From Rhizobium sp. Q54 (GTDB lineage Bacteria; Pseudomonadota; Alphaproteobacteria; Micropepsales; Micropepsaceae): 64,000 nucleotides of DNA. Location of the stretch: assembly GCA_945860165.1 (NCBI GenBank), contig CAMAPL010000008.1, forward strand, positions 1 to 64,000, given 5' to 3'. The notes under the pieces are model-generated. The model was not told the DNA's origin. It saw only the letters and a list, made by a program, of their open reading frames with translations, and did no database searches. The translations under genes were made by a program, and so were the position numbers. Below, piece after piece: positions 1 to 64,000 of this stretch (position 1 is the first letter of the stretch; each line of letters begins with the position of its first letter).

Positions 1-149
1 AAGGCACGGAGATGGTGATGCCGGGTGACAATATCTCGGTGGAAGTCGAGCTGATCGTGCCGATCGCGATGGAAGAAAAGCTGCGCTTCGCAATCCGCGA
101 AGGCGGCCGTACCGTCGGCGCCGGCGTCGTCGCAAAGATTATCAAGTAA
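1..149 (+). CDS. tuf: Elongation factor Tu, C-terminal end (partial)
   Basis: The first 149 bases read in frame, from base 3 to a TAA at 147-149, as the last 48 residues of EF-Tu, the GTPase that delivers aminoacyl-tRNA to the ribosome. The visible part is the end of beta-barrel domain 3, with the typical [19 protein letters not shown] stretch and the ending VVAKIIK. The N-terminal GTPase domain lies outside the window. Its place just before rpsJ is the usual str/S10 junction, and it is probably co-transcribed with the S10 operon. Confidence 0.97.
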
Positions 150-176
150 TACGGCGCAGGATCGAAAGACCAAACC

Positions 177-485
177 ATGCAAAGTCAAAATATCCGCATT
201 CGGCTCAAAGCCTTCGATCATCGGATTCTCGACAATTCGACGCGCGAAATCGTTAATACGGCCAAGCGCACCGGCGCGCAGGTGCGGGGCCCGATTCCGC
301 TCCCCACCGGCATCGAGCGTTTCACCGTCAACCGCTCGGCCCATGTCGACAAGAAGAGCCGCGAACAGTTCGAAATCCGGACGCATAAGCGTCTGCTCGA
401 CATTATCGATCCCACACCGCAAACCGTCGATGCTTTGATGAAGCTCGACCTGGCTGCCGGTGTGGACGTCGAAATCAAGTTGTAA
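177..485 (+). CDS. rpsJ: 30S ribosomal protein S10
   Basis: The 102-residue product matches S10 over its full length, including the [14 protein letters not shown] start and the GPIPLPT loop. S10 binds 16S rRNA in the small-subunit head and, as NusE, also takes part in antitermination. It is the first gene of the S10 operon, 27 bp after tuf. The ATG at 177 gives the normal family length. Confidence 0.98.
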
Positions 486-495
486 GGAGCGTAAG

Positions 496-1230
496 GTGCG
501 CACAGGCGTCATCACGCAGAAGATCGGAATGACCCGTCTGTTTTTGGCAGACGGCACGCATGTCCCGGTCACAGTTCTGAAGCTCGACGGTTGCGCCGTC
601 GTGGCAGTCCGCAATGAAGAGAAGGATGGCTATACCGCCGTCCAGCTCGGCTCGGGTTTTGCCAAGGCCAAGAACACCTCGAAGGCGGAGCGCGGTCATT
701 TTGCCAAGGCGGAACTTGAACCCCGCCGCAAGGTCGCGGAATTCCGCGTCGACGCGAAGAGCTTGCTGGAAGTGGGCGACACCCTTCAGGCCGACCATTT
801 CGTGGCCGGCCAGAAGGTGGACGTCACCGGCGTCACCATCGGCCGTGGTTTCACCGGCGCGATGAAGCGCTGGAACTTCCGCGGTCTGGAAGCCTCGCAT
901 GGCGTCTCGATTTCGCACCGTTCGCTGGGCGGTACCGGTGGTCGCCAGGATCCGGGCAAGACCTTCAAGAACAAGAAAATGCACGGCCATTACGGCGACG
1001 AGAACATCACCACCCAGAATCTGGAAGTGGCGAAAATCGACGTCGAACGTGGCCTGATCATGGTTCGCGGCGCGGTGCCGGGCTCCAAGGGTGGCTGGGT
1101 GATGGTGCGTGATGCCGTCAAGCGTCCGCACAAGGATGTGCCGATGCCCGGTTCCGTGAAGAAGCGCGCTGGCGTTGCTCCGGCTCCCGCCGAAGCTCCT
1201 GTGGCCGAAGAACCGAAGGCTGAGGCATAA
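496..1230 (+). CDS. rplC: 50S ribosomal protein L3
   Basis: L3 binds 23S rRNA and helps nucleate large-subunit assembly near the peptidyl-transferase centre. I chose the GTG at 496 because it is preceded by TAAGGAGCG and opens with the family start (M)[15 protein letters not shown]. The in-frame ATG at 460 lies inside rpsJ and adds unrelated residues. The product is 244 aa. The core includes the [13 protein letters not shown] loop and the [13 protein letters not shown] region. A tail of about 20 Ala/Pro/Glu-rich residues follows, as is common in alphaproteobacterial L3. Confidence 0.97.
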
Positions 1231-1231
1231 G

Positions 1232-1849
1232 ATGAAAACCAAGGTGCTCAATCTCGACAATAAGGCCGCCGGCGATGTCGAACTGAACGACGCCATCTTC
1301 GGTCTGGAGCCCCGCGCAGATCTGATCCAGCGCGTGGTGATCTGGCAGCTCGCCAAGCGCCGCAGCGGCCAGCACAAGGTGCTGACCCGCGGCGAGATTA
1401 ACCGCACCAAGCACAAGCTTGGAAAGCAGAAGGGTGGCGGTACTGCCCGTCACGGCGCCCGTTCGGCTCCGCTGTTCGTCGGCGGCGCCAAGGCGATGGG
1501 TCCGGTTTCGCACAGCCATGAGTTCGACCTGCCCAAGAAGGTCAAGGCGCTGGGCCTCAAGCACGCGCTGTCGTCCAAGGCCAAGGCCGGTTCGATCATC
1601 GTGCTCGACGAAGCAAAGTCCAAGGACATCAAGACCGGCGCCCTGGCCAAGCAGTTCGAAAAGATGAAGCTCGGCCGCGCGCTGGTGATCGACGGGGAGT
1701 TTGACAAGAACTTCCAGCTTTCCGCCCGCAACCTCGCCGAAGTGGCGCTGCTGCCGGTGGCCGGCATCAACGTCTATGACATCATGAAGAGCGACAAGCT
1801 GGTTCTGACCACTGCCGCCATCAAAGCGATCGAGGCGCGCCTGTCATGA
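1232..1849 (+). CDS. rplD: 50S ribosomal protein L4
   Basis: L4 lines the exit tunnel and, in some bacteria, represses its own operon. The ATG at 1232 follows the rplC stop by one base and gives 205 aa. The [21 protein letters not shown] segment and the GGGTARHG loop are the extended-loop region of L4. The longer open frame back to 1175 overlaps rplC and has no family residues, so it is not used. Confidence 0.97.
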
Positions 1850-2133
1850 GCATCAACTATGATGTGATCCTGTCGCCAGTGATCACCGAAAAAGCGACGC
1901 GCATGACCGAAGCCAACCAGGTCGTGTTCCGCGTCACGCTGGACGCCACCAAGCCCGCGATCGCCAAGGCGGTTGCCGATCTGTTCAAGGTCAAGGTCAA
2001 GGCGGTGAATACGATTATCGTCAAGGGCAAGCGCAAGGCTGCCCGCGGCAAGGCCTATACGCGTTCCGATATCAAGAAAGCGATCGTGACCCTGGAAGAT
2101 GGTCACCAGATCGACATCACGACGGGTCTGTAA
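1846..2133 (+). CDS. rplW: 50S ribosomal protein L23
   Basis: This 95-residue L23 sits at the tunnel exit, where trigger factor and SRP dock. Its start overlaps the rplD stop in an ATGA, which suggests translational coupling. The [16 protein letters not shown] opening and the [14 protein letters not shown] stretch are typical. Confidence 0.97.
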
Positions 2134-2136
2134 GAC

Positions 2137-2973
2137 ATGGCACTGAAACATTATAAGCCCAGGACACCCGGCACCCGCCAGCTGGTGCTGATCGACCGTT
2201 CCAGCCTGCACAAGGGTGGTCCGGTCAAGGCGTTGACAGAAGGCAAGACCTCGAAGGGTGGCCGCAACAATACCGGCCGCATCGTGGTGCGCTATCAGGG
2301 CGGCGGTCACAAGCAGCGTTACCGCCTGATCGATTTCAAGCGCGACCGCTTCAACGAGCCCGCGACGGTCGAGCGTCTGGAATACGATCCCAACCGCACC
2401 GCCTTCATCGCGCTGGTGAAGTACAAGGACGGCACCCTGACCTACATCCTGGCGCCGCAGCGGCTGAATGTCGGTGACACCATCGTCTCCGGTGAAAAGA
2501 TCGACGTGAAGGTTGGCAATGCGATGCCGCTCGGCGCGATGCCGATCGGCACCATCGTCCACAATATCGAAATGAAGCCGGGCAAGGGCGGCCAGGTTGC
2601 CCGTTCGGCCGGTGCCTATGCCCAGTATCTGGGCCGCGACGCCGGTTATGCGCTGATCCGCCTGAATTCGTCGGAAGTGCGCAAAATCCCGCTGACCTGC
2701 ATGGCGACCGTGGGCGCGGTTTCGAACCCGGACCACATGAACGAAGTGATCGGCAAGGCCGGCCGCAACGTCTGGAAGGGCAAGCGTCCCCACGTCCGCG
2801 GTACCGCGATGAACCCGATCGACCATCCGCATGGCGGCGGCGAAGGCCGCACCAAGGGCGGCCGTCATCCAGTCACGCCATGGGGCAAGCCCACCAAGGG
2901 CGCCAAGACGCGTAAAAACAAGCGCACCACGAAGTTCATCGTGCGTACGCGCAAGGGCAAGGCACAAGGGTAA
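2137..2973 (+). CDS. rplB: 50S ribosomal protein L2
   Basis: L2 (278 aa) is needed for subunit association and peptidyl-transferase activity. The [15 protein letters not shown] motif and the C-terminal [21 protein letters not shown] motif are present; the latter carries the conserved histidine near the catalytic centre. The length is normal. It lies 3 bp after rplW and 5 bp before rpsS. Confidence 0.98.
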
Positions 2974-2978
2974 GACAC

Positions 2979-3263
2979 ATGACTCGTTCCGTTTGGAAAG
3001 GCCCGTTTGTCGACGGCTACATACTGAAGAAGGCCGAAGCGGCTCGCGCTTCCGGCCGCAAGGACGTGATCAAGACCTGGTCGCGCCGCTCCACCATCCT
3101 GCCGCAGTTCGTCGGTGTGACGTTCGGCGTCTATAACGGCCACAAGCACATTCCGGTGCTGGTGACTGAAGACATGGTCGGTCACAAGCTCGGCGAATTT
3201 TCGCCGACCCGCACCTTCCACGGCCATACCGGCGGCGGCGACAAGAAGGCGAAGAGGGCCTAA
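2979..3263 (+). CDS. rpsS: 30S ribosomal protein S19
   Basis: S19 (94 aa) forms a complex with S13 in the small-subunit head. The start [13 protein letters not shown], the [12 protein letters not shown] core and the [13 protein letters not shown] ending match the family. The stop overlaps the rplV start in TAATG. Confidence 0.98.
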
Positions 3264-3765
3264 TGGGTAAAGATTCTCGCGCGCGTGTGCTGGCCGACCA
3301 TCAGGCGATGGCCGTTGCCCGCAACATCCGCGTCTCTCCGCGCAAACTGAACCTGGTGGCACAGCAAATCCGCGGCCAGAAGGTCGAACGTGCCCTCAAT
3401 GTCCTGACCTTCTCGCCCAAGCGTATCGCCGGCGTGGTCAAGAAGGCGCTGCAGTCGGCCATTGCCAATGCCGAGAACAACCACGATCTCGATGTCGATG
3501 ATCTGATCGTCAAGGAAGCCAGCGTCGGCAAGAATTTGGTGATGAAGCGTTTCCATGCCCGTGCCCGCGGCAACGCCGGCGGTATCGAGAAGTTTTTCAG
3601 CCAGATCACGATCATCGTCGAAGAGAAGCGCGAAGAAGCGCCGACGAAGGAAGGCAGCAAAGCCGCGGCTGGTAAGACCGATGGCAAGACCAAATCCTCG
3701 GGCACGTCCAAGGCGGCCGCCCCCAAGAAAGCGGCGGCCAAGAAGCCCGTGAAGGAGACAAAGTA

Positions 3766-3766
<1 letters not shown>
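3263..3766 (+). CDS. rplV: 50S ribosomal protein L22 with long basic tail
   Basis: L22 helps shape the exit tunnel. Residues 1 to about 122 are the standard domain ([36 protein letters not shown]). About 45 residues rich in Lys, Ala, Ser and Thr follow, making 167 aa against the usual 110-130. The tail is low-complexity and probably disordered. Similar tails occur on some alphaproteobacterial L22 proteins. The gene overlaps rpsS and rpsC by a base at each end. Confidence 0.96.
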
Positions 3767-4491
<725 letters not shown>

Positions 4492-4502
4492 AGAGAACAA
4501 CC

Positions 4503-4916
4503 ATGCTGTCACCCAAGCGCACAAAATTCCGCAAGCAGTTCAAGGGCCGCATCCACGGCACTGCCAAGGCGGGCACCTCGCTGAACTTTGGCGCCTATGG
4601 CCTTAAGGCCCTGGAGCCGGAGCGTCTGAATGCGCGCGAAATCGAAGCGGCGCGCCGCGCCATTACTCGCCAGATGAAGCGCGCAGGCCGCGTGTGGATT
4701 CGCGTTTTCCCGGATGTGCCGGTGTCCAAGAAACCTGCCGAAGTGCGTATGGGTTCGGGCAAGGGCGCGCCGGAATTCTGGGTGGCCAAGGTCAAGCCGG
4801 GCCGCATCCTGTTCGAAATCGACGGCGTGGATCTGGCGACCGCCAAGGAAGCGATGCGTCTGGGTCAGGCGAAGCTGTCGATCGCGACCAAGTTCGTCAC
4901 CCGCACCGGCCTGTGA
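4503..4916 (+). CDS. rplP: 50S ribosomal protein L16
   Basis: L16 (137 aa) contacts the A-site tRNA region of the large subunit. The start [17 protein letters not shown], the [12 protein letters not shown] core and the [19 protein letters not shown] motif are diagnostic. An Arg (RVWIRV region) corresponds to the area hydroxylated in some bacteria. It lies between rpsC and rpmC, as is universal in the S10 operon. Confidence 0.98.
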
Positions 4917-4926
4917 GAGAATAGAA

Positions 4927-5205
4927 ATGGCTAAGAAAGCAGCAACGAAACCGGCGAAAGCCACCAAGGCCAAGAAGACGACTGCCGTGAAGGCGTCTTC
5001 GAAGGCCGAAGACTTCCGCGCCAAGAGCGGCGACGAGCTGAACGCCCAGCTCTCGAACCTCAAGAAAGAGCAGTTCAATCTGCGCTTTCAGCGCGCCAAT
5101 GGTCAGGTGGAGAACACCGGCCGCATCCGTGTGTTGCGGCGTGATATCGCGCGCATCCAGACAGTGTTGACCGAGCAGCGCCGCGCTGCCCCGGCGAAGG
5201 GTTAA
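4927..5205 (+). CDS. rpmC: 50S ribosomal protein L29 with N-terminal extension
   Basis: L29 binds near the tunnel exit beside L23. The ATG at 4927 follows GAGAGAATAGAA and gives 92 aa. Residues from about 31 onward are the usual L29 helical hairpin ([20 protein letters not shown]). The first 30 residues are a Lys/Ala/Thr-rich extension absent from the roughly 65-residue typical protein. No start codon better placed before the conserved core is evident, so the extension is probably translated. Confidence 0.95.
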
Positions 5206-5209
5206 AACT

Positions 5210-5449
5210 ATGCCGAAGCGAATCCTCCAGGGCACCGTCGTCAGCGACAAGAACCAGAAGACCATCGTGGTGAAGGTGGAGCGCCGCTTCATCCATCCGG
5301 TGATGGGCAAGACCGTGCGCCGCTCGAAGAAGTATCACGCCCATGACGAAAAGGGCGAGTTCAAGATCGGTGATGTCGTTCGTATTCAGGAATGCCGGCC
5401 GCTTTCCAAGTTGAAGACCTGGGAAGTGCTGGAACGTGTCGGCAAGTAA
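5210..5449 (+). CDS. rpsQ: 30S ribosomal protein S17
   Basis: This 79-residue OB-fold protein binds 16S rRNA early in small-subunit assembly. The start [20 protein letters not shown] and the [19 protein letters not shown] motif identify it. It follows rpmC by 4 bp. Confidence 0.97.
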
Positions 5450-5473
5450 GCGGCGCGATAGGGAGTTGAAGTC

Positions 5474-5842
5474 ATGATTCAGATGTCCACAGAACTTGAC
5501 GTCGCCGACAATTCCGGCGCCAAGAGCGTGATGTGCATCAAGGTGTTGGGCGGTTCGCATCGCCGGTACGCCGATGTCGGCGACACCATCGTGGTGTCGG
5601 TCAAGGAAGCCATTCCGCGTGGTCGCGTGAAGAAGGGCGAAGTGCTGAAGGCCGTGGTGGTGCGTACCGCCAAGGGCGTGCGCCGAAACGACGGCAGCCT
5701 GATCCGTTTCGACGGCAATGCCGCCGTGCTGGTCAATGCCCAAGGCGAGCCGATCGGCACCCGCATCTTCGGACCGGTTACCCGCGAACTGCGCAACAAG
5801 GGGCAGATGAAGATCATTTCGCTCGCCCCGGAGGTTCTGTGA
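5474..5842 (+). CDS. rplN: 50S ribosomal protein L14
   Basis: L14 (122 aa) forms an intersubunit bridge and is the target of RsfS silencing. The [19 protein letters not shown] start and the ending [25 protein letters not shown] are typical. It is the first gene of the classical spc segment. It lies 24 bp after rpsQ, and its stop overlaps the rplX start. Confidence 0.98.
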
Positions 5843-6156
5843 TGAGCAATATCCGCAAGGGCGACGCCGTGGTGGTCATCACGGGCCGCGACAAGGGCAA
5901 GAAGGGCTCGGTCCTGAAGGTTTTCCCGGAGGAAAACCGCGCCCTGGTCCAGGGCGTCAATGTGGTCAAGCGCCATCAGAAGCAGACCCAGTCGCAGCAG
6001 GCCGGGATCGTGACCAAGGAGTCGCCGATCCAGCTTTCGAATATCGCGCACGTCGATCCCAAGTCGGGCAAGGCGACGCGCATTGGTTCCAAGACGCTGA
6101 GCGACGGCCGCAAGGTCCGCTTTGCGAAGAAGTCTGGTGAGGTCATCGATGTCTGA
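5842..6156 (+). CDS. rplX: 50S ribosomal protein L24
   Basis: L24 (104 aa) is an assembly initiator with an N-terminal KOW motif ([21 protein letters not shown]). The ATG at 5842 shares its A with the rplN stop. A longer frame back to 5533 is only overlap with rplN. The C-terminal [12 protein letters not shown] segment fits the family. Confidence 0.97.
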
Positions 6157-6829
6157 CGCGGGCGCCAAAAGCAAAAATCCGCAGGAGGCCGCCAAGGCCG
6201 ACGCGAAAGCCGCCAAGGCCAAGCGCCGCGAAGTGAACGCCGGCACGCAGGTGCAGGTTGGCGAGCATGCGCGTGAGGCAGGTTACGTTCCGCGCTTCAA
6301 GAAGCGCTACAACGAAACCATCAAGTCGGAACTGATGAAGAAGTTCGGCTACACTAACGTGCTTCAGGTACCGAAGCTGAACAAGGTTGTGCTGAACATC
6401 GGTGCGGGCGAAGCGGCTTCCGATGGCAAGAAAATCGTCCAGGCGGTGAACGACCTGACCGCGATTGCCGGCCAGAAGGCGATCCAGACCCGCTCCAAGA
6501 AGGCCATTGCGCAGTTCAAGATCCGCGAAGGCCTGCCGATCGGTGCCAAGGTCACCCTGCGCGGCGACCTGATGTATGAGTTTGTCGATCGCTTGATCAC
6601 CATGGCGTTGCCGCGCGTGCGCGACTTCAGGGGCGTCAATCCCAAGTCGTTCGACGGCCGGGGCAACTATGCGATGGGCATGAAGGAACACGTCGTGTTC
6701 CTGGAAATCGACTACGACAAGACGGAATCGGTGTGGGGCATGGATATCGTGTTCAACACCTCTGCGAAGACCGACGAAGAGGCCAAGGCTCTTCTCGAAG
6801 GCTTCCAGTTCCCCTTCACGACGAATTGA
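6149..6829 (+). CDS. rplE: 50S ribosomal protein L5 with N-terminal extension
   Basis: L5 binds 5S rRNA and contacts the P-site tRNA. The conserved protein begins near residue 46 ([25 protein letters not shown]) and continues through [15 protein letters not shown] to the end. I chose ATG 6149, with GGTGAGG about seven bases upstream, which gives 226 aa against the usual 180-190. The first 45 residues are rich in Ala, Lys and Glu. The gene overlaps the rplX stop by 8 bases. A GTG further in (near 6249) is a possible but less supported start. Confidence 0.93.
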
Positions 6830-6840
6830 GGCGCTAGACA

Positions 6841-7146
6841 ATGGCGAAGACGAGTCAAATTAACCGCAACAAGAAGCGCGAAAAGCTGGTGGCCCAATAC
6901 GCCGGCAAGCGAGCGGGACTGAAGAAGATTGCCGAGGACATGAAGGTCCCCGCCGAAGACCGCTTTGCCGCGCGTCTGAAGCTGGCCAAGCTGCCGCGCA
7001 ATTCCTCCAAGGTCCGCATTCATCACCGCTGCGAGCTCTCGGGCCGTTCCAAGGGCTATTACCGCAAGGTAAAGATGTCGCGTATCGCGCTGCGGTCGCT
7101 TTCAAATTTCGGCCAGATCCCTGGCATGACCAAGGCGAGCTGGTAA
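6841..7146 (+). CDS. rpsN: 30S ribosomal protein S14
   Basis: S14 (101 aa) is a late-assembling protein of the small-subunit head. It is the long, zinc-free type: the region that would hold CxxC pairs reads [21 protein letters not shown] with a single Cys. It ends in the family [15 protein letters not shown]. It lies 11 bp after rplE. Confidence 0.97.
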
Positions 7147-7155
7147 GGAGAAGAC

Positions 7156-7548
7156 ATGATCAACGATCCGATTGGCGATCTTCTGACTCGCATCCGCAAC
7201 GGCCAGTTGCGGCGCAAGGCCAAGATCAATTCTCCCAATTCCCGTCTGCGCATCCGTCTTCTCGACGTGCTGCAGGCCGAAGGTTATATCCGCGGCTATG
7301 CCGAGGTCGAAACCAAGGGCCAGCGGGAACTGGAAATCGAACTGAAGTATCACGAAGGTCTTCCGGTGATCCGCGAACTCAAGCGCGTTTCCACCCCCGG
7401 CCGCCGCGTTTATTCCTCTGTCAGCGAACTCAAGCCGCATCGCCAGGGTCTTGGCGTGTCCATTCTCTCCACGCCCCAGGGCGTGATGACGGATACGTCC
7501 GCCCGCGAGAAGAATGTCGGCGGCGAAGTTCTCTGTCAGGTGTTCTAA
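7156..7548 (+). CDS. rpsH: 30S ribosomal protein S8
   Basis: S8 (130 aa) binds the central domain of 16S rRNA and represses the spc operon in E. coli. The [15 protein letters not shown] start, the [13 protein letters not shown] core and the ending [11 protein letters not shown] identify it. It follows rpsN by 9 bp with an AAGGAG ribosome-binding site. Confidence 0.98.
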
Positions 7549-7557
7549 GGAGCCCGC

Positions 7558-8091
7558 ATGTCACGTATTGGCAAGAAACCCGTCGCACTTCCCAAGGGCG
7601 TCACCGCCTCGGTGGAAGGTCAGACCGTCAAGGTCAAGGGTCCCAAGGGCGAGCTCAGCGTCAAGCTGGTGCCGCAAGTCTCCGTGTCCCTGGACGAGGG
7701 CGGCATCACCGTGGCGCCACGCAAGGAAATGGAAAAGGCGGCCCAGATGTGGGGCCTGTCGCGCACACTGGTCAACAATCTGGTCAACGGCGTCACCACT
7801 GGCTTCACCCAGAAACTGGAAATCCAGGGCGTCGGCTATCGCGCCGCAGTGCAGGGCAAGATCCTGAACCTCCAGCTCGGCTTCAGCCATGACGTGCCAT
7901 ATCCGATCCCGGCTGGCATCACCATCGTCACCGAAAAACCCACCATGATTTCGGTATCGGGCATCGACAAGCAGCTGGTTGGCCAGGTCGCGGCCGAAAT
8001 TCGCGGCTATCGTCCGCCGGAGCCCTATAAGGGCAAGGGCGTTCGCTACGAAGGCGAATATGTCCGCCGCAAGGAAGGCAAGAAGAAGTAA
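7558..8091 (+). CDS. rplF: 50S ribosomal protein L6
   Basis: L6 (177 aa) has two alpha/beta repeats and sits near the factor-binding site. The [14 protein letters not shown] start and the C-terminal [19 protein letters not shown] motif are characteristic. The distance to rplR is one base. Confidence 0.98.
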
Positions 8092-8092
8092 G

Positions 8093-8440
8093 ATGACAAA
8101 CGCTCTTTTCAAAAAGCGCCAGTCGCGCACCCGTCATCGTCTCGGCACCCATGGCACGCGTCCGCGCCTGTCGATCTTCCGCTCGGGCAAGCACATCTAT
8201 GCCCAGGTGATTGATGACACCCAGGCCGTCACCGTTGCCTCTGCCTCGACCAACGAGAAAGACGGCAAGGCCGGCAAGTCGTGGAATGTGGATGCGGCCA
8301 CCGGCGTCGGCAAGAAGATCGCCGAGCGCGCCAAGGCTGCCGGCGTGACCCAGGTTATGTTCGACCGTGGCGGCTATATCTATCATGGGCGCATCAAGGC
8401 GCTTGCAGACGCGGCCCGCGAAGGCGGTCTGGAATTTTAA
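8093..8440 (+). CDS. rplR: 50S ribosomal protein L18
   Basis: L18 (115 aa) binds 5S rRNA together with L5. The ATG at 8093 immediately follows the rplF stop; the longer open frame from 7979 is overlap. The [18 protein letters not shown] core and the C-terminal [26 protein letters not shown] are typical. Confidence 0.97.
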
Positions 8441-8499
8441 GGTTCATGGCGGCATCGGATCACACATCCGCTGGTCGCTCAGAAAGTAAGGACGAATAG

Positions 8500-9105
8500 A
8501 TGGCACGCGAAGGACAGCAGCGGGATTCCAAGGACGGCGGACGTGATCGCGGCCGTGGTGGCCGTGGCCGCGACAAGGAAAATCGCGACAGCGACCTGAT
8601 CGACAAGTTGGTGCACATCAACCGTGTCGCCAAGGTCGTGAAGGGCGGTCGTCGCTTCGCTTTCGCCGCGCTGGTGGTTGTCGGCGACGGCAATGGCCGG
8701 GTCGGTTTTGGCCATGGCAAGGCGCGCGAAGTGCCGGAAGCCATCCGCAAGGCGACCGAAGACGCCAAGCGTTCGCTGGTCCGCATTCCGCTGAAGGATG
8801 GCCGCACCATCCATCACGAAGTGCGCGGTCATCATGGCGCGGGAAAGGTTCTGGTGCGTCCGGCGCCGGCCGGTACCGGCATCATCGCCGGCGGTCCGAT
8901 GCGCGCCGTGTTTGAAGCTCTGGGCGTTGGCGACGTGGTGTCTAAGTCTCTGGGCACATCCAATCCCTACAACATGGTGCGCGCGACCTTCGACGCACTG
9001 CTCAATCAGCAGAGCCCCCGCATGGTGGCCCAGCGCCGCGGCCGCAGCGTTTCGGAAATCCTCAGCCGTCGTGAAGACGCGCCGGGTGCCGAAGCCACCG
9101 CCTGA
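8500..9105 (+). CDS. rpsE: 30S ribosomal protein S5
   Basis: S5 (201 aa) is involved in decoding accuracy and mRNA entry. The first 28 residues are a charged Arg/Asp/Gly-rich extension. The double-stranded-RNA-binding-like domain follows ([27 protein letters not shown]), then [43 protein letters not shown]. The 59-bp gap from rplR is the largest inside the spc part and holds no recognisable element. Confidence 0.97.
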
Positions 9106-9125
9106 TACAGTAAGAGAGAAAAGTC

Positions 9126-9350
9126 ATGGCCGAGAAGAAACCCGCCCCCAAGAAGGGCAACGAAGGCAAGACGGTTACCGTGCGCCAGATCAAAAGCGCC
9201 AACCGCAAGCCCGATATCCAGGCGCAGACCCTGCGCGGTCTCGGACTCGGCAAGATTCGCCGTACCCGCACGCTGGAAGATACGCCGTCGGTGCGCGGCA
9301 TGATCAACGCGGTCAAGCACCTCGTCGAGATCGTCGAAGAAGGCAAATAA
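9126..9350 (+). CDS. rpmD: 50S ribosomal protein L30
   Basis: The L30 core ([44 protein letters not shown]) starts near residue 16. It is preceded by a Lys/Ala/Pro-rich extension and makes 74 aa against about 60. The family assignment is secure from the LGLGKIRR and RGMI motifs and from the place between rpsE and rplO. Confidence 0.96.
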
Positions 9351-9351
9351 G

Positions 9352-9903
9352 ATGAAGCTGAATCAGATCTCCAATAATCCCGGCGCGCACAAGCACAAGC
9401 ACAAGGTCGGCCGTGGCTCCTCGTCGGGCCTGGGCAAGACTTCCGGCCGTGGCGTCAAGGGCGCCAAGGCCCGTACCGGCACCAAGGTGTACGGCTTTGA
9501 AGGCGGCCAGATGCCGCTGCACATGCGCATGCCCAAGCGTGGCTTCCGCAATATTTTCGGCACCGATTTTGCGGAAGTGAACGTCAATCGCATCCAGAAG
9601 GCGATCGACAATAAGAAGCTCGACATCAAGGCCAAGATCACCGAGGAAATCCTGCGCAAGGCCGGCTTGGTGCACAAGAGCCGCGACGGCGTGCGTCTGC
9701 TGGGCAAGGGCGCCATCACCGCCAAGATCGACATCGAAGTGGCCGGTGTTTCGGCCGGCGCCAAGGAAGCTATCGAAAAGGTCGGCGGCTCCGTCACCAC
9801 GACCTATTCGAAGAAGGTCTACCTCAACAAAAAGGGCGAGCCGGGCAAGCGCCAGACGCGCCGCGCGGAAGCGGCCAAGACGCGCGAATCTCGCAAGGCC
9901 TGA
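9352..9903 (+). CDS. rplO: 50S ribosomal protein L15
   Basis: L15 (183 aa) is a late-assembly protein with a glycine-rich N-terminal half ([22 protein letters not shown] and [16 protein letters not shown]). About 25 Arg/Ala/Lys-rich residues extend the C-terminus. It starts one base after the rpmD stop. Confidence 0.97.
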
Positions 9904-10008
9904 AGTGAGGGCTGGCACGCTCGTAAGGGCGGGATGGCGACCCTATATAAGGCCGGATCACGTGACGGCACCGATGCGTAACATCGGGATGTTTCTAGGA
10001 GCAGCCTG

Positions 10009-11349
10009 ATGGCATCTGCAGCCGAACAACTGGCAGCGAATTTCAACTTCGGCTCCATCTCCAGGGCCAAGGAGCTCCGTAGCCGCATCTTCTTCACCTT
10101 GGGCGCGCTGATCGTGGCGCGCATCGGCACCTATATCCCCATGCCGGGCATCGACCCGGCGGCGCTGGCGCTGCAGATCCAGCAGCAGGGCAGCGGGCTG
10201 CTCGACGTTTTCAACACCCTGGCCGGCGGCGCAGTGAACCGCATGGCGATCTTCGCCCTCGGCATCATGCCGTACATCTCAGCCTCTATCATCATGCAGT
10301 TGATGACGACGGTGTTTCCGGAACTGGAAGCGCTGAAGAAGGAAGGTGAGGCGGGGCGCAAGGTTATCAACCAGTACACCCGCTATTTCACCGTCGCGCT
10401 GGCCATCGTCCAGGCCTATGGCATCGCCATTGGCCTTGAGAATTTCGGGGGCACCGGCCAGATTGTGATGGAACCCGGCTGGTTCTTCCGCATCGGCGCC
10501 GTCATCACCCTGACCGGCGGCACCATGCTGCTGATGTGGATCGGTGAGCAGATCACCAGCCGCGGCGTCGGCAACGGCATTTCACTGATCATTTTTGCGG
10601 GCATCGTGGCAGGGTTCCCCCAGGTTATCGCCCAGACGCTGGAACAGGCACGCACCGGCGCCATTAGCCCGCTGCTGGCTCTGTTCTTCTTCGTCGTCGC
10701 GGCGGCACTGGTTGCCTTCATCGTCTTCATGGAGCGCGCGCAACGCCGCCTGTTCGTCACCTATCCCAAGCGGCAGGTCGGCAATAAGGTCTATGGCGGG
10801 GATTCTTCGCACCTGCCGCTCAAGCTCAATGTCTCGGGCGTCATTCCGCCGATCTTCGCCTCCTCGATCCTGCTGCTGCCCACCACGGTCGCCAGCTTCA
10901 ATGCCCAGAACCTGCCGGGCTGGCTGGAGGTGATCGTCACCTATCTCAGTCGCGGCCAGCCGATGTATTTGATCGTCTATGGCACGCTAATCGTCTTCTT
11001 TACGTTTTTCTACACTTCTATCGTCTTCAATCCCGAGGAGACGGCGGAGAACCTGAAGAAGTATGGCGGCGTGTTCCCGGGCATCCGTCCTGGCAAGAAG
11101 AGCGCCCAGTTCATCGACTACACCCTGACCCGAATAACGGTGGTCGGCGCGGCCTACCTGACCTTCGTCTGCCTGCTGCCGGAATTCATGTTCCTGGAAT
11201 ACAATCTGAGCTTCGCGCTGGGCGGCACATCGATCCTGATCGTGGTCAGCGTCACCATGGATACGGTGGCGCAGATCCAGAGCCATCTGGTGGCGCAGCA
11301 ATATGAAGGCCTGCTCAAGAAATCGAAGCTTCGGGGATCGCGCCGGTGA
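10009..11349 (+). CDS. secY: Preprotein translocase subunit SecY
   Basis: SecY (446 aa) forms the protein-conducting channel of the Sec translocon with SecE and SecG. Ten hydrophobic membrane segments can be traced, with the LGIMPYISASIIMQL segment near residue 85 and the cytoplasmic loop RRLFVTYPKRQ near residue 245. The ribosome-binding site is AGGAG at -11. A 105-bp gap separates it from rplO; it contains a short 6-bp hairpin (9971-9987) without a strong U-tract. The stop overlaps the adk start. Confidence 0.98.
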   Translation: MASAAEQLAANFNFGSISRAKELRSRIFFTLGALIVARIGTYIPMPGIDPAALALQIQQQGSGLLDVFNTLAGGAVNRMAIFALGIMPYISASIIMQLMTTVFPELEALKKEGEAGRKVINQYTRYFTVALAIVQAYGIAIGLENFGGTGQIVMEPGWFFRIGAVITLTGGTMLLMWIGEQITSRGVGNGISLIIFAGIVAGFPQVIAQTLEQARTGAISPLLALFFFVVAAALVAFIVFMERAQRRLFVTYPKRQVGNKVYGGDSSHLPLKLNVSGVIPPIFASSILLLPTTVASFNAQNLPGWLEVIVTYLSRGQPMYLIVYGTLIVFFTFFYTSIVFNPEETAENLKKYGGVFPGIRPGKKSAQFIDYTLTRITVVGAAYLTFVCLLPEFMFLEYNLSFALGGTSILIVVSVTMDTVAQIQSHLVAQQYEGLLKKSKLRGSRR

Positions 11350-11924
11350 ACCTGGTTCTGTTCGGGCCGCCGGGAGCGGGCAAGGGCACTCAATCCAAGC
11401 TTCTCACCGCGCAGCGCGGCTTGCCGCAGCTTTCTACGGGCGACATGCTGCGCGCCGCCATAGAGGCCGGCACGCCGCTGGGTGTGGCCTGCAAAGCGCT
11501 GATGGCCAAGGGCGAGCTGGTGCCGGACGAAACCGTGATCCGCATCATCGGCCAGCGTTACGACCAGCCCGATTGCAAGGATGGCGCGGTATTTGACGGT
11601 TTCCCGCGCACCATCGCCCAGGCCGAGGCGCTGGACACCATGCTGGCCGAGCGCGGCCGCCAGATCGATCTGGTGCTGGAACTGAAGGTGGACGACGCCG
11701 TGCTGCTGAGCCGGGTCGAGACCCGCATCAAGGCGGGTGGGGTTCTGCGGTCCGACGACACCCCCGAAACCCTGGCTCACCGGCTGGAGATCTACTACCG
11801 TAATACGGCCCCGCTGATCGGCTACTACCGCCAGCAGGGCAAACTGAAGACCGTGGACGGCATGGCCCCGGTGGAGGCCGTAACCGCCCAGATCGCCGCG
11901 ATTTTAAACGCGGTTCCGGGCTGA
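11346..11924 (+). CDS. adk: Adenylate kinase
   Basis: This enzyme interconverts ATP + AMP and 2 ADP. It has the P-loop GPPGAGKGTQ at residues 7-16, the STGDMLRAA AMP-binding segment and DGFPRT. At 192 aa with no cysteine-bearing lid, it is the short-lid form common in alphaproteobacteria. The start is GTG, overlapping the secY TGA in GTGA, which indicates translational coupling. Confidence 0.97.
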   Translation: MNLVLFGPPGAGKGTQSKLLTAQRGLPQLSTGDMLRAAIEAGTPLGVACKALMAKGELVPDETVIRIIGQRYDQPDCKDGAVFDGFPRTIAQAEALDTMLAERGRQIDLVLELKVDDAVLLSRVETRIKAGGVLRSDDTPETLAHRLEIYYRNTAPLIGYYRQQGKLKTVDGMAPVEAVTAQIAAILNAVPG

Positions 11925-11958
11925 TGGAAGCACTGCTACAATAAATCCCGGTCAGGAG

Positions 11959-11986
11959 TTGACGGGAGGGGGTGCATTCCTATAAT
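11959..11986 (+). promoter_or_regulatory. Sigma70-type promoter of the alpha operon
   Basis: TTGACG at 11959-11964 and a perfect TATAAT at 11981-11986 are separated by 16 bp in the 204-bp gap between adk and rpsM. Transcription would begin near 11993, leaving a leader of about 135 nt. The leader holds a GACAG-TTTTT-CTGTC hairpin (11999-12013). This is the best match to a housekeeping promoter in the ribosomal cluster. It would let rpsM-rpsK-rpoA-rplQ be transcribed independently of the upstream operon. Confidence 0.75.
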
Positions 11987-12128
11987 CCGCGCCCTCGCGA
12001 CAGTTTTTCTGTCATTTCCGGGTTTTTGGGCGTTTTTGACACCGCCCGGGTCCGAATTTTGCAGGATTGTTATCTCTACGAATTTTGTTAACACGTTCAA
12101 TGGCTTAAAAGCCTCGGAGAAATACCCA

Positions 12129-12506
12129 GTGGCACGTATCGCCGGCGTCAATATCCCGACCCAGAAGCGAGTCGAAATCGGACTCACCTATATCCATGGA
12201 ATCGGGCAGCACACCGCCAAGAAGATCACCGCCGAGCTGGGGATTGATCCGACCCGCCGCGTCAGCGACCTGACCGAATCCGAAACCATCAAGATCCGCG
12301 AAGTCATAGACCGCGACTTCCTCGTCGAAGGCGATTTGCGTCGCGACACGGCCATGAACATTAAGCGCCTGATGGATCTGGGCTGCTATCGCGGCCTGCG
12401 TCATCGTAAGAGCCTGCCGGTCCGCGGCCAGCGCACCCACACCAACGCCCGCACGCGCAAGGGGCCCGCCAAGGCGATCGCTGGCAAGAAGAAAGTGACG
12501 AAGTAA
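12129..12506 (+). CDS. rpsM: 30S ribosomal protein S13
   Basis: S13 (125 aa) forms head bridges with the large subunit. I chose the GTG at 12129 because GGAGA lies eight bases upstream and the protein then begins (M)[25 protein letters not shown], as in the family. The longer frame from 12036 adds unrelated residues. The C-terminal [24 protein letters not shown] is basic and typical. Confidence 0.97.
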
Positions 12507-12509
12507 GTT

Positions 12510-12920
12510 ATGGCCGCTGATGACAAGAAGGCCGGTGGCAAAGCCCCGCGCGCCCGCAAGAAAGAAAAGAAGAACGTTGTGGTGGGCGTGGCGCATGTCG
12601 CAGCTACCTTCAATAACACCATCGTCACCATCACCGATCCGCAGGGCAATGCCGTGTCCTGGTCGTCGGCCGGCATGATGGGTTTCAAGGGTTCGCGCAA
12701 ATCCACGCCGTATGCGGCACAGATGGCCGCCGAGGACGCTGGCCGCAAGGCGATCGAGCACGGCATGCGCACCTTGGAAGTGGAAGTTTCCGGCCCCGGT
12801 TCGGGCCGCGAGTCGGCGCTGCGCGCGCTGCAGTCCGTTGGTCTTGTCGTCACATCGATCCGCGATGTGACCCCGATCCCGCACAATGGCTGCCGCCCGC
12901 CCAAGCGTCGCCGCGTTTAA
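12510..12920 (+). CDS. rpsK: 30S ribosomal protein S11
   Basis: S11 (136 aa) lines the platform near the E site. The [29 protein letters not shown] and [15 protein letters not shown] motifs and the ending [18 protein letters not shown] are diagnostic. It follows rpsM by 3 bp. The next 110 bp before rpoA begin with a copy of a dispersed 27-bp repeat. Confidence 0.98.
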
Positions 12921-12923
12921 GAG

Positions 12924-12950
12924 GAGCGTCGGCGAGAGCCGGAGCGACCA
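12924..12950. repeat. 27-bp dispersed repeat, copy 1
   Basis: This 27-base sequence directly after rpsK is identical to 48385-48411, some 35 kb away. Its centre, CGGC-GAGA-GCCG, can fold as a 4-bp stem with a GNRA tetraloop. Both copies lie outside or at the edge of genes, as expected of a small palindromic intergenic repeat family. Confidence 0.8.
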
Positions 12951-13030
12951 GGAATTAAAGTTCGGACGTACCACTAACCCGTCGAACGTATGGGCATGGT
13001 CCGATATGCTCGGGACACGATGAGGAAAAC

Positions 13031-14047
13031 ATGTTTCAGAAAAACTGGCAGGAACTAATCAAACCCGGCAAGCTCAAGACCGAATCCGGTCATGACGCGG
13101 GCCGTACCGCCACCATCACCGCCGAACCGCTGGAACGTGGTTTTGGCCTGACGCTGGGCAATTCGCTGCGCCGCGTGCTGCTGTCCTCGTTGCAGGGCGC
13201 CGCCGTGACCGCCATCTCGATCGAGGGCGTGCTGCACGAATTCTCCTCGATCCAGGGCGTGCGCGAAGACGTCACCGACATCGTGCTCAACATAAAGCTG
13301 ATCGCGCTGCGTATGCATGTCGAAGGTCCCAAGCGCGTTTCGCTGCGCAAGCAGGGTCCGGGCGAAGTAAAGGCCAGCGACATCCAGACCAGCGCCGACA
13401 TCGAAATCCTCAATCCCGACCTGGTGCTCTGCACCCTGGACGAGAAGGTGGATTTCCGCATGGAGCTAACCATCGCCTCGGGCAAGGGCTATGTCCCGGC
13501 CGACCGCAACCGTCCGGAAGACGCACCCATCGGCCTGATCGCGGTGGACGCGCTGTTCAGCCCGGTGAAGAAGGTTTCCTACAAGGTCGAGAACACCCGC
13601 GAGGGCCAGATTCTCGACTATGACAAGCTGACCCTCACGGTTGAAACCAATGGCGCCGTCACGCCGGACAATGCCGTGGCCTATGCCGCGCGCATCCTGC
13701 AGGACCAGCTCCAAGTCTTCATCAACTTCGAAGAGCCGCGTGAACGTGCCGCCGAAGAGGCCAAGCCCGACTTGGCCTTCAATCCGGTGTTGCTCAAGAA
13801 GGTGGACGAGCTGGAACTCAGCGTGCGTTCGGCCAACTGCCTGAAGAACGACAATATCGTTTACATCGGCGACCTGATCCAGAAGACCGAAGCGGAAATG
13901 CTCCGCACGCCGAATTTCGGACGCAAGTCGCTGAACGAGATCAAGGCTGTTCTCGCGGAGATGGGCCTGCATCTCGGTATGGAAGTGCCGGGCTGGCCGC
14001 CGGAGAATATCGAAGACCTCGCCAAGCGTTACGAAGACCAATACTGA
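13031..14047 (+). CDS. rpoA: DNA-directed RNA polymerase alpha subunit
   Basis: RpoA (338 aa) assembles RNA polymerase and contacts activators and UP elements. The N-terminal domain carries [21 protein letters not shown] near residue 35. The C-terminal domain carries [16 protein letters not shown] and the [26 protein letters not shown] helix-hairpin-helix. It lies 110 bp after rpsK and 21 bp before rplQ. Confidence 0.98.
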
Positions 14048-14068
14048 TTTAGAGAGAGCACCGACCCC

Positions 14069-14491
14069 ATGCGCCACCGCAACCAGGGACGCAAGTTCAA
14101 CCGCACCGCCTCGCACCGCAAGGCGATGTGGGGCAACATGACTGCCGCGCTCATCAAGCACGAGCAGATCAAGACCACGCTGCCCAAGGCGAAAGATCTG
14201 CGCCCTGTCATCGAAAAGCTGATCACCCTGTCGCGTCGCGGGGCCAAGGATCTTCACGCCCGTCGCCAGGCGCTTGCCCAGATCAAGGACGCCGATCAGG
14301 TGACCAAGCTTTTCGATGTGATCGGTCCGCGTTACACCGGCCGTCCGGGCGGTTACACCCGTGTGCTCAAGGCCGGGTTCCGCCACGGCGACAATGCCCC
14401 AATGGCGATCATCGAGTTCATTGACCGTGACGAGAGCGCCAAGGGCAAGGACTCAGGTCTGGTGGAAGTGGAAGCCGAGGCGGAAGCCTGA
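14069..14491 (+). CDS. rplQ: 50S ribosomal protein L17
   Basis: L17 (140 aa) is the last gene of the superoperon. The start [20 protein letters not shown], the core [25 protein letters not shown] and the [26 protein letters not shown] segment are typical. An acidic tail (VEVEAEAEA) ends the protein. A terminator follows 25 bp downstream. Confidence 0.98.
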
Positions 14492-14516
14492 TTTTCGCTA
14501 ACTCGGCACTAAATTT

Positions 14517-14547
14517 AAGGGCGGCAGCGATGCCGCCCTTTTTCTTT
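14517..14547 (+). terminator. Rho-independent terminator of the ribosomal superoperon
   Basis: A perfect 9-bp stem (AAGGGCGGC at 14517-14525 with GCCGCCCTT at 14532-14540) closes a 6-nt loop and is followed by TTTCTTT. It lies just after rplQ, where the alpha operon is expected to end. Confidence 0.92.
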
Positions 14548-14594
14548 GCGAAACGTTACCTCCAGGATTTGGAACGTTTCAAAAGGATATGACC

Positions 14595-14977
14595 ATGCGC
14601 AAACACGGGATATTGTTCCCCCTTCTGGCGGTTGCCGCCTGGGGCCCCCGCGATGCCTGTGAGGCGCTGCTTCAGCCCAAGCTGCTGTCGGTGAAGGACC
14701 TCACTTTGGTGTAGAAGGCCGACGCCATGGGCGTTCCGCCCTTGCGGGTGCCGGAAGAGGCGGTCGGGGACCGGCCTTTGACAGCTATGTCGCCCGTCAC
14801 AATGATGCCGTCTAGGTTGGTTATTGCGTGGACAGTGAGGCCTACAAGGCACGCTCCATGAAGGGCGATATGAGCACTGTCGCCCGCGCGGTGATGGCGA
14901 CCTGCAAGGTCAACAACGAACCCGATGTGCTTGTGTCGGTTTTGAAATACCGCAACTGTGCGGTGGGCAACAAATAG
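14595..14977 (+). pseudogene. Decayed gene for a small secreted protein
   Basis: An ATG at 14595 opens a signal-peptide-like start (MRKHGILFPLLAVAAWG) but meets TAG at 14712. The 3' half is coding-like in a different frame. It reads through a second TAG at 14813 and then runs for 53 codons (CVDSEAYKARSMKGDMSTVARAV region, with ATCKVN and KYRNCAVGNK) to a final TAG at 14975. At least one frameshift and two nonsense codons are therefore needed to restore a protein of about 127 residues. Three cysteines in the C-terminal part suggest a disulfide-bonded periplasmic protein. I do not recognise the family. Confidence 0.6.
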
Positions 14978-15016
14978 AGCAGCGTATTGTTTGAGGCTGT
15001 CCGAAGGCTGGGTGTG

Positions 15017-16489
<1,473 letters not shown>

Positions 16490-16542
16490 TCGGTATGTTT
16501 TGGCCGCCATCGCGCGGCTGCGTCGCTGCTCGAAGCGGCGCC

Positions 16543-16594
16543 AGCTTTTCTAATTCGCGCACTTACGCTGTCGCTACGGACCATAAGAAAAGCT
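16543..16594. repeat. Inverted repeat between degP-like gene and rarA
   Basis: AGCTTTTCT (16543-16551) pairs perfectly with AGAAAAGCT (16586-16594). GCC and GGC outside the arms extend the pairing with one bulge. The 34-base loop makes it an unusual terminator; it may still end the protease transcript. No U-tract follows. Confidence 0.45.
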
Positions 16595-16661
16595 AGGCGA
16601 GTGCGGTGGCTGCAGGCTGAATTTATCGGTTGACGGATAGGACGCGCCCACTTTCTGCGAG

Positions 16662-16667
16662 TATAAT
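16662..16667 (+). promoter_or_regulatory. Candidate -10 box giving a leaderless rarA transcript
   Basis: A perfect TATAAT lies seven bases before the rarA ATG, so the expected transcription start coincides with the start codon. No Shine-Dalgarno sequence precedes the ATG. The -35 is unclear: TTGACG at 16630-16635 is 26 bp away, too far for standard spacing. Confidence 0.45.
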
Positions 16668-16673
16668 CACGCC

Positions 16674-17984
16674 ATGAGCGACCTGTTCGAATCTAGCGAT
16701 TTCGCCAGCGATGCACCGCGCCCGCTGGCCGACCGGCTGCGCCCCAAAGCGCTGGCCGAGGTGGTGGGCCAAGATCATCTTCTGGGCGAGGCCGGTCCGC
16801 TGGGCCGCATGGTCGGCAACGGCCGTCCCACCTCCGTCATCCTGTGGGGACCGCCCGGCACCGGAAAGACCACCATCGCGCGCCTGTTGTCGAGCGCCTT
16901 AAACCTACACTTCGAGCAATTGTCGGCAGTGTTCTCGGGTGTTGCGGATCTGAAAAAGACTTTCGAGGCGGCGCGCACCCGCCGTAAGATCGGGCAGGGC
17001 ACCTTGCTCTTCATCGACGAAATTCACCGCTTCAACCGCAGCCAGCAGGATTCCTTCCTGCCGGTGGTCGAGGACGGTACGGTGGTGCTGGTGGGCGCGA
17101 CCACCGAGAATCCATCGTTTGAACTGAACAGCGCGCTGTTGTCCCGCGCCCAGGTTTTGGTGCTGCGGCGGCTGGACGATGCGGCGTTGGAAATTCTGCT
17201 GCAGCGGGCGGAAGCCTATTACCAGAAGACAGTGCCGCTGACCGAGGATGCGCGCGCCAGTTTACGCGCCATGGCCGACGGCGATGGCCGCTATCTTCTC
17301 AATCTGGTGGAAGAACTGTCCAGCGTGAAGACCGTCCAGCCGATGGACTCGGCGGCGCTGGTTGCCGCGGTGCAGCGGCGCATGCCGCTCTACGACAAGA
17401 GCCGCGAGGAACATTATAACATCATTTCGGCGCTGCATAAATCCATTCGCGGCTCCGATCCTGACGCGGCGCTGTACTGGTTGGCGCGGATGCTGGCGGG
17501 CGGCGAGCAGCCGCTTTACATCGCGCGCCGCCTGGTGCGTTCGGCGATCGAGGATATCGGACTGGCCGATCCCGAAGCAGTGCATCAGGCGCTGGCGGCC
17601 AAGGATGTGTTCGATTTCCTCGGCGCGCCGGAAGGCGAACTGGCACTGGCGCAGTGTGTGTTGTACTTGGCCAGCGCCCCCAAATCCAACGCGGTTTACA
17701 AGGCGCTGGGCACTGCTCGCCGCGCGGCGCAGGGGCATGGTTCGCTGATGCCGCCGGCCCATATCCTCAACGCCCCCACCAAGCTGATGAAGAATCTGGG
17801 CTATGGCGCGGGCTATCAATATGACCATGACGCCGAAGGCGGCTTTTCTGGCCAGAACTATTTCCCCGACGACATGGCGCGCCAGCAGTTTTATGTCCCC
17901 AAGGACACCGGCTTTGAGCGCGAGATTGCCAAGCGGCTGGATTATTGGTCAAAGCAGCGGGCCAAACGGCAGGGGAATGAATAG
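16674..17984 (+). CDS. rarA: Replication-associated recombination protein A (AAA+ ATPase)
   Basis: RarA/MgsA acts at stalled replication forks with SSB and the clamp-loader machinery. The 436-residue product has Walker A GPPGTGKTTIAR near residue 63, Walker B FIDEIHRFN near 115, sensor 1 GATTENPSFELN and an arginine-finger region SRAQ. The C-terminal tetramerisation domain (DPDAALYWLARMLAGGEQPLYIARRLVR) is also present. The ATG at 16674 gives the family start. It abuts crcB without a gap. Confidence 0.95.
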   Translation: MSDLFESSDFASDAPRPLADRLRPKALAEVVGQDHLLGEAGPLGRMVGNGRPTSVILWGPPGTGKTTIARLLSSALNLHFEQLSAVFSGVADLKKTFEAARTRRKIGQGTLLFIDEIHRFNRSQQDSFLPVVEDGTVVLVGATTENPSFELNSALLSRAQVLVLRRLDDAALEILLQRAEAYYQKTVPLTEDARASLRAMADGDGRYLLNLVEELSSVKTVQPMDSAALVAAVQRRMPLYDKSREEHYNIISALHKSIRGSDPDAALYWLARMLAGGEQPLYIARRLVRSAIEDIGLADPEAVHQALAAKDVFDFLGAPEGELALAQCVLYLASAPKSNAVYKALGTARRAAQGHGSLMPPAHILNAPTKLMKNLGYGAGYQYDHDAEGGFSGQNYFPDDMARQQFYVPKDTGFEREIAKRLDYWSKQRAKRQGNE

Positions 17985-18362
17985 ATGGGTATGGTCTTTG
18001 CCGTGGGCGTGGGCGGCGGGCTTGGCGCCCTGGGGCGTTATTACATCGCTGGGTGGATTCAGGCGGCGGGCTCCGTTTTTCCCTGGGGCATCTTTGTCGT
18101 CAACATCACCGGCGGATTACTGATGGGCATGATTGTGGAAGCCGGCGCGCTCAAGCTGAATTTGTCGCCTGAGCTGCGCACTTTTCTGACCGCCGGCATT
18201 ATGGGCGGCTATACGACATTCTCGACATTTTCCCTCGACAGCGTGTTGCTGTTGCAGAAGGGCGAGCATCTGCAAGCCGCCGCCTACGTGATCGGCTCAG
18301 TGGTGCTCTCCATTCTGGCGCTGGTCGCGGGCCTGTGGATTGTGCGCAGCATCTATGGCTGA
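17985..18362 (+). CDS. crcB: Fluoride ion channel CrcB/Fluc
   Basis: CrcB is a small dual-topology channel that exports fluoride. The 125-residue product has four membrane segments, the GGGLGALGRYY start, the NITGGLLMG motif with its conserved Asn, and the GGYTTFSTFSLD motif with the Phe-box and central Na+ site. No fluoride riboswitch is evident; the gene begins right after the rarA stop and is probably translated from the same mRNA. Confidence 0.95.
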   Translation: MGMVFAVGVGGGLGALGRYYIAGWIQAAGSVFPWGIFVVNITGGLLMGMIVEAGALKLNLSPELRTFLTAGIMGGYTTFSTFSLDSVLLLQKGEHLQAAAYVIGSVVLSILALVAGLWIVRSIYG

Positions 18363-19377
18363 GCTTCGCACCATTGACGTCGACGATGACGGCATTCGCA
18401 TTGATCGCTGGTTCAAGCGGCACTATCCGCATGTCACGCATGTCCTTCTGGAAAAATTGCTGCGCAAGGGTGAAATACGCCTGGACGGTAAGCGGGCGAA
18501 GGCCGCCGACCGCATCGTGGCCGGCCAGTCCATGAAGCTACCGCCGCAGGTGGTCCATGCCAAGGCATCGGAAAAGCCCAAGGGAGCCGAAGCGCAGCAT
18601 CCGCTGACGACCAAGGACATGGGCAGCCTGGCCGATCGCATTCTCTATATGGACAAGCAGGTCATCGTGATCGACAAGCCGCCGGGCCTGGCGACCCAGG
18701 GCGGCTCCGGCCTGACCAAGCATGTCGATGGTATGCTGGATTCCCTGCAATACGAAAAGCCCAGCCGTCCCAAGCTGGTGCACCGGCTCGACCGTGACAC
18801 GTCGGGTGTTCTGCTGATTGCGCGCACGGCGCAGGCGGCGTCGGGCCTGTCCCAGTCTCTGGCACTGCGCGACACCTCGAAAGTCTATTGGGCGCTGACG
18901 CGCGGCGTACCCAAGCAGAAAAACGGCGTGGTCAAGGGTGCTCTGGCCAAGGAAGGCGGCCACGGCCCCCATGGCCGCGACGAACGCATGGCGATGGCGG
19001 ACGAAGGCGAGGAGGGCGCAAAATTCGCACTCACCGAATATGCCGTGATGGGAACAGCGGGCGGGGAGTTCGCCTGGGTGGCGGCGCGTCCTATTACCGG
19101 CCGCACACATCAGATCCGCGTCCACATGGCCAGCCTGGGCACGCCCATCGTGGGCGATTTTAAATATGGCGGCACGAATGCGAGGGCCAAGGGTGAGATC
19201 GCCGACAAGCTGCATCTGCATGCCCGCAGCATCGATATCGGCCGCCCCGATGGCGGGCGGCTGCAGGCCACAGCGCCGTTGCCGCCGCACATGACCAAAA
19301 GCTGGAAGCTGCTGGGCTTCGATCCGGATGACCGCAGCGATCCTTTCCCGCCAAAGAAAATCAAGAAGAAGAGATGA
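18355..19377 (+). CDS. rluC: RluC/RluD-type 23S rRNA pseudouridine synthase
   Basis: This enzyme isomerises uridines in 23S rRNA. From ATG 18355 (overlapping the crcB stop by 8 bases) the protein is 340 aa. An N-terminal S4 domain (IRIDRWFKRHYPHVTHVLLEKLL) is followed by the catalytic domain with HRLDRDTSGVLLIA near residue 143, whose Asp is the nucleophile, and the ITGRTHQIRVHM motif. The S4 domain supports RluC/RluD rather than RluA. The exact target uridines cannot be read from sequence. Confidence 0.9.
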   Translation: MAELRTIDVDDDGIRIDRWFKRHYPHVTHVLLEKLLRKGEIRLDGKRAKAADRIVAGQSMKLPPQVVHAKASEKPKGAEAQHPLTTKDMGSLADRILYMDKQVIVIDKPPGLATQGGSGLTKHVDGMLDSLQYEKPSRPKLVHRLDRDTSGVLLIARTAQAASGLSQSLALRDTSKVYWALTRGVPKQKNGVVKGALAKEGGHGPHGRDERMAMADEGEEGAKFALTEYAVMGTAGGEFAWVAARPITGRTHQIRVHMASLGTPIVGDFKYGGTNARAKGEIADKLHLHARSIDIGRPDGGRLQATAPLPPHMTKSWKLLGFDPDDRSDPFPPKKIKKKR

Positions 19378-20066
19378 ATCGTTTCTACAAGGAAGTTTCC
19401 ATCGCGCCCGCTGGCAGCGGCTTCGCGGTTCTGCTGGATGGCAAGCCGGTCAAGACCCCGGCGCGCCGCGCGCTGGTGTTACCCACCGAAAGACTCGCCG
19501 CCGCCGTTGCCGCGGAATGGCGGGCGCAGGGCGCAGACATCATCGTCACCGCCATGCCGCTGCTGCGATTATCGAACACCGTCATAGACGGCGTCGCCAA
19601 CAACCGCGAAGACGTCATCAATGCCATACTGCGGTTTGGCGAGAACGACTTGCTTTGCTATCGCGCCTATCATCCGCCGGATTTGGCGGCACGCCAGCGC
19701 GAAGGCTGGGACCCGATTCTGGACTGGGCGCGCCATCGGTTGAGTGCGCGCATGACTGTGGCGGAAGGTTTGGGCCATGTCGATCAATCGCCCGAAACCC
19801 TGGCCGCATTGCGTGAGGCTTTGACACCTTGCAATTCTTTCATTCTGGCCGGGCTGCACGTCATCGCCTCCATCACCGGTAGCCTGGTGCTGGCGCTGGC
19901 GGTGGCGGAAGGCCAGACCACCTGCGTTCATGCGTTCGCACTGTCGCGGATCGACGAAAGCTATCAGGCGGAAAAATGGGGCCAGGACGCCGAAGCCCAG
20001 AAACGCACCGTCGCCCTAGCGCATGAACTGGACAATGCCGTCGAGCTTATCGACGCCGTAAGGTAA
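19374..20066 (+). CDS. ATP12-family F1-ATPase assembly chaperone
   Basis: The 230-residue protein matches ATP12, which in mitochondria binds the F1 alpha subunit before assembly. Alphaproteobacteria carry homologues. Recognisable segments are FYKEVSIAP, VLLDGKPVKTPARRALVLPT, an AAEWRAQG stretch, and the C-terminal IDESYQAEKWGQDAEA. The start overlaps the rluC stop (ATGA), and its stop overlaps the next gene in TAATG, so the three genes are probably coupled. Confidence 0.92.
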   Translation: MNRFYKEVSIAPAGSGFAVLLDGKPVKTPARRALVLPTERLAAAVAAEWRAQGADIIVTAMPLLRLSNTVIDGVANNREDVINAILRFGENDLLCYRAYHPPDLAARQREGWDPILDWARHRLSARMTVAEGLGHVDQSPETLAALREALTPCNSFILAGLHVIASITGSLVLALAVAEGQTTCVHAFALSRIDESYQAEKWGQDAEAQKRTVALAHELDNAVELIDAVR

Positions 20067-20395
20067 TGCAGCGCAAGCGACCACTTCAGGCGCGCAATAC
20101 GCTGGAGAACCAGCTCTGGGCGCGACTGCGGATGCTGGAAGGCACCCGCTTCCGCCGTAAATCGCCCTTCCATACTTTCACTCTCGATTTTGTCGAGCAT
20201 GATCGCAAGCTGGTAATCTCCCTCGAGGGCGGCGAGCCGGGCCGCCGCTCCGGGACCATCATTCGCGATCGCCTGCTGAGCGGACAGGGCTATACCATCC
20301 TGCGGCTGTGGCGCAGCGAACTCGAGCGCGATCTGCATTCCGGCATTCATCGCATCCGCGCCGTTTTGGAAGATCTGTCCGCGCCCGTCTCATAG
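20066..20395 (+). CDS. DUF559 (VSR-like endonuclease fold) protein
   Basis: The 109-residue product has the DUF559 pattern: a basic start (RNTLENQLWARLRMLEG), FRRKSPFHTFTLDFVEHDRKLVISLEGG and RDRLLSGQGYTILRLW. DUF559 proteins share the restriction-endonuclease-like fold of Vsr mismatch nucleases. The central Asp and Glu of the fold are present (LDF and SLEGG), although the usual ELDGxxH reads SLEGGEP, so nuclease activity is doubtful. No function is established for this family in alphaproteobacteria. Confidence 0.82.
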   Translation: MQRKRPLQARNTLENQLWARLRMLEGTRFRRKSPFHTFTLDFVEHDRKLVISLEGGEPGRRSGTIIRDRLLSGQGYTILRLWRSELERDLHSGIHRIRAVLEDLSAPVS

Positions 20396-20436
20396 TAGCT
20401 TCCCGCCGTGCTTAACTATGGTCGCAGGGGTGTCTG

Positions 20437-20921
20437 ATGGCTGAGAATTCCGGTCCGCAATGGTGCAAGCGTTTCCCCTGGTGCGCCTTTATCTCGCAGT
20501 TGAAAAAGGTGGGGGCCACCGTCTCCATCGCCAACACCTACCGTCCCGTCGAGCGAGCCTAGCTGATGCACTGGTGCTGCATGGTGGGCAACAGCGGCCA
20601 AGACCCGCATAGCGTGCCTCCGATGAATGGCGTGAACATTGACTGGGCCCATGGCGGCGAGGTGCTTGCGGCGCGGGAGGCGGCCAAAAAGATGATGGTG
20701 GCATATCAGATCGCTTTTCCGGCAGCCCTGACCAGCCGCCATACCCAGCGCCGTGCCATCGACATGACCATCGGCTGGAAGGGACCCTGAAAATCACCGA
20801 CTTCAATGGCCAGAGCCACAGTATTTCTACCGGCCCGCGGAAGGGCTCCAATCCGCAATTGATCGCGGTGGGAAAGACGTTCGGCGTGATCAAGCTGGTA
20901 TCCGATCCGCCGCATTGGTAG
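20437..20921 (+). pseudogene. Broken M15-type peptidase gene
   Basis: The frame from ATG 20437 reads a secretion-free protein with YRPVERA, TAG at 20560-20562, and then continues in frame (LMHWCCMVGNSGQDP...NGVNI) to SRHTQRRAIDM. That segment resembles the SxHxxGxAxD zinc motif of M15 peptidases acting on peptidoglycan. A one-base loss near 20784 then shifts the frame; reading on in the new frame gives LKITDFNGQ...GKTFGVIKLV...PPHW and a TAG at 20919. One nonsense codon plus one single-base deletion restores 161 residues. The motif also carries Arg where Gly is expected. Confidence 0.75.
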
Positions 20922-20932
20922 GATGACGGGCG

Positions 20933-23047
20933 CTAGACGGCCTCGATAACGGGCCGTCTCGCCAGCCGCGCCACCTTGCGTGCCGCCTGCTCGATATGGG
21001 CCAGCCGCCGCGCCAGAACCTCCATGGCGCCGTTGCCATGCAGGTCGGAAAAACCGCCGCGTTGCGATACATCCCCGTTGGGATTGTCCTGCGCCGCATC
21101 GGGCTGCAACAGGCTCACCACCCGCTCGCGCACCTGGGCAATGGCTGCCTCGGCGCTGGGCTTGTCCAGCTCCGGGGCGCGCAGTTTTACCAGCACCGGC
21201 ATGGACGAAAGGTCCGAGGCCAGCAGGTAATTGGCGCCCAGCAATTCGCCCAGCGAGGCCAGCGCCCTCCGGTTGCTGTTGGGCTCGTCGGCCAGCCGGC
21301 GTATGGCGCCCGAAAGCTGCGCCACCGCGTCCAGGGTTTTCTTGCGGGCCAGCCGGTAACGCTGGCGGCCATGCTCCAGACGCAGCGCCGCGTCGGCAAA
21401 GGCAGCGTCTGCGGCCAGCAAGGCGCGCACCGTGCGGGGGAGGTCGTCGCGTTCCCAGTTGGGCAGAAGATGGCTGAAGGCCCAGCTCAACCCCGCGCCG
21501 ATCAGCGTATCCACGATCCGTTCGAAGAACTGGGCGTTCACCGACGGATCGACGAAATGCAGCAGCAGCAGCGCAGAGATCGAAGCGCCGATGGCGGTGA
21601 TGCGGTAGGCGACCAGGCCATAGGCGTGGCTGGTGCCCACCGCCAGCAAGATTAGCAGCAACAGCATCGGCGCGGGCAGGGTGTTGATGAAGGTGACAGC
21701 CAGGGCGCAGCCGATCAGCGTGCCGGTAACGCGATCCCAGCGACGCTGCCGCGTCACGCTGTAATTGGCGCGCATGATGAGCGCGATGGTGAGCAGCACC
21801 CAGTTGGCCTGGGCAAAACGCGGAAAGGCGATGGTGAGCATCAATCCGGCGGTCATGGCCAGGGACAGGCGCACGGCATATCGAAAGGCTGGCGCACGCC
21901 AGCGGAATTGCCGCAGCAGCAGGCCCAGGCCGCGCGGTCCGTCCTGGCGGAACAGATCCAGGTCTAGGCCTGCCGCCACCGTGCTGGGCGGGGTGGCGTT
22001 GTCCAGCGCCGTGGCCAGCGCGGCGACATACGTGTCGGCCAGCACCAGCTTGTTGGCGGTGGCGGCGAAGGCGTGGATCACCGGGTCATTCGGCGCGGCG
22101 TCCTGCGCGGTGCTCACCATCTCGAGCAACTGGCGGCTTTCCTCGGCATGGCGCAGGGGTGCTGCATGGCCATGGCGGAAGCGCAGCGCCAAGGTCAGAT
22201 GCTCGATCTCGTCGGCCATCTGGTGAACAAAGCCGTTCAGCCGCCACAGCAGGTCGCGTTGTGGCGCGTTGCGCAATGTTTCGAAATCCGCATCGCTGGA
22301 CAGAACCGTCTCGAACGCATCCAGCAGCGCGATCAGCGTGTCGATACGCTTGAGCTGCATCCGGTACCAGCGGCGCGCGAACAGGCTGTCGCGCGCGGTC
22401 TGCAGCCGGTCCGCCAGCGCGGCATGAGCGTCGATCAATGCGCGGAAGGCCGCAGTGCCTTCGGTGTCGGGATTGTAGAGCGCGGCTTTGGCACGCAGAT
22501 AGTCGGCGAAGGCCCGCATTGCCTCGGCCAGCAGCAGGCGCCGCCCGCGATCGTCGAACAGCCAGGCCACCATCACCGCATAGGTGGTGTAGGTCAGCGC
22601 GCCGCAGACGAACAGCATCAGGTGATCGGCGGCATCCGAGACGGTGGGAAAATATTCGCCTATGGCAAACACGAAGGCCAGCACACAGGTCATGGCCAGG
22701 CTCATCACCCATTTGCCATAGGCCGAGATCAGCCCGCACCAAAGACCGGTGAACGCGACGGCGGCGATAAAGACCGGCGGCGAGAAGCGCGAGAAGGACG
22801 ACAAGGCGGTGAAGAAGCAGGCACTGAGAAACGCGAAGCCCATGATCCAGATTTTCTGGCGCAGGGGATCGGTGCGGTCGCTGATGGAAACACAGACCGC
22901 GCCGGTGGCGGCGGCGATGGCGGCGGGAAGGCCCATGGTGAAGCCAACCGCAAGCCCGGTCAGGCCGACGCCGATACCGACCGACAGGCCGTTCTCGATA
23001 TGGGCGCGAAATACCGCCAGGGACACGGAACGGGGGAGGGCAGCCAT
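20933..23047 (-). CDS. FUSC-family inner-membrane protein (YccS/YhfK-like)
   Basis: The 704-residue protein has two membrane blocks (residues about 15-170 and 385-520). Each has five or six hydrophobic segments and is followed by a soluble helical region, the layout of the FUSC/aromatic-acid exporter family. Recognisable segments are GFTMGLPAAIAAATGAVCVSISDR at the start and RQRRWDRVTGTLIGCALA in the second block. Members are proposed efflux components, but no partner membrane-fusion gene is adjacent. It is divergent from the acylphosphatase gene. Confidence 0.85.
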   Translation of the reverse strand: MAALPRSVSLAVFRAHIENGLSVGIGVGLTGLAVGFTMGLPAAIAAATGAVCVSISDRTDPLRQKIWIMGFAFLSACFFTALSSFSRFSPPVFIAAVAFTGLWCGLISAYGKWVMSLAMTCVLAFVFAIGEYFPTVSDAADHLMLFVCGALTYTTYAVMVAWLFDDRGRRLLLAEAMRAFADYLRAKAALYNPDTEGTAAFRALIDAHAALADRLQTARDSLFARRWYRMQLKRIDTLIALLDAFETVLSSDADFETLRNAPQRDLLWRLNGFVHQMADEIEHLTLALRFRHGHAAPLRHAEESRQLLEMVSTAQDAAPNDPVIHAFAATANKLVLADTYVAALATALDNATPPSTVAAGLDLDLFRQDGPRGLGLLLRQFRWRAPAFRYAVRLSLAMTAGLMLTIAFPRFAQANWVLLTIALIMRANYSVTRQRRWDRVTGTLIGCALAVTFINTLPAPMLLLLILLAVGTSHAYGLVAYRITAIGASISALLLLHFVDPSVNAQFFERIVDTLIGAGLSWAFSHLLPNWERDDLPRTVRALLAADAAFADAALRLEHGRQRYRLARKKTLDAVAQLSGAIRRLADEPNSNRRALASLGELLGANYLLASDLSSMPVLVKLRAPELDKPSAEAAIAQVRERVVSLLQPDAAQDNPNGDVSQRGGFSDLHGNGAMEVLARRLAHIEQAARKVARLARRPVIEAV

Positions 23048-23100
23048 CTTGTTTTGAGGGTATAGCGGTTTATCTTAGGGGCAGCTTTTCATTTTTCCGC

Positions 23101-23400
23101 ATGGAGCCTCATTTGAGCGAAGATATTACGTCCCTGCGGGTGCATGTGCATGGTTTCGTACAGGGCATCGGTTTCCGCGACTTTCTGACGACGGCGGCAC
23201 AGCATCAGAAACTGGACGGCTGGGTGCGCAACCGGTCCGATGGCTCGGTGGAAGCGCTGGTCTCCGGCCCCACCAAGGCGGTGGAGACTTTCGTCTCCTT
23301 CGCCACCACGGGGCCTGCCGGCGCCAAGGTCAGCGCCGTGGACCTTCACAACAGCGAGCCGCCCGCCGAGAAGGGCTTTATCCGCATACCCTCGGTTTAG
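23101..23400 (+). CDS. Acylphosphatase
   Basis: Acylphosphatase hydrolyses carboxyl-phosphate bonds. The 99-residue product has the phosphate-binding loop HGFVQGIGFRDF with its catalytic Arg near residue 29, and the WVRNRSDGSVEA motif with the catalytic Asn near 47. The ATG at 23101 has no Shine-Dalgarno sequence. A TTG at 23113 is preceded by GGAG six bases upstream and may be the real start, giving 95 aa. Confidence 0.92.
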   Translation: MEPHLSEDITSLRVHVHGFVQGIGFRDFLTTAAQHQKLDGWVRNRSDGSVEALVSGPTKAVETFVSFATTGPAGAKVSAVDLHNSEPPAEKGFIRIPSV

Positions 23401-23410
23401 CTGCGCCCCT

Positions 23411-23477
23411 TTGTCATTCCCGCGCAAGCGGGCATCCAACTTGCTTTCCTGAATTCCCGCTTGCGCGGGAATGACAA
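23411..23477. repeat. REP-like inverted repeat / bidirectional terminator
   Basis: A perfect 22-base inverted repeat (23411-23432 and 23456-23477, TTGTCATTCCCGCGCAAGCGGG and its complement) encloses 23 bases between the convergent acylphosphatase and lipB genes. Read as protein on the minus strand it gives the well-known VIPAQAGIQ...RLRGND signature of a dispersed bacterial palindromic repeat. It could serve as a terminator for both genes. Confidence 0.88.
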
Positions 23478-23483
23478 GATACG

Positions 23484-24152
23484 TTACCCGAATATTTTCT
23501 TGAAGCTCTGCTTCAGCGCCAGATCGACGTCGGCCATCGAAACGATGATCCCCAACTCTGCCAGGCTGGTGACGCCATGGGCTTTGATGCCGCAGGGCAC
23601 GATGCCGGAAAAATGCGTGAGGTCCGGATCGACGTTCAGTGCCACGCCGTGCAACGTCACCCAGCGCTTGATGCGCACACCCAGCGCCGCGATCTTGTCT
23701 TCCTTCTCGCCCCGCTGCACCCAGATGCCGACCCGGCCCGCGCGGCGCTCGCCCTTCACATTGAACAGCGCCAGCGTTTCGATCAGCCACTGTTCCAGGT
23801 CCTGCACGTAAGCGCGCACGTCTGGCTTGCGCTGCTTGAGGTCCAGCATGGCGTAGCCGACGCGCTGGCCCGGGCCATGATAGGTGAACTGGCCGCCGCG
23901 CCCGGTGCGATAGACCGGGAAGCGCGCATCAATCAGGTCATCGTCATTGGCGCTGGTGCCCGCGGTGTAGATCGGCGGATGCTCCAGCAGCCAGACCATC
24001 TCGCCGGCACTGCCGCCGGCGATGGCGGCGGTCCGCGTCGCCATCACGGCCAGCGCGTCCGGATAAGCGACCGGCTGGTCGCTGATCTTCCATTCGATCT
24101 GGGTCTTTACCGGGGCGTCCAAGTTAAGCTTTCCGAAACCATAATCTGTCAC
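23484..24152 (-). CDS. lipB: Octanoyltransferase (lipoate-protein ligase B)
   Basis: LipB moves octanoyl groups from acyl carrier protein to lipoyl domains of 2-oxoacid dehydrogenases and the glycine cleavage system. The 222-residue product has [34 protein letters not shown] and the catalytic GIVPCGI with its Cys near residue 190, plus a Lys in [10 protein letters not shown]. The start is a GTG at 24152, 35 bp from the divergent fliN. Confidence 0.95.
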
Positions 24153-24187
24153 CCTTGCCGGGTTCCCCCAATGTAAGGGCAGGGCTT

Positions 24188-24424
24188 ATGGCTTCCAATA
24201 TCGATAACGTGAAGGTCGAAATCTCGGTAGTCCTGGGCCGCTCGGTGATCCCGATGCACCAGCTGCTGCGGATGGGCCGTGGCGCGGTGATCGAACTGGA
24301 TTCCAACCAGGATGATCCGGTGACCATTCTGGCCAATGACAAGCCCGTGGCGAAGGGCGAAATCCAGATCCAGGGCGACAAGGTAGCCGTTTCGGTGTTG
24401 GAACTGCTGCGCGGTTACGAGTAG
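24188..24424 (+). CDS. fliN: Flagellar motor switch protein FliN (SpoA domain)
   Basis: From ATG 24188, preceded by AAGGGCAGGG, the product is 78 aa, essentially a bare SpoA/FliN C-terminal domain: VEISVVLGRSVIPMHQLLRMGRGAVIELD and VAKGEIQIQGDKVAVSV. FliN forms the lower C-ring of the flagellar switch, where CheY-P acts. No other flagellar gene lies in the window, so it is an orphan locus. Members of the SpoA family in type III secretion cannot be excluded, but the sequence is closest to FliN. Confidence 0.88.
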   Translation: MASNIDNVKVEISVVLGRSVIPMHQLLRMGRGAVIELDSNQDDPVTILANDKPVAKGEIQIQGDKVAVSVLELLRGYE

Positions 24425-24492
24425 AACACACATTAAACCGTATAATTATATATTCTCCACTAAATTCTTGCATTTTAGGCCTGCCGGGCATA

Positions 24493-24512
24493 CCTCTTCA
24501 GCTCTGAAGAGG
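24493..24512 (+). promoter_or_regulatory. Inverted repeat overlapping the ribosome-binding site of the siroheme gene
   Basis: CCTCTTCAG (24493-24501) and CTGAAGAGG (24504-24512) are perfectly complementary around two bases. The right arm includes GAAGAGGG, the Shine-Dalgarno sequence for the ATG at 24518. As RNA it would hide the ribosome-binding site in a stem of at least 7 bp; as DNA it is a 20-bp operator-like palindrome. The upstream 60 bp are unusually AT-rich, with TATAAT at 24441. Confidence 0.6.
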
Positions 24513-24517
24513 GTCAG

Positions 24518-25021
24518 ATGCTTCCCCTTGTCCTTAACTCCGTAAATCTCAGGGTCGGCCTGACTGGCCGGGGCCTTGAACGTGACCGCAGGGCGGCTTT
24601 GCTGGCCGAGGCGGGGGTGGAAGTGCGCCTGCTTCCGGATGCCGTCCCGGACGCGCTGCTGGCCTCGCTGCAGGTGCTTTTCGTCGCCGGCCTGCCCGAA
24701 GGCGAGTCCCGCGACCTCGCCACCCGAGCCCGCGCTCTGGGCGTTCTGGTCAATGTTGAGGACGTGCTGCCCCTCTGCGATTTCCATGTCCCGGCTATCG
24801 TGCGGCGGGGCGACCTGTTGCTGACCGCCTCGACCGGCGGGCATGTGCCCGGCCTGGCCCGCGCCCTGCGGGAAACCCTAGCCGAGCAGTTCGGCCCCGA
24901 ATGGACGACACGATTGAAGGAACTGGGCTTAGCGCGCGCCAAATTGCGGGCCGAAGGCATGTCGCCGTCCCAGGTCTCCCAGAATGTGCGTGAGCTGATC
25001 GTGCGGATGGGCTGGCTATGA
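24518..25021 (+). CDS. Precorrin-2 dehydrogenase / sirohydrochlorin ferrochelatase domain protein
   Basis: The 167-residue protein matches the N-terminal (CysG-B/Met8-type) domain of siroheme synthase. It has a nucleotide-binding start (VGLTGRGLERDRRAALLAEAG), VNVEDVLPLCDFHVPAIVRRGDLLLTASTGG and an ARALRETL helix. It would oxidise precorrin-2 and insert iron to make siroheme for sulfite or nitrite reductase. The methyltransferase half of CysG is absent and must be encoded elsewhere. It overlaps cysH in ATGA, which ties it to sulfate assimilation. Confidence 0.9.
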   Translation: MLPLVLNSVNLRVGLTGRGLERDRRAALLAEAGVEVRLLPDAVPDALLASLQVLFVAGLPEGESRDLATRARALGVLVNVEDVLPLCDFHVPAIVRRGDLLLTASTGGHVPGLARALRETLAEQFGPEWTTRLKELGLARAKLRAEGMSPSQVSQNVRELIVRMGWL

Positions 25022-25791
25022 GCAACGTGACCGTCATCGATACCAAGCGCGGGTTGCGGCCCGAAGCGGCCCACACGTCCGCTGACGATGCTGTGGTGGC
25101 TGCCCATCTGGCCGAACTGCAGGCCAAGGCGAAGGACCGTGATGCCCATGGCATCCTGGAACTGGCGCTGACCGGCGAGTTTAAGGGCAGGACGGCGGTG
25201 GTATCGTCCTTTGGCGCGGAATCGGCAGTGCTGCTAAAGCTGGTGGCCGACATCGATCCTAGTACGCCGATCCTGTTTCTCAACACCGGCAAGCTGTTCG
25301 GCGAGACTCTGCGCTATCGCGACCGGCTGCAGGACATCCTGGGCCTGGGCGATGTGCGCAGCCTGTCGCCGTCACTGGACGAGCGCACCACGAAGGACCC
25401 CGAAGGTATCTTGTGGTCCAAGAACGCCGATACCTGCTGCGATTTCCGCAAAACCATTCCCCTGGCCCGGGCGCTGGAGCCGTTCCCCGCCCAGATCACG
25501 GGCCGCAAGCGCTTCCAGACCCGTGAGCGCGCCGACATGCAGCCGGTCGAGCATTCGGGTGGCCGCTATCGCTTCAATCCGTTGTGGCAGTGGGACCTGC
25601 ACCAGCTGGAAGCCTTTACCGAGCGCAACAATCTGCCCCGCCACCCGCTGGTCGAGGACGGCTATCCGAGCATCGGCTGCATGCCCTGCACCCGCCGCGT
25701 CCAGGCGGGCGAGGACTATCGCGCCGGCCGCTGGTCGGGTACCGACAAGGATGAATGCGGTATCCATCTGACCGATGGCGGCGGCATCTAG
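25018..25791 (+). CDS. cysH: Assimilatory (adenosine 5'-phospho)sulfate reductase
   Basis: CysH reduces APS or PAPS to sulfite. The 257-residue product has SSFGAESAVLLKL near residue 63, LNTGKLFGETL near 88, a Cys pair in DTCCDFRK at 140-141, and a second pair GCMPCTRR near 225. These four cysteines ligate the [4Fe-4S] cluster that marks APS-type reductases. The C-terminal ECGIHL carries the catalytic Cys. The four cluster cysteines favour APS over PAPS as substrate. No sulfite reductase gene is adjacent. Confidence 0.95.
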   Translation: MSNVTVIDTKRGLRPEAAHTSADDAVVAAHLAELQAKAKDRDAHGILELALTGEFKGRTAVVSSFGAESAVLLKLVADIDPSTPILFLNTGKLFGETLRYRDRLQDILGLGDVRSLSPSLDERTTKDPEGILWSKNADTCCDFRKTIPLARALEPFPAQITGRKRFQTRERADMQPVEHSGGRYRFNPLWQWDLHQLEAFTERNNLPRHPLVEDGYPSIGCMPCTRRVQAGEDYRAGRWSGTDKDECGIHLTDGGGI

Positions 25792-25849
25792 GGCGGGTCT
25801 TTTTCCCACCGGCGCGAGGCTTGTTTTAGCCCCCCTTGCTTGCTAAACC

Positions 25850-25870
25850 CCCGGGCCTACCGGGATTTTT
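25850..25870 (+). terminator. Possible terminator after cysH
   Basis: CCCGG-GCCTA-CCGGG (25850-25864) followed by ATTTTT ends 11 bp before the tRNA gene. The stem is only 5 bp, so efficiency is uncertain, but its place between cysH and tRNA-Leu is right. Confidence 0.5.
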
Positions 25871-25881
25871 CCCAAGACTGT

Positions 25882-25965
25882 GCGGTCGTGGCGGAACGGT
25901 AGACGCACTACCTTGAGGTGGTAGCGGGGCAACCCGTGGAAGTTCGAATCTTCTCGACCGCACCA
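25882..25965 (+). tRNA. tRNA-Leu (anticodon GAG)
   Basis: The acceptor stem GCGGTCG/CGACCGC closes a full cloverleaf. The anticodon stem is CTACC/GGTAG with loop TTGAGGT, placing GAG at 25915-25917, which reads CTC/CTT leucine codons. There is a long variable arm as in all tRNA-Leu, a TTCGAATC T-loop and an encoded CCA end at 25963-25965. It stands alone, and its downstream side opens an accessory-looking region. Confidence 0.97.
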
Positions 25966-26257
25966 GACCTTTTCCCAATCACTTGACGCACAACGATTAC
26001 TTTTTATGTGCTGGGAAAGATGGAATCGCATTTCCAAACGGACTTGCCACGCGGCACATTCGCACAAGCCGATCCCCAAGCGCGCTCGGAAATAGCAGCA
26101 GCGAAACGTTTTCAAAAAAACGTGATATACCCGCCGACGCCGCAAACCCCATGAAACCAGGTGCCAAAACCACCAAATTGGCAGGGTCGTGTTTCACCGC
26201 CTCCGCCAAAGGTCAGGCTGGCACCATCTCAACCTTCAAGACAGCTGCTCAGCTGCG
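25966..26257. other. Intergenic stretch after tRNA-Leu
   Basis: These 292 bases hold no convincing gene. A 70-codon minus-strand frame (25997-26209) has no recognisable motif or clear ribosome-binding site. I looked for a repeated copy of the tRNA 3' end that would mark an integration site here and in the following 5 kb and saw none. Confidence 0.6.
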
Positions 26258-26755
26258 TTACTTTTTGACCGCCACCAACTCGATTTCGACCAGGGCGCCT
26301 GGCGTCGCCAGGCCAGTCTTGACGGTCGAACGCGCCGGCTTGTTGGGCTGGGTCGCGGAGCCAAATCGCTTGCCCCATTCCCTGTTCATCGCGGCGAAAT
26401 CAATATCGCCGCCCCTGGCCGGATCGCCCACCAAGAAGACTGTTCCCTTCACCACATCGCCGAAATTCAGGCCCAGCTTGGTGAGGACCCCCTCGAGCTT
26501 GGTGAGCACGTCATCTGTCTGCTGGGCGGTGTCGCCCCAGCGGGCCGGGCTGCCTTCGGGGGCACTGGGGTCCTTGGGACCGCCCGGAATGCCGCTGATA
26601 TAATAAGTGGTATAGCCAGCCGGGACGGTGACGGCCGAGGCAATGACGGCGCTAGGATTTGGGTTTGCCAGACGCGTCACGGGTTGCGCGCTGGCGGGCA
26701 GCGCGAAAGTGCAAAGTGCCATGCCCAAGAAAGTGAATTTCAATGAGTTGATCAT
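26258..26755 (-). CDS. Secreted RidA/YjgF-family protein
   Basis: The 165-residue product starts with a clear signal peptide (MINSLKFTFLGMALCTFALPASA, cleavage after AQ). A RidA-type domain follows: YYISGIPGG, TDDVLTKLEGVLTKLGLNFGDVVKGTVFLVGD, and the end RSTVKTGLATPGALVEIELVAV with the conserved Arg near residue 142. Cytosolic RidA deaminates reactive enamines; a periplasmic form is less common and its substrate is unknown. AAAAGGGGAC precedes the ATG. Confidence 0.88.
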   Translation of the reverse strand: MINSLKFTFLGMALCTFALPASAQPVTRLANPNPSAVIASAVTVPAGYTTYYISGIPGGPKDPSAPEGSPARWGDTAQQTDDVLTKLEGVLTKLGLNFGDVVKGTVFLVGDPARGGDIDFAAMNREWGKRFGSATQPNKPARSTVKTGLATPGALVEIELVAVKK

Positions 26756-27407
26756 GTTGTTGTCCCCTTTTCGAAAAAGTTTAAATTATTCGCAACGTCG
26801 TCCGTGAAAAATGAAATTCCTTTTGCAGCATACCCCGAGGAACGCCGTCTCGTATTCCCTAATTTTGACACACTGCAACCAGGCGGTTCAATCCGCCTAT
26901 AATGGCAAGTCGAGCAATGTCCGCTTTGCGCCAAAAGCAGCCATTCACTAGGCGGGGAGACCTTTGTTTGCCACGCAAGTGCTGGCACCTGACGTTCGCA
27001 TGCGCGCACTTTCGCTTGTAACCGTGGGCCTCGCCCACCCAATGTGGGAGCTGATGCGCTGTCAAGGCTTAGTACCTGCCGCAACCGCTACCTGAGTGAT
27101 GGGCAATTGAGCGTCGGAGTACAATCGACATCGAGTGCGGGAAAAGAGGCCGGAACAGGCATCCGTTGCTTTTCCAAGCAGCTTGGCGAATGACCTACCG
27201 CAGCATCATAGGGCGCGCACTTGGATGCTACGGCCTGAGAAGGAAGTTTCAAGCCGACCTCATTCTGGGCCAACGCACAGAGAGCCAGCTCGTCCGCCAA
27301 AAGCATCAGACGCCTGTTCAGGGGCAAGAGGCCGCGCTGCCGGGTTGCCAGCCACCCCAAAATGGAAAGCTCATCCGCACTTACATAAAGCGATCAAGGT
27401 TCCTGCA
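26756..27407. other. Gene-free stretch with degenerate dispersed repeats
   Basis: No credible gene occupies this 650-bp interval between the secreted RidA and the TonB receptor. It holds an AGGCGG-TTCAAT-CCGCCT hairpin (26881-26898). It also holds a repeat core at 26918-26938 (TGTCCGCTTTGCGCCAA then AAGC) that recurs with one mismatch at 29785-29805. Open frames here read like the non-coding repeat peptides seen across alphaproteobacterial genomes. Confidence 0.65.
26918..26938. repeat. Dispersed repeat core, copy 1
   Basis: TGTCCGCTTTGCGCCAA plus four bases matches 29785-29805 at 20 of 21 positions. The two copies flank the TonB receptor gene on either side, in the same orientation. Confidence 0.7.
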
Positions 27408-29501
27408 TCAGAAGTTTGTCGTCACACTGAACCGCACGGTACGCGGCGCGGAAGGGGTGATGTTGGTATCGTTGTGGCCGAACTCGTAATAGTAGTTGTC
27501 GGTAATGTTTTCGAGATTGAGCTGCGCTGTCCAGTTGTTATTGAACGTGTAGTACAGAGCTCCATCCACCCGCGCATATCCGTTCATCGAGACCGTGTTG
27601 CTGGTGGTGGTGTAGCGGGTGCCTTGATGGATAAGGCCCAGAGCGGCGCCCCAAGATGGGTCGAAATCATACCGGTTCCAGACGGAGAAGGTGTGCTCCG
27701 GCAGGTTGGGTAGATAGGTGTACGGACCGTTGGCTGCGGCGCGTGACTTGCCGAGCTGATACGAATAGGCGCCGACAACACTCCACTGGTCGGTGATGTT
27801 GCCGGTCAGGCCGACTTCGATGCCCTTTGTGTTCTGACCATCGATCAGGACACCCTGGCCGGCCAGCGTGGGGTGGGGCGCCACGACATTGCTGCGCTCC
27901 AGCAGGAACAGAGCGCCAGTCAGGCTCAGGTCGGGAAGGATATCCCACTTGGAGCCGACTTCGTAATTCACGAACTTTTCAGGTTCGAAGGCGGGGTTCC
28001 CGGCAGTAGACGCACCCGTGGCCAGCGAGTTCAGCTGCGCGCCAGCGCGCGGCTGGTAGCTCAAGCTGTAGCTGGCATAGAATGACATGTTGCCTTCCGG
28101 CTTGAAGATCAGCCCGACGCGTGGCGACCACAGCCCGTCTTGCGACCAGACGCGACCCTGACCGACACGGCGATCCAGGAAGTTCACCTTGAAATCGTCA
28201 TAACGAATGCCCGCGACCAACTGCCATTCCGGGGTGATCTCGATCTGGTCCTGCGCATAGAAGGCCATGACCTCGGCAACGCCGTGATTGGTGCCGCCAG
28301 TGGTCAGCGAGAAGGTGACTGGCGTGCTGCGGGGGGTGGAAAGAGGCATGTTGACAGCTGTGAGGCCGCCGAAGCTGCCGTCCAGACGGAAATTGTCCGT
28401 TTCTTGGCGACCGAACTCCATGCCGGCAAGGATAGTGTGATTTACCGAACCGGTCTGAAGGTTCCAGTTGAGGTCGGTCTGGTTGAAGGCGTTCTTACGG
28501 CGCTGCGCATTGTTATAGGCGCTGATTGAAACAGTCGTTCCGGCAGCGTTTACGGCTCCAGGGAACACGTTTTGGTAGAATTTGTTATAGTCGGCGTAGC
28601 GCGTCTTATTGTTGATCGTCAGGTCATCCGAGAACTGGTGGCTGATGTCGAGCGTGACGTTGTTGACGGTTGCGCGTACCGGGCTCTGGGCCGGATCGCC
28701 GAAGAAAGTTGACCTGTCGGTTTGAACCGGAAAGCCCCGGAACGACGATATACCGCGGTCGGCAATGCGGCGATCGAAGAAGTGCTCATAGCCGACGCGG
28801 ATTTGTGTGGCAGGCGTGAGCAGGTACGTCGCGGTGGGGTTCAGACCATATCGTTCATAGTTGACGCCATCACGATAGCTGTCGGCCCGGTGATAGAGGC
28901 CCGTCAGGCGCAGCGCGACACTATCCGAAACCGCATGGTTGGTATCGAAGGTGACACGGAACAGACCGAAGCTGCCACTTTCCAGGCGCGCTTCAAGGCC
29001 ATCGCTGAAGTTGGCCTGGCGCGTCACGCGGTTGATCAGACCGCCGGTGGCGCCGCGACCGAAGATCATCGCGTTGGGGCCTTTCAGCACTTCCACGCGC
29101 TCGATGTTGTAAATCTCACGGAAATACTCGACGTCATCTCGCACGCCGTCGAGGAAGAAGTCGCTGGTGGTAGCGACGCCGCGGAGCACGGCGGCGTCGC
29201 GGTTGCCTTCACCTTGCGCGAACTGAACGCCGGGGACATAGCGCACGGCGTCCTGCATGCCAGACACGGCGCGGTCCGCCATTTCCTTCTTTGTCACAAC
29301 GCTGATGGATTGGGGAATGTCGATGAGCGGGGTATCGGTCTTGGTCGCGGTGGTCGAGCGCTTCGCGACATAGGTGTCGATCGGCGTGGCGGTGACGCGC
29401 ACCGGTGCCAACTGAACCGGCTGGGCGAAGGCGGCGGTGGTGCCGAGTGCAACCACCGCTATAGACAGCATGAGGTTGTGACGAAGATTCAGCGTACGCA
29501 C
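27408..29501 (-). CDS. TonB-dependent siderophore receptor (catecholate/Fiu-like)
   Basis: This 697-residue outer-membrane receptor imports a ferric siderophore using TonB energy. It has a signal peptide (to about residue 26, ending AAFAQ) and a TonB-box-like APVRVTA. The plug domain carries IDIPQSISVVTKKEMADRA and VRYVPGVQFAQGEGNRD, then LRGVATTSDFFLDGVRDD, ERVEVLKGPNAMIFGRGATGGLINRVTR and a 22-strand barrel ending in Phe (FSVTTNF). The plug motifs match catecholate-type receptors. Two Fur-like boxes lie 26-78 bp upstream. No siderophore synthesis or ABC genes are adjacent. Confidence 0.92.
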   Translation of the reverse strand: MRTLNLRHNLMLSIAVVALGTTAAFAQPVQLAPVRVTATPIDTYVAKRSTTATKTDTPLIDIPQSISVVTKKEMADRAVSGMQDAVRYVPGVQFAQGEGNRDAAVLRGVATTSDFFLDGVRDDVEYFREIYNIERVEVLKGPNAMIFGRGATGGLINRVTRQANFSDGLEARLESGSFGLFRVTFDTNHAVSDSVALRLTGLYHRADSYRDGVNYERYGLNPTATYLLTPATQIRVGYEHFFDRRIADRGISSFRGFPVQTDRSTFFGDPAQSPVRATVNNVTLDISHQFSDDLTINNKTRYADYNKFYQNVFPGAVNAAGTTVSISAYNNAQRRKNAFNQTDLNWNLQTGSVNHTILAGMEFGRQETDNFRLDGSFGGLTAVNMPLSTPRSTPVTFSLTTGGTNHGVAEVMAFYAQDQIEITPEWQLVAGIRYDDFKVNFLDRRVGQGRVWSQDGLWSPRVGLIFKPEGNMSFYASYSLSYQPRAGAQLNSLATGASTAGNPAFEPEKFVNYEVGSKWDILPDLSLTGALFLLERSNVVAPHPTLAGQGVLIDGQNTKGIEVGLTGNITDQWSVVGAYSYQLGKSRAAANGPYTYLPNLPEHTFSVWNRYDFDPSWGAALGLIHQGTRYTTTSNTVSMNGYARVDGALYYTFNNNWTAQLNLENITDNYYYEFGHNDTNITPSAPRTVRFSVTTNF

Positions 29502-29526
29502 GAATATGGGTTTCCCGCAGAAATAA

Positions 29527-29541
29527 TGAGAAGCATTCTCA
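29527..29541. promoter_or_regulatory. Fur-like box 1 upstream of the TonB receptor
   Basis: TGAGAAGCATTCTCA is a 6-3-6 perfect inverted repeat and resembles the 7-1-7 Fur consensus TGATAAT-N-ATTATCA. It lies 25 bp before the receptor ATG, where a bound repressor would block initiation. Confidence 0.65.
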
Positions 29542-29564
29542 GATGGTCGATCAAATAGAGCAAA

Positions 29565-29579
29565 TGAGAATCGTTATCA
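29565..29579. promoter_or_regulatory. Fur-like box 2 upstream of the TonB receptor
   Basis: TGAGAATCGTTATCA fits the 7-1-7 Fur pattern. On the minus strand, GATAACGATTCTCATTTGC matches 14 of 19 positions of the classical E. coli Fur box. The centres of boxes 1 and 2 are 38 bp apart, so they could bind cooperatively and also act on anything transcribed the other way. Confidence 0.7.
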
Positions 29580-29834
29580 ACAGGAAAATATCGAGGATTG
29601 GTTTATTCGGCTTTTCGGAAACAAATTATAAAAGCCAGTGGTCGTAGAAGCCTGAGCTAGCGAGGATTTTGCAGGAACCGACCTGCAATCCGATGCAGCG
29701 ACGTTGCAGAGACCGAACTGTGATGGGTAGCCGACTGAATGACCGCTTTTCTCCAAAGCGGTCATTCGTCCCCTACCAGCCCAGTGTCCGCTTTGCGCCA
29801 ATAGCGGAAATTGGTACCGCCGTTGCACTGCTAT
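29580..29834. other. Intergenic stretch between tannase-like gene and Fur boxes
   Basis: This is the 3' side of the tannase-like gene and contains the second dispersed repeat. The forward frame 29669-29887 reads VRFAPIAEIG, a peptide typical of repeat-derived false ORFs. I see no gene here. Confidence 0.6.
29785..29805. repeat. Dispersed repeat core, copy 2
   Basis: TGTCCGCTTTGCGCCAATAGC matches 26918-26938 at 20 of 21 positions. It lies 50 bp after the tannase-like gene's stop codon on the opposite strand. Confidence 0.7.
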
Positions 29835-31148
29835 TCATCGGCGCCTCGAGCGATTGTAGAAACCTAAGCTGTTGCCGGGGCCCGTGACCGGCTCACGCGG
29901 ATAGGTTCCGATGAAGGCGGGTGCTTTTGCTCCACGGCTTCCGTCGCTCTGCTGATAGTCTATCATCGCTTCCAGGGCGTCGATTTGCGCGGGTATCAGA
30001 TCGTCGAATTCCTTGCCGCCATGCCCCATGCCGGGGATATAATATACCGCAAGCAGCTTCTCCGCTTCCCTTGGCCCTATGGTCTTAGCGACGAGATCCT
30101 TGTATCCCTCGCCTTCGCCCGCGCTTACGATGGTGTCGGCCGTTCCGTGCATGATGATGAGCGGGCGGGCCAAATGGCCATGGCAATCTTGCCGCCGCAT
30201 GTCGATCTGCACGTATGCCGGGCTTTTCAAGGGATTCCAGAGCTTGGCTTCTTCGTTGGTCGGCCGGCCGCCGCTCGGACGGTACGTCTCATCCCATCGC
30301 GGTACCGAATCGCCAAGATAACCCAGAAGACTGTTGTAACTGCTCTTCCACTCGACCTCCGAGCCGAACCAGCGGCCACCATTGTACCGGAACCCGTTGG
30401 TGAGCTGCATCGGGATGTCGTAGATATTGCCCAACGCTATCAGTTGGGCCTTTGTGAGAGGTGGAGACAGACGCTCCTTGAACGGGTCCCACCGCGCGTT
30501 CTTCGCGCGCTGGGCGATAATGTCGTCGATGCGCGGAGCGATCACATCATAGTTGCGCACCAGCTGGGCCACGCTGCCCCATTGGGTCAGCTGCGAGTTG
30601 TAGCCGTATCCGGAAATGCCGCCGTCAAACATCAACGGATACGCCTCGACCATCCACCTTGTGTGGTGGCCGCCGTTGGAGCCTCCGACGAGCAAGGTGC
30701 GCGACGCGGCCCGTCCGTAATGCGTCTGAACAAGCGCCTTGGTATAGACCGTCAACTCCACGAGACTCTGCCGTGACTCGTAATAGTCATCCTGGGGGCT
30801 GGCCGCGATCGTCGAACGAGACCACCCTTCGTCACACGAGGCGAAGGCGTAGCCCTTGGTGATGGCGGCCGTCGGGAACGCTCCAGCGCTGAGTTCTGTT
30901 CCTGAAAATCCGCGCGTAAGAATGGTGATTTTTCCATTCCATGCCACGGGCAAAAGGACCTGGAATTTGACGTCGGAGCGCATCAAGCCGTGGATGTAGC
31001 GGTGCGGAACGGGCGTGGTCCGGACTTCGTCGGTGTCCGAAGTGGTCGCGACAACGGGCGCGGCTTCCAATGAGAATGCTTGTATTCCGGCTAACGGTAT
31101 CGCCGCAGCCCCAAGAAGCACGCTTCTACGATTCATTCCCAAAGTCAT
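29835..31148 (-). CDS. Tannase/feruloyl-esterase-like alpha/beta hydrolase, secreted
   Basis: The 437-residue protein begins with a Tat-like signal (MNRRSVLLGAAAIPLAG) and has an alpha/beta-hydrolase triad: nucleophile Ser near 158 in LLVGGSNGGHH, an Asp in HGTADTIV near 340, and a His in PGMGHGG near 378. The LTRGFSGTELSAGAFPTAAITKGYAFASCDEGWS region and overall length fit the tannase family, which cleaves ester bonds of plant phenolics or related compounds. The ATG at 31148 has GGGGG eight bases upstream. It may act with the neighbouring receptor on plant-derived aromatic compounds, but that is inference. Confidence 0.8.
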   Translation of the reverse strand: MTLGMNRRSVLLGAAAIPLAGIQAFSLEAAPVVATTSDTDEVRTTPVPHRYIHGLMRSDVKFQVLLPVAWNGKITILTRGFSGTELSAGAFPTAAITKGYAFASCDEGWSRSTIAASPQDDYYESRQSLVELTVYTKALVQTHYGRAASRTLLVGGSNGGHHTRWMVEAYPLMFDGGISGYGYNSQLTQWGSVAQLVRNYDVIAPRIDDIIAQRAKNARWDPFKERLSPPLTKAQLIALGNIYDIPMQLTNGFRYNGGRWFGSEVEWKSSYNSLLGYLGDSVPRWDETYRPSGGRPTNEEAKLWNPLKSPAYVQIDMRRQDCHGHLARPLIIMHGTADTIVSAGEGEGYKDLVAKTIGPREAEKLLAVYYIPGMGHGGKEFDDLIPAQIDALEAMIDYQQSDGSRGAKAPAFIGTYPREPVTGPGNSLGFYNRSRRR

Positions 31149-31208
31149 GGTATCCCCCGTCTTTCATAGCGGCCGCAAGATAATCGCTGGAATCAAATAC
31201 TGCGACGG

Positions 31209-33185
31209 TCAGATCGCAAAGGCTTCCGCCGTCTCCCCCGCCAGCCAGCGCCGCCACATCTCCAAATAGGCAGTCTCCATATTGCGCCGGAAGCGGTCGG
31301 TATCGAACAGGGCGCAGGTCGCGCGGTTCTTCGCCAATTTCTCCCGGATTGCTTTCAAGTCGTTCGTTTTTTTGGCCAGGCTCACCGCCAGCACTTCGTA
31401 ATCTACCGTATTTTCCGTCACCAGTTCGGGCAGGCCAGTCGCCAGCAGCACGCTTGTCGCCACGCGTCCTGGAAACGCCGTGCCACGGCACGTCAACACC
31501 GGCACGCCAGCCCATAGCGCATCGCTGGCGGTGGTGTGGGCATTGTATGGCAGGCCGTCGAGAAACAGGTCGGCCAGACTGAGCCGCGCCAGATGCTGAT
31601 CCGGCGGACGGTCCGGCGCGAACGCGATGCGTTCCGGCGCCACGCCATGCGCTTGCGCGTGGCGCGCGATATTTTCCGCGAAGGGCGCCGCCGCTTCCAG
31701 CAGCCACAGCACGCTGCCATCCACCTGTTTGAGAATGCGCATCCAACTGTCGAAGGTGCCGGGCGTCAGCTTGTAGCTCTGGTTGAAATTGCAAAAAATA
31801 AAGGCATCCTCCGGCAGGCCGGCGTCACGGCGGCTGGGTGGGGTGGAGATGGGCCGGCCGCGATCGTCATTGACTTGATAGCTGCCGGGCAGGGTGACGA
31901 CCTGCTCGTCATAGAAACGCGCTTCGCCTTGGGGGATCACCACGGCGTCGGCGATGATGTAATCCATATAGGGCGCGCCCAGGGTGCCGGGGAAACCCAA
32001 ATAGTTGACCTGGACCGGCGCGGGGCGTTGGGCGAACACACCCATGCGGTGCTTGCCGAAATAGCCGTTGAGATTGACCAGGATGTCGATCTCCGCCGCA
32101 CGGATTTTGGCGGCGGCCTGCGCATCGGTTAGGCCGCCAATCTCGATCCATTGGTCAAATGTCTTTTTCAGCCGCGCGGTCATGGTGCAGGATGCGGCAC
32201 TGCCATTGTCCACCGCGATGATCTCGAACCGTTCGCGGTCGTGCCGCTCATAAAGGCCCGCCATCAAAATGGCGGTGGCCTGTTCGCGAAATTCGCCCGA
32301 CAGGTATCCCAGCCGGATTTTCGTGGCGCCTTTGCGTGTGGCGGGATTGTGGGCTGCCACAGCTGCTTGGGGATAAAGATCGCCGGCATATATGCGGGCG
32401 CAGGCCTGAAGCTCGGCGGGATCGTCCGACAGTGCCTGTAGCATGAAGGGCCGTGCCACTCGTCGGCCATCGCGAATGCCTTGCGCGATTGCCGCGCGCT
32501 GCGGCTCCAGTTCCTCCCATTCGGTGACATACATTTTCAGATGCAGCACGCCGCCCGGCGCATAGGGAATGTCCGGCGCCAGGGCCAGCGCCTTTTGCAG
32601 GTCGGCGATGGCAGGGGCGTAGCGGTGTTTGCTCAGCCACCAGACATAGCCGCGATTGTTCAGCGTCTCGACATGACCGGGTTGCAGCGCCAGAGCGCGG
32701 TCATAGCTGGCCAGCGCGTCGTCGGCGCGGCCCAGTTCGCCCAGCACCACGCCGCGCTTGAACAAGGCCTGCACGTTGTTGGGATCGCGCGCCAGCGCAG
32801 TCTCATAGCTGGCCAGCGCATCCTCCAGCCGGTTCAGTCCCTGCAGGGCGTTGCCGCGATTTGTCAGGGTATCGGCATCAGGGGCAATCGCCAGGGCGCG
32901 GTCATAGCTCGCCACCGCTTCGACAAACCGGCCCAGCAGGGTTAGGACATTGCCATAATTCACCAGTGCGCCCGCATCTTTGGGGTTTTCTTGCAGGGCG
33001 GCGGCGATCAGGGTGCGCGCTTCTTCTATACGGCCCTGCTGCGCCCGCAACACGCCCAGCATATGGCGCGGCGCAAAGGCCTGCGGCGCGCCCGCCAAGA
33101 TTTGCAGATACAAGCTTTCCGCCTCCGCCAGCTGGCCGCGCTGATGCAGCGAAGCGGCCTGGCCGTATAAATCCCCTGATGGCAT
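31209..33185 (-). CDS. TPR protein with SPINDLY-type O-GlcNAc transferase (GT41) domain
   Basis: From ATG 33185 (MPSGDLYGQAASLHQRG) the product is 658 aa. Residues 5 to about 215 hold six TPR units (VNYGNVLTLLGRFVEAVASYDRALAIAP and similar). The GT41 catalytic half starts near residue 290 (RLGYLSGEFREQATA) with VQVNYLGFPGTLGAPYMDYIIAD, FCNFNQSYKLTPGTFDSWMRIL, LPYNAHTTASDALWAGVPVLTC and FPGRVATSVLLATGLPELV. These proteins transfer GlcNAc or other sugars to protein Ser/Thr; some alphaproteobacterial relatives modify flagellin. The 58 extra codons up to 33359 overlap the divergent gene and are not used. Confidence 0.9.
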   Translation of the reverse strand: MPSGDLYGQAASLHQRGQLAEAESLYLQILAGAPQAFAPRHMLGVLRAQQGRIEEARTLIAAALQENPKDAGALVNYGNVLTLLGRFVEAVASYDRALAIAPDADTLTNRGNALQGLNRLEDALASYETALARDPNNVQALFKRGVVLGELGRADDALASYDRALALQPGHVETLNNRGYVWWLSKHRYAPAIADLQKALALAPDIPYAPGGVLHLKMYVTEWEELEPQRAAIAQGIRDGRRVARPFMLQALSDDPAELQACARIYAGDLYPQAAVAAHNPATRKGATKIRLGYLSGEFREQATAILMAGLYERHDRERFEIIAVDNGSAASCTMTARLKKTFDQWIEIGGLTDAQAAAKIRAAEIDILVNLNGYFGKHRMGVFAQRPAPVQVNYLGFPGTLGAPYMDYIIADAVVIPQGEARFYDEQVVTLPGSYQVNDDRGRPISTPPSRRDAGLPEDAFIFCNFNQSYKLTPGTFDSWMRILKQVDGSVLWLLEAAAPFAENIARHAQAHGVAPERIAFAPDRPPDQHLARLSLADLFLDGLPYNAHTTASDALWAGVPVLTCRGTAFPGRVATSVLLATGLPELVTENTVDYEVLAVSLAKKTNDLKAIREKLAKNRATCALFDTDRFRRNMETAYLEMWRRWLAGETAEAFAI

Positions 33186-33192
33186 CGAAGTT

Positions 33193-34023
33193 GTGTCCGG
33201 CCTGCTTGCGTCGCTGCGCCAGAAGCTTAAAATCCGCTTCTTCATGCAGCAAGAAGCTGACATTACCGTGGTCGTCACATCGTGCAACCGCCATGACCTT
33301 CTGGCGCGCACGCTGGAGAGCTTTCGCAGCCACGAAAGCGAGGGCCGGGTGGCACGCATTCTGGTGGCCGAGGATGGCGACGCTGACCCGGGCGATGTCT
33401 GCCGGCGCTTCGGCGCGGACTATTTTAGCACCGGGCAGCGGGTCGGGCAGATACGCCTGATCGACCAGGCCTATGCCCGCGTCACTACCACGTTCATCTT
33501 TCATCTCGAAGACGACTGGGAGTTCTATCGCTCGGGTTTTATGGAGCGCAGCCGGGCGCTGCTGGACTCCGATCCTGCAATCCTGCTGGTGCAGCTCAGG
33601 GACTGGAACGATAATAACGGCCATCCCTTGAGCTTCGCGGCGCCCGACCGCAGTTATGGCGTGCTGGCCACCGGCTATTGCGACTGCTGGCATGGCTTCA
33701 CCCTCAATCCGGGCCTGCGGCGGCTGTCGGACTATCAACGGCTGGGCGGCAGTTACGAACGCCAGCCCAAAACCATGTTTGTGGTTGCGAAAACAGCCAC
33801 GGCGGCGTTGCCCTTCGAGGTCGAGGCCAGCGCCTTCTATCACCGGCTGGGATATCGGGCGATGATCCTGGATGAAACCGGCTATGTCCGCCACATCGGC
33901 GATGCGCGCCATGTTACGCATACGGACGACGCCAGATCGCAACTGCAGGGCATGTCACGCAACGATCCGTGCCCTTGCGGCTCGGGCAAGAAGGTCAAAC
34001 ATTGCCACGGTGCCCTAGTCTGA
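33193..34023 (+). CDS. GT2-like glycosyltransferase with C-terminal SEC-C zinc motif
   Basis: The 276-residue product has a GT-A start (ITVVVTSCNRHDLLARTLESF), ILVAEDGD, and an acidic metal-site motif FHLEDDWEFYRSGFM near residue 100. It also has a C-terminal SEC-C motif (RNDPCPCGSGKKVKHCHG), a zinc site usually found on SecA and on diverse other proteins. A GTG at 33193 is taken as the start; ATG 33244 is an alternative with TTGCGT-N16-TAAAAT just upstream of it. The start codon lies only 7 bp from that of the divergent GT41 gene, so the two glycosyltransferases are probably co-regulated. Confidence 0.82.
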   Translation: MSGLLASLRQKLKIRFFMQQEADITVVVTSCNRHDLLARTLESFRSHESEGRVARILVAEDGDADPGDVCRRFGADYFSTGQRVGQIRLIDQAYARVTTTFIFHLEDDWEFYRSGFMERSRALLDSDPAILLVQLRDWNDNNGHPLSFAAPDRSYGVLATGYCDCWHGFTLNPGLRRLSDYQRLGGSYERQPKTMFVVAKTATAALPFEVEASAFYHRLGYRAMILDETGYVRHIGDARHVTHTDDARSQLQGMSRNDPCPCGSGKKVKHCHGALV

Positions 34024-34054
34024 CAACAAGAACAAAAAGACGGAGCCTGATCCC

Positions 34055-34795
34055 ATGAAGAAATTCGTCCTGCTGCTTGCCTTGCTGCCCACGCTGGCCG
34101 TGGCGCAAGCCCCCAACCCGCCGGTCAAACCCGAGCTGACCGAGTTGTGGACGCCAGTGCCGCGCAAAGTCGCGCCGGGTGCGAGCGTCGGCCAGCCGCC
34201 CTCGGATGCGATCATCCTGTTCAACGGGCGTGACTTGAACAACTGGGAAGGCGTCAATGGCGGCAAGGCCGCCTGGGTTGTCGGCGACGGCGAATTCATC
34301 GTTGCGCCCAAATCCGGCTCGATTCAGACCCGAGAAAAGTTCGGCGATGTACAACTGCATGTCGAATGGATGATTCCGGTCCTGCCGCCGGCGCGCAAAG
34401 CTCAGGACCGCGGCAATAGCGGTATCTTCCTGCAGGGCCTGTATGAGGTGCAGGTTCTCGATTCGCTCGATAATCCCACTTACGTCAATGGCCAGGCCGG
34501 CTCGATCTACAAACAGTATGCGCCGCTGGTGAATGCGCAGAAGCCGGCCCCGGCATGGCAGAGCTATGACATCATCTATACGGCGCCGCGCTTTTACGGC
34601 GACGGCAGCCTCGCCGAACCGGCGCGGATGACGATCTTCCTCAACGGTATTCTGGTGCAGCACAGTGTGCCGTTGCTGGGTCCCACGGAGTATCGCGGCA
34701 TCCCGGTCTACAAGGCGCATGGCGATGGCGTGCTGATGCTTCAGGCCCACAACAACGAAGTTCACTACCGCAATTTCTGGCTCAGGAAGCTTTAG
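34055..34795 (+). CDS. DUF1080 (3-keto-disaccharide hydrolase-like) secreted protein
   Basis: The 246-residue protein has a signal peptide (MKKFVLLLALLPTLAVAQ) and the DUF1080 jelly-roll domain: IILFNGRDLNNWEG, WVVGDGEFIVAPKSGSIQTREKFGDVQLHVEW, GNSGIFLQGLYEVQVLDS and the end HYRNFWLRKL. Family members include hydrolases of 3-keto sugars and many uncharacterised lectin-like proteins. It follows the GT2/SEC-C gene by 31 bp and may share its transcript. Its last 14 bases overlap the broken BLUF gene on the other strand. Confidence 0.88.
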   Translation: MKKFVLLLALLPTLAVAQAPNPPVKPELTELWTPVPRKVAPGASVGQPPSDAIILFNGRDLNNWEGVNGGKAAWVVGDGEFIVAPKSGSIQTREKFGDVQLHVEWMIPVLPPARKAQDRGNSGIFLQGLYEVQVLDSLDNPTYVNGQAGSIYKQYAPLVNAQKPAPAWQSYDIIYTAPRFYGDGSLAEPARMTIFLNGILVQHSVPLLGPTEYRGIPVYKAHGDGVLMLQAHNNEVHYRNFWLRKL

Positions 34796-35233
34796 CCTCC
34801 GCCAGCCGTAGATCATCGCTGCGCTGGACGCGGTAGCTCGTCTCGAGCATCACTGCGATGACGCGGCCGGCAGCGGGAGACAGTCTGCTAAAGATCGCTT
34901 CCCTGGTTACGCCGAACATGCCGGCGGTTTCGGGATCGTCGGCGCGCGGCCGCTCAAAGCCCATGGCCCAGCCGGTAAAGGCGCGGCTCTCGATCTCGCG
35001 GTCCATCAGTAGGGTGTTTCCCAATGGTGGCGGTCGTTACAGATGTGCATGTAAAGTTCGCGCACCGCCCGCTTGTCACCTTCCAGGATCTGCAAGAAAC
35101 CGCCATCGATATAGATCAGGAACCCCGTGATGCCGAGCAGGACATTGTTGGCGCGTGAAACGGCAAGGATATCGCCCAGCATGTCTGGATCGATGTCGCG
35201 GGGTGTTCTGCTGACATACAAAATCTGGCGAAT
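34782..35233 (-). pseudogene. Broken BLUF-domain blue-light photoreceptor gene
   Basis: Two frames together give a short BLUF protein. The first (35221-35006) reads LYVSRTPRDID, SRANNVLLGITGFLIYIDGGFLQILEGD and NDRHHWETPY then TGA. The second continues LMDREIESRAFTGWAMGF to 34782. The flavin-site Tyr (LYVSR), Asn (NNVLLGITG) and Gln (FLQILEG) are all intact. A one-base insertion near 35010 would join PY to LMDREI. The upstream codons IRQI precede LYVSR but no ATG or GTG is in frame; only ATT or TTG is available. Both the start and the reading frame look damaged. Confidence 0.8.
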
Positions 35234-35268
35234 CGCACCGTTCTGCCAGAACGGAATTGAAAGAAGAT

Positions 35269-35298
35269 GCAGGCCCGCCAGGGGGCTGGCGGGCCTGC
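35269..35298 (-). terminator. Strong hairpin terminator after the small Ala/Pro-rich gene
   Basis: GCAGGCCCGCCAG (35269-35281) and CTGGCGGGCCTGC (35286-35298) form a perfect 13-bp stem with a 4-base loop. On the minus strand it is followed by ATCTTCTTTC. It sits 16 bp past the stop of the gene at 35314-35592. Confidence 0.8.
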
Positions 35299-35313
35299 TT
35301 TAACGCGCTGAAA

Positions 35314-35592
35314 TTACTGCGCCGGGGCGGGAGCCGGGGGGGGGGCGGGCTCTGCAGGAGCGGCGGCAACCTCAGTCGGGGCCGGAGGGGCGGGTGCCGC
35401 GGGGTTCTGGGCGGCCGCTTTGGCCTCGGCGACCTCCTTTTCATATTGTAATTCCAGTTGGCGGATTGCAGCGCGCTCCTGGCGGCGGGCGGCATTGTCC
35501 ACGGCCTGGTCACCCCAGCGGCCCTGGGCCAGGGCCGGCGCCGTCACAACGGTCAAGGCGATAATTGACAAGGCGAGTTTCATGAAAGTCAT
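35314..35592 (-). CDS. Small secreted Ala/Pro-rich protein
   Basis: I chose ATG 35592 because AGGGAGTG lies eight bases upstream; the frame back to 35652 lacks this. The product is 92 aa. It has a signal peptide (MTFMKLALSIIALTVVTAPALAQ), a short charged helix (ARRQERAAIRQLELQYEKEVAEAKAA) that could form a coiled coil, and a tail almost entirely of Ala, Pro and Glu. The family is not recognised; such tails often span the periplasm or bind peptidoglycan. It has its own terminator. Confidence 0.65.
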   Translation of the reverse strand: MTFMKLALSIIALTVVTAPALAQGRWGDQAVDNAARRQERAAIRQLELQYEKEVAEAKAAAQNPAAPAPPAPTEVAAAPAEPAPPPAPAPAQ

Positions 35593-35696
35593 TGCTGGCA
35601 CTCCCTGGTTCTTATGGCTGACAAATTGCCATGAGACGGCAGGGTGGAGCAATCACCCTGTTGTTTTTTTGATATCCGCCGGATAGGACCGGGGTC

Positions 35697-36128
35697 ATGC
35701 CCCTTCACATCATCAAGCTCTGCGTCGGCTGCGAAAGCTTGGCGGAACTCGCCGGCTGGCAGAAACAGCGGCTGAAGGAAAAGCGGGCCAAGGGCCAGAA
35801 GCTTGAACTTGTCCATGTGACCCGCATGACGCCCAAACGGGCCGCAGAGATTCTAGCGGGCGGCTCCCTCTATTGGGTGATCAAGGGCCAGATTGCTGCA
35901 CGGCAAAAACTGCTGGAGTTCCGCGACGTCAGGAAAAACGGCGTCCCCCATTGCGGCCTGGTCTATGACAAGGCGCTGGTGCCGGTGGTCGCCCGGCCGC
36001 GGCGCGCTTTTCAGGGCTGGCGTTATTTGGAATCGGCGGACGCCCCGCCCGACCTGTCCCGCACCAGTGGCGCCAAAGACCTGCCTGAGTCGCTGCAACG
36101 CGAACTGGCCGCATTGGGATTGCTGTAA
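35697..36128 (+). CDS. DUF1489 family protein
   Basis: The 143-residue protein matches DUF1489, which is nearly confined to alphaproteobacteria. Segments include HIIKLCVGCESLAELAGWQ, VHVTRMTPKRAAEILAGGSLYWVIKG and the RPRRAFQGWRYLESADAPPDL end. It has no established function. The gene stands alone, 18 bp after a short gap from the small secreted-protein gene on the other strand. Confidence 0.9.
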   Translation: MPLHIIKLCVGCESLAELAGWQKQRLKEKRAKGQKLELVHVTRMTPKRAAEILAGGSLYWVIKGQIAARQKLLEFRDVRKNGVPHCGLVYDKALVPVVARPRRAFQGWRYLESADAPPDLSRTSGAKDLPESLQRELAALGLL

Positions 36129-36149
36129 GCGACCTCGCTAAGCTGCGCC

Positions 36150-37769
36150 ATGGGGAATCGCTGGCACATCGGATGGGTCGCCGCCGCCTGGGGGACTGTT
36201 TGCCATCTGCGCCGTCTGGCTGACGCGCGGCGGCATCGCGCTCGATACTGACAGCGCCATGCGCCTGGTCCAGGTGCGCGACCTGCTGCAGGGGCAGGGC
36301 TGGTTCGATGTCTTTCTGCATCGCATGAATGCGCCGTATGGCCTGGCCATGCACTGGTCTCGGCTGGTGGATGGACCGCTGGCCTTGCTGGTGCTGGTGT
36401 CGGAGCGATTCGCTGTCACCGCCTGGCCGCTCTTTCTGCTGGGATGCGTGCTGCTGCTGCTGGCCCGCATCGCCTTCGCACTTGGCGGCCGCGCGGCGAT
36501 GATCACCGTGCTGCTGCTGACGCTGCTTTGCACCGAAGCCTATGGCGCTTTCGCACCCGGAAATATCGACCATCACGGGCTGAAAACTGGCCCTGATGCT
36601 TGCGGCCTTGCTGGGGTTGGTGGAGCAGCGCCCGATATTGACCGCGGCCGCAGTGTGTCTGGGGCTGGGTGTCGGTCTGGAAAGCCTGCCTTATGGTCTG
36701 GCGGCGACCGCTACTGTCGCGCTGTGGCTCCGGGACGATGCGCGGCGCGCGGGAATTTTCGGCTTGGCACTGGCGGGCATGGCGTTGGGGCTGCTTGTTG
36801 CGATGTCGGCGTACCGCGCCGCGCCGGTATGTGATTTCTATTCGCTGTTCCATGCCGTGTTGCTGATTGTGGGCGGGGCGGGCATCGCGGCGGTCTCGCG
36901 GATGCCGCGCCACCGGCTGCCGGCGGTTGCGGCGCTGGCGGTTGCGCTCCTGGCGCTGGCGGCGCTGCTCAATCCGGTTTGCTTCGCCGGTCCTTATGCC
37001 GAAATGGATGCGCGGATGCGGGTCCTGTTCCTGGCTCGCATCAACGAAGCCCGGTCTGTATGGGAATTCTTCCAGCTTGCCCCGAGCCAGACCGTGGGCG
37101 GTTATTTCTATGCCGCCTTCGCGGTGCGCCTTCGCAGCCCCGGGCCGGGCGCGCAATTGCGTTGTTGTCTTTGCCGCCATCGCCTTGGCTGTAGCCACCT
37201 TCCAGATACGTGGCGTGAATTTTGCCATTCTTTTCGCTTTGCTGGGTCTGGCGGCGGCGCTGACGCGGGTGGCGCTGCCGCGCAGCATTGTGTGGCTCGC
37301 GGTTGTCATCCTGCTGGGCAGCAGCGGCGCGTTCACCTTGGCCGGTGCGATTCTGGAAGGACCGGCCAATTTGGAAAACCGGGTTACGACTTTTCACCGC
37401 CAGGAAGCCTGCGGCGGTCCGGTGGCGATGACGCTGCTGAGTGCTTTGCCGCCCGGGCGCGTTGCAAGCTTTGTGGATCAGGGCCCCGGGATACTGGCCC
37501 ACACGAAGAATTCGACCATCGCCGGGCCTTATCATCGCAACCAGTCGGGCATTCTGGATATCTATGATATTTTCACTGGCCCGAACGCGCAGGCCATCCT
37601 GAAGCAGCGTGGCATAAACTATGTGATGACCTGCCGCGCCGCCCCCGACTGGGAATTTTATCGCGCGCGCGGCGGGCTTGTTGCCCGGCTGGCGATGGGC
37701 GAGGTGCCTGGGTGGCTGATCCCGGCGGGCAAAAAGGGCGACGTCGAAGTCTATCGGGTGGTCAGATAG
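36150..37769 (+). pseudogene. Broken polytopic membrane protein (GT-C-like)
   Basis: Three frames joined in order give a membrane protein of about 540 residues. The parts are MGNRWHIGWVAAAWG (from 36150), TDSAMRLVQVRDLLQGQGWFDVFLHRMNAPYGLAMHWSRLVDGP... to GNIDHHGL near 36588, LAALLGLVEQRPILTAA... to about 37140, and RNCVVVFAAIALAVATFQIRGVN... to TAG 37769. Frameshifts are needed near 36195 (a G-run), 36590 and 37145. About ten hydrophobic segments and the acidic LDTDSAMRLVQVRDLL loop suggest a GT-C glycosyltransferase or oligosaccharyltransferase-like family. Three shifts in one gene point to decay or poor local sequence quality. Confidence 0.72.
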
Positions 37770-38589
37770 CCATATTGTCGATCAACCGCGTCTTGCCCAG
37801 CCAGGCAGCGGCCAGGATGCGGGCAGGGCGCTCCAGCGACATGATCGGCGCCAGCGTCTCGCTATCGCGGATGGCGACATAATCCACCCGTTCGAATCCG
37901 ACGCGTTTCAGGGCCTGCGGGCCTGCGGCTTCCGCCCCGCGCAGATCGGTTGCAGCCAGCGCCGCCGCCTCCTTGAGAATGACGTTGAGCTGGGCCGCGA
38001 CCGCGCGCTCTTTGGCCGAGAGATAGATGTTGCGCGACGACATCGCCAGTCCGTCGGCCTCCCGTAGGGTCGGCGCGCTCAGGATTTGCGTGGGAAGCGC
38101 CAGATCGCGCGCCAGCTGTTTGACCACCAGAAGCTGCTGGTAATCTTTTTCCCCGAATACCGCGACATCGGGCGATGCCGCGATCAGCAGCTTGACGACA
38201 ACCGTGGCGGCACCGGCTAAGAAATGCGGGCGGAAATCTGTTTCCAGTCCGGCGGCGGGTCCGCCTGCGACCGTGACGGTGGTCGCATGGTCGTGGCGAT
38301 ACATCTCCCGCGCGGTTGGTGCGAAGACGATGGCCGCCGCATCGCCCAGCTTTGCGAGGTCGGCATCCAGGGTACGCGGATAGGCGTCGAAATCCTCATG
38401 CGGCGCGAACTGGGCGGGGTTGACGAAGATGCTGACCACCACATGCTCGGCATGTTTTTTCGTCTCGGTCACCAGCGAGACATGACCGGCATGAAGGGCG
38501 CCCATGGTGGGCACCATGCCTATACGGCCCGGTCTTAACGCCGCGAGCGCGCGGCGCAGTTCCAAAACGGTCGAAACGATCTGAGGCAC
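37762..38589 (-). CDS. panC: Pantothenate synthetase
   Basis: PanC joins pantoate and beta-alanine using ATP, in coenzyme A synthesis. The 275-residue product has GMVPTMGALHAGHVSLV, the VVSIFVNPAQFAPHEDFDAYPRT segment, VFGEKDYQQL, and the MSSRNIYLS motif. The start is GTG, its G shared with the TAG of the upstream carboxypeptidase gene. The 3' end overlaps the broken membrane gene by 8 bases. Confidence 0.96.
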   Translation of the reverse strand: MPQIVSTVLELRRALAALRPGRIGMVPTMGALHAGHVSLVTETKKHAEHVVVSIFVNPAQFAPHEDFDAYPRTLDADLAKLGDAAAIVFAPTAREMYRHDHATTVTVAGGPAAGLETDFRPHFLAGAATVVVKLLIAASPDVAVFGEKDYQQLLVVKQLARDLALPTQILSAPTLREADGLAMSSRNIYLSAKERAVAAQLNVILKEAAALAATDLRGAEAAGPQALKRVGFERVDYVAIRDSETLAPIMSLERPARILAAAWLGKTRLIDNMAI

Positions 38590-40256
38590 TAACGCGTCTG
38601 CACAGCCGCGAAGCAGGTTTGGCCGCGCTGGGTGAGGCGGCCGCAGACGTCGCGCGCTTCGCGTTCCGCGAACAGGCCGAAACGGGCGCGATATATGGTG
38701 TGCCCATTGGCCTGCACCGGCGCGATGATGCGCGACGCCCGCGCCAGCACATCGTGAGCCTTGCCAGCATACGCAGCGAGCTGTGCGCTGGCCAGGGCCT
38801 TGTCGGCATAGGCACCGATCTGGATGGTCCAGCTGCGGCCTGGCAGGGGTGACGGCGTATCGGCATCGCCTTCACCCGCATCTTCGCGCAGGGAGGGCCG
38901 TATCTGCGGCCGGGGCGCATTGACCGCGGTCCTGATCAGTGTGTCTTGCTGCGCCGTCAGGAAACCATTGTCAGGCCGCGGCGAGGGGCGGACCGCGGGT
39001 ACATTCCGGCTGACCCGCGTTTCGAGTTTTGGCGCAATCGCGGGGACGGCCGCAATTCTGGGCCGGGCGGCAGCCGGCGTGCCCTCGGCATGGATGACGG
39101 AGAAATTCTCGTCGGGCGCGCGGACGGCTTCGGCACTGTCTTCATCGTCGCGCTGCACCGTGTTCGGCACCGGCGACAAAGCGGCGAACTGGCTTTGCAG
39201 CGAGGTGGTGATCTGGGGCAGGCTGAAACCGGTAGTGGCGGGCGCAGGGGCGTTCTGGGCCACCTGTTGCCACGGCACGGCGGCACGCGCCACCAAAGCG
39301 GGATTGGCGGCGATCTGGGTGAAGGTCTGATCCAGCAGCCGGACCATTTCCAGGTCGCGGCGTACCGCGGTGCGGCCGCCCATCACCACGGCGACGACAT
39401 GATTGCCGCCGCGCACCACGGAGCTGACAAGGTTGAAACCGCTGGCGCCGGTATAGCCGGTCTTGATGCCGTCGGCGCCCTCATAGCGGCCAATCAAATT
39501 GTTATGGCCTGCGAACCAGGTGCCTTTGTACTGAAAGCCCGAAAGGCTGAAATAGGGGAAATACTGGGAATGGTCATAGGCCAGGCGGCGGCCCAGTACC
39601 GCCATGTCCGACGCGGTGCTGATCTGCAGTGGGTCGGGCAGGCCCGACGCGTTGTGGAAATTGGTGGAGCGCATCCCGATCTGCCGCGCCTTTTCCGTCA
39701 TCATCACGGCGAAGTGGGATTCGGTGCCGCCCAGCGCTTCCGCCACCACCACCGCCACGTCATTGGCGCTGCGTATGACCAGGGCGCGGATGGCGGTGTC
39801 CACCGCAATGGTCTGGCCGGGACGCAGCCCCAGCTTGGTCGGCTTTTGAACGGCGGCGCGCCGACTGACCGCCAGGGGGGTCTGCATGGTGACCTTGCCC
39901 GCCTTCAACGCATCGAAGAGCAGATAGAGCGTCATCATCTTGGTCAGTGACGCGGGCCGGCGCTCCGCCGTTTCGTTGCGGGCGTAGAGAATTTTTCCGG
40001 TGACGCCATCCACCACCAGGGCGGCGTCCTTGAGGGGGTCGGTTGGGCTGCGCGGCATGCGCACCGTGGCGCGGCGTGCGTGCTGGCTCCCTCTGAGGTG
40101 GGGCTTGGCGCCCTTGCGCTTGGCCGCTTCGGCGGGTGCGGTCATGCTGGCCAGCACCAGGCTTGCCAAGAACAGGATGGCGAGGAGGAGTGACCCCGGC
40201 AGATGGGGAGACCGACACGGTAAAGACACAGCTATCTCCAAATCGGATCCCCCCAT
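38589..40256 (-). CDS. D-alanyl-D-alanine carboxypeptidase with SPOR domain
   Basis: This penicillin-binding protein trims the terminal D-Ala of peptidoglycan stems. The 555-residue product has a signal peptide to about residue 44 and the three active-site motifs: SLTK near 103 (catalytic Ser), SAN near 163 and KTGYTG near 270. A Pro/Ala-rich linker leads to a C-terminal SPOR domain (SWTIQIGAYADKALASAQLAAY) that binds denuded septal glycan. The SPOR domain suggests a role in cell division. It is divergent from the phasin gene across a 248-bp region. Confidence 0.94.
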   Translation of the reverse strand: MGGSDLEIAVSLPCRSPHLPGSLLLAILFLASLVLASMTAPAEAAKRKGAKPHLRGSQHARRATVRMPRSPTDPLKDAALVVDGVTGKILYARNETAERRPASLTKMMTLYLLFDALKAGKVTMQTPLAVSRRAAVQKPTKLGLRPGQTIAVDTAIRALVIRSANDVAVVVAEALGGTESHFAVMMTEKARQIGMRSTNFHNASGLPDPLQISTASDMAVLGRRLAYDHSQYFPYFSLSGFQYKGTWFAGHNNLIGRYEGADGIKTGYTGASGFNLVSSVVRGGNHVVAVVMGGRTAVRRDLEMVRLLDQTFTQIAANPALVARAAVPWQQVAQNAPAPATTGFSLPQITTSLQSQFAALSPVPNTVQRDDEDSAEAVRAPDENFSVIHAEGTPAAARPRIAAVPAIAPKLETRVSRNVPAVRPSPRPDNGFLTAQQDTLIRTAVNAPRPQIRPSLREDAGEGDADTPSPLPGRSWTIQIGAYADKALASAQLAAYAGKAHDVLARASRIIAPVQANGHTIYRARFGLFAEREARDVCGRLTQRGQTCFAAVQTR

Positions 40257-40380
40257 TGGTCAATGGACCAAATTGCGACACTTTTCGCAAGGCGGAACAG
40301 AAATATACTATGGGTTTCGGGGATTTACGAAGCGTTAACGATTTGATCCGGGTTGCCAAAGTTGTGTTCGCGCAGAAAAA

Positions 40381-40395
40381 TGTTGCGTCGCAACA
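40381..40395. promoter_or_regulatory. Palindrome upstream of the phasin promoter (operator candidate 1)
   Basis: TGTTGCGTCGCAACA is a perfect 15-bp palindrome (7-1-7). It ends 8 bp before the -35 hexamer of the phasin promoter. The second copy at 40438 has the same TGTTGC-N3-GCAACA form, so the pair looks like sites for a dimeric repressor. Confidence 0.72.
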
Positions 40396-40403
40396 ATTAA
40401 CCC

Positions 40404-40434
40404 TTGACGGGAAATGGATATTTACTCATATAGG
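40404..40434 (+). promoter_or_regulatory. Predicted phasin promoter
   Basis: TTGACG at 40404-40409 is followed by TA-rich CATATAGG around 40427-40434, the best -10 candidates being 17 to 19 bp away. It lies between the two TGTTGC-N3-GCAACA palindromes and about 70 bp before the phasin ATG. Confidence 0.6.
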
Positions 40435-40437
40435 TTG

Positions 40438-40452
40438 TGTTGCAGCGCAACA
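40438..40452. promoter_or_regulatory. Palindrome over the phasin transcription start (operator candidate 2)
   Basis: TGTTGCAGCGCAACA repeats the TGTTGC-N3-GCAACA arms of 40381-40395. It lies just past the -10, covering the expected transcription start. PhaR, the repressor of phasin genes in many alphaproteobacteria, is known to bind TGC-rich palindromes of this kind. Confidence 0.72.
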
Positions 40453-40504
40453 GGCTCGCCGGACGGACCGGTCGTGCCCCCCCAACAATCAGAGAGGACA
40501 TGAC

Positions 40505-40951
40505 ATGAGCAAAGCAAAGACTGCCGAAAAGACGACTGCAGCTGCCGAAACCGCTCTGGAAAATGGCGCCGCGGCGCTGAAGACCGGCCTCGAGAAGAGC
40601 CTGAAGAGCTACGAAGCCTTCGTGGGTTACGGCAAGGATTCCGCCGAAGCCGCCATGAAGTCGGCCACCACCGCCAGCAAGAGCATCGAGAGCATTAACA
40701 GCGAGATCTATTCCTATTCCAAGCAGTCGGTCGAAGACACCGTCGCCGCCACCAAGGCCGTGATGGGCTCCAAGTCTGTGCATGAAGTGTTTGAATACCA
40801 GACCGACTTCGCCAAGTCGGCCTTCGAAGCCTATGTCGCCGAACTGAGCAAGATCAGCGAACTGGCCACCGCCGCCACCAAGGACAGCTTCGCGCCGTTC
40901 AAGGGCCGCGTGCAGGCTTGGCTCGACACGGTTCAGGTCGCTCGCGTCTAA
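40505..40951 (+). CDS. phaP: Phasin (polyhydroxyalkanoate granule-associated protein)
   Basis: From ATG 40505 the product is 148 aa, mostly amphipathic helix. It has the Phasin_2-type core KSLKSYEAFVGYGKDSAEAAMKSATTASKSIESINSEIYSYSKQSVEDTVAATKAVMGSKSVHEVFEYQTDFAKSAFEAYVAELSKISELA in order. Phasins coat PHA storage granules. The longer frame from 40136 covers the promoter region and is not used. Two palindromes and a promoter lie upstream, and a strong terminator follows. Confidence 0.93.
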   Translation: MSKAKTAEKTTAAAETALENGAAALKTGLEKSLKSYEAFVGYGKDSAEAAMKSATTASKSIESINSEIYSYSKQSVEDTVAATKAVMGSKSVHEVFEYQTDFAKSAFEAYVAELSKISELATAATKDSFAPFKGRVQAWLDTVQVARV

Positions 40952-40973
40952 GTCATACCTCTATCGCTTATCG

Positions 40974-41005
40974 AAAGGCCCCGGTCGGAAGACCAGGGCC
41001 TTTTT
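40974..41005 (+). terminator. Rho-independent terminator after phasin
   Basis: AAAGGCCCCGGTC (40974-40986) pairs with GACCAGGGCCTTT (40991-41003) with one C-A mismatch around a GGAA tetraloop, followed by TTG. It lies 23 bp after the phasin stop. Confidence 0.92.
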
Positions 41006-41115
41006 GCTTGGGCGAAAATACTTGAAAAAGCCAGCCGCGATAACCAGATAGGTGTTCCCCACTAGGCAGCGGCCCAATCTGGTTTAGGATGGGCGCAGCA
41101 ACAAAGAATCCCTAC

Positions 41116-41457
41116 ATGAAAGATCCGGGCGATAATAATGACGACAAGAACGGGTCGGGCAACGCCGGCACCGGGATCGTCACCAAAACGCGTCCCAAGA
41201 CCAAGAAACCCAGCCTCTACAAGGTTCTGCTGCTGAACGACGACTACACGCCGATGGAATTCGTCATCCACATCCTGGAAAAGATATTTGGCAAAAACCG
41301 CGAGGAAGCGGTGGGCGTGATGCTGCATGTCCATCGCCACGGCGTGGGCATTTGTGGCGTTTTTACGTTCGAGGTCGCCGAAACAAAGGTCGCTCAGGTC
41401 ATTGAATTCGCCCGGCGGCATCAACATCCTCTACAGTGCACCATGGAGAAGGAGTAG
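41116..41457 (+). CDS. clpS: ATP-dependent Clp protease adaptor ClpS
   Basis: ClpS delivers N-degron substrates to ClpA. The core [34 protein letters not shown] near residue 30, and [27 protein letters not shown], contain the Asp-Asp pair and His cluster of the N-degron pocket. I chose ATG 41116, giving 113 aa, because the N-terminal arm then has family length. An ATG at 41089 (122 aa) is also possible. It lies 6 bp before clpA, as in most alphaproteobacteria. Confidence 0.95.
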
Positions 41458-41463
41458 CGCGGT

Positions 41464-43791
41464 ATGCCGAGTCTATCGCGGAGTTTGGAACAGGCACTGC
41501 ACCACGCCATCAAGCTCGCCAGCGAACGGCATCATGAATATGCCACGCTCGAGCATCTGCTGCTCGCCCTGATGGACGATGCCGATGCCAGCCAGGTCAT
41601 GAAGGCCTGCAACGTCGACATGGATGCGCTGAAGAAGTCGGTCCAGAAATATATCGACGAAGACCTTTCCACCCTGGTGCTGGACGATTCCGAGGAAGCC
41701 AAGCCCACCACCGGTTTCCAGCGGGTGGTGCAACGCGCCGTCCTGCATGTGCAGAATTCCGGCCGGGACGAGGTGACGGGCGCGAACGTGCTGGTGGCGC
41801 TGTTCACCGAGCGCGAAAGCCATGCCGTCTATTTCCTGCAGGAGCAGAACATGAACCGGCTGGATGCCATGAGCTATATCAGCCACGGCATAGCCAAGCG
41901 CCCGGGCATGAGCCAGCCCAAGCAGGTGCGCGGCGCCGAAGAGGAAGAGGAAGTCGAAAAGCAGCCCAAGCAGGGCACCGATGCGCTGGAAGCCTATTGC
42001 GTCAACCTCAATGAGAAAGCCAAGTCCGGTAAGGTCGACCCCTTGATCGGCCGCGCCGCGGAGGTCGACCGCACAATTCAGATTCTTTGCCGCCGCCAGA
42101 AGAACAATCCGCTATTCGTCGGTGATCCCGGCGTTGGCAAGACCGCCATCGCCGAAGGGCTGGCGCGCAAGATCATTCGCGGCGAAGTGCCCGAAGTGCT
42201 GCGCGGTGCCGTGATCTATTCACTCGATATGGGTTCGCTGATTGCGGGCACCCGCTATCGCGGCGATTTCGAGGAACGCCTCAAGACCGTGGTCAAGGAA
42301 CTGGAAAGCCTGAAGGGTGCGATCCTGTTCATTGACGAGATCCACACCGTGATCGGCGCCGGCGCGACCAGCGGCGGCGCGATGGATGCCTCCAACCTGC
42401 TCAAGCCCGCGCTGGCCCAAGGCGCACTGCGCTGCATCGGCTCGACCACCTATAAGGAATATCGCCAGTATTTCGAGAAGGACCGCGCCTTGGTGCGCCG
42501 GTTCCAGAAGATCGATGTCAGCGAACCCACCATCGAGGATTCGATCAAGATCCTGATGGGCATCAAGAGCTACTTCGAGAATTACCACAAGCTGCGCTAC
42601 ACCGCCGATGCCATCAAGGCGGCGGTGGAGCTTTCGGCCAAGTATATCAACGACCGGAAGCTGCCCGACAAGGCGATCGATGTGATCGACGAACTGGGAG
42701 CCTCACAGATGCTGCTGCCGGAAAGCCGCCGCAAGAAGGTCGTCAATGTGCGCGATGTCGAAGAGATTGTCGCCAAGATCGCGCGCATTCCGGCCAAGTC
42801 GGTGTCCAAGGACGATGCCGAAGCGCTCAAGACTCTGGAAGCCGACCTGGGACGCGTAGTCTATGGCCAAGATGCCGCCATTCACGCGCTGGCATCGGCC
42901 ATCAAGCTGGCGCGGGCCGGCTTGCGCCAGCCGGAAAAGCCCATCGGCTCGTATCTGTTCTCGGGTCCCACCGGCGTCGGCAAGACCGAAGTCGCCAAGC
43001 AGCTGGCCAGCGTGCTGGGCGTGGAGTTCCTGCGCTTCGACATGAGCGAATATATGGAGCGCCACACCGTGTCGCGCCTGATTGGTGCGCCGCCGGGTTA
43101 TGTCGGCTTTGACCAGGGCGGCCTTCTGACCGACGGCATCGACCAGCATCCCCATTGTGTGCTGCTGCTGGACGAAATCGAAAAGGCCCATGGCGACCTG
43201 TTCAACATCCTGTTGCAGGTGATGGACCATGGCAAGCTGACCGACCATAATGGCAAGAAGATCGACTTCCGCAATGTGGTGATGATCATGACCACCAATG
43301 CGGGCGCTTCGGATGCCGCCAAGGACGCGATCGGCTTCGGTCGCGGCAAGCGCGAAGGCGAGGACGAGGAAGCCATCAAGAAGCTGTTCACGCCGGAATT
43401 CCGCAACCGTCTAGATTCGATCATCTCCTTCGCGCCGCTGACGCGCGCCACCATCGACAAGGTGGTGGAGAAATTCGTGCTGGAACTCGAAGCGCAGCTG
43501 GCTGACCGCGATGTCACCTTCGACCTGACGCCGGAAGCCACCCGCTGGCTGGGCGAGAAGGGCTATGACGATGCGTTCGGCGCGCGTCCGCTGGCCCGCG
43601 TCATCCAGGACAATATCAAGAAGCCGCTGGCCGACGAGATTCTATTCGGCAAGCTGAAAGAGGGCGGTACCGTGCGGGTGTTGCTGGACCGCGAAAAGGA
43701 TAAGCTGGCGTTCGAGTTTATTCCCGCAGCGGAGGCCAAGCCGCGCGCGCCGCGGGCGGGCAAGAAGAAATCCGAAGACGTCGAAAAATAG
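41464..43791 (+). CDS. clpA: ATP-dependent Clp protease ATP-binding subunit ClpA
   Basis: ClpA (775 aa) unfolds substrates for ClpP. It has an N-domain ([32 protein letters not shown]), a first AAA+ module with Walker [16 protein letters not shown] near 219 and Walker B LFIDEIH, and a second with [15 protein letters not shown] near 503 and [11 protein letters not shown] ClpP-binding IGF-like loop is present as IGFGRGKRE. The acidic insert [10 protein letters not shown] separates the N-domain from the first module. It follows clpS and has no separate promoter visible. Confidence 0.97.
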
Positions 43792-43801
43792 GAGCCCCCG
43801 C

Positions 43802-44167
43802 ATGAAACTTCTTACAGGAATTACCGCGCTGGCTGTATTGGCCGCATCGCCCGCCTTTGCCCATCACGGCTGGAGCGGGCAGGAGGAGAAAATCACCGCC
43901 CTGACCGGCACGGTCGTGCAGAGTGTCAGCCTGGCCGGGCCGCATGGTGGCATGAAGATCAAGGTCGGCAACCAGGTGTGGGACATCACCCTGGCGCCGC
44001 CGTTCCGCACCAGTGGCGCTGGATTGACGGACGGTAAAATACCCGTCGGCGCCACCGTGACGGTGCGCGGCAACCGCACCACCGAACCGGGCCATTACGA
44101 GATGAAGACCATCTATGTGAAGCACGGCAAGGACGAGTATCGCGTCTATCCTGAACGCGATAGGTGA
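43802..44167 (+). CDS. DUF6152-like small secreted protein
   Basis: The 121-residue protein has a signal peptide (MKLLTGITALAVLAASPAFA) followed by the HHGWSG start typical of DUF6152, then an OB-like beta-rich domain (LTGTVVQSVSLAGPHGGMKIKVGNQVWDITLA and PVGATVTVRGNRTT). The His pair after cleavage suggests metal binding. The stop overlaps the next gene in GTGA, so both are probably made together. Confidence 0.8.
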   Translation: MKLLTGITALAVLAASPAFAHHGWSGQEEKITALTGTVVQSVSLAGPHGGMKIKVGNQVWDITLAPPFRTSGAGLTDGKIPVGATVTVRGNRTTEPGHYEMKTIYVKHGKDEYRVYPERDR

Positions 44168-44655
44168 GCCAGGCCCAGTTCCTTCTTTGGCTGGAAGGCT
44201 CGGGCCTGGGCCAGTTCACCCGCTCGCTGGGCGTGTGGAGCTACGGCACCATAAATTTGATCCATATTCTGGGCATCACCGCGCTGTTCGGCTCGATTCT
44301 GCTGCTGGATCTGCGGCTGCTGGGTGCTTGGCGGCAAGTGCCGTTGGCGGTGCTGTCGGGGCCGACCACTTTCATGGCCCGCATCGGCTTTGCGCTGGCG
44401 GTGTGTTCCGGCATTCCGATGCTGTCGGTCAATGCCGGCGAATATATCGGCAACCCGTTCCTGCTGGTGAAATTCCCCGCCATCGGCCTGGCCCTGCTGA
44501 ACGTCTGGCTGGTGCACCGGTCGCAGGCATGGCGCGCCCACCGGGTACGCGAACTGATGCCGCGCGAACGGCTCAGGCTGGCCCTAGGCGCAGCACTGTC
44601 GCTGACCTTCTGGCTGACCGCCATCACCGGCGGCCGTATGCTGGGGTACTGGTGA
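44164..44655 (+). CDS. DUF6644-like inner-membrane protein
   Basis: The 163-residue protein has four to five hydrophobic segments and a C-terminal GGRMLGYW. It starts at a GTG that overlaps the DUF6152-like stop. The pairing of a DUF6152 secreted protein with this membrane family recurs in alphaproteobacteria and suggests a shared, possibly copper- or metal-related role, which is inference only. Confidence 0.75.
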   Translation: MSQAQFLLWLEGSGLGQFTRSLGVWSYGTINLIHILGITALFGSILLLDLRLLGAWRQVPLAVLSGPTTFMARIGFALAVCSGIPMLSVNAGEYIGNPFLLVKFPAIGLALLNVWLVHRSQAWRAHRVRELMPRERLRLALGAALSLTFWLTAITGGRMLGYW

Positions 44656-44665
44656 AGCACTAACA

Positions 44666-44718
44666 ACCCTCTCCTTGAGGGAGGGTCGAAAAATCCAAGG
44701 GATTTTTCGGGGAGGGGC
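44666..44718. repeat. Dispersed palindromic repeat between convergent genes
   Basis: A perfect 10-bp stem (CGAAAAATCC at 44687-44696 with GGATTTTTCG at 44700-44709) lies inside a larger purine/pyrimidine arrangement (CCCTCTCC...GGGGAGGGG). The element separates two convergent genes and belongs to a type of repeat common in GC-rich proteobacteria. It could terminate both transcripts. Confidence 0.75.
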
Positions 44719-44740
44719 CAGCCGAACAAACCGACTCGAT

Positions 44741-45031
44741 CTAAAGCGGCTCGTCGTGATGCACCACGGCAGGCGGGGCGGCGAACAGTGGGCCCAGGAT
44801 GGCGCGCCATTCGGTAAAGGCCGGGCTTTCGCGGAAACCCACAGTGTGATCTTCCAGCGTGTCCCACCATATCAGCAGTAGGAAGTCTTCGGGATTTTCG
44901 ATGCCTTGACGCATCTCGATTTTCTGGAAGCCTCTGGCGCTGGCGATGTGTGGCCGTGCTTTCGGGAAGGCGGCTTTGAAAGCCTCGGCCTGTCCGGGCT
45001 TCACGGTGATAAGGGCGCGTTCGAGGATCAC
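44741..45031 (-). CDS. Antibiotic biosynthesis monooxygenase (ABM) domain protein
   Basis: The 96-residue ferredoxin-fold protein has the ABM pattern (ERALITVKPGQAEAFKAAFPKARPHIASARGF and LLLIWWDTLEDHTVGFRESPAFTEWRAIL). ABM proteins include small monooxygenases and heme-degrading enzymes, but many have no known substrate. It is the last gene of a minus-strand operon; its start overlaps the HIT gene stop (ATGA). Confidence 0.85.
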   Translation of the reverse strand: MILERALITVKPGQAEAFKAAFPKARPHIASARGFQKIEMRQGIENPEDFLLLIWWDTLEDHTVGFRESPAFTEWRAILGPLFAAPPAVVHHDEPL

Positions 45032-45444
45032 AATTCACTCCTGATTTTTGCGGCGATGGGTTCAAGGATTTTGGAATCTACCATGCCCCGGCTGTGAAGT
45101 CCCATATCGACTCCGGCGCTGCGGGGGATGATGTGGAAATGGACATGGAATACGCTCTGGCCGGCGGGGGCGCCGTTCAGCTGCGCCAGCATGATGCCGG
45201 GCGCGTTCAGGCCTTTTTTCACCGCCTTGGCCACGCGCTGGGTGGTGGCGATCATCGCCGCTGCGCCCTCGGGCGACAGGTCGAGGATGTTTTCCGCCGG
45301 CTCCTTGGGGATCACCAGCACATGGCCATCGGCCTGGGGCATCACGTCCATGAAAGCCAGGGTCTTGTCGTCCTCATAGACTTTCACCGACGGAATTTCA
45401 CCGCGCAGGATTTTCGCGAAGACATTGCTGCTGTCATAAGTCAT
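45028..45444 (-). CDS. HIT-family nucleotide-binding protein
   Basis: The 138-residue product has the histidine triad HVHFHIIPR near residue 100, with the N-terminal FAKILRGEIPSVKVYEDDKTLAFMD. This is the HinT-type family of nucleoside phosphoramidases and related hydrolases. It directly abuts the COG3146 gene. Confidence 0.93.
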   Translation of the reverse strand: MTYDSSNVFAKILRGEIPSVKVYEDDKTLAFMDVMPQADGHVLVIPKEPAENILDLSPEGAAAMIATTQRVAKAVKKGLNAPGIMLAQLNGAPAGQSVFHVHFHIIPRSAGVDMGLHSRGMVDSKILEPIAAKIRSEL

Positions 45445-46578
45445 CTATTTTTCCTTTCCGCCTTTCCTGAAAGGCGCATGCGCAGCCAGTTCCGCCATAT
45501 GTTCCGTCATCGCCGCGCGTTCCACGCCCAGGAAATTGTCCACCGCCTGCGCCAGTCCCTTATGCGCGATGACATGGGCGCTGTAGGTTTCCACCGGAAG
45601 ATAGCCGCGCAACAGTTTATGTTCGCCTTGCGCCCCCGCCTCAACCCTTTTCAGCCCACGGGCAATGGCGAAATCGATCGCCTGATAATAGCAGGTCTCG
45701 AAATGCAGGAAGGGGACATACTCCGCCGCGCCCCAGTTGCGCCCGAACAGAACGCCTTCGCCGAACAGATTGAGGGCGCCGGCGATGGTGCGGCCATCCT
45801 TTTTCGCCATCACCAGCAAGGTCTGCTGCGACAGGCTTTGCCCCAGGCGGGAGAAGAATTCGCGGGTGAGATAGGGCGTGCCCCATTTGCGGCTGCCGGT
45901 GTCGGTGTAGAAGTCGAAGAACTGGTCCCAATGGGCCTCGGTGATATCCCCGCCCGTCAGCCAGTCGAAGGTCACGCCGGCATCGCGCACCGCGGCACGT
46001 TCCTTGCGCAGCGTCTTGCGCCGGGCGGACGACAATTCACCCAGGAACTGATCGAAAGACGTGTAGCCCGGATTTTCCCAGTGAAACTGCTGGCCGGTGC
46101 GCAGCAGATAGCCGGCGCCTCCCGCCGCCTGCCATTCGTCTCGCGTCAGGAAGGTGACGTGCAGCGACGATGCGCCAAGCTGTTTGATCGCCCCCGCCGC
46201 CAATTTCAGGAGCGCATCCGCATTGCCCAGCAACCGCCGCCCGGTGACCGGGGTGAAAGGCACGGCGGCTTGCAGCTTGGGATAATAATCGCCGCCCGCG
46301 CGCTCCAGCGCTTCGGCCCAGGCATGGTCGAAGACATACTCGCCATAGGAATGGCTTTTCAGGTACATCGGCATCAAGCCGTCTTCCATCAGTAGATGGG
46401 CGGGCTGCCAGCCTGTCTTGGCGCAGGCGGAGCCGGATTCTTCCAGCGCCGCGAAAAACGCATAAGTCGTGAAGGGGTGCGGATCGGCGACACAAGACGG
46501 ATTGGCCAGCGCGTTCCAGCGCGCCGCGCCGATTTCCGCCGCGCTGGTCACCAGCTTTGCCGAATCCCTGACAGTCAC
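45445..46578 (-). CDS. COG3146 GNAT-like N-acyltransferase
   Basis: The 377-residue protein matches COG3146 (DUF482), a FemAB/GNAT-like family. Recognisable segments are NPFTTYAFFAALEESGS-like, YLKSHSYGEYVFDHAWA, FHWENPGYTSFDQFLGELSSARRKTLRKERA and RGLKRVEAGAQGEHKLLRGYLP with the C-terminal SAHVIAHKGL. Members are proposed peptidoglycan or lipid acyltransferases. The start overlaps the RidA stop (ATGA). Confidence 0.85.
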   Translation of the reverse strand: MTVRDSAKLVTSAAEIGAARWNALANPSCVADPHPFTTYAFFAALEESGSACAKTGWQPAHLLMEDGLMPMYLKSHSYGEYVFDHAWAEALERAGGDYYPKLQAAVPFTPVTGRRLLGNADALLKLAAGAIKQLGASSLHVTFLTRDEWQAAGGAGYLLRTGQQFHWENPGYTSFDQFLGELSSARRKTLRKERAAVRDAGVTFDWLTGGDITEAHWDQFFDFYTDTGSRKWGTPYLTREFFSRLGQSLSQQTLLVMAKKDGRTIAGALNLFGEGVLFGRNWGAAEYVPFLHFETCYYQAIDFAIARGLKRVEAGAQGEHKLLRGYLPVETYSAHVIAHKGLAQAVDNFLGVERAAMTEHMAELAAHAPFRKGGKEK

Positions 46579-47036
46579 TTGATCTCGAAGATCGCGTCCA
46601 CTTCCACCGCGACACCTCGAGGCAGTGAGCCCACGCCGATGGCGGCGCGCGCATGCTTGCCGGCATCGCCGAACACCGCGGCAAACAGGTCAGAGGCGAC
46701 GTTGGCCACTTCGGGATGCTGGGTGTAATCCGGCGTGGCATTGACGAAGACGCCGACGCGCACGCATTTCACCACCCGGTCGAGGTCGCCGATCGCGGCC
46801 TTGAGCTGCGCCAGAACATTGATGGCGCAAAGTTGCGCCGCCGCTTGGCCCGCTTCCATCGGCACGTCCACGCCCAGCTTGCCGACATATTTTATCGCAC
46901 CGTCGGCAATGGGAATCTGCCCGGAAACGAACACCAGATTGCCGGTGATGGTGCAGGGTACATAAGAGGCAACCGGTAGCGGCGCGGTGGGCAGGGTGAC
47001 GCCAAGTTCTTTCAGGCGGGCTTCGATGACGGACAT
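46575..47036 (-). CDS. RidA-family protein (cytosolic)
   Basis: The 153-residue product has no signal peptide. It shows the long RidA-like (YjgF/chorismate-mutase-like) form: LVFVSGQIPIADGAIKYVGKLG, AAQLCAINVLAQLKAAIGDLDRVVKCVRVGVFVN and ARAAIGVGSLPRGVAVEVDAIFEI. The conserved Arg of the enamine/imine site is present near 130. It sits in an operon between dinB and the COG3146 gene. A second, secreted RidA lies at 26258. Confidence 0.9.
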   Translation of the reverse strand: MSVIEARLKELGVTLPTAPLPVASYVPCTITGNLVFVSGQIPIADGAIKYVGKLGVDVPMEAGQAAAQLCAINVLAQLKAAIGDLDRVVKCVRVGVFVNATPDYTQHPEVANVASDLFAAVFGDAGKHARAAIGVGSLPRGVAVEVDAIFEIK

Positions 47037-47078
47037 GTCTTGATCCTGGGAAGTCGGTTGGAAGATGGAAACTCTATC

Positions 47079-48365
47079 TCAGGCGCGTGGCTTTTTGAAG
47101 GAACGGCCTTTACCGACGGCTTCACCGCCGAATTTCGCCCGGATCTTGTCCATGGCGCGTTCGGCGGCGGCACGCTTGTCGCCTTCGGTATCGATCAGGC
47201 TGGCGGGGTCGGCGCCCAGGGCAGGCGCAAGATTGGACAGCCCGACGCCCAGCAGGCGAAAGCGGGTGCCGTCAGCCTCGCGCTTCAGGGCGGCGAGGGC
47301 GGTGCGGAAGATGCGGTCGGCCAGCTGGGTGGGAGCCTCCAGCGAGGCGCTGCGGGTTCTGAGGCGGAAATCGGAGGTCTTCAGTTTCAGCACAATGGTC
47401 TTACCCGCCAGGCCATGGGACTTGGCGCGGGCGCTGACCCGCTCGGCTTGTCGCCACAGCACGCTTTCCAGATCGGCCAGGCGCGACAGGTCGGTGTTGA
47501 AGGTGGTCTCCGACGAGATGGTTTTCATCTCGCCGCCGGGGTCGACGCGGCGGGAATCCTCGGCATTGGCCATGCGGTGCAGCCACAGTCCGGTGGCGCC
47601 ATAGCGCCGCACCAGCTCCCGCGGATCGGCATCCTGCAGCTGGCCGACCAGGGTGATTCCGTCGCGCTCCAGCTGTCCCTGCATGACCTTCCCGGCTCCG
47701 CGCATAATGCCGATCTTTTTGTCGCGCAAAAAACTTTTGGCTTCCGCCATGCCGATCACAGCGAAGCCGCGCGGCTTGTCCAGTTCGCTGGCCAGCTTGG
47801 CAAGGAATTTGTTGCCCGACAGGCCGACGGATACGGTGATGGCGATTTCCCGCTCGATCTTTGCGGCCAGTGCCGCCATGGTCTGGGCCGGGGCGCGATG
47901 ATGGATGCGCTGGGTGCCCGACAGGTCGAGAAAAGCCTCGTCCAGCGACAGCGGCTCCACCAGCGGCGTCAGTGCTTCCATCATCGTGCGTATCTGTCGC
48001 GCCACTGCTGAATAATGGGCGTGCCTTGGCTTGAGGATCACCGCCTTGGGGCAGAGCCGCCTAGCCTGGAACATCGGCATGGCGGAGCGCACGCCATAGG
48101 TACGGGCGATGTAGCAGCAGGTCGAGACCACGCCGCGCGTCTCGCCGCCCACGATCACCGGCTTGTTTTTCAAGGAAGGATCGTCCCGCTTCTCGATGGC
48201 GGCGTAAAAGGCATCGCAGTCCATATGCGCGATGGTCAGCGTGCCCAGTTCAGGATGGGCCAGAATGCGGGTAGAGCCGCAGGCCGGGCAGGGCGCATCT
48301 GCCTTCGCGTCCGAAAGGCAGTCACGGCAGAAGGCCGGCCAGGATTCTATTCCAGCCATAGCCAT
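47079..48365 (-). CDS. dinB: DNA polymerase IV (translesion)
   Basis: From ATG 48365 the product is 428 aa. It begins with a cysteine-rich segment (CRDC and CPACG) that looks like a zinc ribbon, as seen in alphaproteobacterial DinB. The Y-family palm then follows, with AHMDCDAFYAAIEKRDDPSL and the catalytic SLDEAFLD near residue 130. The C-terminal little-finger region ends in a basic tail. A nearby second ATG at 48359 is also possible. The longer frame to 48512 runs into the ROK gene and repeat DNA. No SOS-box-like GTTC-N7-GTTC was seen upstream. Confidence 0.93.
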   Translation of the reverse strand: MAMAGIESWPAFCRDCLSDAKADAPCPACGSTRILAHPELGTLTIAHMDCDAFYAAIEKRDDPSLKNKPVIVGGETRGVVSTCCYIARTYGVRSAMPMFQARRLCPKAVILKPRHAHYSAVARQIRTMMEALTPLVEPLSLDEAFLDLSGTQRIHHRAPAQTMAALAAKIEREIAITVSVGLSGNKFLAKLASELDKPRGFAVIGMAEAKSFLRDKKIGIMRGAGKVMQGQLERDGITLVGQLQDADPRELVRRYGATGLWLHRMANAEDSRRVDPGGEMKTISSETTFNTDLSRLADLESVLWRQAERVSARAKSHGLAGKTIVLKLKTSDFRLRTRSASLEAPTQLADRIFRTALAALKREADGTRFRLLGVGLSNLAPALGADPASLIDTEGDKRAAAERAMDKIRAKFGGEAVGKGRSFKKPRA

Positions 48366-48384
48366 GCCGCGCCGCGAACGCCAA

Positions 48385-48411
48385 GAGCGTCGGCGAGAGC
48401 CGGAGCGACCA
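48385..48411. repeat. 27-bp dispersed repeat, copy 2
   Basis: Identical to 12924-12950. It lies between the dinB start and the ROK gene 3' end, about 20 bp upstream of dinB's ATG. The same CGGC-GAGA-GCCG hairpin can form. Confidence 0.8.
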
Positions 48412-48453
48412 AAAAAGCCGTGCGGCGTTCCCCTTGCAAGAAGTGATGGATTT

Positions 48454-49359
48454 TCATGGTGTAACGTCTGGCCAAAGCCACGCGGCTCCGCGAACGCCGC
48501 TCGAATCTCCATGCACGTTCTTCACGATCCGAGGCGGCGTCTCCAAAGTGAAAGCGTATTTTTCCACCAGCGGTGGCAGGTCGCTATACAGCCGCGCGAT
48601 GTTAGACAGCCCGCCGCCCATCACGATCACATCGGGGTCGAGGATATTGACCACCGTGGCCAGGCTGCGGGCCAGCCGGTCGACCAGCCGATCCATTGCG
48701 GCACGTTCCTGCGCGCCGTCGGACGCGGCAATCTGTTCCGAACGTAACGCACGACCGGTCACACGTTTGAAGTCTTCCGCGAGTGCCGGGCCGCTGCACC
48801 AGCTTTCCAGACAGCCGTGCTTGCCGCAGTAGCAGGACGGCGCGTTCGTCACTTCTTCGAACGTGGGCGCGGGCAGGGGGATGTGGCCCCATTCGCCGCA
48901 CACGCCATGCGCCCCGCCCAGAACCTTGCCGTCCACCACCACGCCGCCGCCCACGCCGGTGCCCGCAATGACGCCGAACACAACGGACGCGCCCGCGCCC
49001 GCGCCATCGCTGGCCTCGGACAGAGCGAAACAATTGGCGTCATTGGCCAGGCGCAGCGGACGGCCCAGCGCCGTTTCCAGGTCCCGGCGAAAGGGCCGGC
49101 CGATCAGCCAGGTCGAATTGGCGTTCTTGATAATGCCCTGCGTGGTTTCGCAGCCGGGGATGGCCAGGCCGATGCTGCCCTTTATGCTGCCTTTGCCGCC
49201 GGTGTTGCTGTCGGCGTCCCGCACCAGTTCGCCCAGGGCGCTGATGGTGCCGTCATAATCACGTACCGTCGCTATGCGCTTGCGCCAGCGCTCCACGCCG
49301 CCGGGCGCCAGCGCCAGGATCTCGGTCTTGGTCCCGCCAAGGTCGATTCCAAAGCGCAT
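48454..49359 (-). CDS. ROK-family sugar kinase
   Basis: From ATG 49359 the product is 301 aa. It has the ATP site (RFGIDLGGTKTEIL), a ROK signature (GVIAGTGVGGGVVVDGKVLGGAHGVCGEWGHIPL), and a zinc motif CYCGKHGCLESW, which with an upstream His marks the fructokinase/glucokinase/N-acetylglucosamine kinase type. The sugar specificity cannot be read. Its ATG overlaps the DUF3572 stop (TGATG). The C-terminal coding sequence is partly echoed next to dinB (48356-48382). Confidence 0.92.
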   Translation of the reverse strand: MRFGIDLGGTKTEILALAPGGVERWRKRIATVRDYDGTISALGELVRDADSNTGGKGSIKGSIGLAIPGCETTQGIIKNANSTWLIGRPFRRDLETALGRPLRLANDANCFALSEASDGAGAGASVVFGVIAGTGVGGGVVVDGKVLGGAHGVCGEWGHIPLPAPTFEEVTNAPSCYCGKHGCLESWCSGPALAEDFKRVTGRALRSEQIAASDGAQERAAMDRLVDRLARSLATVVNILDPDVIVMGGGLSNIARLYSDLPPLVEKYAFTLETPPRIVKNVHGDSSGVRGAAWLWPDVTP

Positions 49360-49652
49360 CAGATTTCCCGCAATTCCTGCTGGCCGAAGGCGTGGCGCGC
49401 CCGATGCACATTCTTGGGTTCCACCGATGCGCTTTCGCAAAATCCCAGCAGCAGGTCCTCATGCGCTAGTAGGAAGTCCAAAACGGCTATGGCCATTTCC
49501 CGACTGCCGGCGCCATCGCGCAGATCGCTGGCCTCGATCCCGGACTGGCTGAGGAACCGCTGGAGGCCATCTTTTTGCCCCGCCAGCCAGCCAAGGGCTT
49601 CTAAAGCCAGGATTTCCGCGTTTTCAGGGGTCATGGAGCTTTGCATCGTCAA
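49359..49652 (-). CDS. DUF3572 protein
   Basis: The 97-residue product matches DUF3572, an alphaproteobacterial family found beside divK. Segments include ENAEILALEALGWLAGQ, FLSQSGIEASDLRDGAGS and FLLAHEDLLLGFC. It has no known function. It is the first gene of the long minus-strand operon and is divergent from divK across about 95 bp. Confidence 0.9.
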   Translation of the reverse strand: MTMQSSMTPENAEILALEALGWLAGQKDGLQRFLSQSGIEASDLRDGAGSREMAIAVLDFLLAHEDLLLGFCESASVEPKNVHRARHAFGQQELREI

Positions 49653-49746
49653 GGGAGCGTTAAGAGATAATCCCTAATACTGGTCAAAACAGCCAGAGCT
49701 CCTTTTGGGTGCTGGGAGTGGCGGTATGCCGCCAGAGAAGCAAGTC

Positions 49747-50121
49747 ATGGACGCGAAAACCAAGACGGTCCTGATAGTGGAGGACAATGAGCTGAATATG
49801 AAGCTCTTCCACGACCTGCTCGACGCCCATGGCTACAAGATTCTGCAGACCAAGGATGGCATGGAAGCGCTGGGCATCGCGCGCGAACATCATCCCGACC
49901 TGATCCTGATGGACATCCAGCTGCCGGAAGTCTCCGGCCTGGAAGTTACCAAATGGCTCAAGGAAGACGATTCACTCAAGCACATCCCCGTCGTTGCCGT
50001 CACCGCTTTTGCCATGAAGGGCGACGAGGAAGTCATCCGTCAGGGTGGCTGCGAGGCCTATATCTCCGAACCTATTTCGGTGACCAGCTTCCTGGAAACC
50101 GTGCGGCGCTTCATCGGCTAA
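49747..50121 (+). CDS. divK: Single-domain response regulator DivK
   Basis: DivK controls asymmetric division in Caulobacter through DivL/CckA. From ATG 49747 the product is 124 aa and matches DivK closely ([61 protein letters not shown]). The acidic pocket and phosphoacceptor Asp56 and Thr86 are present. The conserved switch Lys, which reads ISKPIS in the family, is Glu108 here (ISEPIS; codon GAA). An ATG at 49726 would add 7 residues. It sits 3 bp before pleD. Confidence 0.93.
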
Positions 50122-50124
50122 GCC

Positions 50125-51494
50125 ATGACAGCGCGGGTTCTCGTCGTTGATGACATTCTCTCGAACGTCAAGCTTCTGGAAGCGAAGCTGACGGTGGAGT
50201 ATTTTGAGGTCGTGACCGCCTTCAACGGCCTGGAGTGCCTCGCCAAGATGGGCGAGGGCGTACCCGACATCGTGTTGCTCGACGTGATGATGCCCGGCAT
50301 GGACGAGTTCGAAGTCTGCCGCCGCATCAAGTCCAATCCCAAGACCGCCCATGTGCCCGTGGTGATGGTGACAGCGCTGGACAGCCGTCCGACCGCGTTG
50401 CCGGCCTGGATGCTGGCGCCGACGATTTTCTCACCAAGCCGGTCGACGACGCGGCGCTGTTCGCGCGGGTGCGTTCCCTGGTACGCCTCAAGATGATGAC
50501 CGACGAACTGCGCATGCACGAATCGACCGGTCAGGGCATGGGCCTGATCGATCCGGCCACGACGCTGATCGAGAACAATCTTTCTGGCCGCATTCTGGTA
50601 ATCGAGGACCGCGTCGAATCCGTCGCCTGGTTCGCCAGTGCGCTGACGCTGACACATGACGTTTCTTCCGCCGACACGTTTGAAGAAGCGCTGGTGCGGG
50701 TGAAGGGCGGTGATTACGACCTGATCGTGGTGTCGCTGGGCATGCGCGACTTTGACGGGTTGCGTCTCTGCTCGCAGCTGCGGTCCCTGCCGGAAGGCCG
50801 TCATGTGCCCATCCTGGTGGTGGTCAGCGACGGCGACCGCCGCAAGCTGACCCAGGCGCTGGAAATGGGCGTCAATGATTACCTGACCCGTCCGGTGGAC
50901 AAGAACGAACTGGTGGCGCGCGTGCGCACACAGCTGCGCAAGAAACGCTATGCCGACCGGCTGCGCCACAATGTTCAGCTCAGCCTGGAAATGGCGATCA
51001 CCGACCAGCTCACCGGGCTGCACAATCGGCGCTATATGAGCCGCCATCTCGACACGCTGCTGGACAACGCCAGGAAGAACGAGCGCCCGCTGGCCTTCGT
51101 GATCATGGACATCGATTACTTCAAACAGGTCAATGACACCTATGGCCATGATATCGGCGACGAGGTGCTGAAGGAATTCGCCGGGCGCATCGCCGCCAAT
51201 ACGCGCGGCATCGACTTGGCCTGCCGCTATGGCGGTGAGGAATTCGTGGTCGCCATGCCTGACACCGACATGACCTCCGCCTATAACATCGCCGAGCGCC
51301 TACGCCAGTCGATCGAGACCACCCCGATCAAGATCAGCCGTGCACCAGGCCAGCTGAACATCACGATTTCCATCGGCATCGCCAAGGCTGAGGGCGAAGG
51401 CGATGATGCCGACCAGTTGCTGCACCGCGCCGACCAGGCGCTGTACCGGGCCAAGCGCACCGGCCGCAACAAAGTAGTGGCAGACGCCGCTTAG
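50125..51494 (+). pseudogene. pleD: Frameshifted pleD (two receiver domains and GGDEF)
   Basis: PleD makes cyclic di-GMP at the cell pole. The first part (50125 to about 50380) reads a receiver domain with Asp53 (LLDVMMPGMDEFEV) and VVMVTALDS. In the normal family the next words are PSDRVAGLDAGADDFLTKP, which here appear in the +1 frame. One missing C near 50382 (AGCCGTCC where AGCCCGTCC would fit) explains it. The rest, read to TAG 51494, has the REC1 end, a second receiver domain and a DGC domain with CRYGGEEF and an RGID inhibitory site five residues before it. The GGDEF half is intact but lacks a good start. Confidence 0.9.
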
Positions 51495-51576
51495 TCCCTT
51501 AATCCGGTTTTCCCTTTTTGCCAGCCGCGCTACAGTGCGGCGATTTCAGCGTGCATTTTTGCCGAAGGGGATATTC

Positions 51577-52180
51577 ATGTGGGGAAAGATTTTGTGCGTG
51601 GCCATCGCGGCGGCGCCGCTGGGATTTGCGGCGGCGGTTCATGCCCAGGGCGGGCCCATGAACGTCTTTTACGAACATTCCGACTATTAGGGCCGCCAGG
51701 AGGTCGTCAGTGGAGAAACCCGAGACTTTATCGGGCTGCGCTTCAACGACGCCGTTTCCAGCATGCGCATCCAGTCGGGCTTGCGAACATGCCGATTTCC
51801 AGGACCGCTGCATGACGCTGTATCGCGACAATCTGAACCTGGTGGCCGACGGTTTCAATTACCGCATCTCGTCGGCGCGGGTGGTTGCCGGCAGCGGTTT
51901 TGGCCGCCGCGACCGTGACGACCGCCGCGGCAACGGCATCGCGCATTTCCAGTATTCCGACTATCAGGGCGGCAGCCGCCGCGTGGACGGCGAGAACCGC
52001 AAGCTGGAATCCCTGCGTTTCAACGACGAGCTTTCCAGCGTGATCGTGTGCTCCGGGGTGTGGGAATTGTGCGAGCATTCCGATTTCTAGGGCCGCAGCA
52101 TCACGATCGACCGCGATGTGCGCAACCTAGTCGATCAGGGCTTCAACGACCAGCTGTCCTCGGTACGGCGCTTGCGCTGA
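51577..52180 (+). pseudogene. Broken beta/gamma-crystallin-type secreted protein gene
   Basis: From ATG 51577 the reading is a signal peptide (MWGKILCVAIAAAPLGFAAAVHAQ) then NVFYEHSDY and TAG at 51688. It continues in frame as GRQEVVSGETRDFIGLRFNDAVSSMRIQSG, where a deletion/frameshift near 51780 precedes CEHADFQDRCMTLYRD...FNYRISSARVV. Further repeats read YSDYQGGSRRV, LRFNDELSSVIVCSGVWELCEHSDF, TAG at 52088, then GRSITIDRD...GFNDQLSSVRRLR and TGA 52180. The [FY]-Q-G-R and FND-x-[LI]SS motifs are the Greek-key signature of beta/gamma-crystallins. Confidence 0.78.
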
Positions 52181-52182
52181 TG

Positions 52183-52872
52183 TCAGTCTTCTTCGGTGTC
52201 GTCATCTGGTTCGGCGTCGGACTTATCGCTGCCTTGGCCGCCGCCCATCTCCGTCACCCGGTCGATGACCGAGAGCAGGACTTCGGCTTCGCGTGCCCCT
52301 GACACTGCCAGCTTGCCGCCGAAGATCATGGCCGGAACGCCGGTGACGCCCATCTCGCGGGCGATCTGGTCCTCGCGCGCCACCAGCTCCAGATCGGTGC
52401 CGTCTTCCAGCATCTGGGCCGTTTCCAGGCCATCCATGCCGCACATGTCGGCGATGTCCGCTAGGACGCGAATGTCGCCGATATCCTCGCCATTCTCGAA
52501 ATAGGCGATGAGCAGCCGCTCGACAATTTCGTCCTGTACGCCGGCCGCCGCAGCCCAGCGGATCAGGCGGTGGGAATCCAGCGTGTTGGAGCGGCGCGTG
52601 ATGGCCGCGAAATCGAACGCGATGCCTTCCTTCTCGCCTTCCGTGGCGATCAGCTTATACATCTCGACGATCTTCCTGGGATCGTCGCCGAACTTGGTGC
52701 GCATATAGGCTTGGCGGTCCATGCCGCCACGCGGCACCGTGGTGTCCAGCTGATAGGGCCGCCATTTCACGTCAAAGGCGATGGCCGGGCGCAATTCCAT
52801 GGCCCGCTGCAGCCGGCGCTTGCCTATGAAGCACCACGGGCAGACCGTGTCCGAGATCACGTCAATTTGCAT
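52183..52872 (-). CDS. DsbA-family (FrnE-like) thiol oxidoreductase
   Basis: The 229-residue protein has the active site CPWC at residues 11-14, FIGKRRL and the thioredoxin-fold cis-Pro segment VTGVPAMIFGGK near 180. FrnE-like proteins are cytosolic DsbA relatives; no signal peptide is present. The tail is acidic (DAEPDDDTEED). It is the last gene of the erpA-xthA operon. Confidence 0.9.
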   Translation of the reverse strand: MQIDVISDTVCPWCFIGKRRLQRAMELRPAIAFDVKWRPYQLDTTVPRGGMDRQAYMRTKFGDDPRKIVEMYKLIATEGEKEGIAFDFAAITRRSNTLDSHRLIRWAAAAGVQDEIVERLLIAYFENGEDIGDIRVLADIADMCGMDGLETAQMLEDGTDLELVAREDQIAREMGVTGVPAMIFGGKLAVSGAREAEVLLSVIDRVTEMGGGQGSDKSDAEPDDDTEED

Positions 52873-52875
52873 GAA

Positions 52876-53232
52876 TCATTTCAGAATCTGTGTCGTCATT
52901 TCATTTGCAACCGCGATGACGCGCACCGAGCCGCTGTCTTGCGACTTGAATTCGGCGGATGCGGTGACCGGAAGCAGGGCGTCGATCACCACCATACCCG
53001 GCGGTGGCGGTGTTGCCAGAAACTCGATCGTGAGGGTGCGGTTTCTGTCGTCCGGGATCACATGCAGGCGCGGGTTTTTCCATCCCCCCGTCTGTACTGC
53101 GCCATTGACCTGAACGGCAACCCGGCCGTCCTTCTGCGTGGCGATCAGGCTGTCGATCTTGTAGACGCGCTTGTCCGCCGCCAGCGCGGGTGACGCGCAG
53201 AGCAGGAGAGGGGCGGCGAGAAGTATTTTCAT
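52876..53232 (-). CDS. Hypothetical secreted protein
   Basis: The 118-residue product starts with a signal peptide (MKILLAAPLLLCASPALAAD). The rest is a beta-rich domain (KDGRVAVQVNGAVQTGGWKNPRLHV, DDRNRTLTIEFLATPPPPGMVVIDALLPV) with no family I recognise. I chose ATG 53232 because the signal peptide then starts MK; ATG 53238 adds two residues. It lies between xthA and the FrnE-like gene. Confidence 0.75.
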   Translation of the reverse strand: MKILLAAPLLLCASPALAADKRVYKIDSLIATQKDGRVAVQVNGAVQTGGWKNPRLHVIPDDRNRTLTIEFLATPPPPGMVVIDALLPVTASAEFKSQDSGSVRVIAVANEMTTQILK

Positions 53233-53283
53233 GTACATATGGAGCGCGACTATAGCGGAGATTCGGGCGGCAAAAAGACAAGG

Positions 53284-54072
53284 CTAGATCGCCAATTCAC
53301 ACCATATCGGCACGTGGTCGGAGGGCTTTTCCGCCGCGCCGCGCACCGCCCGGTCGATGCCGCATTTCTTTAGCCGGTCGGTGGCCTGCGGCGACAGCAA
53401 TATGTGATCGATGCGGATGCCATTGTCACGCCCCCACGAACCGAAATAGTCCCAGAAGGTGTAATGGCCGTCTTCGGGATGCAGGGCGCGGAACGCATCA
53501 GTGTAGCCGAAATTTTCGATCCGCCGCAGGGCCGCCTTGGATTCGGGCTGGAACAGCGCGTCCTTCAGCCAGGCCTTGGGGTGATCAGCGTCTTTGTCCT
53601 TGGGGATGATGTTGTAATCGCCCATCAGCACCACCGGCTCCTCGTTCGCCAGCAGCTTTTTGGCATGCAGGCGGAGCCGTTCCAGCCAGGCCAGCTTGTA
53701 GTCGAACTTGGGGCCGGGAAAGGGATTGCCGTTGGGCGCATAGATGGACGCGATCCGCACAAAGCCCTTGTCGCCCGCGACCAGGGCTTCGAGATAGCGC
53801 GAATGATCGTCGAGCACACCGTCGGCGGCGGGCAGACGGGGCGTGACATCCTCCATCGGCCGCTTGGACAGGATGGCGACGCCGTTATAGCTTTTTTGTC
53901 CGTGTACGGCGCAGTTGTAGCCTAGGGCTTCAAACGGCTCGCGCGGGAAATTCTCGTCTACGGTTTTGATTTCCTGCAGGCAGACCACATCAGGATTGGC
54001 CTCTTTCAGCCAGGCCAGGGCAGGCTCCAGCCGCGCTTTCACCGAGTTGACGTTCCAGGTGGCGATTTTCAT
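53284..54072 (-). CDS. xthA: Exodeoxyribonuclease III
   Basis: XthA is an AP endonuclease and 3'-exonuclease in base-excision repair. The 262-residue product has the family start MKIATWNVNSVKARL, LQEIKT with its catalytic Glu near 34, IASIYAPNGNP, VLMGDYNIIPKDKD and the ending WGRDNGIRIDHILLSP...SDHVPIWCELA with catalytic Asp and His. Its ATG overlaps the erpA stop (TGATG). Confidence 0.95.
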   Translation of the reverse strand: MKIATWNVNSVKARLEPALAWLKEANPDVVCLQEIKTVDENFPREPFEALGYNCAVHGQKSYNGVAILSKRPMEDVTPRLPAADGVLDDHSRYLEALVAGDKGFVRIASIYAPNGNPFPGPKFDYKLAWLERLRLHAKKLLANEEPVVLMGDYNIIPKDKDADHPKAWLKDALFQPESKAALRRIENFGYTDAFRALHPEDGHYTFWDYFGSWGRDNGIRIDHILLSPQATDRLKKCGIDRAVRGAAEKPSDHVPIWCELAI

Positions 54073-54404
54073 CAGACGGTGAAACTTGTGCCGCAGCCGC
54101 AGGAGGCGGTCGCATTGGGATTTTTCACCTTGAAGGCCTGGCCGATCAGGTCATCGGTGAAATCGATTTCCGCACCGGCCAGGAAATCCAGCGACACCGG
54201 ATCGATCAGCACCTTGGCGCCGTCGCGTTCCACCACCAGATCCTCGTCGAGTTGGGCTTCGTCGAGTGCGAAACTATACTGGAACCCCGAACAGCCGCCG
54301 CCGGTGACCGCCACCCGCAAGGCGGCGGGCCGGGCTTCGGCCTTGAGGATGTCCGCGATCCGCCTGGCGGCGCGGGCGGAAAGGGTGACGGTCATGGCGG
54401 TCAT
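54072..54404 (-). CDS. erpA: Iron-sulfur cluster insertion protein (A-type carrier)
   Basis: The 110-residue A-type carrier has LSARAARRIADILKAE, the first cluster Cys in GGGCSGFQYSF near residue 42 and the final pair SCGCGTSF. Such proteins take Fe-S clusters from the scaffold to apo-proteins. Similarity cannot separate ErpA from IscA/SufA with certainty; the isolated genomic place beside dgt favours ErpA. It is divergent from dgt. Confidence 0.88.
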   Translation of the reverse strand: MTAMTVTLSARAARRIADILKAEARPAALRVAVTGGGCSGFQYSFALDEAQLDEDLVVERDGAKVLIDPVSLDFLAGAEIDFTDDLIGQAFKVKNPNATASCGCGTSFTV

Positions 54405-54461
54405 GGCACTTCTTCCGGGGTCACTTGCAGTCTGGGGTGTACCCTCTATGTAGTCCTCGCC

Positions 54462-55682
54462 ATGGCCGAAACCAACACCCGGGATTCGCTCAAAACCGCG
54501 CCTGCGGGGCGGTTATTGGGCACCGTGGTCAGCCCGCCGGGGGCGCATGCCACCTATGCCGCCCGGCCCGAGGCTAGCCGGGGGCGCTTTCACCCCGAAA
54601 CCGAAAGCGCCACCCGCAGCTGCTACAGCCGCGACCGCGACCGCATTATCCACTCCACCGCGTTTCGGCGTCTTAAGCACAAGACCCAGGTCTTTGTGCA
54701 GCATGAAGGCGACTATTACCGCACCCGGCTCACCCATTCGCTGGAAGTGGCGCAGCTGGCGCGCAGCCTGGCCCGCACACTTGCCGCCGATGAGGACCTG
54801 GCCGAGACGGTGGCGCTGGCGCACGATCTGGGCCACACGCCCTTCGGTCATGCCGGCGAGGAAGCGCTGGATGCCGTGACCCGCAACATTGGTGGCTTCG
54901 ATCACAATGCCCATGCCTTACGGCTGGTGACAAAGCTCGAGCATCGCTACGCCGATTTCGACGGGCTCAATCTCACCTGGGAAACGCTGGAAGGCTTGGT
55001 TAAACATAATGGCCCGCTGACAGGCGCCCAAACTGGTCCCATCGCCAGCTTCGACCAGCGCTGGTCGCTGGAACTGGCAAGCTGGCCCGGGCTGGAAGCG
55101 CAGCTTGCCGCTCTGGCCGATGACATTGCCTATGTCAGCCATGACATTGATGACGGATTGCGGGCAGGGCTGTTCACTGTCCACGACCTGCTCGAATGGC
55201 CGCTGGTGGACGCGCATGTAGCAGGGGTTCTGGACCGCCACGGCGAACTGGAACTGTCACGCTTCATCGGCGAACTAATCCGTACACTGATGAGTGAGCT
55301 GATGGAGGATGTTCTGGCCCAGACCCGGGCCAATCTGGACGCCGCGCAATTCTCCTATTCTGCGGCACTGCGCGGGGCGGGCAGGGCGATGGCCGCCTTT
55401 TCGCCGGCCCTGCTGGAGCAGGTGAAGGCGCTCAAGGGCTTTCAGATGCGCAACATGTATCGCCACCCGCGCGTGGCTGCCTCGATGGGCCGCGCCCAGG
55501 CGGTGGTGACCGACCTGTTCGAGGCCTTTATGGCCAATCCCGACCTGCTGCCGCCCGACTGGGCCCTGGCGGCGCGGCAGGCGGTACCGGGTGCGGTGGC
55601 GCGGGACTATATCGCCGGCATGACCGACCGCTACGCCCTGGCCGAATATGCAAGGGTTTTTGGTAACGAAATCCAGATTTAG
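54462..55682 (+). CDS. dgt: Deoxyguanosinetriphosphate triphosphohydrolase-like protein (HD)
   Basis: From ATG 54462 the product is 406 aa. It has the HD motifs YYRTRLTHSLEVAQLARSLA and ALAHDLGHTPFGHAGE, and GGFDHNAHALRLVTKLEHRY. Dgt cleaves dGTP to deoxyguanosine and tripolyphosphate; this shorter type (type 2) is common in alphaproteobacteria and may have broader dNTP specificity. It is divergent from erpA. In many relatives argS follows here; in this window it does not. Confidence 0.92.
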   Translation: MAETNTRDSLKTAPAGRLLGTVVSPPGAHATYAARPEASRGRFHPETESATRSCYSRDRDRIIHSTAFRRLKHKTQVFVQHEGDYYRTRLTHSLEVAQLARSLARTLAADEDLAETVALAHDLGHTPFGHAGEEALDAVTRNIGGFDHNAHALRLVTKLEHRYADFDGLNLTWETLEGLVKHNGPLTGAQTGPIASFDQRWSLELASWPGLEAQLAALADDIAYVSHDIDDGLRAGLFTVHDLLEWPLVDAHVAGVLDRHGELELSRFIGELIRTLMSELMEDVLAQTRANLDAAQFSYSAALRGAGRAMAAFSPALLEQVKALKGFQMRNMYRHPRVAASMGRAQAVVTDLFEAFMANPDLLPPDWALAARQAVPGAVARDYIAGMTDRYALAEYARVFGNEIQI

Positions 55683-55742
55683 AACCCATGATTCGCGAGG
55701 GCGCCGGTGCTAAGATCACCGCTAGCAGATTCGGGAACTTTT

Positions 55743-56657
55743 ATGGCCAACTACGAGCGCCCCGTTTACGAGCCCAGCGACGAAGTACGGGTGTTCGACG
55801 GCTCCGAGGAAGATGACGACGTCGAAGGCTCGCGCCTGCCGCTGCTGATTGTGCTGGCGCTTCTGGTACTGGCGATGTTCGCGGGCGTGGTGTGGCTGGC
55901 CTACACTCAGGGCGTGGCGCGGGGACGGGGCGAAATCCCGATCCTGACAGCCGCCAATGGCCCGGAGAAAGTCGCGCCGCAGCAAGCGGGCGGTACCAAT
56001 GTGCCCTATCAGGGCTTCAAGATTTACGAGCAGCCCGCGCCGCCGGACGATGCTGCTGATACGGCGCCTTTGGAAGCCGCCAAGCCGCCGCCGCCGCCGG
56101 TGGTCACGGAAACGTCCAAGCCCGCGCCTGCTGCCACGCTTCGCACCCCGTCCAAGCCTGCATCGGTCGTCGCGGCTCCGCTGCCCGCCACTGCCCCGCA
56201 AACGGCAACCGTTGCGGCCAAGCCTCTGCCCGCCAAGCCCGCGCCGCCCAAAACGGTGGCGTCGCTGATCCAGCACAGTCAGGCCCTGCCGCCGCCCGTC
56301 ATGAAGCCGGCGATGTCCACAGCGGCTCCCGCCGGCCCGGCAACCGATGCGCCCCGTGCGCTTGGTGCGCCCGCCACCCCGGCACCCGTTGTTGCCGCGC
56401 CTGCTGCCGCCGGGGCTTATGTGCTGCAGATCGGCTCCTTCAAGAGTCAGGCCAAAGCCGACACTGCCTGGCGCGCCTATCGGGCTAGGCATTCGGCGCT
56501 GCTAACGGGATACAATTCCGACGTCCAGCAGGCCAATCTCGGCGAAAAAGGCACTTGGTACCGGTTGCGCATCGCCGGCTTTGGCGATCGCGAGGTGGCG
56601 TCGGCCCTGTGCGACCGGCTGAGGGCGGACGGCGGCGGCTGTTTCCTCGGAAGATAG
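55743..56657 (+). CDS. SPOR-domain membrane protein
   Basis: From ATG 55743 the product is 304 aa. It has an acidic cytoplasmic N-terminus, a single membrane segment (LPLLIVLALLVLAMFAGVVWLAYTQG, residues 31-56), a long Pro/Ala/Lys-rich periplasmic spacer, and a C-terminal SPOR domain (GAYVLQIGSFKSQAKADTAWRAY and GTWYRLRIAGFGDREVASALCDRL). SPOR domains bind septal peptidoglycan lacking stem peptides, so a role in division is likely. It lies between dgt and nagZ. Confidence 0.9.
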   Translation: MANYERPVYEPSDEVRVFDGSEEDDDVEGSRLPLLIVLALLVLAMFAGVVWLAYTQGVARGRGEIPILTAANGPEKVAPQQAGGTNVPYQGFKIYEQPAPPDDAADTAPLEAAKPPPPPVVTETSKPAPAATLRTPSKPASVVAAPLPATAPQTATVAAKPLPAKPAPPKTVASLIQHSQALPPPVMKPAMSTAAPAGPATDAPRALGAPATPAPVVAAPAAAGAYVLQIGSFKSQAKADTAWRAYRARHSALLTGYNSDVQQANLGEKGTWYRLRIAGFGDREVASALCDRLRADGGGCFLGR

Positions 56658-56661
56658 GGAT

Positions 56662-57690
56662 ATGCGGTCTCGTGCGATTTATGGATGTGCCGGCCTGGCG
56701 CTGTCGGCGGCGGAACGCGATTTCTTTCACAATGTGAAGCCGTGGGGCTTTATTCTCTTTGCGCGGAACATTAGCGATCCGGCGCAAGTCAAAGAATTGG
56801 TTATACAATTGCGTGACACGATCGGTGACGGGCAGGCTCCTGTCCTGATCGACCAGGAGGGGGGGCGGGTGGCGCGGCTGAAGCCGCCGCACTGGCAGGA
56901 CCGGCTCCCCGCAGCCCGTTTCGGGGCATTGCATGAAACCGATGCCGGGGCGGCCCGCGAGGCCACCTATCTGAACGCCCGGTTGATCGCCCATGACTTG
57001 TCCCAGCTGGGCATCAATGTGGACTGCCTGCCGGTGCTGGACGTGCCCCAGCCAGGCGCCCATGACGTTATCGGCGACCGCGCCTTCGCCTCCGCCCCGG
57101 CTACCATCATCGCCCTGGGCAAGGCCCAGATCGAAGGCCTGATGGATGGCGGGGTCTTGCCGGTGATGAAGCACATCCCCGGCCATGGCCGGGCAGGGAC
57201 CGACAGCCACCTGGCGCTGCCCCGGGTCTCTGCCAGCCCCGAAGAGCTCAGCGCCAGCGATTTTGTCACCTTCCGCAGTCTGGATTCCTGCCCGATCGCG
57301 ATGACGGCGCACGTGGTTTATGAGTCGATTGATCCACAGCGTCCTGCGACCACTAGCCCCAAAGTCATTCGGGATGTGATACGCGGTGAGCTAGAATTTG
57401 ACGGGCTTTTGATGTCGGACGACCTTTCCATGAGGGCGCTCGACGGGCCTCTCTCGGTGCGTGCTAGGGAGGCCCTTTTCGCGGGCTGTGACCTAGTGCT
57501 TCACTGCAATGGCGATATGGACGAAATGCGCGACGTGGCATCGGAAGTGAAAGAGTTGGAAGGTATATCGCTCAAGCGCAGCGCGCAGGCGCTGTCGCAT
57601 CTGCGCGCGCCATCGCCTTTCGATGTCGCCGCCGCGCAAGCCCGCCTGGCCGATCTTCTGGGAGAATTTTCGGCGGAGAGGCCGGCATGA
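56662..57690 (+). CDS. nagZ: Beta-N-acetylhexosaminidase (NagZ)
   Basis: NagZ removes GlcNAc from recycled muropeptides in the cytosol and influences beta-lactamase induction. The 342-residue GH3 protein has VLIDQEGGRVARLKPPHW, LDVPQPGAHDVIGDRAFASAP, KHIPGHGRAGTDSHLALP with the catalytic His, and LLMSDDLSMRAL with the nucleophile Asp. It lies 4 bp after the SPOR gene and overlaps scpA in ATGA. Confidence 0.95.
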   Translation: MRSRAIYGCAGLALSAAERDFFHNVKPWGFILFARNISDPAQVKELVIQLRDTIGDGQAPVLIDQEGGRVARLKPPHWQDRLPAARFGALHETDAGAAREATYLNARLIAHDLSQLGINVDCLPVLDVPQPGAHDVIGDRAFASAPATIIALGKAQIEGLMDGGVLPVMKHIPGHGRAGTDSHLALPRVSASPEELSASDFVTFRSLDSCPIAMTAHVVYESIDPQRPATTSPKVIRDVIRGELEFDGLLMSDDLSMRALDGPLSVRAREALFAGCDLVLHCNGDMDEMRDVASEVKELEGISLKRSAQALSHLRAPSPFDVAAAQARLADLLGEFSAERPA

Positions 57691-58517
57691 CGGACACCGC
57701 CGAGAATTTCGACGAGTTCGAATCCACCGCCCTGGCGAATGACGACGAAACGCTGCTGATCACGGTGGACGGCTTTGAAGGTCCGCTGGACCTGCTGCTA
57801 ACCTTGGCCCGCAACCAGAAGGTCGATATCGCCAAGATCTCGATCCTCAAGCTGGCCGAGCAGTATCTGGAGTTCGTCGAGGGCGCCAAGAAACTGAATC
57901 TGGAACTGGCAGCCGACTATCTGGTGATGGCGGCTTGGCTGGCCTATCTGAAATCCCGCCTGATCCTGCCGCAGGAAAAAGACTCCGACGGCGAGCCGAC
58001 GGCCGATGAAATGGCCACCCGCCTGCGCTGGCGGTTGCAGCGGCTGGATGCCATGCGCGCCGCTTCCACGCGCCTGATGGGGCGCGAGCGGCTGGACCGC
58101 GACGTGTTCGGCCGTGGGGATCCCGAAGCGGTCAATGTCATCAAGCTGCGGACCTACAAGGAGACGCTGTACGACCTGCTGACCGCCTATGCCACCGACC
58201 GGGTGCGCAAGCTGGGAGGCAAGACCTATCGCCCCGAAATGGCGCCGGTGCTGGCGATCGAGGAAGCCCGGGAGCGACTGGAGCGGATGCTGTGCCGCAT
58301 TTCCGACTGGAGCGCCCTGACGGCGATGCTGCCCTTTGAATGGTCGGGCGGGGCGCGCCGGCGCTCGGCGATGGCCTCCACGTTGCTGGCGGCCCTGGAG
58401 ATGGCTCGGGACGGCAAGGTTCAGCTCCAGCAGGCATCTCCGTTTGCGGAGATATATGTAAGGGATGGCCAAAGGGCGCCCGACCTTCCCCACGAGGCGT
58501 CCGCGCCGGGAGCATGA
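57687..58517 (+). CDS. scpA: Segregation and condensation protein A
   Basis: ScpA is the kleisin that bridges the SMC heads in chromosome condensation. The 276-residue product has the N-terminal DGFEGPLDLLLTLARNQKVDIAKISILKLAEQYLEFVE motif, then DYLVMAAWLAYLKSRLILP, and the C-terminal winged helix (RISDWSALTAMLPFEWSGGARRRSAMASTLLAALEMARDGKV). It overlaps the nagZ stop and ends 1 bp before scpB. Confidence 0.95.
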   Translation: MTDTAENFDEFESTALANDDETLLITVDGFEGPLDLLLTLARNQKVDIAKISILKLAEQYLEFVEGAKKLNLELAADYLVMAAWLAYLKSRLILPQEKDSDGEPTADEMATRLRWRLQRLDAMRAASTRLMGRERLDRDVFGRGDPEAVNVIKLRTYKETLYDLLTAYATDRVRKLGGKTYRPEMAPVLAIEEARERLERMLCRISDWSALTAMLPFEWSGGARRRSAMASTLLAALEMARDGKVQLQQASPFAEIYVRDGQRAPDLPHEASAPGA

Positions 58518-58518
58518 G

Positions 58519-59232
58519 ATGAGCAGCGTAGCCACGATGATTGCCAAGATTGAAGACCAGATGGACGCCGGAACAGACGAGAACACCGAGACCAACCCCG
58601 AGCATCTGCGGATGGTCGAGGCCTTGCTTTTCGCGGCCAGCGAACCCCTGGACGAAAAGGCACTGTCAACATCGCTGCCGGAAGGCGCCGACGTGCCTGG
58701 GCTGCTCCAGGCCCTTGAAGCGATTTATGAGCCTCGTGGCGTTAACCTCTGTTGTGTCGCCGGAAAATACCAGTTTCGCACCGCCAGCGATCTGGCCTTT
58801 CTGCTGCGCAAGGAACAGCCTGAGCAGAAGCGCCTGTCCAAGGCGGCCATCGAAACCCTGTCCATCATCTCCTATCACCAGCCTGTCACCCGGGCCGAGA
58901 TCGAGGACATTCGTGGCGTCGCCATGTCCAAGGGCACCATCGACATCCTGATGGAGATCGGCTGGATCAAGATCAGGGGCCGCAAGCGCACCCCCGGCCG
59001 CCCCGTCACCTACGGCACCACCGAGGCCTTCCTGGTCCAGTTCGGGCTGGAAAGCGTCGCCCATCTTCCGGGCCTGGACGAGCTCAAGGCGGCAGGCTTC
59101 CTGGAAGCCATTCCGCCCTCCGGCTTTGACGTGCCCAACCCGTCCGGCGAACTGGCGCCCGACGAGGACCCGTATACGGGCGAAGAGCCCGAAGACATGG
59201 CCACGGGCAGCGTCAACCTGGACGAGGCGTAG
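58519..59232 (+). CDS. scpB: Segregation and condensation protein B
   Basis: ScpB dimers bind ScpA in the SMC complex. From ATG 58519 the product is 237 aa with two winged-helix domains (LRMVEALLFAASEPLDEKALS and RLSKAAIETLSIISYHQPVTRAEIEDIRGVAMSKGTIDILMEIGWIKIRGRKRTPGRPVTYGTTEAFLVQFGL). An acidic tail follows. tatA, which usually follows in this neighbourhood, is absent from the window. Confidence 0.95.
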   Translation: MSSVATMIAKIEDQMDAGTDENTETNPEHLRMVEALLFAASEPLDEKALSTSLPEGADVPGLLQALEAIYEPRGVNLCCVAGKYQFRTASDLAFLLRKEQPEQKRLSKAAIETLSIISYHQPVTRAEIEDIRGVAMSKGTIDILMEIGWIKIRGRKRTPGRPVTYGTTEAFLVQFGLESVAHLPGLDELKAAGFLEAIPPSGFDVPNPSGELAPDEDPYTGEEPEDMATGSVNLDEA

Positions 59233-59240
59233 CTCTCACT

Positions 59241-59370
59241 GTCATCCCCGGCGAGCCTCGCGCGTGGCGCGAGGTGAGGGAATGGGAGCCAGGATTCAGA
59301 AATATGTTCCAGTCTACCGCCTAGATTTTCTTCCCCTCGCACGGCAATACCGCGCTCGGTCAGGAATGAC
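59241..59370. repeat. Degenerate REP-like repeat after scpB
   Basis: The segment runs from GTCAT to ATGAC as an imperfect inverted repeat. It contains a perfect 8-bp hairpin CCTCGCGC-GTG-GCGCGAGG (59256-59274). Read as protein on the plus strand it gives CHPRRASRVARGEGMGARIQ, a form of the dispersed-repeat signature. It lies between the convergent scpB and SRPBCC genes. Confidence 0.7.
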
Positions 59371-59378
59371 GGTTTTCG

Positions 59379-59882
59379 TTACGGCACTTCCACCGACGCC
59401 TTCATCTTCTCCATCGCGGCCTGGAAGCGGACCTTGCGGCCTTCCAGCGCTGCGGTGCGAGCTTTCTGGTTCGGCAAGCCGTTCTGGTTCCAGATCAGGG
59501 CATAGGTCAGGCGCGAGGTGGTCGCGGTCAGCGGCTCGATCGCCATGGTGCCGTGATAGAAAACTGGCGTGAAGGGTTGGGCGTAGGTGTAGGAATATTT
59601 TGTCCGCGCCACGACATTTTCCACCACCGGGCCGCTAGCCGTGACGATAGTGCGCAGCGAGCCCAGTTCGCCCTTGCCGCTGTCCACCGTGCAGGGCAGG
59701 TCGATGTACTTGCCGATGGCGCACCAGTCGTTGCCGCCAGCCTTCACCCAGGCCACATCCGCAGGGCGGGCGATATCGATGCTGAAATTCAGCGTAACCC
59801 AGTCAGCCGGCTGAGGGGTCTGCGCCTGCGCGGCGATACTGCCCACCGCCAGCATGGCTGACGCGATCAAAATGTTTTTCAT
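59379..59882 (-). CDS. Secreted SRPBCC-family protein
   Basis: The 167-residue protein has a signal peptide (MKNILIASAMLAVGSIAAQAQ) and an SRPBCC/START-like ligand-binding domain: FSIDIARPADVAWVKAGGNDWCAIGKYIDLPCTVDSGKGELGSLRTIV, then VENVVARTKYSYTYAQPFTPV and YHGTMAIEPLTATTSRLTYALIW. Two cysteines may form a disulfide. SRPBCC proteins bind hydrophobic ligands. The start overlaps the rnd stop (ATGA). Confidence 0.83.
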   Translation of the reverse strand: MKNILIASAMLAVGSIAAQAQTPQPADWVTLNFSIDIARPADVAWVKAGGNDWCAIGKYIDLPCTVDSGKGELGSLRTIVTASGPVVENVVARTKYSYTYAQPFTPVFYHGTMAIEPLTATTSRLTYALIWNQNGLPNQKARTAALEGRKVRFQAAMEKMKASVEVP

Positions 59883-61042
59883 TCGTCATTCTCCAGTTCG
59901 ACAACCACAGCCTCGCCGTTTTCCAGCGCAATGGCCAGATCGCCCTTGCGCATAGCGATGGCGTCCTTGCCGAAAACCTCGCCCCGCCAGCCCTTCAGGG
60001 CTGCGACCTCGTCGTCCTCACCGGCGGCAAGCCGCTCGATATCCTCGGCATTGGCGATCAGGCGCGGCGCCACGCCCGCCGCTTCGGCCCGCAGCCGCAG
60101 CAGGGTCTTGAGCAGATCCACCACGGCCGGCGAGGGCTCGCGGCGGCGGCGTTGCTTGTTCTCCGTCACGGCGCCTTCCGGCGGGGCCGCGGTGGCGCCC
60201 AGCGCGATGGCATCCATCAGGCCTTTGCCAAGTTTGGAATTCGCAAAGCCTTTGGGCACAGCGCGAATACGTTCCAGTGCGTCCGGCGTCTCGGGTGGAT
60301 GCGCCGCGATTTCGGTCAGGGCTTCGTCCTTCAGCACTCGGCCGCGCGGAATATCGCGGGCCTGCGCCTCGCGCTCGCGCCAGGCCGCCAGCGTAGCTAG
60401 TACCGCCAGGAAACGCTTGTTGCTACTGCGCGGCTTCAGCCGCTTCCAGGAAAGATCCGGATCAAGCTTGTAAAGCGCGGGATCCTGCAGCGCCGCCACG
60501 TCCTCCGCCACCCAGGCGGAGCGCCCGGTCTTTTCCAGCTTCGCTTTCATCCATTCATAGATGACGCAAAGATGGGTGACGTCGGCCAGGGCATATTCCA
60601 GCTGGCGCTTTGACAGCGGGCGATGGCTCCAGTCGGTGAAGCGGGCGGACTTGTCGATTTCGACATGGGCGATCTTGCGCGCCAGCGTTTCGTAAGAGGC
60701 CGCATCGCCGAAGCCGCAGACCATGGCGGCGATCTGGCTGTCGAACAAAGGATTGGGAAGCACGCCGCCCTGCAAGTAGAAGATTTCAATATCCTGCCGC
60801 GCTGCGTGCATCACCTTGACGATGTCGGGACGGGCGATCAGCTCGTAAAAGGGCGCAAGGTCGATGCCGGGGGCGAGGGGGTCGATGATGCCCTCGATAC
60901 CGGGTGCGGCCACCTGGATCAGGCACAGTTTGGGGTAATAGGTCTGGTCGCGCAGGAACTCGGTGTCCAGCGCCAGATAGGGGGCGCTGCCAAGTTCGCT
61001 CAGAAAGGCCGCCAGTGCCTCATTGGTTTCTACAATCCTCAT
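59879..61042 (-). CDS. rnd: Ribonuclease D
   Basis: RNase D trims the 3' ends of tRNA and other small RNAs. From ATG 61042 the product is 387 aa, with the DEDDy motifs LALDTEFLRD near residue 24, VMHAARQDIEIF near 79, and YALADVTHLCVIYEW near 148, and one HRDC domain near 210-290. The frame back to 61174 has no support. It is divergent from aspS across 161 bp. Confidence 0.94.
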   Translation of the reverse strand: MRIVETNEALAAFLSELGSAPYLALDTEFLRDQTYYPKLCLIQVAAPGIEGIIDPLAPGIDLAPFYELIARPDIVKVMHAARQDIEIFYLQGGVLPNPLFDSQIAAMVCGFGDAASYETLARKIAHVEIDKSARFTDWSHRPLSKRQLEYALADVTHLCVIYEWMKAKLEKTGRSAWVAEDVAALQDPALYKLDPDLSWKRLKPRSSNKRFLAVLATLAAWREREAQARDIPRGRVLKDEALTEIAAHPPETPDALERIRAVPKGFANSKLGKGLMDAIALGATAAPPEGAVTENKQRRRREPSPAVVDLLKTLLRLRAEAAGVAPRLIANAEDIERLAAGEDDEVAALKGWRGEVFGKDAIAMRKGDLAIALENGEAVVVELENDE

Positions 61043-61203
61043 GCTGACCGTGATAACGGGATTCGCCGCCCTTTGATTGTTTAATGACGGCTCGGCAGAC
61101 CCGTTTTGCGACAAAAAAAGCGGCAATTTCCGGCTTGCGGGCACACCCTTGACCGGCCAACCATAAACGGCCAAAAACCCTGCGTTTCCTTGGAAAAATC
61201 GCC

Positions 61204-63009
61204 ATGCACGCCTATCGTACCCATACCTGCGGCCAGCTTCGCAAGGCCGATGTCGGGCAAACCGTCCGCCTGTCGGGGTGGGTGAACCGGCGGCGCGATC
61301 ATGGTGGGCTGATCTTCCTAGATCTGCGCGATCATTACGGCGTCACCCAGTGCGTGATAGAGCCGGACGCCGCCGCCTTCGCCACCGTTGATACCGCGCG
61401 CTCGGAATGGGTGCTGACCCTGACCGGCAAGGTCGTGGCCCGCAGCGACGAGACGGTGAACGAGGACCTGTCCACGGGCGATGTCGAACTGCGCATCGAA
61501 GCCGCCACGGTGCAGAGCCAGGCGCAGGAACTGCCGCTGCCGGTGTTCGGCGATCACACCTATCCGGAAGAAACCCGGTTGACCTACCGCTTCCTCGACC
61601 TGCGCCGCGAGCGGCTGCACAAGAACATCATGCTGCGCGCGGGCATCATCACCAGCCTGCGCCGGCGGATGATCGAGCAGGGCTTCACCGAGTTCCAGAC
61701 TCCGATCCTGACCGCATCCTCGCCGGAAGGCGCTCGCGACTTTCTGGTACCGTCGCGCCGCTACCCGGGCCAGTTCTACGCCCTGCCGCAGGCCCCCCAG
61801 CAGTTCAAGCAGCTGATCATGGTGGCGGGCTTCGACCGCTATTTCCAGATCGCGCCCTGTTTTCGCGACGAAGACGGCCGCGCCGACCGTTCGCCGGGCG
61901 AATTCTACCAGCTCGATCTCGAGATGAGCTTTGTTACCCAGGACGACGTCTTCGCCGCCGTCGCGCCGGTGCTGGCAGGGGTGTTCGAGGAATTCGGCCA
62001 GGGCAAGAAGGTGACGCCCGCCGACCAGTTCCCGCGCATTCCCTATGCCGAGGCGATGCTGAAATATGGCACCGACAAGCCTGACCTGCGAAATCCGATA
62101 GAAATCGTGGATGTAAGCGAGATTTTCGGCCGGGCCGAAGTCGAGTTCAAAGCCTTCAAGAACAAGACGGTGCGCGCCATTCCCGCGTCGGGCGCCGGGC
62201 CGCAGCCGCGCAGCTTCTTCGACAAGCTCAACGAATGGGCGCGCGGCGAAGGCGCGGCGGGCCTGGGCTATATCCAGTTCGAGGACGAGGGTGGGGCGCT
62301 GGTGGGCAAGGGGCCCATCGCCAAGTTCATCACCGGCGCGGCGTTGGCCGACATGGCCAAGGCCGCCAAGGTGAAGGCGGGCGACGCGCTGTTTTTCTCG
62401 GCCGACGCCAAGGCTGATCGCGCCGCCCATCTGGCGGGACAGGCGCGCACCCGCATCGGGCGCGAACTGAACCTCATCCTGGACGGCGAATACAAGTTCT
62501 GCTGGATCGTCGACTTCCCCATGTATGAGTGGAACGAGGACGAAAAGAAGATCGACTTCTCCCACAATCCCTTTTCCATGCCGCAATTCGACCGCGACGA
62601 GTTCCTCGCGCTGGCGAATGACGACAACGACACCATCCTGGGCATGAAGGCCTATCAGTACGACATCGTCTGCAATGGCTATGAGCTGTCGTCGGGCGCC
62701 ATCCGCAACCACGACCCGGATGTGATGCTAAAGGCCTTCGAGATCGCCGGCTATGCCCGCGAGGAGACCGAGGAAAAGTTTAAGGGCATGATCAACGCCT
62801 TCCGCCACGGCGCCCCGCCGCATGGCGGCACCGCGCCGGGCATCGACCGCATCGTGATGCTCATGGCGGGCGAAGAAAACCTGCGCGAGGTCACCATGTT
62901 CCCCATGACCCAGTCAGCGCAGGACCTGCTGATGAACGCGCCCAGCCCGGCGAACCCCATGCAGCTCAAGGAGCTGCATCTGCGGGTGGTTTATCCCGAG
63001 AAGGCCTGA
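61204..63009 (+). CDS. aspS: Aspartyl-tRNA synthetase
   Basis: AspS (601 aa) charges tRNA-Asp. It has an N-terminal OB fold ([34 protein letters not shown]), motif 2 [31 protein letters not shown], the [19 protein letters not shown] segment, a bacterial insertion domain and motif 3 [23 protein letters not shown]. Length and insertion fit the bacterial type. If AspRS is non-discriminating, as in many alphaproteobacteria, GatCAB is needed; the sequence alone does not settle it. Confidence 0.97.
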
Positions 63010-63024
63010 CCCCAGTCGCCATGG

Positions 63025-63121
63025 CCCGGCTTGTCCGGGCGATCCAGTTTATGATCGAGAAAGAAAAAAAGGCCTGACCCTCTCACACAGTCAGGAAACT
63101 AGATCACCTGGACAAGCCGGG
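63025..63121. repeat. REP-like inverted repeat after aspS
   Basis: CCCGGCTTGTCCGGG (63025-63039) pairs with CCTGGACAAGCCGGG (63107-63121) at 14 of 15 positions. A further similar half-element lies at about 63160-63195. The 12-base AAGGCCTGACCC at the aspS 3' end (63001-63012) is duplicated at 63069-63080. These are typical dispersed palindromic repeats of GC-rich proteobacteria. Confidence 0.7.
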
Positions 63122-63223
63122 TGATGACGATTGTGTCTGAGAGGACGTTAAACCTTCATCATGGGTCGCCTTGACCCGGCCATCCATGGGTCATTGGCGG
63201 CAAGGCCGGTGAGGGATATGAGG

Positions 63224-63718
63224 TCAGTTCAGTTTTTCGCCAAGGCCCTTGATGCTGTCGGAGATCAGGCTGCTGGTGCGTTTTTCGTCCAGCCGGTCAG
63301 TGATCAGCTTCTGCGCGCCCGCGATTGCTGCGTCGGCGGCAAGGCTGCGGATCTCGTTCAGCGCAGCGGTTTCAGCTTGCGCGATCTTGTCCCGGGCGGC
63401 GGCTTCGCGGCGCGCGATCTGGGTCTTGAGGCTGGCGCGGGATTCTTCGGCAAAGCGGGCGGCTTCGGCCTTGGCATCCGCCACGATGGCCTGGGCTTCG
63501 CTCTCCGCCCCGGCGGCGCGCTGCTGATAGTCCGCGAGCAGGGCGGCGGCTGCGATACGAAGGCGCTTGGCTTCGTCCAGTTCGGCGGCGATCACGGCGG
63601 CGCGCTCGTCCAGCATCTTGCCGACTAGGGCAGGCACGCCCTTCCAGACCAGCAAGGCGATGACGAGAAAGAAACCGAGGATTTCCCAGGTGTGATGATC
63701 GTGCAGTATTTCGGCCAT
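63224..63718 (-). CDS. atpF: ATP synthase F0 subunit b
   Basis: The b subunit is part of the peripheral stalk of ATP synthase. The 164-residue product has an N-terminal membrane segment (HHTWEILGFFLVIALLVWKGVPALV) and a long Ala/Glu/Arg-rich coiled coil. It follows the b' subunit by 3 bp on the minus strand, the usual pairing in alphaproteobacteria and photosynthetic bacteria. Confidence 0.93.
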   Translation of the reverse strand: MAEILHDHHTWEILGFFLVIALLVWKGVPALVGKMLDERAAVIAAELDEAKRLRIAAAALLADYQQRAAGAESEAQAIVADAKAEAARFAEESRASLKTQIARREAAARDKIAQAETAALNEIRSLAADAAIAGAQKLITDRLDEKRTSSLISDSIKGLGEKLN

Positions 63719-63721
63719 GGA

Positions 63722-64000
63722 CTAGTTCCCCACCGCTTTGGCGGCGTCTTGACTGGAGACCTTGTCGCCGGTCAGACGTTCGACGATGGCGATGGCGGCA
63801 TCGCGCGCCGCAACCGCAACATTGGCCTTGGCCGTTTCACGGGTGGCGGTGATGCGGGTATCGGCATCGTGCATCGCCTTGGCGGCCTCCGCATCGGCTT
63901 CCGCCTTGGCCTTGGCGATTTCCCCGTTCAACGACTGGCGGGTTTCTTCCGCCAGGGCATTGGCGCGGGACCGCGCCGTTGCCAGTGCGGTCTCGTAGCC
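63722..64000 (-). CDS. ATP synthase F0 subunit b' (partial)
   Basis: The frame is open from the stop at 63722 to the window end, giving at least 92 residues of Ala/Glu-rich coiled coil (TALATARSRANALAEETRQ, EIAKAKAEADAEAAKAM, the C-terminal AIVERLTGDKVSSQDAAKAV). This is the second stalk subunit found in alphaproteobacteria. The N-terminal membrane segment lies past the window edge. Confidence 0.88.
   Translation of the reverse strand, partial: GYETALATARSRANALAEETRQSLNGEIAKAKAEADAEAAKAMHDADTRITATRETAKANVAVAARDAAIAIVERLTGDKVSSQDAAKAVGN

Follow-up and report, generated by a model that had tools for sequence, protein, structure and literature searches.

A glycosyltransferase (GT) of predicted GT-A fold that ends in a SecA-type SEC-C metal-binding domain is encoded at 33244..34023, on the forward strand of the window, by which we mean the whole stretch of 64,000 nucleotides that was analyzed. 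This fusion, here termed GT-SEC-C, recurs in related genomes with its tail conserved and under constraint, and it is paired with a divergently encoded GT41 enzyme. The genome also has matches to SecA and to SecB (168 bits). We tentatively propose that GT-SEC-C and GT41 might together modify proteins before these are exported by Sec, with the tail docked to SecB or to the ribosome, a reading that we consider possible but short of probable.

A glycosyltransferase with a SecA-type tail

The open reading frame at 33193-34023 (+), 276 amino acids counted from a GTG codon, is present just as the original prediction gave it. Pfam places the protein in two families, Glycos_transf_2 (PF00535) at residues 25-142, with 27.6 bits against a cut-off of 23.3, and SEC-C (PF02810) at residues 256-273, with 35.8 bits against a cut-off of 20.4. 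The remaining Pfam matches are two weaker GT models, SecA motor domains are not among them, and neither Pfam nor NCBIfam gave a match above cut-off that spans both GT and SEC-C. With both domains exceeding their cut-offs and the arrangement recurring across genomes, the predicted fusion of a GT2 enzyme to a C-terminal SEC-C is real. Translation probably starts at the ATG at 33244 rather than at the GTG at 33193, itself a possible start, because the position of the Met is kept in orthologues and stops occur upstream of it. A Met stands five residues ahead of the D of DITVV in nine of the 10 complete copies (in the G015 copy the closest one is three residues ahead), and the G077 and G090 copies have in-frame stops a few residues upstream of the likely Met.

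The catalytic domain occupies 33262..33900 (+), residues 24-236 of the 276-residue reading, as delimited by PF00535, an AF2 model and matches in the PDB. It contains the EDD of LEDDWEF (33508..33516, +), an acidic motif that is invariant in all 16 rows of the alignment and that we take to be the DxD-type nucleotide-sugar/metal motif. The AF2 model, computed from 14 input sequences (pLDDT 79.6, pTM 0.76), predicts a GT-A fold: the GT-A domain is confident, pLDDT falls below 50 at residues 238-248, and a small element at the C-terminus is of intermediate confidence. Its best 50 structural matches are GT-A enzymes, with Z scores of 15.2-17.9 over 175-200 residues; GalNAc-T2, POMGnT1, GnT-I, B4GALNT1 and BcsA (cellulose synthase catalytic domains) are among the matches listed, at Z 15-18, and SpsA heads the Foldseek list. 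Since many GT-A families are tied in this search, neither donor nor acceptor can be read from the fold.

Behind the catalytic domain lie a fast-evolving linker (33901..33954, +), which covers the low-confidence residues of the model, and the SEC-C mini-domain itself (33955..34017, +), with the ligand pattern CxCx8CH. Conservation of the C-terminal cysteines, a point on which the original prediction depended, was borne out, as the three Cys and the His are kept in all 10 complete orthologues. In nine pairwise comparisons with the window copy, amino acid identity was 70-92% for the GT domain, 39-67% for the linker and 76-95% for SEC-C. The corresponding dN values were 0.06-0.22, 0.22-0.66 and 0.02-0.15, with synonymous change broadly alike across the segments and saturated in some of the short ones (18-21 codons). 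The linker changes two to four times faster, and the codon constraint on SEC-C equals that on the GT domain. Low dN in SEC-C combined with retained ligands argues that the tail is constrained and not decaying. These same observations make it highly improbable that the tail was fused by chance and is a functionless fossil of SecA DNA, even though it does resemble the SecA tail of its own genome at the protein level.

The tail is of the SecA type. By sequence it matches solved SecA tails such as the SecA peptide in 1OZB (E 2.5e-7), a complex with SecB, and its KHCHGAL end, in which few residues are free to vary, is common to the SecA tail of the same genome. The C-H ligand pair typical of SecA is found in 15 of 15 GT-SEC-C proteins (the 11 orthologue loci and four others described below) and in six of the 37 other non-SecA SEC-C proteins retrieved, namely three of 17 inside the genus and three of 20 outside it, the latter picked mostly among the class matches listed; the other 31 have C-C. 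Two sulfatase maturases of other origin (L109, L111) also have C-H, which the search pattern demanded.

Distribution and relatives of the fusion

The source genome (G000) comprises 2.48 Mb in 42 contigs; at E 0.001, SEC-C is matched in it twice, by SecA (G000:C1) and by the GT-SEC-C reading frame. Orthologues of the latter were found in 10 of 69 genomes of the genus (G000, G001, G015, G017, G035, G077, G085, G086, G090 and G092), in G017 as the last 56 residues alone at a contig end, and record DITZ01000024 (L074) supplies an eleventh locus. Its presence in nine further genomes of the genus and in this record disfavors chance or an artefact of a single MAG. A SecA tree was built from 53 sequences, two of them from outgroup genomes and the other 51 from among the 69 genomes of the genus. 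In it the orthologue is confined to a single 13-genome clade (support 1.0) and is carried by 10 of its members; most simply, it would have been gained once, in that clade.

The original prediction would also have fallen had the fusion turned out common and annotated; in the sampled set it is confined to the genus, and no SEC-C was found at the ends of 15 relatives from outside the clade (L079-L081, L083-L086, L137-L139, L156-L160). Further relatives are L110, L115, L161 and, at 30% identity, one in G002 (L008, L038). The GT family is itself rare, with profile matches in four of 289 genomes of the class at E 1e-15 and in eight of 398 genomes of the phylum at E 1e-12, the source genome counted in both. 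Eight loci on viral contigs hold 45-residue pieces with 36-38% identity, and a mobile origin was considered, with no plasmid match obtained. A full-text search covering few subscription journals did not turn up the fusion in print; in PMC10222054, the mentions of SEC-C and of a GT concern different proteins. Judged from the sequences, the fusion is lineage-restricted within the sampled genomes and appears to be a novel combination of known parts.

Among the relatives that lack SEC-C, the closest (L079) shares 67% identity, and its locus of 16.7 kb gave no match to GT41. The Methylobacterium copies end directly after the GT domain, and L156-L159, from one family of another class of the phylum, carry at the position of SEC-C a tail with a basic stretch and a hydrophobic part that, judged by eye, would anchor them in the membrane. 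These other tails make the C-terminus of the GT look like a swappable address tag. Two further relatives (L151 and L152, 37-40% identity) have neighbors that by eye look glycosyltransferase-like and of a surface-glycan type, one of them tested with Pfam, which makes a glycan acceptor as plausible as a protein.

The latter two relatives, together with the four basic-plus-hydrophobic tails, favor an alternative in which the GT builds part of a surface polysaccharide or LPS and SEC-C serves metal-dependent stability, iron or redox control, or membrane proximity. It also fits that iron is cited as a ligand of SEC-C-type domains in PMC8076867 and PMC6620043. However, within its clade the GT-SEC-C gene lies outside any evident polysaccharide cluster, and its constant neighbor is a GT41 gene, from a family for which the papers listed concern protein-modifying enzymes. 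We regard this alternative as rather unlikely.

Among the Methylobacterium relatives, an autotransporter gene lies beside L081 and L084, as assigned by Pfam, and beside L083, as recognized from its sequence end; for L080 it was not seen in the one neighbor run through Pfam. At L083, where the GT is split over two frames, GT92-like and GSCFA genes come next, and the locus is possibly one for a glycosylated adhesin. An autotransporter was considered as a hint to the substrate in the window, and none is evident near its GT-SEC-C gene.

SEC-C is also found on other GT-type proteins. Four of these, unlike the one in the window, end in SEC-C in G007, G008 and G024, at three further places in the SecA tree, of which some deeper nodes are weakly supported. 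The G007 protein matches DUF5672 (72.3 bits, above cut-off), which we take to be GT-like. For the three others, the GT assignment does not reach the Pfam cut-off: Glyco_tranf_2_4 in G008 (23.1 bits, cut-off 27.5) and, in G024, Glyco_transf_8 (21.2 bits, cut-off 24.3) and a weak GT2-like match (16.3 bits, cut-off 27). A search of the genus with the G008 protein at E 1e-12 matched one of 69 genomes, its own. In sequence searches of the PDB with these other GT-SEC-C proteins, L056 and L057 gave no match up to E 0.1, and L037 matched SEC-C tails and nothing else.

Most of the 172 genomes sampled across the class show a single SEC-C match each among the matches listed. From these matches 20 places were chosen, mostly frames of 170-630 residues, and L044 was added; by Pfam, the 21 outside-genus proteins include nine YchJ-like, six UPF0149 and four DUF1186 proteins and one SecA fragment. 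By Pfam, no GT is among the 20 non-SecA proteins so chosen from the class at large. Inside the genus, 31 non-SecA SEC-C proteins were fetched, of which 14 are GT-type (10 of them one orthologue) and 17 are others, comprising UPF0149, TPR, radical SAM, DUF1186 and TPR-sulfotransferase proteins and a rest without assignment. Radical SAM sulfatase maturases with a C-terminal SEC-C were also seen, two of them (L039 7637-9214, L109 6945-8267) above the cut-off of TIGR03942; L065 8420-9868 and L111 6678-8084 are anaerobic sulfatase maturases with the same C-terminal domain, by likeness. Anaerobic sulfatase maturases modify sulfatases that are bound for export. In L042 3138-5012 (G003, a genome without a GT41 match), SEC-C lies at the N-terminus of a TPR and sulfotransferase protein. 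Further SEC-C proteins of the genus are L062 7867-9378, with no other Pfam match, L059 7298-8023 and L055 7280-8131.

The GT41 partner and the gene neighborhood

The gene divergent from GT-SEC-C, listed at 31209..33359 (-) and more likely to start at an ATG at 33185, encodes a SPINDLY/OGT-like GT41 enzyme with TPRs. It belongs to GT41 by PF13844 (278.7 bits against a cut-off of 25), and TPR models match as well. The original prediction had suggested counting how often GT-SEC-C genes adjoin GT41/SPINDLY genes: the two are divergent and adjacent in all 10 informative loci, the locus left out (G017) beginning inside the GT gene. The contig ends inside GT41 in the G092 locus and in DITZ01, and in G092 the GT41 gene is split across two contigs. 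Beside the G077 gene, the GT41 alignment falls into three pieces and more than one frame, and this copy may be broken or mis-assembled. In the three loci that are settled (the window, G035 and DITZ01), 59 bases separate the GT41 ATG from the GT ATG, and the short intergenic stretch (33186..33243) is likely a shared control region.

On the other side, 31 bases downstream and co-directional, a 3-keto-disaccharide hydrolase (DUF1080) gene lies at 34055..34795 (+; PF06439, 135.3 bits), its product having a signal-peptide-like N-terminus by eye. DUF1080 adjoins GT-SEC-C in 10 of 11 loci. In the G015 locus (18 kb fetched), the genes from DUF1080 through ClpA were not found and the GT41-GT pair is kept. 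The DUF1080 protein could be a client or a bystander, and with this possible exception, itself missing from the G015 locus, no substrate gene is tightly linked to GT-SEC-C.

The pairing is reflected in gene content. GT41 orthologues with 64-82% identity that reaches into the N-terminal part accompany GT-SEC-C. In G066 and G079, members of the same clade, neither GT-SEC-C nor the partner GT41 orthologue was found, the top GT41 match being 58% identical and without the N-terminal part. G036 has the GT41 orthologue without its GT-SEC-C pair, on a contig of 3,965 bases that stops at the start of GT41. Across the genus, GT41 is present in 36 of 69 genomes, some with multiple copies, as compared with 13 of 13 genomes that have a GT-SEC-C protein (Fisher p 7.5e-5, kinship ignored). 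Because kinship is uncorrected and, by the tree, the events that count as independent number about four, this co-occurrence is at most suggestive of a real association.

Constant pairing, and the fact that both genes are not found in G066 and G079, also suit a second alternative, in which SEC-C provides a protein-protein contact within a glycosylation complex, for example between the GT and the TPRs of GT41, with neither Sec nor the ribosome involved. Against this stands the KHCHGAL end shared with SecA, tempered by the few residues free to vary in it. In addition, no GT41 match was found beside the four other GT-SEC-C genes within the loci fetched. We consider such a contact unlikely.

GT41 genes are numerous in the source genome, where 22 GT41 profile segments correspond to 11 genes on C5, C8, C11, C14, C17 and C37 (L140-L146 and the window). 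Three lie in a row on C17, and the one on C14 is followed downstream, on its own strand, by CofD-like, HAD, NTP-transferase and NDP-sugar-epimerase-type genes. Flagellin glycosylation of the FlmG kind was considered for the GT41 partner, and the genome gave no flagellin (PF00669) match, which makes flagellin an unlikely acceptor.

A proposed role before Sec export and its known counterparts

To return to the reading proposed at the outset, GT-SEC-C would be a soluble, cytosolic GT-A enzyme that acts in protein glycosylation as the partner of the TPR-GT41 protein. GT41 might add the first sugar and GT-SEC-C the next or a parallel one. The SecA-type tail, on its flexible linker, could dock the GT to SecB or, alternatively, the ribosome, and clients bound for Sec would then be glycosylated while unfolded and prior to export. 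We infer which sugar comes first, that the acceptor is a protein, what the tail docks to and that the step is coupled to export. The occurrence of SEC-C on four other GT-type proteins, together with the other tails on relatives of the GT, makes the tether idea stronger than it would be from one sequence. Several points weigh against the proposal: GT41 is not matched in the loci fetched for L079 or for the four other GT-SEC-C genes, L151 and L152 lie among genes of a surface-glycan look, and DUF1080 is at best the one tightly linked substrate candidate.

A broader and more speculative extension, which we think unlikely, is that SEC-C acts as a portable tag that brings unrelated protein-modifying enzymes (several GT types, a TPR-sulfotransferase and sulfatase maturases) to the clients of Sec ahead of export. 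GT-SEC-C and GT41 would then make up a glycosylation machine coupled to the general Sec route in a Gram-negative bacterium. Docking of the tail to SecB or the ribosome, if real, would reveal a way for Gram-negative cells to fit protein glycosylation into the narrow time that separates synthesis from Sec export. It would also assign SEC-C a role beyond SecA, among proteins that are mostly uncharacterized. The GT family conveniently offers a test set, with members that carry SEC-C, members without a tail and members with other C-terminal tails.

Several known systems share features with the one proposed here. The sulfatase maturases are likewise cytosolic enzymes with SEC-C at the end and act on export-bound proteins; they would be a parallel to GT-SEC-C by analogy, but are radical SAM enzymes and not GTs. 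YecA (UPF0149) and YchJ of E. coli are also non-SecA proteins that carry SEC-C, yet they have no glycosyltransferase domain. The C-terminal MBD of SecA (PF02810) resembles the tail in its CxCx8CH pattern, basic residues, preceding flexible linker and C-terminal place. According to PMC6620043, SecB binding requires this MBD, and when fused to SUMO the MBD co-sediments with ribosomes. However, the MBD sits on the SecA motor, whereas the tail of GT-SEC-C sits on a GT-A enzyme and its binding there is putative.

Among glycosylation systems, FlmG of Caulobacter has the TPR and GT architecture of the GT41 partner and is described in PMC7591256 as a TPR and GT-B enzyme that modifies flagellins; this substrate sets it apart from the GT41 partner, whose genome has no flagellin match. 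HMW1C, a GT41 enzyme, glycosylates the HMW1 adhesin in the cytoplasm ahead of Sec, according to PMC3983070. Here too the constant partner is of the GT41 family, and it is predicted to be cytosolic. HMW1C differs in having another N-terminal domain instead of TPRs and in being able to act alone, whereas the GT-SEC-C locus adds a second GT with SEC-C and has no linked adhesin. Finally, the accessory Sec system of streptococci, with its Gtf enzymes and Asp2, ties glycan modification to a Sec export route as our proposal does. Its proteins are unrelated to those described here, and the coupling, which is a proposal for GT-SEC-C, is shown there, Asp2 linking glycan modification to accessory-Sec export (PMC5578698).
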